Shown piece after piece: positions 1 to 64,000 of a DNA stretch of 64,000 bases. A model generated the notes under the pieces. The model was given only the letters and a program-made list of their open reading frames with translations. It did no database searches and was not told the origin of the DNA. Origin of the DNA: Heliocidaris erythrogramma (taxonomy: Eukaryota; Echinodermata; Echinoidea; Camarodonta; Echinometridae); NCBI GenBank assembly GCA_025617745.1, contig CM046853.1, positions 57,187,233 through 57,251,232 of the forward strand. Direction: 5' to 3'. Position 1 is the stretch's first letter, and each line of letters begins with the position of its first letter. The position numbers and the translations under genes were made by a program.

Positions 1-503
1 TGGACTCTACTGTTACCTGTCTGCTTAAAGGGCGAGATACTAATTCAGATATTACCTAACTTTAATTTCACATGTACAAAATACAACATTAAAAATGAAT
101 GGAACTGCATTTAGTTTGCAAAACGTAGACTGCATTACAAGAATTTTTTTCTTGAAAGAGGGAAGTAATTAATCCAGTTCACGGATAAACCACATGTAAT
201 TAATATCTCACTTTTGGCACTGTGCTTACAAGAAAATCATTTTGATATTCAGTCTAATTGAGTTCATACGACATGTGCAGCTACTTTTAGTTTTTTATTG
301 CATGTAAAACTGACTCAGTATACATGTAAGTTTTGAAAATTGGAGACATAAACAGACATGAAAATTTTCTCTTTGTACGTGAAATATATTTTACTCTATG
401 GTATTTTACATCAAAATGATTTTTTTTTCCTTCTTTATATTATGAAATTTGCTCATGAAATGCAGAGAAAAATAGAGACTCTCGAAAGGTCATACAAATA
501 ATT
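1..503. other. AT-rich DNA, no gene recognised
   Basis: No convincing coding exon, RNA gene or repeat structure is visible here. The stretch is AT-rich with short homopolymer runs and reads like ordinary non-coding or decayed repeat DNA. Confidence 0.6.
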
Positions 504-1010
504 ATGATAATACCTGATATGCCTTACCTATCTATTGAGAGCCAAATGTTATATAAGTGTCTTACATGTCTTTTTCCTTATGTATTTCTTTCTCTCATCT
601 TCTTTCATTTCTTTATGTATTTATTTTGTTTTCTTCTGTGTTCTTTTTCACCCATATCATTTCTTTGTGTTTTATTCTCCCATGATCTTTTCTTTGTTTC
701 TTTCTTCTCTCTGTCTTCCTTTTCTCCTGATGTATTTCTTTGTTTTTCTTCTCTTTGTCTTCCCTTTTTGCTTATGTATTTCTTTGTTTTTCTTCTCTGT
801 ATATTCGTTTTGCTTTATGTATTTCATTGGGTTTTTTTCTTTCTCTCATCTTCTTTTCATGTCTTAATGTGTTCCTTTGTTTTTCTTCTCTCTATTTTTC
901 CTTTTCCTTATGTATTTCTTTGTTGTTGCTTTATTCTTATTTCATCTTTTTATTTTTTTATTTTCCCTATGTCTCTCTCATCTTCTTCTTTCTGTATATA
1001 TTGTGGTTTT
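504..1010. repeat. T/C-rich minisatellite, about 50-bp unit
   Basis: Degenerate tandem units rich in T and C repeat the core TATGTATTTCTTTGTTTTTC at roughly 50-bp spacing. The open frames across it are low-complexity Phe/Leu/Ser strings and not genes. The same core occurs at 46050-46345, in both orientations, and as an A/G-rich copy at the window's end (63935-64000), so this is a dispersed minisatellite family. Confidence 0.8.
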
Positions 1011-1202
1011 GTTTCTACTTCACCACATTGCTCACGCACATAGTATCCACAACCCTTGTGCCAAATACGGGCGAACGATTAATAAGAAACTAGGAAAGTC
1101 ACTGGATAGTACGACCTTGCTGTGCGAGGCTTACGTAACAATCAGCAAAATTAACGCTATTTAACGTCATTTTACTACACTGCTAAATTGGCTTTTATAT
1201 AT

Positions 1203-1690
1203 AACATAACATAACATAACATTATTCATTTATATTTTCTTAAGTTACAAAGCGCAATACATGTAACACTCATACCGCAAAGAGAATGGAGGATTATTAA
1301 AACAAAATATTATCAATACATGAACAATACATAGATACATAACATTGCAACAAAAAATGAAAACATATTAGACAAAACATTGATGCAGATACTGGACGAA
1401 TCAGATAAGATCTAGGGCTTAAACAAATGAGATTTGAGCATCTTTTTGAAGGTAGAAATGGAGGTACATCCTTTAAGATTGATGGGTAAGTTATTCCATA
1501 ACTTTGGGGCATATGCTGTAAACGCCTGATCACATATAGCTTTATATGTTCTAGGAGTGTGAGTGGTGTAGGTGAGGAGGGTCTAGTGTTGTACTTTGAT
1601 TGGCGAACATAAAGGAGGTTAGACAAATAGGGGCAATATTATGCAGACATTTATATACAAGTGTACACACTAAGAAATAGGGGTTCAAAT
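1203..1690 (-). pseudogene. 3' end of a CR1/jockey-like LINE (RT C-terminus)
   Basis: On the minus strand, broken frames encode the typical end of a non-LTR reverse transcriptase ORF: a YKCLHNIAP segment, then AYAPKLWNNLP and a TFKKMLKSHLF tail, which is the usual C-terminal signature of such elements. The 3' side ends in an (ATAAC)n tract at about 1203-1222, like the short-tandem 3' tails of these LINEs. It is frameshifted and 5'-truncated, so it is dead. Recognition rests on the C-terminal motifs only, so the clade is uncertain. Confidence 0.6.
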
Positions 1691-1812
1691 TTGAACCCCT
1701 AGGGTTGGTACAATAACAGCACCCCAAGGGGTTCAAAATTTGCACCCCGGTATGGGGTTCAAAATTGCACCCTCTGGGTTCATAACTGCACCCTAATGGG
1801 TGCAACGTCGAT
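1670..1812. repeat. GGGTTCAAA/TTGCACCC modular repeat
   Basis: Four or five short modules built from GGGTTCAAA and TGCACCC follow one another in direct and inverted order. Just upstream, ACACACTAAGAAA resembles the terminus (CACTCTTAGAAA) of the TA-flanked MITE at 52342-52552. This is probably a MITE fragment of that general type. Confidence 0.5.
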
Positions 1813-2240
1813 GACAATCGATCACCATTCTCGCCTCTTCACAGCTTGGCGGCAGACCATTTAAAGTTGCCGTTATTTCATATTTCACGCACATAGAACA
1901 CAGACAGTACAATACACGTCATGAGGGGACCTCGGTGAAATCTATCAGGCCACGCCAGGGGGCTTCTACAGTCTCACATTTAGGATTACTTATTCCACTT
2001 TTAAATTGCAGTGTATAGTCTACTATCTATTCCTATAACAAATCAGTGTCACTGTTAGTAATTGTTAGTAAAACTAGCACTTTCCCTTAAAATGATATAA
2101 TCCCGACTGAATTATCAAATGTAAACACGTATTCTTATTTCAATAACTTTTTTTACAAAGAAACTATCAAAATGAGCCGTGATAAAATCCCCATAGAATT
2201 TAAAAATGCGAATTATGCAAATTTTCCTGCCTTAATCCCT
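1813..2240. other. No gene recognised
   Basis: Unremarkable non-coding DNA. No exon, RNA gene or clear repeat is visible. Confidence 0.5.
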
Positions 2241-2276
2241 ACGAGTAGCGATACGTTGCAACGTATCGCTACTCGT
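2241..2276. repeat. 36-bp perfect palindrome
   Basis: Positions 2241-2276 read the same on both strands, centred on TGCA. An 18-bp half-site (ACGAGTAGCGATACGTTG) is followed without a loop by its exact complement. It is too long to be chance and may be the centre of a palindromic element or a recent inverted duplication. Confidence 0.85.
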
Positions 2277-2413
2277 TACACTGATTTGTAACGAGAAAAA
2301 GCCCAAAAATATTATAAGTATTTAAAGGTGCCCTGCCCCCCGTAGACAAAAAAAAAAGATATGGTTATATAAAAGAAATTTAGATTTTGGCCCCCAAAAA
2401 AGAAAAAAAAAAG

Positions 2414-2457
2414 GAAAAATGTTACATTATATATATATATATAATGTAACATTTTTC
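2414..2457. repeat. 44-bp perfect palindrome with AT core
   Basis: Perfectly self-complementary from 2414 to 2457. A GAAAAATGTTACATT arm flanks an (AT)n centre. AT-cored palindromes of this kind can extrude as cruciforms. Confidence 0.85.
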
Positions 2458-3110
2458 ATGTTTTTTTATGACCTTGTTGTAAGAGCCTGTTACAAAATAA
2501 CCATTTTCCAATAAAATACTATATGGTGTAACACCTTATAATTTTGACCTTAGAGGTCAGACTGATCTTGTATTCCAACACCAATCTTATTATAGGCTAG
2601 CAAATAATGTGCTTGTTTTTATGAACTAATGGTAAAAAAACTAAGTTAACCATACATCAAAAATACCCAAACCAAATTTACTGTTGAAAATTAGTAATAA
2701 TGAGTTGAACATGTTGCCAGTGTGTTCCATTTTAGGGGTGTGTTCCATTTTAGGGGAAATTACATTGGAATAATGGTGTAGCCAGCAAGTGCAAGTTATT
2801 ACTAATTTTGGAGAGTATATTTTGTTTGGGTATTTTCTTTTCTCCCTATAAAGTAGGGTTAAAAATATGCAAATGTGTAAATTTCAAAATGGGGTGGAAA
2901 GTGTTTCCAATTTAATGGACATGGTTTTTTACACTTTTATAAGGGATAACTTTATTGCCAATTTCTATACCTACATTCTTTTAATCAAATTGAAAAAAAA
3001 CCCACAGAGATATCCTTTTCTGTTCTGGTACACTTTTATTAAATGACCACAAAGAAAATGTTAAAAAAAGAGCCACCTTTTGGTGGCTTTTATATTATGG
3101 TAAAAATGGA
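2458..3110. other. AT-rich DNA, no gene recognised
   Basis: No coding or RNA feature is seen. The phrase TGTTCCATTTTAGGGG occurs twice in tandem near 2712-2750. Otherwise unremarkable. Confidence 0.5.
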
Positions 3111-3480
3111 CGACTTGCCAAACGTAGTGCGTACGCCCCTCCTGCTTCCAACCTACTTCTGACGTGAGTGCAGCGCACGTCATTCGCACGCTTGTCGTAG
3201 TCGGCCGTACGTCGGATTAGGACGTACGTGGTAAGTACGTTTGACGCACGTTAGACTTGCGCCGTTCGCACAGAGCACCTACGTGTTCTACGTTCCATGC
3301 ACGACTGAATTTTGCACGGACCACTTGCGTGACGCTCGTGAACCGCACGAGACACGTGCTCTGCAAGTAGGAAGCCCGTGCAACCTATCTACTACCGTTA
3401 CTCCCCATGCCAGGCCCTGCGTCCTTCCTTTGCAGTAGCAGTACGTTTTCAAAACATGTACGGGCAGTTGTGACTAAGCC
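3111..3480. other. CpG- and ACGT-rich island
   Basis: Base composition changes abruptly. ACGT, CGTACG and GCACG words are crowded into about 370 bp, while neighbouring DNA is AT-rich and CpG-poor. The 65-codon open frame inside (3241-3438, +) has no recognisable domain and is probably incidental. It could be a GC-rich transposon fragment, a CpG island of an unseen gene, or foreign DNA. Confidence 0.5.
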
Positions 3481-3865
3481 TTAAGGCAATGATTGGATCA
3501 CATCGCGGTGCCGATAAGGGACGATTATGTGATAACAACAGCTGATTATGATTCTGCCACAAGATGGCAGTATAACACTATGGCGTGATTTGTTCTCTTC
3601 TGTTCTCCTCTACCTACTTTTCGAAACACAATATAAGTAAAAATCTTGCAAACTAACAAAACCCCCAAACCATGCACATTGTTAAATCGTGTCGTAAAAA
3701 GATTTACATGTAGTCACTGAAACCATGAATTATTTAAATATTCATTGACTAGGTTTTGTAAACAGAGTTACAACCACGCGGTAGATTAAAACATGTAACC
3801 GACTTCGGAGGTCAGTGACGTAACTATAATATAGCAATGGCATTGATAATACATATCTATACATA
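3481..3865. other. No gene recognised
   Basis: Non-coding DNA between the CpG-rich island and the Tc1-like element. No feature recognised. Confidence 0.5.
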
Positions 3866-4860
3866 ACTCCTCAAAAAAAGTTTGGAAATCTGACTTTGAT
3901 CGATCATTTCTCCCGAGTCTTAGTGAATATTGATGTTTAATTGATACAACTGAAAAGATCATTTAATTCTCTTTAAAATGATACCATACATGATATGATT
4001 ATCGTTCACATGGAGGTGCAGTGCCTTGAAATGTGGGGCAAGGTCAAAATTCAAAAGTTGCAAAATGACATTTTGACAATATTGAAAGTCACTGTTCTTT
4101 TTTAACGTGGTGATGAGTGAGTTTCCCAGTTGTTTCTTTTGTTTTCATGCATCTTAACATCAACATTAACATGGAATCAAACAAACCTCTGCACAAGCAA
4201 ACACATAACAAACAAACAAACATGCATGCATGGGTATTTCACAGAACCAGTACATAAACCACAACAAAACATCAAAAATTAAGAGGCAGGGGCTTGATTT
4301 AAGGGATTTTCATCTTTATTGTCACATACAGAGATCTTTGATTTCATCAATTAACATGATCAAGGCTCAGTAACGGGTGGACGACCCAAGTGCTGGCACC
4401 ACCGCCTGGCACCGCCTCCTCATGCTGCTGATGAGCTTCGTGATTCGTTGCTGTGGAACGGCATTCCATTCTTCAATCAGAATCTGACGCAGTCCTGCCA
4501 GTGTTGTTTTCATTGGTGACTCTCTGTTCCGTACAGATTGCCCGAGTTGATCCCAGATCTAGATGCTCGATGTGGTTTAGGTCTGCGCTGCATGCAGACC
4601 ACTCCATTTTCGTGATATCCTCTCTCTCGAAAAAATTGCGGACCAGTCTCGCTCTGTGGGGTCTCGCGTTGTCGTCTTGCAGGATTGCGTCGTTCCCTAT
4701 ATTCCTTAAATACGGGACAGCTGTTGGTTTGAGGATCTCGTCTCTATACCTCTGAGCAGTGAGGTTTCCGTCAATGACAACAAGTTCTGTTTTCCTGCAG
4801 TCGAGATGCCTCCCCACACCACCACCACGGTAAAAAAAGAACATGTATATAAATGGGCCT
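3866..4860 (-). mobile_element. Tc1/mariner-family DNA transposon, truncated
   Basis: Carries the C-terminal half of a Tc1-like transposase on the minus strand. About 450 bp further on (3866-3900) lies a terminus-like sequence (CTCAAAAAAAGTTTGGAAAT), similar in style to Tc1/mariner terminal repeats that begin near AAAAAGTTTGGA. The transposase N-terminus and the opposite terminal repeat are missing, so this is a 5'-truncated, non-autonomous relic. Confidence 0.7.
4367..4844 (-). pseudogene. Tc1-like transposase, C-terminal fragment
   Basis: The Tc1-family DDE transposase core is readable on the minus strand: LVVIDGNLTAQRYRDEIL, then LQDDNARPHRAR containing the second catalytic Asp, then a PDLN-IEH block (here SADLNHIEH) containing the third acidic residue. 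The tail SSMRRRC...TRY ends at a stop near 4367, reached only after a frameshift around 4480. A normal Tc1 transposase is about 340 residues. Roughly the last 150 remain, and the helix-turn-helix DNA-binding domain and first catalytic Asp are absent. It would catalyse cut-and-paste transposition into TA if intact. This copy cannot. Confidence 0.85.
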
Positions 4861-5039
4861 GTGCTCGAATATCAGAAAACAGGAACAAATGCTACAGTCA
4901 TTGATTAAAGCACTGGACAAGAAACTGTAGTAGATGTTGTTAATGCTAGAAAAAATAACTGTGTACCATGAAACGACCAAAAACACAATACTAACTTCAA
5001 ACTAATAATTATCCAAACTCATGATGTTTAATCTTGAAA

Positions 5040-5345
5040 TACCATCACAATCTTTAATTGTTATTCTCAATTAAGGGGTTCCGTCCATTGACGTATAGAT
5101 CCGTGCATTCCTTCTTTTAGTTAAAAACCATTTTGGGATGCTCTAAAATGCAAGTTTTATAGACAGATTTTTGAAAAATTCCCTGATGTAGGAGGGGGAT
5201 ACTCCCTCCCACCCCTGCTCGGTCTCTTCGCTCAGTGGTGTATCTAGGGGGCAGGGGGCACGTGCCCCGGGCAGCACTTGGAGGGGACGCAAAAAACGCA
5301 AAGTAGAGAAAGAAAAATATTGGGAAATTAAGAAAAATCATAATC
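5040..5345. repeat. Dispersed repeat plus hAT-like MITE end
   Basis: The segment 5117-5215 (GGGATGCTCTAAA...AAAAATTCCCTG) recurs at 15547-15645, showing a dispersed family. From 5232, CAGTGGTGTATCTAGGGGG followed by a G-run is the typical terminus of short hAT-type non-autonomous elements, seen several times in this window. Confidence 0.6.
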
Positions 5346-5721
5346 TTTTATGGATCACGCGCCCCCAATCCGCAGGGTAAATGCGCTAGAAATCTCGTTT
5401 TGAAGGTTTGAATTGCGAATATTTTCCAAAGCTCGGTCGCTTTTCTCCCTCGCAAAATTATTTTCCTTCAGGATCTCGTAATTTCGCTCCTCCAGTATAT
5501 AGTTCTTAAATAGCTTAAAGGGTTAAAAAAGTTTGAAAAAATAAAGATGTAATTGCTTTGCTATTAATGTAAGTTTCATATGACTCCTGCTAAATATTTA
5601 AAACAGTGTTTAAAACAGCAACAGGTTCAACTTTTGAAAGAAATCTCATCTTCAGGTTACCTTGATGAATTTGTCGACTCTTTCTCAAGCTTATAGGGTT
5701 TTCGTTAATTCTGCTCCCGAT

Positions 5722-6240
5722 TGCAGAAGTGAGTGAATAGAAAACTGTTTATCAATGTATAAAATTCGAGCTTCTCTACCGCTCAACTGCGTTGGTCAAA
5801 TGCAAAATTTCCTGGGTAAAATGCACAAGAAAATGCGTTTTTTAGGGTTAAAAATTGACAAATTTGCCGCTTGGTCTCTTTTCTCCCTCGCTTGTACAAT
5901 AACGTAGATAGGTTTGTGCACTCGGGGGTGGGGGCAAAACTTTATTGTTTTCCCCGGGCTCCATAATCCCTAGATACGCCTCTGGCTTCGCACCCTCGCA
6001 AGTGAAATGTAGAAGTGAGTGAATAGAAAACCGTTTATCAATGTATAAAATTCGAGCTTCTCTACCGCTCAACTGCGTTGGTCAAATGCAAAATTTCCTT
6101 TTTAGGGTTAAAAATTGACAAATTTGCCGCTTGGTCGCCTTTCTCCCTCGCTTGTACAATAACGTAGATAGGTTTGTGCACTCGGGGGTGGGGGCAAAAC
6201 TTTATTGTTTGCCCCGGGCGCCATAATCCCTAGATATGTC
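5722..6240. repeat. Tandem duplication, about 285-bp period
   Basis: The block running from GAAGTGAGTGAATAGAAAAC through CTCGGGGGTGGGGGCAAAAC to CCATAATCCCTAGATA occurs at about 5725-5975 and again at about 6010-6236, with few substitutions and one small deletion. The unit end resembles hAT-type MITE ends (CCTAGATACGCC). No gene is involved. Confidence 0.8.
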
Positions 6241-6394
6241 ATATCCATCTGCCTGCACAGTGTACTGGGGGCGCACACCTGTAATTATTTTCTCATAGAC
6301 TCATGTGTTAAAAATGAGAAGTGAAAAAACCCATGACAAATAAGCATGATAAGTGCTAGCCATGGCTTCGTTCAATAAAGATATTGATAATAAA

Positions 6395-7930
6395 AACCTG
6401 TCCCGAAATAGTCACCCCATTTTACAAATGAGATTTGACCTCTTGAAGTTACTTAGACCATCCATGTCATTCACAAAAGCTTGTCAGTCCTAACGAAGCC
6501 GCCGGGTTTGGCCCCCAGAACCCCCCCCCCCCCCCCCCCTAAAAAAAAACGACCCCAAGTCGGGTCAGTTTCAACCCATCTAACATAATTATGCGCCAAA
6601 CTTTGTTAGAAGGAAGGTGTATGACCTCATGTATAATCTTTTATATTGTTCGCGGATAAAAATATTTTCTTTTCGCATCGAGATCCTCACCAGCTAGTAC
6701 AAACAGCAAACACTGAGTTAAAAAATGTAGCTAATTGGATTAGATAAAATTATAGACTTTCGTTGAATCTTGACAAAACCAATTTCATGCTTTTCAGCAA
6801 CACATTATACAAATTACCGTTAACTGTTATCATGAACAACCATTTCATAAGCAAAGTCGAAACGGCCAGATTTCTAGGTGTCACGATCGATGATAAACTT
6901 TCATGGAAACCACATGTAAAAATTATCCAGAAATATTGGTACTCAATCAATAAACTAAAACACATTTTCCCTTGGAAGACCCTGAAATTATACGATTTAT
7001 ACTCCTACAATCTTGGAAATTTGATGCATCAACGTGAAAGGAGTGACCTACTGCAAATGTTTTTTTTTAAACAATGACATTCACAGATATCCAACCAGAA
7101 AGTCAAATCTCTTTCACCCCCACGTACAAAAAAGCTTGTTTTACAAAAAAAAGCTTCATATACACTGGACCGCAACTTTGGAACTCAGTTGACACGGCGT
7201 TGAAATGAACCCCAACATTTAACACATTTAATACATTTAAACGTGAAATATAAATTGTCCTTGTTGGACAGCTACAGAAATCAAGAGACGTAAATGTATT
7301 CTAGTACATTTAAAGCGAATGTATTAGACGGCCTTTTTCTTCCATCGTTCCTTCTATCTCTTTCTATTCCTCCACCTCTCCTTCTAGTTATCCCTGCCTC
7401 ATTATTCCCCCGCCCCGTATTGCTTGTTCACAGCATTTTTTTTTGGTCTTGTTTGTGCTTCTCTCTTTACATTACCAAAACAAAAAAACTGACAGAATTC
7501 ACACGGCCCCTAAATATTAGGGCAATTTTTTCCCCCTTAAGGTCCATGGACCAATTTTTGTCAGAAGGAAAAAGGTCTGGGTGTACATTCAAAAAATGTA
7601 AAAACTGACAAAAATTTCCAACGGAAAAGGGGTGTATAACAAGCCCCTGAAAAACACCAAAGTGCCCCTAAACCATGCTCTGGATGTAGAGAAAAAACTT
7701 TTTTCTGGCATTATAGAACCTTAATAATTACAAAGTGTCTCATTTTTAATAATTCAGGTCAAATTTACATAGCACAGTCTTGAGTATTGTAAGTTTCTTG
7801 GGGTGCAATTTGGTGTCAAATAATCGTTTCAATAATAAGTTATTAAATTGTGAAAATTGTATTGCTTTCTCAAAAGTAGTCAATTGATATTTGTCAGGGT
7901 TATGTAACTATATCCATTGTACATCTACAC
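6395..7930 (+). repeat. Dispersed repeat family R1, split by a LINE
   Basis: Begins CTGTCCCGAAATAGTCA at 6399 and matches 29376-29716 plus 34496-34810 almost block for block: GCCGGGTTTGGCCCCCAGA, CGGGTCAG/GATTTC, AACTTTGT-AGAAGGAAG, TGTACATTC, and a 3' part with TATTGCTTTCTCA and GTCAGG-TTATGTAA. In this copy about 6630-7460 is replaced by a LINE fragment. The family is non-coding and its class is unknown. Confidence 0.7.
6660..7265 (+). pseudogene. LINE reverse transcriptase C-terminal fragment
   Basis: The + strand encodes part of a non-LTR RT: VANWI...LSLNLDKTNFMLFSN, then ETARFLGVTIDDKLSWKPHV and INKLKHIFP, the standard post-catalytic blocks (the KT-x-MLF box and the FLGV-ID-LSW-HV box). 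The catalytic FADD box lies upstream and is absent. The frame breaks after about 7077. It sits inside repeat R1, so it inserted there or was captured with it. Confidence 0.75.
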
Positions 7931-8152
7931 CTGTTTGACAGTACGTAAACAGAGCATCTTGCTAAGTATCAGGGATGGTATTTTGAGATCCATTTATCTC
8001 AAATAAAATCTGATATTTCAAGTCAGTGAGATAAAATACCCTTAAAAATCTTTTTTTAAATCGGTATTTTAAGAACCATTTTAGCGAGATTTTTAATTCA
8101 TCTAAGATACGCCCATTTATGGTGCGATAACCAATATGAAATGTCGTTAGAT
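7931..8152. other. No gene recognised
   Basis: Short AT-rich spacer without recognisable features. Confidence 0.5.
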
Positions 8153-8156
8153 TTAA

Positions 8157-8756
8157 AGGAGTACTCCGGCCTGAAAATAATATTAATCGAATGGATAGAG
8201 TAAAATTAAAAAAGCAAAACACTGAAAATTTCATCGAAATCCGATAAAAAATAACGAAGTTATTGAATTTTTAATTTTTGCATAATTTTGGGAAACAGTT
8301 CTATGCATGTCATCATGAATATGTAATGAGTGAGCTGATGATGTCACGTCCCCACTTTCCTTTTTTAACTGTATTATATGAAATCTTCATTATTTCATTT
8401 TTTCATACATGTCTATAAAAATATCTCAGTTGTAACAAAATAAGTAACAGCAATGATGAACTTACACATTAAATAAGGAGTGGGTCCTTTTAGTTATAGG
8501 CTTGGAGCAGAAAATTTGAATAATTGCAATTTCATATAATAAAATACAAAAGAAAAAGTGGGGATATGACATCATCAGCTCACTCACTGCATATTCATGA
8601 TGACGTGCACATAACTGTTTTACCAAAATAATGCAAAACGTAAAATTCCATAACTTCATTATTTTTCATCCGATTTTGATGAAATTTTCAGTGATTTGTT
8701 TGTTTCATTTTATTCTATTTATTCAATTCATATTAATTTCAGGCCGGAGTACCCAT
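8157..8756. mobile_element. 600-bp palindromic MITE with TTAA target duplication
   Basis: The ends are inverted: AGGAGTACTCCGGCCTGAAA on the left and TTTCAGGCCGGAGTACCCAT on the right. TTAA flanks the element at 8153-8156 and 8757-8760. Inner sequence is also self-complementary (GAAATTTCA-CGAAATC-GAT near both ends, TCATCATGAATAT inside). TTAA duplication is typical of piggyBac and Kolobok elements. No transposase is encoded. Confidence 0.85.
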
Positions 8757-8760
8757 TTAA

Positions 8761-9160
8761 CTTTCATCACGCTCAACCATTAGAATTGCTCTCCGCTAGT
8801 CTCTGCAGCAAGATAGAAAGAGAGAGCGCGAATGCTTTATTTTACAATTTTCACTACTCTTGCCTCAAACCGCAAACGCGATTTTGCTAGGATATCCTTC
8901 AAAAGAACGGACTGAGGTAATTTTAGAGGTTTTAGGACACCATCACAAGTATCATTGCAAGTATGATATTAGTTGGCAAAGTCTCGAAGTAGAATTTGAT
9001 AATCATGAGAATGTTGCTTGAGAAATATAGTCAATATTTAATATTTATTTTGATCGCACCATACTTGCCCGAAAATGTCACACTTTAATACCGTGCGTCT
9101 TATAGATAAAATAGCTCCTACCGTATTTTAAGTTCTATTTTATTTCCAGCATAAAATATT
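8761..9160. other. No gene recognised
   Basis: AT-rich DNA between the TTAA MITE and the large inverted repeat. No coding or RNA feature. Confidence 0.5.
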
Positions 9161-10535
9161 GGCCTAAGCGTTTTAGTAGACCAGCCAAGAAGATTTTTTT
9201 TACTTTGGACGGCATTTTTGGGTAATGCTCGGCGTTCATGCTTAAAGTCTTGCAAAAATACTGGCGAATAACGTACGGGCGGATGCCACGCGCATTTTTG
9301 CCTAAAAATGCTATTTTTGGCTCAAAATTTGAAAGAATGTCAAAAATCACGATTTTCATTTTTTTGACCTAATATGTAACACCTGATTAAGACTTTTCAA
9401 GTGATATCAAATTTATTTTGAGTTTCAAGTTATAAACCTGATTAATACACAATTGAAAGTAGGATATTACACACACATGTATGGCGTAATGAAACATAAA
9501 ACTGTGATTTATTCAAAATAATAGGTTGTGAAAACTACCAATATTTCAACGTTTTTTACCCAACGTAAATTTGTCATTTTAAACGCCTTTTCTTGATTAA
9601 ACATATCATGTATATTGTCATGTCATACACAGAAAAGAAATTATCCGATAAGGTAATGTATAACTCATTTTATGTTATCCCAAACAGAACGATGTGTTTT
9701 TACTGGATGCGCATTTTGACTGAAAAACACTATTTGAAGGTACATCTAGAGTGTGTAAGGCAATCATCCCATGTTTATTAGTATAGTCTATGGGCCAAAA
9801 ACTGAAATGTCTCCACCCCCTTAGAAATAATCTTAAATGATTTTTGTTCCTGTTAGATGGGACCATTAACTATCAGAATATGCTTCTTTGCCCTAAAATA
9901 AGAGGTGGGCGTGGCCACAAGGACTATTACCATGGCAACGGATCAAACGTAGTAGAATTTAAGAAAATGTCATGTATTCGTGATTAAGAAAGGACAAAAA
10001 CACATAACATTTTAAAGTAATGTATTTTCACTTGATAAAAACTCAAACAAAGGTGTCCATCATGTTTGAAAATGGCTGTTGCTATGGAAACAGTAAGACA
10101 AAAAAACCCCAACATATTTGAGCAAAAAAAACCCCACGATGCTACCGAAAAAAGTAAATATTAATACATTTGTATTGTACATGATTATCTTCTCTTTTAC
10201 ACGACACTCACTTATCAAAATTTGCTTAAGTAAAGGGATGATGGAGGAGACCACTAAATGTGTAGGCCGTTACCATGGTAACAAATAAATTTATTGCATT
10301 TCTAATGAAATACAGCACTATATTTGTTTTCAACATGAAATAATGGTAAACATCTAATTATTGTTACCGCCTGTTTGATTATATTCACAAATTTAGTTTG
10401 GAATATAGTTTGGAATTTGATTTATAAAAAAAAATCTGTTGCCATGGAAACAGAATTAATGAAGATGACATCTTTCAACTAAAGAAGGGAATGTAACTAA
10501 CCAATATAAAATATATAGCAATTAGATTAACAAAC
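9161..10535. repeat. Left arm of a large inverted repeat
   Basis: This arm is the reverse complement, with moderate divergence, of 17795-19145. Paired positions sum to about 28,320 throughout. Both arms contain a matching short open frame (9135-9359 minus, 18963-19199 plus; KNARGIRPYVIRQYFCKT in both), which is more likely shared non-coding sequence than a gene. Four CCATGG-centred X-box-like motifs lie in the arm. Arm plus spacer span about 10 kb, so this may be a very large terminal-inverted-repeat element or an old inverted duplication. Confidence 0.85.
9927..10451. promoter_or_regulatory. Four X-box-like (RFX) motifs in the left arm
   Basis: TTACCATGGCAAC (9927-9939), GTTGCTATGGAAAC (10078-10091), GTTACCATGGTAAC (10269-10282) and GTTGCCATGGAAAC (10438-10451) all fit the X-box form GTTNCCATGGNAAC, or miss it by one base. 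RFX/DAF-19 factors bind such sites. Whether anything binds here is unknown, and no promoter or gene is visible next to them. Confidence 0.5.
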
Positions 10536-11450
10536 ACCGTCAGCGATTAGAATCTGCTCGTTGGTTGTGAATGTGACCACTATCATAATAGCTGTTACCA
10601 AAATTTGGTAGCTAATACAAAAAGTGGTGTTGTCTTTCTACAAGAATTTCTGTTTACTTGATTCCAATCTAGATCCAGAAGATTTGTGTTCGCTATTAAA
10701 TGGGTGATACCAAAATTTTCACATTGAACATGATGACAAGACCTGCTACTTGATTCATTGCAAATTTTATTTATAAACAGTGCGCGTATCAGGAAAAATT
10801 ATACCCAACTTAATTAGCTTCTAAATTAAAAAGTTATAATCTCTATGAGCTTGAAATTTATTTCATAGTAAAGAACAACTTATATTCTGTGCAATGATAC
10901 CTTATATTCATAACTTTGCTGCCACGGATGACTCAGCAGCAGGCTTTTCAAACAGTATTGTCAAACTCCTCTTGTACCAAGTTTGGGCTGAAGTAGCGAG
11001 TGTGGGTCAAACCAACTATGCATTAGCTACTTCAGTTGGAAAACAATTGCTGAGTTATTTCAATTGATTTTGTGCATTTGAATAGAAGTGGTGTTAAAGT
11101 CAACCCAAACTCAAGAAAGGGTTCATTACAAGCTAAATTTCAGATTTTTTTTTTTTGGCCATTTGATAACGCAATGTTGGCTTCATCTGCATCCCTTTTT
11201 TCAGGAAAGCCTTTTTACTGAGTCATTAAAAATGGACACTGTTAATTCTCAACGTGTATCCTTCCTTTTCTTCTTTTAGTCTTTGAGGTCAGTAAACCTT
11301 TCAGTCCATGTGTTATTCGCAAAAGCACCGTGTGCACCGTATGCAGGTGGAATGGTGCTATTGACGAATGAGCAGACAGTTTTTAGTTATCACGGGACAA
11401 GAAGATAGAAGGCTATTGAAATAAATTAAATATTATCATGTGGATTGAAA
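10536..11450. other. Spacer DNA, no gene recognised
   Basis: Inside the large inverted-repeat structure. AT-rich, with no transposase-like frame and no exon. Confidence 0.5.
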
Positions 11451-12223
11451 CAAGGTCATATGGAAGCTTAGATTACTTTAAACAATGAAGCATTGAAGCA
11501 CAAAGGAGAATTTAACTTTTTACAAAATATTTTAGACTAAAATAGCAACATTCGTTGCATCAGCGTCAGCCCACACTTGGAACAAGAAGATTTTGATTGT
11601 TTGACTCTTTAAAAAAAAAATGGTGCTCAGTCATCCATGACAACAAGGTCATATGGAAGCTTAGATTACTTTAAACAATGAAGCATTGAAGCACAAAGGA
11701 GAATTTAACTTTTTACAAAATATTTTAGACTAAAATAGCAACATTCGTTGCATCAGCGTCAGCCCACACTTGGAACAAGAAGATTTTGATTGTTTGACTT
11801 TTTTTTTAAAACCCTGGTGCTCAGTCATCCATGACAACAAGGTCATATGGAAGCTTACATCACTTTAAACAATGAAGCATTGAAGCACAAAGGAGAATTT
11901 AACTTTTTACAAAATATTTTAGACTAAAATAGCAACATTCGTTGCATCAGCGTCAGCCCACACTTGGAACAAGAAGATTTTGGTTGTTTGACTCTTTTTA
12001 AAAAACACTGGTGCTCAGTCATCCATGACAACAAGGTCATATGGAAGCTTACATCACTTTAAACAATGAAGCATTGAAGCACAAAGGAGAATTTAACTTT
12101 TTACAAAATATTTTAAACTAAAGTAGCAACATTCCTTGCATCAGCGTCAGCCCACACTTGGAACAAGGAGATTTTGATTGTTTGGCTCTTTTTAAAAACC
12201 ATGGTGCTCAGTCATCCACGGCA
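11451..12223. repeat. Four-copy tandem repeat, 193-194-bp unit
   Basis: Units start with CAAGGTCATATGGAAGCTTA at 11451, 11644, 11838 and 12032, and each ends with GGTGCTCAGTCATCCATGACAA or a close variant. Differences are few and mostly in an A/T homopolymer, so the array is young or homogenised. No coding potential is seen. Confidence 0.95.
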
Positions 12224-12719
12224 GAAATATCATGAATGAGGTACTACTAGACAGACAATAAGCTATTCTTCACCATGAAGTAAATTTTAAAGTCACATCG
12301 ATTACAACATTTTAATTAGAAGCTATCAGAGTTGTGTATACTATTTTTGATAAGCACTTTATTTATGTATCCATTTATGTACTTATTTGAACTTATTCAT
12401 ACAGGATAAAAGCATGATCAGTATAAAACTGTTTTGCATCATGTTCCTGATGCAACAGGAATAAACAATAAGGTACAGCATAAATTGGTAACAATTTATA
12501 AGAAAAAAAAGTAATATAGTTACATAATAAAAATATAAGTTATAAAATAATAAGTAAAAACAACAATAATAAACGGCTATGAATATTTCAAAACTAACAA
12601 ATTGAGTATATTATGTTAAGTGGAATGTGGATAACATCCATGTACTACAGGATTACAAACAAAAAAAACATGACCCGTAACTTTTGGCGGAGCTTTTTTA
12701 AATTATCCCTGATTGACAT
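12224..12719. other. No gene recognised
   Basis: AT-rich spacer with A-runs. Nothing recognisable. Confidence 0.5.
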
Positions 12720-13110
12720 CTAGGACTTCAGCCCCCTATTTTAGCCTTTCCTTTTTTCTTTCGTTTTTTCGCTTATCTCTCTTTCACATCGAGACTCCCC
12801 CCACTTTGGAAAATCCTGGATCCGCCGGTGACATCAGATTCTTATGAAGAGGAAAAAAGTCCTAGTGGGGTTCAAAGTACAATGTCATCATGAAAGACTG
12901 GATAGACTCGTGGGCGTCGCTAGGCCTTTCTGAGTTGGAGGTGGGGGGGGGGGAGGGGGGGGGGGTGTCGAGATCACTAATTTACCGACAAACCTGAGTC
13001 TGTGTCCCACCGATACCCGATAAACCTTTGTTTGTGAATGGCAACATTATTTTTTTTTTTGTGGGGGAGGGGCATGTGCAGAAGCAATTAACTGAAAAAT
13101 TTGTTCTCAA
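12720..13110. mobile_element. hAT-type MITE remnants
   Basis: GGATCCGCCGGTG at about 12818-12830 and GTGGGCGTCGCTAGG at about 12911, with G-runs and T-rich stretches between them, are the end sequences of short hAT-like elements common in this window. No terminal repeat pair could be matched cleanly. Confidence 0.45.
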
Positions 13111-13205
13111 CCCATATCAACCGTGAGTCTATTTTCATTTAATGATGAATAATAATACAAAACATTTATATTGCGCTGAATACATATGTTTCTAAGCGGC
13201 GAAGT

Positions 13206-13432
13206 AGTATTATTACCCTGGCTTTAGCCCAGGTGCCCTATAAGGCGGTGAAAGCAGTCAAGGAATAAATTTCTACCATGTATCCATTTACTACACCTGG
13301 GTGGAGAGTGGCGAATGTAGATGAATGTCTTGCCAAAAGACATTCGTGCCATGGCGGGATTCGAACAGTGAACCATGAGATCCACCATGAGATCCACAGT
13401 CCGGTGACGTAATCACTAGACCCCACGACACC
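13206..13432 (-). mobile_element. tRNA-derived SINE (minus strand)
   Basis: Read on the minus strand, a tRNA-like head (13345-13432) with a B-box GTTCGAATC is followed by the body GCCACTCTCCACCCAGGTGT. The same head-plus-body order occurs in the + strand SINE at 22330-22686. The head contains a short internal duplication (GATCTCATGGTG twice). The 3' tail is not clear. Confidence 0.75.
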
Positions 13433-13671
13433 TCTATTTGATAAATCTAATTCGAATATTTTTTTTTCCTTGCCAATATCTATTTAAAGCACCACCTACA
13501 ATCACTTGTTCTACATCAAATGAGTGTTAATTTCATATTCGCGAGCGAGCCCCTTTTCTAATGTTCGATTTTAATAATTATATTTAAGGGAATGTTATGT
13601 TTTGGCCGGGCCGAGCGAGTGTAGTGTAAAACAGTCCTACAACTGTTCTTGTCATCCTTTATGAATATGTT

Positions 13672-13704
13672 AAAATAAATAAATAAATAAATAAATAAAT
13701 AAAT
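13672..13704. repeat. (AAAT)n microsatellite
   Basis: About eight AAAT units in a row. Confidence 0.95.
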
Positions 13705-13875
13705 ATTAAATAAAATTTGTATAAATACAATATAAATTTGTTTAACTTTGTGATTAGACGTCATAGAGTTGATCTGCATGGATTTTTCAGTGTAACATTC
13801 ACAGTAAATCTTTGTTACATCTGATTTTCATTTCTTACTCCGTTGTCTTTCATGAGTAAGCCTTTACATTTCATG

Positions 13876-14750
13876 CACAGGCGTAGCCAGGATTTTTCAA
13901 TAGGGGGGGCCACAGGGGTGTCGATCAGTGTTCATGATCGGGGGGGGGGGGGGTTGACCGGCAAGGGAGCGAAGCCAGTGGCGTATCTAGGGATTATGGC
14001 ACCCGGGGCAAAAATGATGATTTTTAGTGCATTAACAGGCCATCACCCCACCTCATATTTTGGGGGGATATATACCCCTACCGCCCCCTACCGAGATCGA
14101 CACCCACTGGAGGGGGGCCAGACGTGAAGGATCCAACCGCACAGCCAGGATGTCATTTTAGGGGGCGGTTGTGAGCACGCGAAAAGTGCGAAATTGGTGC
14201 GTGCTCCCCAGGGGGTGGGTGCAGGGAGGGGGAAGTTTCCCCCCTCCCGTGCGAAGCGCGAAAGCTCTGACGTTTTATATCAAATTTGAGAGAAAGCTCG
14301 TAGCACCCTTTTTTAAGGGAAAATGTATTTCGAGGTCAGGACTGATTTACAGTTATTTGGGCGTAATACTGCACTGCAACATGGATGGGTGCAGGGAGGG
14401 GGGGGGGGGGGTCCCCTTCTCATTGAAAGAAATTGGCAGCATAAACGGAATTTTCTTGGCAAGGGCCGGGGCGGGCACAATCGTATTTAAGGGAATGTTA
14501 ATTTTGATTAGGTGAGCGAGCGTAGCGACCGATCAAACTTTGTTGACACTTTTGATAATAATGTATAGCATAAACAGGATCCTCTTTCCACGAAGTGGGG
14601 AGGGGGGGGGGGCAAATCGTATTTAAGGGAATGCAAATTTTATTTAATACAATAATTGGTAGCATAAACGGGATCTTCTTTCTCCGAAGCGGGGCGGGCA
14701 CAAGATATTTTATAAAACAAATGACTCCTTTTAGGGGCCAAAAGGGCACT
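13876..14750. mobile_element. Cluster of hAT-type MITE fragments and G-rich subrepeats
   Basis: CAGGCGTAGCCAGGATTT (13878) and CAGTGGCGTATCTAGGG (13976) are typical ends of short hAT-like elements. From 14150 a degenerate subrepeat recurs: CGTATTTAAGGGAATG at about 14480 and 14608, and AGCATAAACGGGATC-like words at about 14438, 14567 and 14651. Open frames here are low-complexity and not genes. Confidence 0.55.
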
Positions 14751-15080
14751 TAATGGAAGGAAAACGCCATGTATCAGAATGAAAGGGGCAATAATATTGA
14801 GGATAAATATGGCACTCAACAGAGATGAAAAGGAGCACCTATTAGAAGGAAAGGATCACTTTATTGAAAAAAAAAATGAATAGGGGTACTTGTCTAAGTA
14901 AAACAGGTAACTCTCAGAATAGGGGAATAACAGATGAAGGGGTACTTATCAGCTTATGAGAATGCAAAAAAAAAATGTTGTTGCAAAGGAAAAAAAAGCA
15001 CTTATCGAAGGAAAAGGGGCACGTATCAGATTTGAATAGGGGTTTTATAAAAAAGGAACGTATATTTACAAAAGGGACAT
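14751..15080. repeat. Degenerate minisatellite, GGGGCACTTATC-AAGGAAAA
   Basis: The phrase GGGGCAC-TATCAGAAGGAAAA recurs in decayed form about every 30 bp (for example near 14730, 14795, 14832, 14957, 15000 and 15015). Confidence 0.5.
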
Positions 15081-15360
15081 TTTTAGAGGTGAAAAGAGAA
15101 CATTTGTTAATAATAAGATAAATATATATAGCTACTATATTAGTTATTCTGCTGTGCTGTGATGTAATGTAACCGAACTCCCAACAATTCTACTGAATAA
15201 GGGGATATTTTTAAGATGAGAAACTGTTCACGCCCAGAACGTACCACTTTTGCATGTCTCCGACTGTCAGATGTACAACATTGTTTAGAACATGGAACCA
15301 TTAGCAGGGATTTTTCATGTAAAGGGAAGAGATAGCTAAGCGGTATTGAGATTCCCAAAC

Positions 15361-15645
15361 ATGGGCGTCGATCCCGGGCGGGTGGGGGGGGGGGGGGGAG
15401 GGCTGGGGGTTATATATTCCCCCTGAAATTTGAGGTGGGGGATGGCCTGTATAATCCCCCAATATTTTTGGATGTGAGAATTACGATACATCAACTTAAA
15501 ACTACTAATTTATCCAAATTCATTATTTAACAACATTTAATCATACAGAAAACCATTTCGGGATGCTCTAAATGCAAGTTTTATAGACAGATATTTGAAA
15601 AATTCCCTGGTGTGGGAGGGGATACCCCCCCCCCCCCCTGCACCT
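15361..15645. repeat. MITE-like fragment with copy of the 5117-5215 repeat
   Basis: Starts CATGGGCGTCGATCCCGGG with a long G-run. 15547-15645 matches 5117-5215 closely, including ATTCCCTG-TGTGGGAGGGG. Confidence 0.6.
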
Positions 15646-17159
15646 TCCTCTCGCCGGTCATCCCCCAATCATGAACACAGATCCACACCCCTGTTCCCAA
15701 GGAAAGTTATAATAAATGACCTTAAATTAAATTCCCTGTATACAACTAAGGATTTATTTTGTAATATATACTATCTATTACAAGATAAAAATCATCTCTG
15801 TCTTTCATTATGAAAATATAAAATCATATCCCATCAAAGATTAAATGTGCTGACTGTGTGGTAATTTTTTTTTGCACAGATTGGCACATTCATTGACTTG
15901 CATATGTACATTACTCCACTAAAGTCCTGGTTGTTTTACTGTGTTTACATAATACAATACACAATATCATACACAACCCTCTTAATACTTAAGTCTGCTC
16001 TTCCCAAGAGTACAATTCCATTATCTCTATATGGATACATGACACATCATCACTGAATATTGTTGTTTATTTCTCTCACTTTCTGATATGATGTTCCACC
16101 TCCTGGAAATTGACCCATTGCATTCACATGACTTTATATATATATTTTTTTAAGGAAAATCCTATGTGGACCGCACAGTGAATTTATAATCAACCATAAT
16201 GATATGTAATAATGTTATAATGTTCATATAACATATATAATTTTTCCAGTTGTAGTTAACGATAACTTATATTATAAAAATGAAATAAAGTTTGGCTTTT
16301 TCACGACAAATTAAAAGAAAAACCGAGATATCAAAGAATTTTTCAACCATTGATTTAGTATGCAATATAGCAAATTGTAACTTAAAATTTTGGGGTAAAT
16401 ATGATTCAGCATTATTTAAATAATTACAAGTATAATGTTAAAAACTGATGATTAATCCTTGAATAATTCTGCATAATGATTATAATCATTTCATTTGTAG
16501 AATTTAATTGATTATTTATTCATTTATTTTTTGAACTTGATGTATTAGTGTACTTTGTTGCTCTGATAATAAGCTTCACATTAGCATCAACCATAGCATG
16601 TTAAAAGAGAGGGGTTTTATCATCCATAAGTTCTGTGTCTCCGACAGTAAAGGCCCGATCAGACTTAACCACTTGCACTACAATAAAATAGTTGGACACT
16701 GCCAGGGGCAGATTTGGGAGTGCAATTCGGTTATAGGGAACTGCTCTGTGACCGGCCCATCCATTCAACAACGTACATGTAGTCAAGTTTTCTTACATAT
16801 TCAATATGATTTTGATACATTATCAATATACCTTGGCAAGACCGACTTCCGAGTGGTCGACCAAATGATGAAAGCCATGCAGAAGTAATTTTGATGGGGT
16901 GGGTGCCATATAGCTCAAAATAAGCTTTACGGCTTTTAAAGTTTGTGAGCGAGCAACAATTTTGACACTGTTTAGTCAAAACACTTTTTTCTAACATCTA
17001 GAAAGATTTGAATTGAAAGCTCAGAATATATATATATTAAGAATGGACATTTGCTTGCAATTAGGAATGTGTGGTAATTTTCAAATTCCAATAGTTTCGT
17101 GATGTGTAACTCATTATTAACCTTGACAACGTCCATGAGGAAGACATCCGCAACCAACT
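15646..17159. other. No gene recognised
   Basis: AT-rich spacer of the large inverted-repeat structure. The frame at 16598-16888 (96 codons) has no recognisable motif and no splice context that could be supported, so it is left unannotated. Confidence 0.5.
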
Positions 17160-17163
17160 TTAA

Positions 17164-17725
17164 AGGCCAAGTTCACCCCCAAAATTGAGTTAATTCAATA
17201 AAATTAAATTAAACAAAAAAATGTTAAAACATTAATGTTAATGTTTTGCATTGTTTCATGAAACGATGATATGCATAACATTGGCTTTATGCAAATTATT
17301 GAGCTGTTAATGCCATAAGGTCACTTTTCCTTTTGTATATTTCATTACATGAAATTTCAAATGTTTCAGTTTTCTTCTCCAAGAATGTAAAACAAAGTTT
17401 GACTCCTCGTAGAATGTGTACGATCATCATTATTGTAACTTATTGTGATACAATGAAGAGAATCTTTATAAACATCTATGAAAAGATGAAATATTTGAAA
17501 TTTCATATAATAAAATACAAAACGAAATGTGAGCTCATGACATCACCGGATCACTAATTTGCATACAGCCCATGTTAAGCATATCACTGCCTTACGAAAC
17601 AATGCAAAACTTCAAAATGCCGTAAATCTCTTATTTTTATCCGATTTTGATATTTTTTACTGTTTCGTTTATTTAATTTAACTCTACTGATTCAACTAAA
17701 CTCATTATTTGGGTGGACTTGGCCT
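17164..17725. mobile_element. 562-bp palindromic MITE with TTAA target duplication
   Basis: Ends are inverted: AGGCCAAGTTCACCC on the left and GGGTGGACTTGGCCT on the right. TTAA flanks it at 17160-17163 and 17726-17729. Self-complementarity continues inward (AATAAAATTAAATTAAAC against GTTTATTTAATTTAA). No coding capacity. It lies between the spacer and the right arm of the large inverted repeat. Confidence 0.85.
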
Positions 17726-17794
17726 TTAAGACAAACAAGCTGATTCTGATAGCTACGGTGAAAAATAATAAGATTCATTTGATATTGTTCAAAT

Positions 17795-19145
17795 TCAGTT
17801 TGTTTAACATTTTATTTTGTATTGGTAGGTCACATTTCTTTCTTTGAAAGATTTCATCTTCATTAACATTCTGTTTCCATGGCAATAGTTTTTATAAATC
17901 AAATTTAGCTCTACTCCAATTAAAATTTTTAATATAATCAAACAGACGGCAAAATTTATTAGATGTTTACCATTATTTCATGTTGAAAACAACCATATTA
18001 TTTTGTTAGAAATACAACACAATAATATATTTGTTACCATGGTAACGGCCTACACATGTCGTAGTCACATCTATCACCCATTTACTAAAAAGGTATAAGT
18101 GAGTGTCCTGTAAAAGAGAAAATAATAATGGTCAATATCAATACTTACCTCTTTTGAAGGTAGCATCAAGGGATTTTGCTCAAATATCATTCTTGTTCTT
18201 ACTGTTTCCATGGAAACAGCCATTTTCAAACACGACGGACACTTTTTATAACTCTTATTTGGGTTTTAATCAAGTGAGAAACTCTTGATACATTACTTTA
18301 GAATGTTACAATGTGTTTTTGTACTTTCTTAATCACGAATACATGACAATTTCTTAAATCCTATTGTTTTTGATCCGTTGCCATGGTAATAGCCCTTGTG
18401 GTCACGCCCACCTTTTAATTTAGGGCAAAGAAGCACATTTTGAGAGTTAATGGTCCCATCTAACAGGAAAAAAACTCATTTAAGATTATTTCTAAGGAGG
18501 TGGGGACACTTCAGTTTTTGGCCCATAGACTATACTGATAATACATGGGATAACTGCCTTTGTACATGCACACTCTAGCTGTACCTGCAAACAGAGTTTT
18601 TCAGTGAAATGCGCATCCAGTAAAAATACATCGTTCCATTTGGGATAACATAAAATGAGTAATCTATCACCTTATCGGATGATTTCTTTTCTGTGTGTGA
18701 CATGACAATATACATGATATGTTAAATCAAGAAAAAGTGTTTAAAATGACAAATTACGTTGGGTAAAAAACTTTGATATATTGGTAGTTTTAGTAACCTA
18801 TTATTTTGAGTAAATCACAGTTTTATGTTTCATTATGCCATACATGTGTGTGTAATATCCAACTTTCAATTGTATATTAATAGGGTTTATAACTTGAAAC
18901 TCAAAATAAATCTGATATCACTTGAAAAGTCTTAATCGGATATTACATATTAGGTCAAAAAAATGAAAATCGTGCTATTTGACATTCTTTCAAATTTTGA
19001 GCCAAAAATGGCATTTTTAGGCAAAAATGCTCGTGGCATCCGCCCGTACGTTATTCGTCAGTATTTTTGCAAGACTTTCAGCATGGATGCCGAGTATTAC
19101 CCCAAAATGCCGTCGAATCTTTTTGGATGTTTGGCTGGTCTACTA
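17795..19145. repeat. Right arm of the large inverted repeat
   Basis: Reverse-complement partner of 9161-10535. The outer end matches at GGCTGGTCTACTA (19133-19145) against TAGTAGACCAGCC (9173-9185). The inner end fades near 17795. Divergence between arms is spread evenly with small indels, so the duplication is not very recent. Confidence 0.85.
17873..18390. promoter_or_regulatory. Four X-box-like (RFX) motifs in the right arm
   Basis: GTTTCCATGGCAAT (17873-17886), GTTACCATGGTAAC (18033-18046), GTTTCCATGGAAAC (18204-18217) and GTTGCCATGGTAAT (18377-18390) mirror the four motifs of the left arm, 160-173 bp apart. The CCATGG core is intact in all four. Confidence 0.5.
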
Positions 19146-20066
19146 TTTAGAGCTGCGAATATCATGCGTACTACTTTATATGCACGCGAAGAGGGATGAG
19201 AAGAGATAAAATATGATATAAAATTAGAGATAAAATGGTACTCAGAATACTTCCCCTGGGCTATGAGGCTGCCATGCTGAAATCTACCATTCATGTGTTA
19301 ATCATAAAAATACCTTGCAAATCTCATATGTAAAATGGAGTGACTATTTCGTCAGGCTCCCATGCATACTATTAGGGATGATCCCAGTAGACCGACAACA
19401 CATGAGAAATAAATGACTAATCATAAAACAGCCTACCAAGTTACTAATGCACACATTTCCACCTTAATGAAATTTTAACCTGCAATTTACTATCATTTGT
19501 ATGAATGATTTTTAGCCAACAAGTTAAATCGGCGTATATCATGGTTTTCGCAAAAGTTCAATTTTACAACAATATCTCATGGTTTGTGTAAAACTACCCG
19601 GATTACCGTGCAATATTATACAGATTCTGCCTGTAAAGCCGTAAAGGGCATAATCTTGATATTGTCCCTTCAAATACTGCACCAGGGAGGAGAGGGAGAG
19701 AGTTGGGAGGGGGAGCTAGGAGAGATGTTTGTATTTTTGTCCAAGTTATTTGCTGTGAAATTTCTATTAATATTTATGCTATGGGATCGAGGTGGGGTTG
19801 GTCCAAACATGTTCCCTCATATTAAGCTCTATAATGACACTGGCATATCTGACGGGAATGTCGAGAAAAGTATTAAAAAATAATAAAATGCTATCTTTAT
19901 TTTTCTAAATCAGAATATTTCATTTGATATCATGATTTATTTCAGTTATAGGGATTATAGGCCTATAATGTAAATTTATTGGCCCTATTCTGTTAAAAGT
20001 CAACTTTATTAAATATATAGATTATAAAGATTAACTTTGGTGTATTCAAGATTCTCTATTATTTTC
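19146..20066. other. No gene recognised
   Basis: No convincing exon or RNA gene. A purine-rich patch lies at 19683-19725. Confidence 0.5.
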
Positions 20067-20158
20067 ATTGGTGGCGTATCTAGGAATGCACGTGCCCCTA
20101 CGTGCCAGCCAAAACCAAATCTGACATATCCTAGTTACACATCGAATGAAAGGAAATG

Positions 20159-20193
<35 letters not shown>

Positions 20194-20331
20194 CAGAGAA
20201 GGAACATGAAAAATGTGATAACTTTTTTTTCCCTTGCTTGTCCGAAAATTCAGAATAGAAGGCATCTGATGATTTTTTTTGTTCGTCACACGTGAGCCCC
20301 CCCCCCCTGCATTCCTGGATACGCCACCAAT
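20067..20331. mobile_element. 265-bp hAT-like MITE
   Basis: Left end ATTGGTGGCGTATCTAGGAA and right end TTCCTGGATACGCCACCAAT are inverted repeats with one mismatch. A C-run of about 30 lies inside. The GTGGCGTATCTAGG end is characteristic of short hAT-like elements. A clear 8-bp target duplication could not be seen. Confidence 0.75.
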
Positions 20332-21519
20332 ATAAATAACTTAAGGTAAGTTATTTGTAATATTCTGCTGTATCAGTTTGAGTCCACAGGCGAAGAAAAC
20401 TGTATAGGGGCTTGCTTCAAAGCCCTCACCAGCGCATTAGGGCCTAATGGCTACCAGTTGTACGGAAAGGGAAAAAACGGCACCGTAATGTGAATTGAAT
20501 TAACTAGTGACCAACAATGGCTGTGTACGCGGAATTCATCTGCGCAAACACCAATGAAATTTAAAAGTTTAGAATACCACCACGGGTCTGATAATTTTGA
20601 CTAATCATATAGTTCGTTTATTTCCGCCATATTTTAGCAACAACGGGCAAACACGAAACTACAGGGGTACGGTAGGTCTACTTAACAGAACATCTTATGA
20701 TAAGGGTCTACAATGCAAGATAACTTTCTTGAATTGGGTCTAAAAGTAAAGACTATCTCGCCAAAATAACCATATCCGCCAATGGAACAAAATCTGCCGT
20801 ACATGAAGTAGTCCACTACTCTCTATCCCTAGCTATGACCGTACGTAGGTGCGGGCCGCTCATACATTATATCAGCTAAATACAAATGGACACACAAATT
20901 ACGCACATACGGACACAGAGCCTGAGAGCCGGGGAGGGTGAATTTGTGGTAAAGTGTGAATTCGTGGGGATGTCCATATCAGCGCGCGCGCACTCATGCA
21001 TTCGAAAAAAAGGTGAAAGATTGACCATAACTGGTCTATATATGACGCGGCGGATATGTTTCTAGCGGGAACGATATCCGCCAATCTGAACGATCTCTGC
21101 CGTCGGATATGTGTTCTCGTTATAAAATACGCCACCATCACACGATCTGCCGCCACACCGCGGTGCACCGGTGCACCGGTCAGATTATTACGTATTGGAT
21201 GAACATATTCAAAGAATTAGATGTGCCGTGTGCTTCTGACATAAGTACCCATCCAGAGAGACAAGCGATTTGGCCATTATGGGAAAAATGGGAAAAATTA
21301 CATAACAATTCAGAAGCAAAATAGTAGGCAATATAAATAACTCATTTAGTTTTCGGAAAGATAGCATGAAAAAAGAAGACAATGAGAAAAGAAAAAGAAA
21401 GAAATGTAACGAGAGGTTTTTGGTCCATTATGGTCATATTTTATGTTATTTACCGGTTATCCTTACTTTTCCGCTACGGAGAGAGACATAATTATGATGA
21501 GAGAACGAAAACGAAAGAG
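20332..21519. other. No gene recognised
   Basis: Somewhat richer in CpG than its surroundings (GCGGATATG, GATATCCGCC, GCGCGCGCGC near 20980-21130). No exon of the downstream protease could be identified here, though a short 5' exon cannot be excluded. Confidence 0.45.
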
Positions 21520-21590
21520 AGAGAGAGAGTGTGTATGTGTGGGGGGGGGGGGGCCTTGTTGTGTGAAAGAAAGAGAGAGAGAGAGAGGGA
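21520..21590. repeat. (GA)n tracts around a G-run
   Basis: Two AGAGAGAG tracts flank a 13-base G-run at 21541-21553. Confidence 0.9.
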
Positions 21591-22329
21591 AGGGGAGGGC
21601 TTCCACATTATCATAATTTCCTTGTTTCGAAATTAGATACATCACGAGTCCGAGTCAAATATTGACAAATATTTTTAAAGTGCGTCTCATAAGCTCAGGA
21701 GACCAATATTATTACCACCTATTACTCTAAAGATTGGTTGATATTTTATTTGGAGGAAACAACACTTTAACCCCTCTTTGTACACATAGCTTTCACATCA
21801 CATAGTGATGTTTATAATGGCCATATATTGAAAGACGATCATGGAACGACTTGACTGCCCCCCCAAAGTTCCTCAGCATGGTCATCCATCCAACTATATG
21901 AAGATCAACGCGGCCAAGTCAGATTAAACAGCGACCTCTCTGAACCCTTCCCCATCGTCAACGGCGTGAAACAGGGTTGCGTCCTGGCACCGACCCTGTT
22001 CAGTATCTTCTTCAGCATGATGCTCAAGCAGGCCACAGAAGACCTCGACGATGACGAGGTCGTGTATATCCGCTACCGCCTTGATGGCAGTATGTTCAAT
22101 CTCAGGAGACTGCAGGCCCACACAAAGACACTTGAGCAGCTGATCCGTGACCTTCTCTTTGCCGACGACGCTGCCCTCGCCGCCCACACTGAAAGAGCCC
22201 TGCATCGCCTAACATCCTGCTTTGCAGCGGCTGCGCAGCTCTTTGGACTCGTCAGTTTGAAGAAGACGGAATTCCTCCACCAGCCTGCACCCCGGAAGGA
22301 GTACCGCCCCCCCCCCCCAACATCACATC

Positions 22330-22686
22330 ACCATTGTGGATCAGCGGATAAGTCCCCGGACTGTGAACCACGAGGTCCGGGGTTCGAATCTCACCGCAGC
22401 ACTAGCGTCCTTTTGCAAGACGTTAATCTACATTTGCCACTCTCCACCCAGGTGTTAAATGGGTACCCGGTAGGATGGTGAAAGTTAATGTCGTTTGCTT
22501 AGCACGTGAGCGTCACTGTACTGCCCATTGCTGGAATGCTCCCCAGGGAGTGGAGAATGTGCATACATTGTGTGCGGGCGTGCCAGAATCTAATGACCGG
22601 GGTAATGATATATATCTAGCGCTTTGGGCCAGTTTGGGAAAGGCGCTTTATAAATGCCATGTATTATTATTATTATTATTATTATT
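22330..22686 (+). mobile_element. tRNA-derived SINE (plus strand)
   Basis: A tRNA-like head at 22334-22400 has a clear B-box (GGTTCGAATC) and a weaker A-box (TGGATCAGCGG). The body contains GCCACTCTCCACCCAGGTGT and GCGCTTTGGGCCAGTTTGGG-AAGCGCTTTATAAATGCC, and the tail is (ATT)8 at about 22665-22686. It interrupts the LINE frame: ACCATT before the head joins GGCGAGACTGAG after the tail to restore the RT reading. Confidence 0.9.
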
Positions 22687-23596
22687 GGCGAGACTGAGTT
22701 GAAAGCAGTTCACCAGTTTACCTACCTGGGGTGCACCATCACATCAATGCCAAGATCGACAGGGAAGTAGACAACAGACTGGCCAAGGCAAACAGCCCTT
22801 TTGGCAGACTCTACAACAGAGTCTGGAACAACAAGCACATGAAGCAGGGCACCAAGATCAGCGTCTATAGAGCCGTTGTACTCCCCACCCTGATGTACGG
22901 CTCTGAGTCATGGGTAACATACCGTCACAACCAACGACTCCTTGAGCGTTTCCACCAGCGCTGTCTTCGCACCATCCTCAACATACATAGGAGCGAACGT
23001 CACAAACGTTGAGGTTCTCGGCCAGGCGGAGATCACCAGCATTGAGGCCATGTTGCTGAAGTCACAGCTATGATGGGCGGGGCACGTCTCCAGAATGGAG
23101 GACCACCGCCTGCCCTGTACGGTGAACTCTCCACTGGTCACCGTGACAGAGGGGCACCGAAGACGCCTGCCACATTGACCACTGCCAGCACTTACAAATG
23201 ACCGGCAGGCCTGGCGCCACACCGTTCACCAGGCAGTCTCTTCATTTGAGGACTCCCGCAGGGCCAACCTGAGGGAGACACGCTGCAGGTGGAACACTGA
23301 TAGCAGAAAGTGGTAAAAATTACGTGATATTTTCGTCGTGGTTTTCGTCTTTTTTACGTCCTGTAATTACGTCAATAAGACGACAACTTGCACCAACCCA
23401 AGACGTCAAGAGGACGTCTTATTTTGACGTCATCTGTACACTGTAAAAACTGAAGTGCTGTATATAGCACTTTTTGAGGGCATGCATAGGGACTGCACTC
23501 AGAGTACTATTGAATGCACACAGCGTGCTATTTCAGCACCTTCACGGGAGCTGGACCGGCTCCTTAAACTGCTAAACATTCTTAAAAAAATGAATT

Positions 23597-23660
23597 GGAC
23601 GAGCTTCGAACCAGGATCCGCTGATCGAGAATTACTGGCATTACCGCTAGACTAACTCAC
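23597..23660 (-). ncRNA. tRNA-like unit, leftward, copy 1
   Basis: On the minus strand the A-box TAGTCTAGCGG and B-box GGTTCGAAGC fit the Pol III consensus forms TRGYNNANNGG and GWTCRANNC. A T7 run follows directly (A7 at 23584-23590 on the plus strand), the usual Pol III stop. The acceptor and T stems do not pair well, so this is tRNA-derived, not a working tRNA gene. Confidence 0.6.
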
Positions 23661-23764
23661 ATTGTACGATTTAGAGCAGATCATATTGTTACATATTGAA
23701 TTTACGACACCACATAGTTCATGTTATCTACTTGACTCCCATGACTAAACTGGATTGCAAGAAG

Positions 23765-23834
23765 CATTCGTTAGTCCATCGGTAACGTCAGCGCCTCTCA
23801 ATCAGCGCAACCTGGTTCGAGGCTCGCCACGGTC
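23765..23834 (+). ncRNA. tRNA-like unit, rightward, copy 1
   Basis: A-box TAGTCCATCGG and B-box GGTTCGAGGC match Pol III promoter consensus, and a T9 run follows within a few bases. It diverges from the leftward unit about 100 bp away. Stems are imperfect, so a tRNA-derived promoter module is more likely than a functional tRNA. Confidence 0.6.
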
Positions 23835-24187
23835 ACATTTTTTTTTGCTGGTAAATTAGCACACTACAAGTGCTATAAACAGCATTTCAGGTGCAGTCAC
23901 TAAACATGCCCCTAAAAGTAGCACTTTAGTTTTTACAGTGTACAAGACGTAGAGATGACTTCAAAATAAGACGTCCTCTTGACGTCTTGCGTTGGTGCAA
24001 GTTGTCGTCTTATTTTGACGTCATCTGTACACTGTAAAAACTGAAGTGCTGTATATAGCACTTTTTGAGGGCATGCATAGGGACTGCACTCAGAGTACTA
24101 TTGAATGCACACAGCGTGCTATTTCAGCACCTTCACGGGAGCTGGACCGGCTCCTTAAACTGCTAAACATTCTTTAAAAAATGATTT

Positions 24188-24251
24188 GGACGAGCTTCGA
24201 ACCAGGATCCGCTGATCGAGAATTACTGGCATTACCGCTAGACTAACTCAC
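24188..24251 (-). ncRNA. tRNA-like unit, leftward, copy 2
   Basis: Same A-box, B-box and T-run as the unit at 23597-23660. Confidence 0.6.
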
Positions 24252-24355
24252 ATTGTACGATTTAGAGCAGATCATATTGTTACATATTGAATTTACGACA
24301 CCACATAGTTCATGTTATCTACTTGACTCCCATGACTAAACTGGATTGCAAGAAG

Positions 24356-24425
24356 CATTCGTTAGTCCATCGGTAACGTCAGCGCCTCTCAATCAGCGCA
24401 ACCTGGTTCGAGGCTCGCCACGGTC
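24356..24425 (+). ncRNA. tRNA-like unit, rightward, copy 2
   Basis: Same A-box, B-box and T9 run as the unit at 23765-23834. Confidence 0.6.
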
Positions 24426-24682
24426 ACATTTTTTTTTGCTGGTAAATTAGCACACTACAAGTGCTATAAACAGCATTTCAGGTGCAGTCACTAAACATGC
24501 CCCTAAAAGTAGCACTTTAGTTTTTACAGTGTACAAGACGTAGAGATGACTTCAAAATAAGACGTCCTCTTGACGTCTTGCGTTGGGGCAAGTTGTCGTC
24601 TTATTGACGTAATTACAGGACGTAAAAAAGACGAAAACCGCGACGTAAATATCACGTCATTTTTAACACTTTCTGCTATCAG

Positions 24683-24843
24683 GGAAGAGGAATGAAGACG
24701 TAGAGATGACGTCAAAATAACACGTCCTCTTGACGTCTTGCGTTGGTGCAAGTTGTCGTCTTATTGACGTAATTACAGGACGTAAAAAAGACGAAAACCA
24801 CGACGTAAATATCACGTCATTTTTTAACACTTTCTGCTATCAG
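24683..24843. mobile_element. Right half of a further composite element
   Basis: Repeats the right outer arm (AGACGTAGAGATGACGTC to CTTTCTGCTATCAG) without an inner element or left end. Probably a partial tandem duplication of the composite. Confidence 0.75.
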
Positions 24844-25206
24844 GGAAGGACCTGGTAGCCTCGGTAGCAGTACTAGACCAGACCTTTGATTGCAGTCGCT
24901 GTGGCCTGACTTGCCTGTCGCGCATCGGCCTTGTCAGCCACCAGCGTGCCTGCAATCGACGTGGACAGCCCCCTTCATAGATCTTCGTTCGCGAAGCTAA
25001 GCCAAGAAGAAGATTGAAAGACATTATAAGTAGAGTCGTAAAATTATATAGGATTTCAGGAGGGCGTAACCTCATCATTCTTCATACTTCTTATTCTGCA
25101 CTTTAGATTAATAAGATAAAGTCTCTTTTTCACCCATATACTGTGTTCCATTAAAATGCTCAAAGTGTCTTCAAGATAGAACAATGGAGATCAATATGGA
25201 GATCCT

Positions 25207-25300
25207 TGTCAGCCACCAGCGTGCCTGCAATCGACGTGGACAGCCCCTTCAAAGATCTTCGTTCGCGAAGCTAAGCCAAGAAGAAGATTGAAAGACATTA
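25207..25300 (+). repeat. Second copy of the LINE 3' end
   Basis: Repeats 24926-25022 closely (TTGTCAGCCACCAGCGTGCC through AAGAAGAAGATTGAAAGACATTA), i.e. the last zinc-finger codons and 3' tail of the LINE ending at about 25010. The separating 190 bp has no other feature. It marks a second insertion or a local duplication just upstream of the first visible protease exon. Confidence 0.8.
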
Positions 25301-25500
25301 CACGTGCCACTCCTTTTCCAGTTTATTTTCCATGAAATATGATGCACATTAAAATAAGGACTGGAACTTTGATATATGAATGCGTGATTAACAACATATA
25401 TTGTTCAAAATAATATATAATTTTAAAAGGTTATTGGCAAATATCCCTTTCATCAACTTCAAAGAATATGAAACAAATTGTTCATTAATTTGTCCTCCAG

Positions 25501-49480
<23,980 letters not shown>

Positions 49481-49764
49481 TATGCATTGCATCACCTCCG
49501 TCGTATTTGTTTTTCGTGCAAGAACATTCACATACGTAATGCCGACATCCGATGTGCTCCAGTCCACTACTCACTTAATGATAATGATAACAATAATAAC
49601 AATAACAATAACAGAACTTACATTCATGTGCGCATATATATCTCAAGGTCTGATTAAGGAACATACAAATTATTGTGTACTTTATTCAAGTTGCCATAGG
49701 GCGCTGAAAGTCTCCCCTTAAGTTTTATTTATGTAAAAGGTAAGTCACCGATTACATTATCAAT

Positions 49765-51347
49765 TTCAATTCAATTCAATTCAAGACATTTATTTCCAAC
49801 TTTTCAATATAAGTATACAAAGCAATAAATTAGCAAAATAATGTACATGTGTTTTTAACAGAAATATAACATAATATACATTCACGTGGTACATACATAT
49901 AGTTGGAGGACACATCTCTGAAAACAAACGCTTGTGGCGAGGGTGCCCTTAGTAACACAATACATATTACATAATAAATATATAAAAATAAAATAACTAC
50001 ATTTAAAAAAAAGATAATATTCCTATAGACCGCTGAGCTTGATTGCAGGAAAATAAGAAAAAAGGAAAGACAGAGAAGAAAAAGACAAGAGGGGGAAGGA
50101 GGGGAAAATGCAAGAATGGAGGTGCAACATAAAAGGAGTATGAAGACTGTAGTATTCACGAAGAAGCAGAGAGAAGAAAGAGAGAGAATAGACCCAAATG
50201 GAGGGTGGGGAAGTGTCTTAAACCATATTATTGTAGGATGAAGTGAGATGTTTTTTTTATCCTTCTTGAGAAGCTGGCAAGAGATGCAGAGTATTTTATT
50301 GTGTCAGGGATAACGTTTTACAGCTTAGGTCCCGAGTACCGGATGTTATGTTGGAATAATAAGGTTCTGTGCTTGGGTAGATGGATGTGATTTGTGTGTC
50401 TGGTTTCGTATTTATGAATAGTAGAATTTAATTGAAAGAGGTTCCAAAATTCGTCAGGAAACAAATTGTTTTGTACATCTGTACATGAAAATGCTTTGTT
50501 GATATTTATTTATATCGGTAAATTTTAGTATGTTAAATTGTTTGAACTAATGGTCGACGTGACACCGGGAGGCAGTACCTGTAGTTATACGAATCATTTT
50601 CTTTTGCAGGGTGATTAATTTGTGTAATTTGGAGGCTGTAGAGTTCCCCCAGGCTAGGCTAGGCAGTATCATAGATATGGTAGGATAAGAGAATTGTAAA
50701 GCATACGGAGGATGTTGTTTGGTAAAATGTGCCGCAGTCTAGAAATGATGCCAATTGTTTTAGAGACTTTGCTTTCTGTTTTAAGAATATGTTTTTTCCA
50801 AGACAAAGAACTATCAATATGCACACCTATAAATTCTGTGTTTCAACTGTAAGTAGTAGTACGTTGTCGGGATATATGGAAATGCTGTCTAAATCAGTGT
50901 TTTTATTGTTGTGAAAGATCATATAGTTACCTTTTTTTTTAATTGACAGACAATTTATGTTAACATTACTGCACAGTGAGGCAATAATTTATCCGCTATA
51001 TAAAATATTTGTGTCGTCGGCATAAAGAACTAAATTTAATGTTGCTGTTGATTTGAAAATGTTGTTTATATAAAGAATAAAAAGTAACGGACCAAGCAAC
51101 GAACATTGAGGTACACATGTGATTAATGGTATCGAAAGCTTTCGATAAGTCTATAAAAATTCCGGTTGAATATTGATTTTTTTTTTTCAAAGGAGTCAAT
51201 TATGTCGTTTGTTAGTTTAGATAATGCCATAGCTGTAGAAAAATTTTGGCGGAATCCAAATTGGTTTTTGTAAATAATGTCGTGTTTAACAAGAAATTCG
51301 TAAGTCCTGGTGTATACAATGCGTTCAAGAATTTTAGAAAAAACCGT
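49765..51347 (-). pseudogene. Older LINE, 3' part (interrupted by a younger LINE)
   Basis: On the minus strand: VFSKILERIVYTR, IIYKNQFGFRQ, GIFIDLSKAFDTINH, then a deletion, then VPQ-SLLGPLLFILYIN and LYADDTNIL (catalytic Asp pair), followed by decayed RT and a 3' UTR that ends in a (TTGAA)-type tail near 49765-49785. The RT start lies at 57209-57430: it breaks after TNYRPIS and resumes here. The 3' end lies only about 285 bp beyond the protease stop codon. Confidence 0.85.
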
Positions 51348-51688
51348 CGATTGATTGATTGATTGATTAAAATTTAACGACACTATCAACACAATATGTC
51401 ATATAAGTGTCTAAACATTAATGTATAAAGTTTCTTAAAGTACAATATTTGTTTAGTGTGTATATATGTGATCAGTAGGTTTAATTACGAAGTATATTGG
51501 GTAAAAGTAAGCTTAACTACTTTTCCGGGAAAAATTCCCTACTCTTTTCGAACAGAGAAGCATGTTCTTTAACGTGCAAGTGGTGTGACTCTCCTTTACA
51601 CGGGACCGACGGCTTAAAGTCTCCTCCGAAAGACTAAAAAATTGAATAAAATTGCCCAAAAGCATACCTGTGGGAAAAAGTTCCTAAT

Positions 51689-54600
51689 CTAGAATCTAAT
51701 AAATAGGTTGATTTCTTTAAGAAAATCTATGATGCATAATCGTGGAATTTCGCTAAACAAGGTATTCAGATCAGGGACATTATAAAAATTGTTACGGATG
51801 TGAGCAAATTCAATGCATTCAATAAGAATGTGTTTAACTGTAAGTGTACAGTCACATGATATACAATGTAGTGGGTCCTCTGCTGCAAGCAAATATGCAT
51901 GAGTTAAGTGAGAGTGACCAATTCGAATACGGGTCAGCACAATATCTTCCCGCCGTTTAGTTAGCGGGATTGTATTATGATGTCCGATTATTGGTTGATG
52001 TTGGTAGAGTTTATTGCCAAGATTTAAATCCCATAATGCTTGCCATTTCGTTCTAATGTAGGTGTTAATCTTTGACTTGAGATCTGTATAAGGTATTTTT
52101 ATTTCTGTTACATCCATACTGAGGGCTTCTTTTGCTAACAAATCAGCTTTTTCATTTCCCTTAATACCTATATGGCTTGGTATCCAAACGAATACCACCC
52201 GTTTACATAGTACACCGAGTTTGTACATAAATTCTAGTAACTGTACAACATAGGGATGTTTAAGGTTTCTACATTGTAAAGCCATTAAACTAGATAGCGA
52301 ATCCGTAAAAATTACAAAACGTCTTCCATCAGTGTTTTCTACACTCTTAGAAATATTGGGCAAAATTTTACCCAAATTTTACCCAACATGAGGGTCCTTA
52401 TGAGTCCGACCAACTTTTGGGTAAACTTTACCAATTTCATTGTTATTTTTGACCAATGTTGGGTAAATGCATGTAAAAGTTGAGCAAGATTTAACCAACC
52501 TATGCCCAATCTTCATTTACCCAATGGCATTTACCCAACATTTCTAAGAGTGTATAATGTTTAAGGCCATCTTCAAAGCCAACAGTTCGGCAGTATATAT
52601 GGAAGAACTGTCCGGTAGTCTCACTTGTTCGTTTATAGTGCCGCTAATGCAGGCTGATCCAACTTTATTTTGATCTTTTGATCCATCTGTATATGTAGCA
52701 TGACAATTCCTATATTTATGTCTTATTTCTCCAAATTTATCAAGGTAGACCAAATCACTTGTAGAGCCCTTTTTGAATGCTGTTAATGTCATGTCAATTA
52801 CTGGATCACTGATCACCCAAGGTGGAATATTAGGTGTCAGGAATGGGGAAATATTAGTTGTACCAATGATTTGCACTAGAGCTTCTTGAATACGTAAGCC
52901 AAAAGATTACACAGAAGATGGTTTAAGGTTATAAAAACCGACATATGGCGGTCTAAAGGTATTTTCGTACGCCGGGTTTGAGGGGTTATTCTTTAATTTG
53001 ATTGCATAGTTAAGAGATAGCTTTTCGTATCTCAAATGCAAAGGAGGTTCATTTGCCTCCACATACAAGCTTTCCATAGGCGAAGTACGAAAAGCTCCAG
53101 TACAAATCCTTAGTCCTTGATTCTGAATTGGTTTTAATTTTTCAAAATAGGACTTTCGAGCCGAGCTATAAACTGCACAGCCATAATCAAGTTTTGATCT
53201 GACTAAAGATCTATAAAGTCGTAGCAAGACAATACGATCAGCGCCCCAATCCATTTTAGATACAACCTTTAAAAGATTTAATGCCTTATGGCACTTTTGC
53301 CTCACATGATCAATATGTGCCTTAAAATTGAGTTTGTTATCAAATATCAGACCAAGATATTTCGTTTGCTGGGTTACCGGGATGACAGAACCATTTATTT
53401 TAACTTCTGGGTCAGGATGTAAAGAACGTTTGTTGCAGAAGTGTACACATACAGTCTTAGTTTTTGAAAAGCGAAAACCGTTCTCATCTGCCCACTTTTC
53501 AATTCGATTTAGACAATTTTGTAATATATTTTCTATTATCGGCATACTCTCCGAGGAGCAAGAAATACAAAAATCATCCACAAACAATGACCTGTCAAAC
53601 CGGGGAGTGACAACATCCACAATGCTGTTAATCTTCAACAAAAACAAAGTAACAGAAATTATGCTACCTTGAGGGACACCCATTTCTTGATTGTGCAATT
53701 CTGAAAAACTTGATCCAAGGCGAACTCGAAATGTACGATTGGAAAGAAAATTCTTGATGAAAATGGGCAGTTTACCTCTCAAACCAATATTGTAAAGATC
53801 TCTCATAATACCATATTTCCAAGTGGTATCATATGCCTTCTCCAGGTCAAAAAAGACAGACACCACATGGTGACCCCGAATAATGCCATCACGAATAAAA
53901 GTCTCTAGTCGAACGAGTTGATCAACAGTACTTCGATTTTGACGGAAACCACTCTGATATTTAGTAATCAATCCCTTTTTTTCTAAGAACCACACCAATC
54001 GAGCATTGATCATTCTCTCCATTGTCTTGCAAAGGCAGCTGGTCAAGGAAATAGGTCTATAATTTGTTGGCTTAGACGTATCTTTTCCAGGTTTTGGAAT
54101 GGGAATTATGGTAGCTTCCCGCCAAGAATCCGGAAAATTTCCAATACAACTAATAGACACACATCAGGTAAATGCTTCAGAAATTGGTAATGAATATCAT
54201 CTGGACCCGTTGCTGTATCATGGGATTTCTTGATGGAATCTCTTAATTCAGTAATACTAAATGGAATTTTGTAATCTTCCTTGTTGTTTGATAAAAAATT
54301 AAGTTCCAGACTCTCGGCTCGATCCTTATAAATTTGAAATGTTGGTGAATAGTGGTTAGTTGATGAATTATTTTCAAACTCCTGAGCCAACAAATTAACA
54401 ATGTCCGACCTTTCAGTACATTTATTTCCATCTGCTTTTGTCAAATAGGAAACATAATTACTTGTATATTTTCCACTTATTTTTCTAATCATTTCCCACA
54501 CTTTATTAGTGGATGTATGAATATTCAATTTAGAAACATAGTGCCTCCAAGACTGCCTTTTAGCTTTCTTAATAATGTTACGAACTTTAGCTCGTGTTTC

Positions 54601-55362
54601 CCTATACTTTTGTAAATTGTCACTATTTGGGTGTTTTTAAAATTTTCTCAAAGCTTTTTTACGGCAATTTGGAATTCTTTCGTCAGGTAAACATTTGACC
54701 ATTTCCATAAAAATAGGAAAGTGGTCACTTCCACACTGATCTGAATGGACATTCCACCGAAAATCCAGAAATATTGTAGGGGAACAAAATGATAAATCGA
54801 TAGCCGTCATTGAGCCAGAGGCCGGATGGAGATACGTAGTAGAATTGTCATTTAAAAGGCACAAATCAAAATGTTCAATCATTCGTTCAACCATTGAACC
54901 AAATCTGTTTTTATTTCGGCAGCCCCAAAGAGGACTGTGTGCATTAAAATCACCAACTAATAAAAAAGGTTCCGAAAGTTGATTAACGAGTCTATCTAAT
55001 TCTGTTTGATTAAGCTCAAATCGAGGTGGTATATATATTGAACAAATAGTAAAGGTTCTATGAAGAGTAACCTTAACTGTAGTAACTTGGATATTACTTT
55101 GAATCTCCACAACTTCATGTGGTATTCCTTTTTTAACTAAAAGAGACGAGCCTCCTATGGGCCTTCCATCAATTAAAGAGTTACTGTATGTGTTAAAAAT
55201 ATAATTCCGGAATGAAGTATTATCAGACAAACTCAAGAAGGTTTCTTGAAGAGCAATAACATAAGGATTGTAATCATACATAAGACGTTTTATTTCCTCA
55301 TAGTTAGGTCTAAGGCCACGACAATTCCACTGAATGACGGCTATTTCTTTAACAATATCCAT
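51689..55362 (-). pseudogene. LINE ORF2: endonuclease, RT and RNase H
   Basis: From ATG at 55362: AP-like endonuclease (IQWNCRGL, IALQET, SIYIPP, LVGDFNAHSPLWG, TAIDLSF, GSDHFPIF), a stop at 54637 in frame, linker, frameshift near 54150, RT (ATIIPIPKPG, TNYRPISLTSCLCKTMERM, SGFRQNRST, FFDLEKAYDTTW, MGVPQGSIIS, LFVDDFCIS with the Asp pair, KYLGLIFDNKLNF), a stop at 52907, then RNase H (TYTDGS, AELLALKMAL, FTDSLSSLMAL, GNEKADLLAKEA: all four acidic residues) and a C-terminal C-x2-C-x7-H-x4-C motif. A MITE splits the RNase H domain. RNase H after RT places it near the I group. Confidence 0.92.
52342..52552. mobile_element. 211-bp Tc1/mariner-like MITE in the RNase H domain
   Basis: Inverted ends CACTCTTAGAAAT and ATTTCTAAGAGTG are flanked by TA (52340-52341 and 52553-52554). 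The interior is made of many TTTACCCAA/TTGGGTAAA words in both orientations. Removing it with one TA restores the RNase H reading frame exactly. Confidence 0.92.
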
Positions 55363-55364
55363 AT

Positions 55365-56695
55365 TTACGTATTGTCTTTCTTTTTAACGACTTGAATTTT
55401 GGACGTCGGAATCGTAGGGGGAACTACGTCCATTTCTTCTTCCCCCTCGATTGACAATATCTCATACTTGTTCCTGTTTTTTATATCCGACAAATTAGAT
55501 TTTGATTGGACACTTTCTTTCTTTGTTTGCTTTGCTGTGAGCTGACGATTGCCAGAGGTTTCATTACCATGATTAACGGGAGTGCTTTTGTCAGATGGTT
55601 CACGTGTTAGACTTCGACTTCTACGGTTGACATTTAGTTTATTCTGTCCCATTTTCTGGTGATCCCTGTTTTTAATTTGGGGAAAAACTTTTGATGTAAT
55701 TGTAGAAGTATATACTTTTCGTAACCGTAGAAGCACTTTTCGTAATCATAGAAGTATTATTCTTGATAGAGACCGGAGTATCACCTGTTATCCATGTAAG
55801 CTCTGTCTGTACAGTTGCATCAGACCGGGGCCTGCATGGTACTTTCTGGTTTCCTACTGCAGGGGCCAGCCCTGCTTTAGCCGCATAAGATGTGCCCGGT
55901 GAATTATATTGAGCCTGAAAGCGCTTACGAGCTTCAGGGTAAGATACGTGGTTTAAGGTTTTTTATTTCTTGTACTTTCTTTTCTTCAACCCACTGTGGG
56001 CAACGCCTTGAGTCAGCAGGGTGATTTCCACTGCAGTTGATGCATTTTTGTTGGCCCCTGCAATCGGAACCATCATGACCATCTTCTCCACATTTCACAC
56101 AACACTGTGGTCTCTTGCAATAGGTCTTAAAGTGACCAAATCTTTGACATTGAAAACACCGGATTGGATTTGGAATGTAGGGATCTACTTTCACTTTCAT
56201 ATAGCCCACTTTGATAAAAGATGGAGGATCCGGTTTTCCAAATGTCAAGAAGATCGTGTTTGTTGGTTTTCTTACGCCATTTAGATTTGTCGTGACTCTG
56301 TATACATCCGTTACGTTCTGGTCGGAAAGCTCTTCTAAAATTTCGTCTGCGTCGCAATCTGTTAGTTCGGAGCAACGAATTACTCCTTTACATGAATTCA
56401 AGGTCCTATGCGGACAGACCTTCACTGGGATGCCAACAAATTTAGTTGTTTTTAACAAGTTCTTTGCATGTATCAATTTGTCAACTTCCACCATAATGTC
56501 GCCGGATCTTAAACGTGAGATCGTTTTGACGGATCCGACCAACCCCTCAATGCCTTTGTGCACCGCAAAAGGCGATAACTTGAGAGGCTGGCTCGGATCG
56601 CTAGCCTGAAAGACCAGAAATCTTGGAAAAGATTCCTGGTCATCGTCTGAGTCGCTTATTCTGCTTCTTTTAAGGTTTTTTGTTTTAGATGCCAT
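55365..56695 (-). pseudogene. LINE ORF1 (gag-like, zinc knuckles)
   Basis: ATG at 56695. The first 250 codons include three zinc knuckles near residues 185-235: CFQCQRFGHFKTYC and CVKCGEDGHDGSDC (both C-x2-C-x4-H-x4-C) and CINCSGNHPADSRRC (C-x2-C-x3-H-x6-C), which bind element RNA. A frameshift at an A-run near 55960 ends the long frame. The next frame continues as YPEARKRFQAQYN and runs to TAA at 55365, through a Ser/Lys-rich tail. Such gag proteins form the ribonucleoprotein of jockey/I-type LINEs. Confidence 0.88.
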
Positions 56696-57208
56696 ATTAA
56701 TTGATTAAAAATTCGGTACCATTGCTCCCCACCCACCACGGAGCCCAAGAAGGGGACGTCATACATATAAGGATAAAAACATCTTATACTGACGACAGAG
56801 ATACGAACAGTACTATACTCCAGGTGTAATAAAATACACCCAGATTGACCTGATTAAGCAGCTGCCATCTAAAATACAAATCTTGACAAAATTAGTGATT
56901 CGCAGTTGTTGAGACACAGACTAAAATCAATGTTGGTTATTATAAATTGTATGTATTCTAGGGCTGAGCACCACCAGCCGATTGGTTATATCCAGGCCTA
57001 TATAACCTCCCGTCTAAGTGAATCCAGGGCCAAAGTGATGTGTTGCTTTAGGAGGACCGCAGTCACACCATCCACTCAATCACCAGGATCCCTTTCTCCA
57101 CAGACACGGGTCGCAGCTCACGGCAAACAAGCCGCCCCTTTTAGTCGCCTTTTACGACATGCAGTACGATACAGTGGGCCTATTCTAACCCCCGGACCCA
57201 CATGGGGG

Positions 57209-57520
57209 AGAAAAAACCGTGGAACAGATATTGGTCTATAGTTGGTAAGTTGTCTTTTATCCCCAGTCTTAAATATAGGTGTGACTCTAGCAATTTTCAG
57301 TAAGTCTGGAAAATTCCCTTTAAAGTGATAAATTGAAAATATGACACAGCGGTTTAGATATATACCGAATCGCACTTTTAGTTACTCTGGGACTGAATTA
57401 GTCTAAACCTGCAGATATATTATTTTCAAAGGAGTTGACAGTATTTCATTTTTATCTGCAGGATATAAAAGTAGAGAATCATCAGGCGGAATGTTCATGT
57501 ATGTCCGAATGTCAATGTCC
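57209..57520 (-). pseudogene. Older LINE, upstream part
   Basis: Minus strand: IPPDDSLLLYPADKNEI, then FPDLLKIARVTPIFKTGD and LTNYRPIS, stopping exactly where the I-type LINE inserted. The remainder is at 49765-51347. Its own 5' side is cut at 57520 by the composite palindromic element. Confidence 0.85.
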
Positions 57521-58261
57521 CTGATAGCAGAAAGAGGAAAAAATGACGTGATATTTACGCCGTCGTTTACGTCTTTTTTACGTCCTGTAATTACGTGAAT
57601 AAGACAACTTGCACCAACGCAAGACGTCATGATGACGTCTTGAGGACGTCATCTTTACGTCTTGTACACTGTAAAAACTAAAGCGCTACTTTTAGGGGCA
57701 TGTATAGTGGCTGCATCTGAAATGCCGTTTGTAGCACTTGTAGTGTGCTAATTTACCAGCAAAAAAAAAATGTGACCGTGGCGAGCCTCGAACCAGGCTC
57801 CGCTGATTGAGAGGCGCTGACGTTACCGATGGACTAACGAATGCTTCTTGCAATCCAGTTTAGTCATGGGAGTCAAGTAGATAACATGAACTATGTGGTG
57901 TCGTAAATTCACTATGTAACAATATGATCTGCTCTACATCGTACGATGTGAGTTAGTCTAGCGGTAATGGCAGCAATTCTCGCAGTTTAAGGAGCCGGTC
58001 CAGCTCCCGTGAAAGTGCTGAAATAGCACGTTGTGTGCATTCAATAGCACTCTGAGTGCAGTCCCTATGCATGCCCTCAAAAAGTGCTATATACACTGAG
58101 CACTTCAGTTTTTACAGTGTACAGATGACGTCAAAATGAGACGTCCTCTTGACGTCTTGCGTTGGTGCAAGTTGTCGTCTTATTGACGTAATTACAGGAC
58201 GTAAAAAAGACGAAAACCACGACGTAAATATCACGTCATTTTTAACACTTTCTGCTATCAG
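57521..58261. mobile_element. Composite palindromic element, second locus, 741 bp
   Basis: CTGATAGCAGAAAG and CTTTCTGCTATCAG ends enclose CpG-rich arms (GACGTAATTACAGGACG types) and a single inner element at 57667-58119 in the orientation opposite to the copies near 24 kb. It interrupts the older LINE. A target duplication could not be assigned. Confidence 0.85.
57667..58119. mobile_element. Inner MITE, copy 3, 453 bp, TA target site
   Basis: Inverted ends CACTGTAAAAACT and AGTTTTTACAGTG with TA on both sides (57665-57666, 58120-58121). One tRNA-like unit (minus, about 57772-57842: A-box TAGTCCATCGG, B-box GGTTCGAGGC, T10 run just beyond) is intact. The other (plus, from about 57949, A-box TAGTCTAGCGG) has lost its B-box in a deletion of about 50 bp relative to copies 1 and 2. 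Confidence 0.85.
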
Positions 58262-59090
58262 GGGTAATGAATCGATGCGGAGGCAGTTTCTTTTAATGGT
58301 CTGTCATCTTGTTGTTCTTTATTCAGTTACTCAGTGCTTTTCAATGTTCCATAAAAGGGGATTTTACAATGATTTTACCCAAGTTCAATACAGGTAAAAC
58401 AACGATATCCTCCGTGTTTCCATGATAACCTGTACCGAAGCTTTCGATCTGTACTTGACATTCATCAATCCATCCATGTGTCAAGAAATGAACCTCTTGA
58501 ACTTTTTTTTTTTTACTGCTACAAAACTCGATAAATGAGATAGAGACAAATGTAAAATTATATTTTAACTTTATTATTCAAGGTTTACTTTTTTTGATTT
58601 TCTGTCTTTAGTGGCACGTTTGGAAATATAAATCATACACTATGGTGAATTGATCAGATAAACATACATAAATAAACTCATCTTATAAAAATAATGACGA
58701 TCCATCTTTCATGTATAAGCCTATAATCGTCTGCCCTCTGCTGGACGTCACGCCGACTCGGCCCCTCAATAGCCTCCGCCAATAGCGCCGTCCCCAGTTA
58801 GAGTCCCTCGGAGCCTCTCTTTGGTTAATATCATCGATGGGTCTCGGATCGAGATAGAGTTCCTCTCATGCGAGAACGGTGTAACGGGCAGTTGGAACTC
58901 TCATCTCGTGAAGAAGAATTACCCCCAGAAAAACGTACTTCTGCCCCAAGTGATGTGTGACATATTGACTAGCTTAAAAGTGTTCTCCCTGAGTATGAAC
59001 TTTGAACTTTTATTTGATTAATGGTGCCTCAGCTGCTAGGGCTATTTGCACCAAACCTTACATTATAAAAGAAAATTAAATCACACTGAT
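58262..59090. other. No gene recognised
   Basis: Non-coding. The frame at 58821-59021 (66 codons) has no known motif. CTGCCCTCTGCTGGACGTCA near 58732 resembles a MITE end, but no partner was found. Confidence 0.45.
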
Positions 59091-59099
59091 CATTTATAA

Positions 59100-62000
59100 A
59101 CTCTGCGCAAAGTTTTATCAAATTCTTAGAAGTTATCCAAAAAAAAACTCTTTAAAAATTAAAAATACCTTACAACTAAAACATTTTCTTCTCATACAAT
59201 ACAAATTTATACCACACATGCGACTCACAATTTCATCACCCACCACAACCTCCCAGCATTACCCGGTATAGGCGCGGTGACCTCATGCCGCTCCGTTTAC
59301 CAACAATTTAAGGGGCTAGCCCAGTCAGCTATCAACTCACAGGAGCTCTAGCAATCGAGGCCACCAGGCCCAAACACGAGCAGCCAATGAGGCAAGGGGG
59401 CAATTTCAATGCGAATCCACACAGCAGCAACTATAAATCAACTTTACACTCCTCAACAAACTCCATCACCGCTTTAAAGAGGGCCTTTCCCCCAAGCAAA
59501 GAACGAAGATTACATTCACTTATTCCTATAGAATTCAGTTTTGTTTGCAGTTTTATTCTCTGAATTCGATATTATTTGCATTCTAATAAAAAGTGACCAA
59601 CTGTATCGGGCTTTAAACATACCTCACAAACCATTGTGGTGTTTTTTTAATCTGGTATTGAAAGAATTTCAAGGATTTACCTGAACCCATACGAAGACGA
59701 TGGAAAATTACCTCACTTTTCCTATTACCACCCCATTTGCTTTGTTTAAACTTTACATTGGGTTCTATGTCTTTCAGAGTATTTCGTTTATATTTATTCC
59801 AGTGTTGTTGCCATTCAACTTTTAGTTTCAATTTAGTGGCATGTTTTATTTCATTTAGATTCAACTTAATGTGCAAATCAACACGACTTTTATTAGCAGC
59901 TTGTTTAGCAATACTATCATCATTCTCATTACCAGCTACACCACAATGGCTTGGAACCCAGTCAAAATGAACATCAATTCCCTGATTACCAATAGAACAG
60001 AGGATAAGTTTAATGTCACAGATAATAGGATTATTCGTCTGATTGTGTGATAATGCTTGTAACGCACTCATTGAATCACTAAAAATACATACAGCAGTAG
60101 GTTCCACCTCCGAAACCCAAATTAAAGCCATATAAATAGCTGCTAATTCAGCCGAAAAAATAGAAGTCTGTGGAAGTAACTTATAACCATGGGAATACTT
60201 ATACAGTGGAACACAGAAACCACAGCCAACTTTTCCATGGACAGGGTCAACCGAACCATCTGTATATATATGAAGATAAGAAAACCATTTCTCATTAATA
60301 TTCTGAATAGCATTGTTTCTATTAATATACTCGTTCTGCACACCAACGGCCAATGACTTGATGGAAAAGTGAACATTAGTTTTAAAATAATACCAATATG
60401 GAAAAACAGAACGGACACGATCAGTGAGATCAAGATCAGAAATATTACCACGAAAACCAAAGGGAATGCGGCCTTTCTTATTCCACTTTTCTTCAAAGTA
60501 ATGCTTCTGCCAGCAATCTTCAAGTAAAATATGACATGGATGATCTGTATTACTTCTAATCAATTCTGAATAAATATTGCACAAGTATTTGCAGGTTAAC
60601 TGAAGCGGGGGTTCTCCACACTCTATTTGTAATTTCGTTAGTGATGTCAGACATAACGCCCCGGTACAAATCTTAAGAGCTTTATACTGAATTCCATTTA
60701 ACATATTCTTAACAGAATCAGAGGCAGAGTCAAATGCTTCACAACCATACTCAAGAACTGGTCGTATTAAAGCTCTATATATGTTAAGGAGGGAAGTACA
60801 GTTCGCACGCCATTTACAACCAGCAATACAACGCAAAAGATTGATTTTTACTTTACATCGATCTAAAATATACTTAATATGGGTACTCCATGTTAATCTG
60901 GAATCAAAAATCAAACCAAGAAATTTAGCAGACTTTTTAAATTCTATATCTTTATCGGACATCTTATTTAACTGACCCTTCAAAGAAAACATTACTGCAA
61001 CTGATTTTTTAGCAGAAAGTTTAAATCCCCATTGCCTACACCACTTGGAGATACAATCAAGGTCTGATTGGAGATGTTTATTCAATAAATTAGTATTTCT
61101 ATGAGTTTTCCATAGTGCAATATCGTCAGCAAATTGACATATTTTAGCATGAGATATATGTTTATATAAATCATGTACAGATATATTAAATAATATTGGA
61201 CTAATGACACTACCTTGTGGCACTAAGTTTTCTACAATTTTAGTATTTGATAATGTACCATGAACCTTGACTCTAATAGTCCTATCTGACAGGAAATCAT
61301 TAATCCGTTTAATTATATGCCCGCCTAAACCAAACTCTTGTAATTTTATCAACACCCCTTTTCTCCATACCATATCATAAGCCTTCTCTAGATCGAGAAA
61401 TATAGCCAAGGTACTTTCCCTATTGGCGAAACCAGTTTGGATCGAAGATTCCAAGTGTACTAAATGATCTATCGTTCTACGACCTTTACGAAAGCCACTT
61501 TGATTACCATTAATAAAACCATTAATTTCAAGGAACCAGTCTAACCTGCTTGTTATCATACGTTCCATAACTTTGCACAAAGTGGCCGTTAATGAAATTG
61601 GCCTATATGAAATGGGATCAAAGGGATCCCTACCTGGCTTAAAAACGGCTTCCTTCCACTGACTAGGACATTCACCTCTTTTCCATATTTCATTTAGTAT
61701 AACTAGTAAAATTTGACGAGTGGTATGTGGAAGCTCTTTCAGAATATTAGCCCCAATACCATCAGCGCCCGGAGTAGTACATTAAGCTGTAGAAATGGCA
61801 TCATCAAGTTCTGTTATTGTAAAATAATCATTAATTGGCGTATCATTTCCTTTATTGCTAATAATGAAATCATCTTCAGCTTTCCTTTTAACTTGCTGAA
61901 AAACCTCCTCGTAATTTTTTGTACTACTTGTATTACTAAAAGTATCCACCAGCATATTTGCCTTTTCTTCATTTGAAACTGCAATATTTGTGCCCTTAGT

Positions 62001-62315
62001 TAAACAAGGGATAGACTTAAAAGAACGTGAATGCGAAATACTCTTAACCCTATCCCAAATACATTTAGTAGATGTTTGTGGATTAATAGTAGCACAAAAA
62101 TCCTGCCAACTTGTACGCTTAGTTTGATTAACTACACGACGACAAACTGCTTTTTTCTTCTTATATTCAATATAATCTTTTGGAAGTCTTGTTCGTCGAA
62201 CAGTTCTAAGGGCGTGTCTCTTTTCCTTTACTGCTTGTTCACATGCAGCATTCCACCAGATTACAGGATGTTTCTTTTTAATAGAGGGATTAGTTTTTGG
62301 AATAGAGTTATTTAG
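59100..62315 (-). mobile_element. Second RNase H-bearing LINE, 5'-truncated
   Basis: The minus-strand element lacks gag and endonuclease. Its coding part is 59595-62312 and a 3' UTR probably runs to about 59100. The 5' boundary is set where the open frame ends and GC-rich DNA begins. It is less decayed than most LINEs here. Confidence 0.8.
59613..62312 (-). pseudogene. LINE ORF2: RT and RNase H, nearly open
   Basis: One frame is open from about 62312 to 59613 except for a single TAA at 61782-61784. Blocks in order: the post-endonuclease linker (KHPVIWWNAACEQAVKEK), SYRPISLTATLCKVMERM, QSGFRKGRRTIDHL, FLDLEKAYDMVW, LVPQGSVISPILFNI, ICQFADDIALW (Asp pair), FLGLIFDSRLTW, RPVLEYGCEAF, ALKICTGAL, then RNase H (YTDGSVD, SAELAAIYMAL, FSDSMSALQAL, NENDDSIAKQA, where an Asp is retained). 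A frameshift in an A7 run at about 59645 hides the last codons, which in another frame give C-x2-C-x8-H-x4-C. The longest single ORF is 655 codons from the ATG at 61580. Confidence 0.92.
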
Positions 62316-62545
62316 GCTTCTTACGGAAAGTTTTTACATCGGCGGGCCCTCGGCGGCGCCGATTGATTCGGCGCACCTGCGGCCCGGCTTTGTTCTCAAC
62401 ACGCCGACTGAGCGATGCGGCGGAAGTTCTATTCATCTCGTTTAGCAGGTGGATCGCCGTAAATAGCCCGCACTGACATTGTTGGATAGTTTTTGAGATC
62501 GCGGTTGTTGAATACCCCCCTCTAGTGTTTGGTTTAAGCATATGC
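62316..62545 (-). other. GC-rich unknown segment
   Basis: A 77-codon minus-strand frame (62541-62308) rich in Arg (RRINRRRRGPADVK) lies in a GC- and CpG-rich patch next to the LINE's 5' edge. I do not recognise it. It could be a LINE 5' UTR piece, an exon fragment or an unrelated insertion. Confidence 0.3.
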
Positions 62546-63180
62546 TAGAGCCAAATTAATACATGAAAAATACGGCGAACAGCGACGACTTTATTGGATA
62601 CATGTCAACTGGTATATTTATTATTTTACTTCTGTTAAATATCTAGTACTAGTGTTTATGGTTATAGTTATGCTATTAAAAGATGCCGACATCTTAATTG
62701 TTCAAAAGGAGGCAGTGCAACACTCATGAATAGAAAATAATATAATTATATAGTATGTCGAGTAATTCCCTGCTTTAAAAGAGTTATTTCAAATGAAATG
62801 AAATCACTAATACAACAGCCATGAGTTCCTTCTTCTTCTTAACTATTTTATGTTTCTTCTTTCTTTTTACCATAAAATATTACGAACAAAAAGAGGGTGA
62901 ATGTATTTTTTCGTTTGGTGGTATTCCCTCGGATTACACAAAACTAAATAAGCTATGAAGAAATAGGTACTAGAAAATCTAATTTGATTAATTACTTATC
63001 TAAATTTATGACCAAATATTTACTATTCTGCCTTGATGCTGATATATTTTTGTAAAATATTAATGTAATCGTTGGCCATGTACAGCGCGTTCGTTTCATT
63101 GTGTATTAAAGTTTTATACCGCTCATGACGCTTTCGCATTATGGCGGAGATATTATTGTTATTGACGGCTTAATCTATGC
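62546..63180. other. No gene recognised
   Basis: AT-rich DNA with no visible feature. Confidence 0.5.
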
Positions 63181-63356
63181 CTGGGGTGTTTCATAATAAA
63201 AGCTGTTCGTAAAGTTACGAATGACTTTACGAACAACTGGAACATGTTCTTGGGTGCTATACTAATCAGATTCTCAATCATTTAGTACAAAAACTGACCA
63301 CCAGTCGTGCGTAAAGTCGTGCGTAACTTACGAACTGCTTTATGAAATACCCCCAG
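63181..63356. mobile_element. 176-bp palindromic MITE
   Basis: CTGGGGTGTTTCATAA-AAAGC-GTTCGTAA on the left is inverted on the right as TTACGAACTGCTTTATGAAATACCCCCAG. Extra CGTAAAGT words lie in the arms. No coding capacity. Flanking ATG on the right and ATGC on the left suggest a 3-bp target duplication, which is uncertain. Confidence 0.85.
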
Positions 63357-63810
63357 ATGAAGTTGAATTTTACTATTTAGATATTTATCTATTCTAATAA
63401 GCCAGTTCGGGGTTAGCGCATGGTACAAATGACCCCAAATATCCACAGATATTTTAGACATGGAGGGTCCCTTTATGTGCACTTCAGAAAAATACCTCTG
63501 GGAGTGATAGAGGTGCCTCATGAATAGCTTTTGTTTCCCCCTTTAAAAGGAATACTTCCACCTGGATATCATGGAATGCACCATTAGTGCATAATTGAAT
63601 AATGATTACATGACATTCATGAGCACATATCGAATATTAGTGTCAGTGGGTTTTAGAAATTTGGTACAGATGACCTTTATCTGCTCATGCTCAGATTGCA
63701 TCCCCGAAATGGCTTATTATGAAAAATTTGATCTAATCCAATCAAGTTTAACGTTTACAGTAGCTTATAAGAACATTTGTTTGTGTTTGATAACAAATGT
63801 TATTCGTTTC
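63357..63810. other. No gene recognised
   Basis: Non-coding, nothing recognised. Confidence 0.5.
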
Positions 63811-64000
63811 AGTGGCATATCTACGGGAGGAGGGGGGGGGGGATGGGAGGTGGCACGTACCCCAGCCGCGCCTTTTTTTTTGTACACAACTGTTTAGCCA
63901 TATCGCGGAAAAATTTGTTCCATTGCCCGTGCTGAAATATTGAAGACAGAAATACATAAAGAGAGAGAAGAGGATAGATTAAGGGGAAACAAAAGAACTA
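63811..64000. repeat. hAT-like MITE end and minisatellite start
   Basis: AGTGGCATATCTACGGGAGG with a G-run at 63812-63842 is a hAT-like end. From about 63940, AGAAATACATAAAGAGAGAG and AGGATAGATTAAGGGGAAAC match the minisatellite at 46050-46345 and run off the window. Confidence 0.6.

Follow-up and report, generated by a model that had tools for sequence, protein, structure and literature searches.

Divergent tRNA-like units with Pol III-type boxes in a chimeric, two-layered DNA transposon of Heliocidaris erythrogramma

Palindromic (snap-back) MITEs of TA-duplicating transposons are short, self-complementary elements with terminal inverted repeats (TIRs) and TA flanks, and occur in many copies. 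The inner element described here is alike in all of these traits, but differs by the presence of Pol III-type boxes in the inner parts of its arms. The closest precedent that we found is MER6/MER6A, a Tc1/mariner MITE that houses an Ac1-like V-SINE; this SINE is reported to have lost the head module and hence the ability to be transcribed (PMC6887750). Like MER6, our element is a MITE of a TIR transposon that contains SINE-derived sequence and was spread by transposon amplification; unlike in MER6, the tRNA-like promoter part is kept, two such parts face outwards, and the MITE lies inside another transposon that amplified it. The element is a variant of the chimeric MITE and not a new class. 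A literature search, judged by titles and the starts of abstracts and with Repbase and most subscription journals outside its scope, returned no description of paired Pol III units in a MITE, which is weak evidence of novelty.

The window, a stretch of 64,000 nucleotides of the H. erythrogramma genome (contig CM046853.1), contains two adjacent copies of an inner TA-MITE, each 502 bp long (copy 1, 23439-23940; copy 2, 24030-24531). Copy 1 is flanked by TA at 23437-23438 and 23941-23942, and its TIR reads CACTGTAAAAACTGAAGTGC. The ends of the MITE form 25-bp arms that are 96% complementary, as in the TIRs of a MITE, and its self-folding was better than that of 100 out of 100 shuffled sequences (z = -10.4), corresponding to an imperfect palindrome. 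No ORF of 150 aa was found in the window copies. Each of the two copies carries a left and a right tRNA-like unit. In copy 1, the left unit (23584-23656, -) comprises an A box at 23644-23654 (TAGTCTAGCGG), a B box at 23602-23612 (GGTTCGAAGC at 23603-23612) and a T7 run at 23584-23590; the right unit (23770-23846, +) comprises an A box at 23772-23782 (TAGTCCATCGG), a B box at 23814-23824 (GGTTCGAGGC at 23814-23823) and a T9 run at 23838-23846. In copy 2, the left unit is located at 24175-24247 (-) and ends in T6, and the right unit at 24361-24437 (+). The initial annotation had described 502-bp, TA-flanked elements with divergent leftward and rightward tRNA-like units, which was confirmed for both copies, and A and B boxes were located in all four units where it had placed them; the T-runs of T7-T9 that it gave after each unit were also found, except for the T6 run of the left unit of copy 2.

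The left arm of the MITE is homologous to the right arm, with gaps, and this homology includes the units; the pair therefore looks like a single unit in inverted duplication. A strict pattern of A box, B box and T5 matched five times in the window, each time within the inner-MITE family; by chance, it occurred 0.005 times per dinucleotide shuffle, with 1 out of 200 shuffles having any match. Since the five matches are related copies, they indicate a pattern not due to chance and do not represent five independent events.

Both copies are contained in a larger, non-autonomous outer element (23295-24845), in which the inner MITE occurs twice and the right arm is doubled, and which is flanked by a 2-bp target-site duplication (TSD), AA, at 23293-23294 and 24846-24847. 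Copy 2 arose by a 591-bp tandem duplication: identity at that shift spans about 23411 to 24010, at the junction (23943-24027, +) the start of the right arm joins directly onto the left arm's end, and copies 1 and 2 show 2 differences over 510 positions, the TGTA ends being counted in. The two copies had been regarded as separate TA insertions; instead, they result from tandem duplication inside a larger element with a 2-bp TSD, and their common flanks and the tandem duplication rule out that they inserted at TA sites independently of each other. The outer element has GACGTC-rich arms and the TIR CCCTGATAGCAGAAAGTG, with a left end that here reads CACTGATAGC; its TIRs can also be written CCCTGATAGCAG, the family TIR being CCCTGATAGC. 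It is inserted in a repeat that carries an ORF for a reverse transcriptase (21966-22481; PF00078, E = 3.6e-07) and that we take to be a LINE from its looks, and the joined flanks, minus the element and one AA, gave a continuous reading frame. A second outer element of 745 bp (57519-58263, -), with the 2-bp TSD GT (+ strand), contains one inner MITE. This third copy (57663-58123, -; inner MITE at 57667-58119) has an intact right unit and a left unit broken by a 54-bp deletion, through which the B box and the T-run were lost. Both the third copy and the outer flanks common to all three window copies had been overlooked in the initial annotation.

A search of the source genome (1.064 Gb in 26 contigs) with the 502-bp query gave 263 first-look candidates, 40 of which were scored. 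Among these 40, at least 39 were full-length copies outside the window, 96-98% identical, which we examined with 1-kb flanks. Outer arms, mostly of 140 bp on the left and 149 bp on the right, were present on both sides in 38 of these 39 near-identical copies and on the left side only in the other (L018). The outer ends were unreadable in six copies (L009, L018, L024, L033, L038 and L047). The 2-bp TSD was exact in 32 of the 33 readable copies; in the 33rd (L020), it was mis-set by one base and read CT/CT by eye. Two pairs (L013/L019 and L029/L037) have common flanks, so that the 33 readings do not correspond to 33 independent insertions. The duplicated dinucleotides were TA, AT, AA, CT, GT, TG, TT, TC and GA, and this variability indicates that the outer element is not TA-specific. 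The assumed empty outer site had no match at up to 2 mismatches.

CACTA/EnSpm-like elements are recognized by a TSD of 2-3 bp and CCC/CAC termini. The outer layer shows both features (32 of the 33 readable copies out of 39), and we take it to be CACTA/EnSpm-like by its ends and TSD rather than by a transposase. It resembles non-autonomous members of that group in its 2-bp TSD of free sequence, its TIR starting with CCC and its GACGTC-rich arms, but differs from them in containing a whole inner MITE. The right arm was often doubled among copies L010-L047, and fourfold once (L037); matching 2-bp duplications lie outside the last arm of these copies, which suggests that elements with repeated arms were mobile in that form.

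Copies of the inner MITE outside the outer element were sought with a pattern in which the inner end is preceded by any base but the usual one of the outer element. This gave 83 places, of which 80 were fetched (L056-L135) and 3 left out. Among the 80 TIR-sampled loci, 39 were located within outer arms, 32 were outside them (solo loci) and 9 belonged to a longer relative. Both ends were present in 23 of the 32 solo loci; at least one strict A-B-T unit was found in all 23, and both units in 9. In 22 of these 23 loci the right end reads AGTG followed by TA, consistent with a TA-duplicating element; the left TA belonged to the search pattern and was hence selected for. Among the solo loci without a right end (9 out of 32), a strict-pattern unit was observed in 2. 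An alignment of 21 both-ended copies was made, omitting L058 and L092, which have the same flanks as L056 and L091, respectively. Both units are present in its consensus, in which no tail was seen; individually, 8 copies had both units, 7 the right unit only and 6 the left unit only. These loci lie outside outer arms, and the hybrid thus exists in its own right, apart from the composite. The idea of a hybrid between a transposon and tRNA-like units was borne out to the extent that a TIR/TA element with a divergent pair exists on its own, whereas its context in the window had been misread.

The longer relative, which shares the TIR of the inner MITE, was represented by L057, L061, L067, L069, L088, L090, L107, L124 and L135, and no tRNA-like unit was found in these nine loci within the 850-1500 bp examined. 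As relatives with the same TIR are without a unit, it is the TIR, not the unit, that defines the mobile family. The relative spans 1488 bp in L061, where the longest stop-to-stop frame of the 3-kb locus is 168 aa, and it may sit closer to an autonomous partner. One solo MITE (L071) is broken by a long, GACGTC-rich insertion with an end of the CCCTGATAGC type, for which about 6 kb of sequence showed neither another end nor an ORF of 100 aa. A transposase was detected neither for the inner layer (3-kb locus of L061) nor for the outer layer (about 6 kb of L071), and the end patterns gave 0 matches each in viral_contigs. As read from these sequences, the TIRs and target duplications show a transposase-type movement of the composite and support the same for the MITE; we hold the structure and the mobility of both layers with high confidence.

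The A and B boxes, their spacing and the T-runs of the units are those of a Pol III type 2 promoter. Indeed, the gap between the two boxes was 32 nt in 157 of the 160 pattern-fitting units (24-40 nt allowed, at least T4 required); the length of the T-run was labile among copies. Likeness to tRNAs was assessed against a small set of 10 tRNA genes of 4 isotypes (Asp, Lys, Thr and Arg), in which tRNA-Asp had been included for its look-alike sequence. Within this set, the right-unit solo consensus was best with the tRNA-Asp of the source genome (z = 7.9 versus shuffles), with which it aligns along most of its length, and the left unit was best with tRNA-Arg (z = 5.3; tRNA-Asp, z = 3.0). The genome search for the tRNA family covered 63 scored places of 104536 candidates. 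Intact tRNA genes were ruled out, since a search for the tRNA family RF00005, with E values of up to 10 allowed, gave no match in the window copy or in five solo loci, and ARAGORN made no call in the units with default settings; relaxed settings gave weak candidates on both strands, which were set aside. When the left and right consensus units were compared, 1 of 22 positions mismatched in the boxes versus 7 of 36 in the rest (p = 0.11, with a left B-box mask 3 bases off). The units share with tRNA-derived SINEs the tRNA-like A and B boxes and the T-run, and a tRNA-like head, less clearly so for the left unit; they differ in being internal and paired rather than a head at the 5' end, between TIR ends with TA or 2-bp duplications and with no tail.

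We propose the following history. In a first layer, a non-autonomous, TA-duplicating element of ~500 bp would have captured a tRNA-derived Pol III unit, of which the right unit is tRNA-Asp-like, and inverted duplication of the arm would have given two outward units, each with its T-run just inside the subterminal repeats. As the left and right arms are homologous, a single capture followed by inverted duplication would be the simplest course. In a second layer, one solo MITE would have inserted into another non-autonomous element before the recent spread, and the resulting composite (2-bp TSD, CCCTGATAGC TIR, GACGTC-rich arms) would then have spread recently. TFIIIC probably continues to bind the A and B boxes, and Pol III to use them, with predicted RNAs of ~75-90 nt that would end before the TIRs; the gain for the element may be an open centre with no transcripts crossing the transposase-binding ends. 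We give this reading as a whole, a chimeric DNA transposon of two layers with Pol III units predicted to be still in use, an even chance of being correct; taken by itself, the prediction that the units are working promoters, made from sequence, comes close to even, or falls slightly short of it.

Conservation of the boxes (44 sites) was assessed by parsimony on a FastTree tree of 96 rows, comprising 74 composite copies, the window copy and 21 solo copies. The composite copies were chosen by likeness to the window copy (39) or by TIR pattern (35), without direct use of the boxes; 4 of the 39 arm-embedded loci, which have no right end, were omitted (L081, L086, L100 and L126). Over the 96 rows, the boxes underwent 48 changes, versus a mean of 80.9 for masks shifted over the non-TIR span, 2 out of 459 being as low. 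Four 11-bp windows drawn at random gave a value as low as that of the boxes in 25 out of 20000 sets, and CpG-matched site draws did so in 0 out of 20000. Lower numbers were observed on internal branches (9 versus 24.3 changes; 8 out of 459 as low) and on terminal branches (39 versus 56.6; 21 out of 459), as well as in the composite set alone (34 versus 58.2; 8 out of 459 shifted masks and 88 out of 20000 random sets as low). Changes per site amounted to 1.09 in the boxes, 0.48 in the left TIR, 1.14 in the right TIR and 1.53-2.25 in the other parts; the TIR belonged to the pattern with which 56 copies were fetched, so its low rate is partly selected. At CpG sites, 0.25 changes per site were counted in the boxes versus 2.61 elsewhere, and mutated CpG dinucleotide cells amounted to 2 out of 372 versus 125 out of 1285, respectively, although these cells share ancestry and are not independent. 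Overall, this is moderate evidence, drawn from sequence comparison, that the boxes influence which copies give rise to descendants, or that they are shielded from CpG mutation.

In the same chimera, the units could be dead passengers that stem from the head of a tRNA or SINE, caught once, doubled by the palindrome and copied by the transposase with no role of its own. This is the strongest of the alternatives, and we rate it as possible, clearly below even. It is favoured by the 21 solo copies, which taken alone show no significant box constraint (28 versus 33.0 changes; 134 out of 459 shifted masks, 5747 out of 20000 random sets and 2988 out of 20000 CpG-matched draws as low) and of which 13 have lost one unit, as well as by the 39 copies nearest to the window copy, in which about 1% change was observed everywhere, with no box constraint (left B-box mask 23605-23615, 3 bases off). 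The units being without a match to the tRNA model, and the existence of same-TIR relatives without units, point the same way. Against it, the boxes change less than shifted masks and random window sets both over the 96 rows and in the composite set, and at least one unit was kept in every both-ended solo copy. Among the observations named in the initial annotation as counting against its reading were a lack of intact boxes in most copies and boxes no better conserved than their flanks. The first was not seen in the composites, where both units were intact in 57 out of 74 copies and one unit in 17, but it was made for the pair in solo copies, where 13 out of 21 had one unit and 8 both. The second was absent over the 96 rows and in the composite set, and held in the solo copies taken alone and in the 39 nearest copies.

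So-called extra TFIIIC sites provide a likeness for a bound boundary or accessibility role, and the boxes could likewise be TFIIIC sites without transcription, forming nucleosome-free boundary or accessibility sites that aid the transposase, with incidental T-runs. The rarity of mutated CpGs in the boxes, as in protein-protected or unmethylated DNA (the cells not being independent), and the lability of the T-runs are consistent with such a role; however, outward units that each have a T-run, alike in the solo and composite consensus, look like transcription units, and we consider this explanation unlikely. That the element is a SINE, reverse-transcribed from a Pol III unit, would account for the tRNA-like boxes and T-runs but is highly improbable given TIRs at both ends, TA flanks, the 2-bp TSD of the composite, internal and doubled units and a consensus without a tail; for the composite, SINE-type mobility is contradicted by the 2-bp TSDs and full TIRs in 32 of the 33 readable copies. 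It is equally improbable that the 502-bp unit is merely the middle of a larger element with a 2-bp TSD, as the outer arms on both sides of 38 of the 39 nearest copies could suggest, since the solo copies contradict it, 32 of the 80 loci lying outside the arms, 23 of them both-ended and 22 with a right-end TA, with homologous bodies.

The mode of copying separates class I from class II mobile elements. Here, in more than one family, class II elements bear the promoter that defines tRNA-type SINEs. If these promoters work, they would turn the many young loci spread by transposase into mobile start sites for Pol III, and help from Pol III or TFIIIC to the survival of a DNA transposon would become testable; even if the units are passengers, tRNA-derived sequence spreads here without reverse transcription.

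Two other TIR families with tRNA-like units were observed in the window. The element at 40180-40545, with the ends GCGTCTTTTTTTTTTGTAACCAAGCCTAGGC, contains one internal tRNA-like unit after a TATAATAAAA stretch, and its family gave 1724 first-look candidates in the source genome, 40 of which were scored. Inspection by eye revealed duplications of 9 bp in several copies, among them L053, L051, L161, L164 and L170, and none in L055. Mutator-like elements are characterized by a TSD of 8-9 bp and TIRs, and this family shows both, the duplications being read by eye in several copies. Both boxes were found by pattern in 24 of the 28 aligned rows. The third family, represented at 44338-44745, has a different, 61-bp TIR pair around a tRNA-like core that is 80% identical over 166 bp to the core of 40180-40545; it gave 1430 first-look candidates, 40 of which were scored, and both boxes were found in 21 out of 21 rows. 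It adjoins a larger palindromic repeat (arms 44746-45739 and 46352-47386) with GGGGTAGTTGTCC arrays, and the flanks of 20 fetched copies were common with this surrounding repeat. In this case too, a larger sequence seems to have captured a TIR unit with a tRNA-like core. No box constraint was detected in the second and third families, which show little divergence (6 changes versus 4.6 expected, and 2 versus 3.3). Between the two cores, the boxes were identical at 20 out of 22 positions and the sequences were alike elsewhere too, 61 out of 297 shifts being as high.

More speculatively, non-autonomous DNA transposons of the source genome may recurrently capture tRNA-derived Pol III units (at least two times; TA, 2-bp and 9-bp duplications), and the pair of units may help the MITE to win, with TFIIIC and Pol III opening its centre in the germ line and broken-box copies leaving fewer descendants. 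We regard this broader proposal as rather doubtful; were its reading of success true, a DNA transposon would depend on Pol III for its success.

Further tRNA-like sequences were noted. A tRNA-like head (GTTGGTCTAGTGG ... GATTCGAA) is located at 28870-28940 (-), near a 91-bp direct repeat (28960-29050 and 29251-29341) that is 95.6% identical. Three other sequences, at 22325-22680, 37680-37766 (-) and 13273-13366 (-), resemble tRNA-derived SINEs of the ordinary kind; an (ATT)n tail is present in the first, whose head is best with a tRNA-Thr gene of the source genome. In the genome, tRNA genes were found in clusters at G000:C12:18858807-18889677 and G000:C3:18215704-18335090, whose typed members were two tRNA-Lys(TTT) in the C12 cluster and one tRNA-Asp(GTC) in the C3 cluster.
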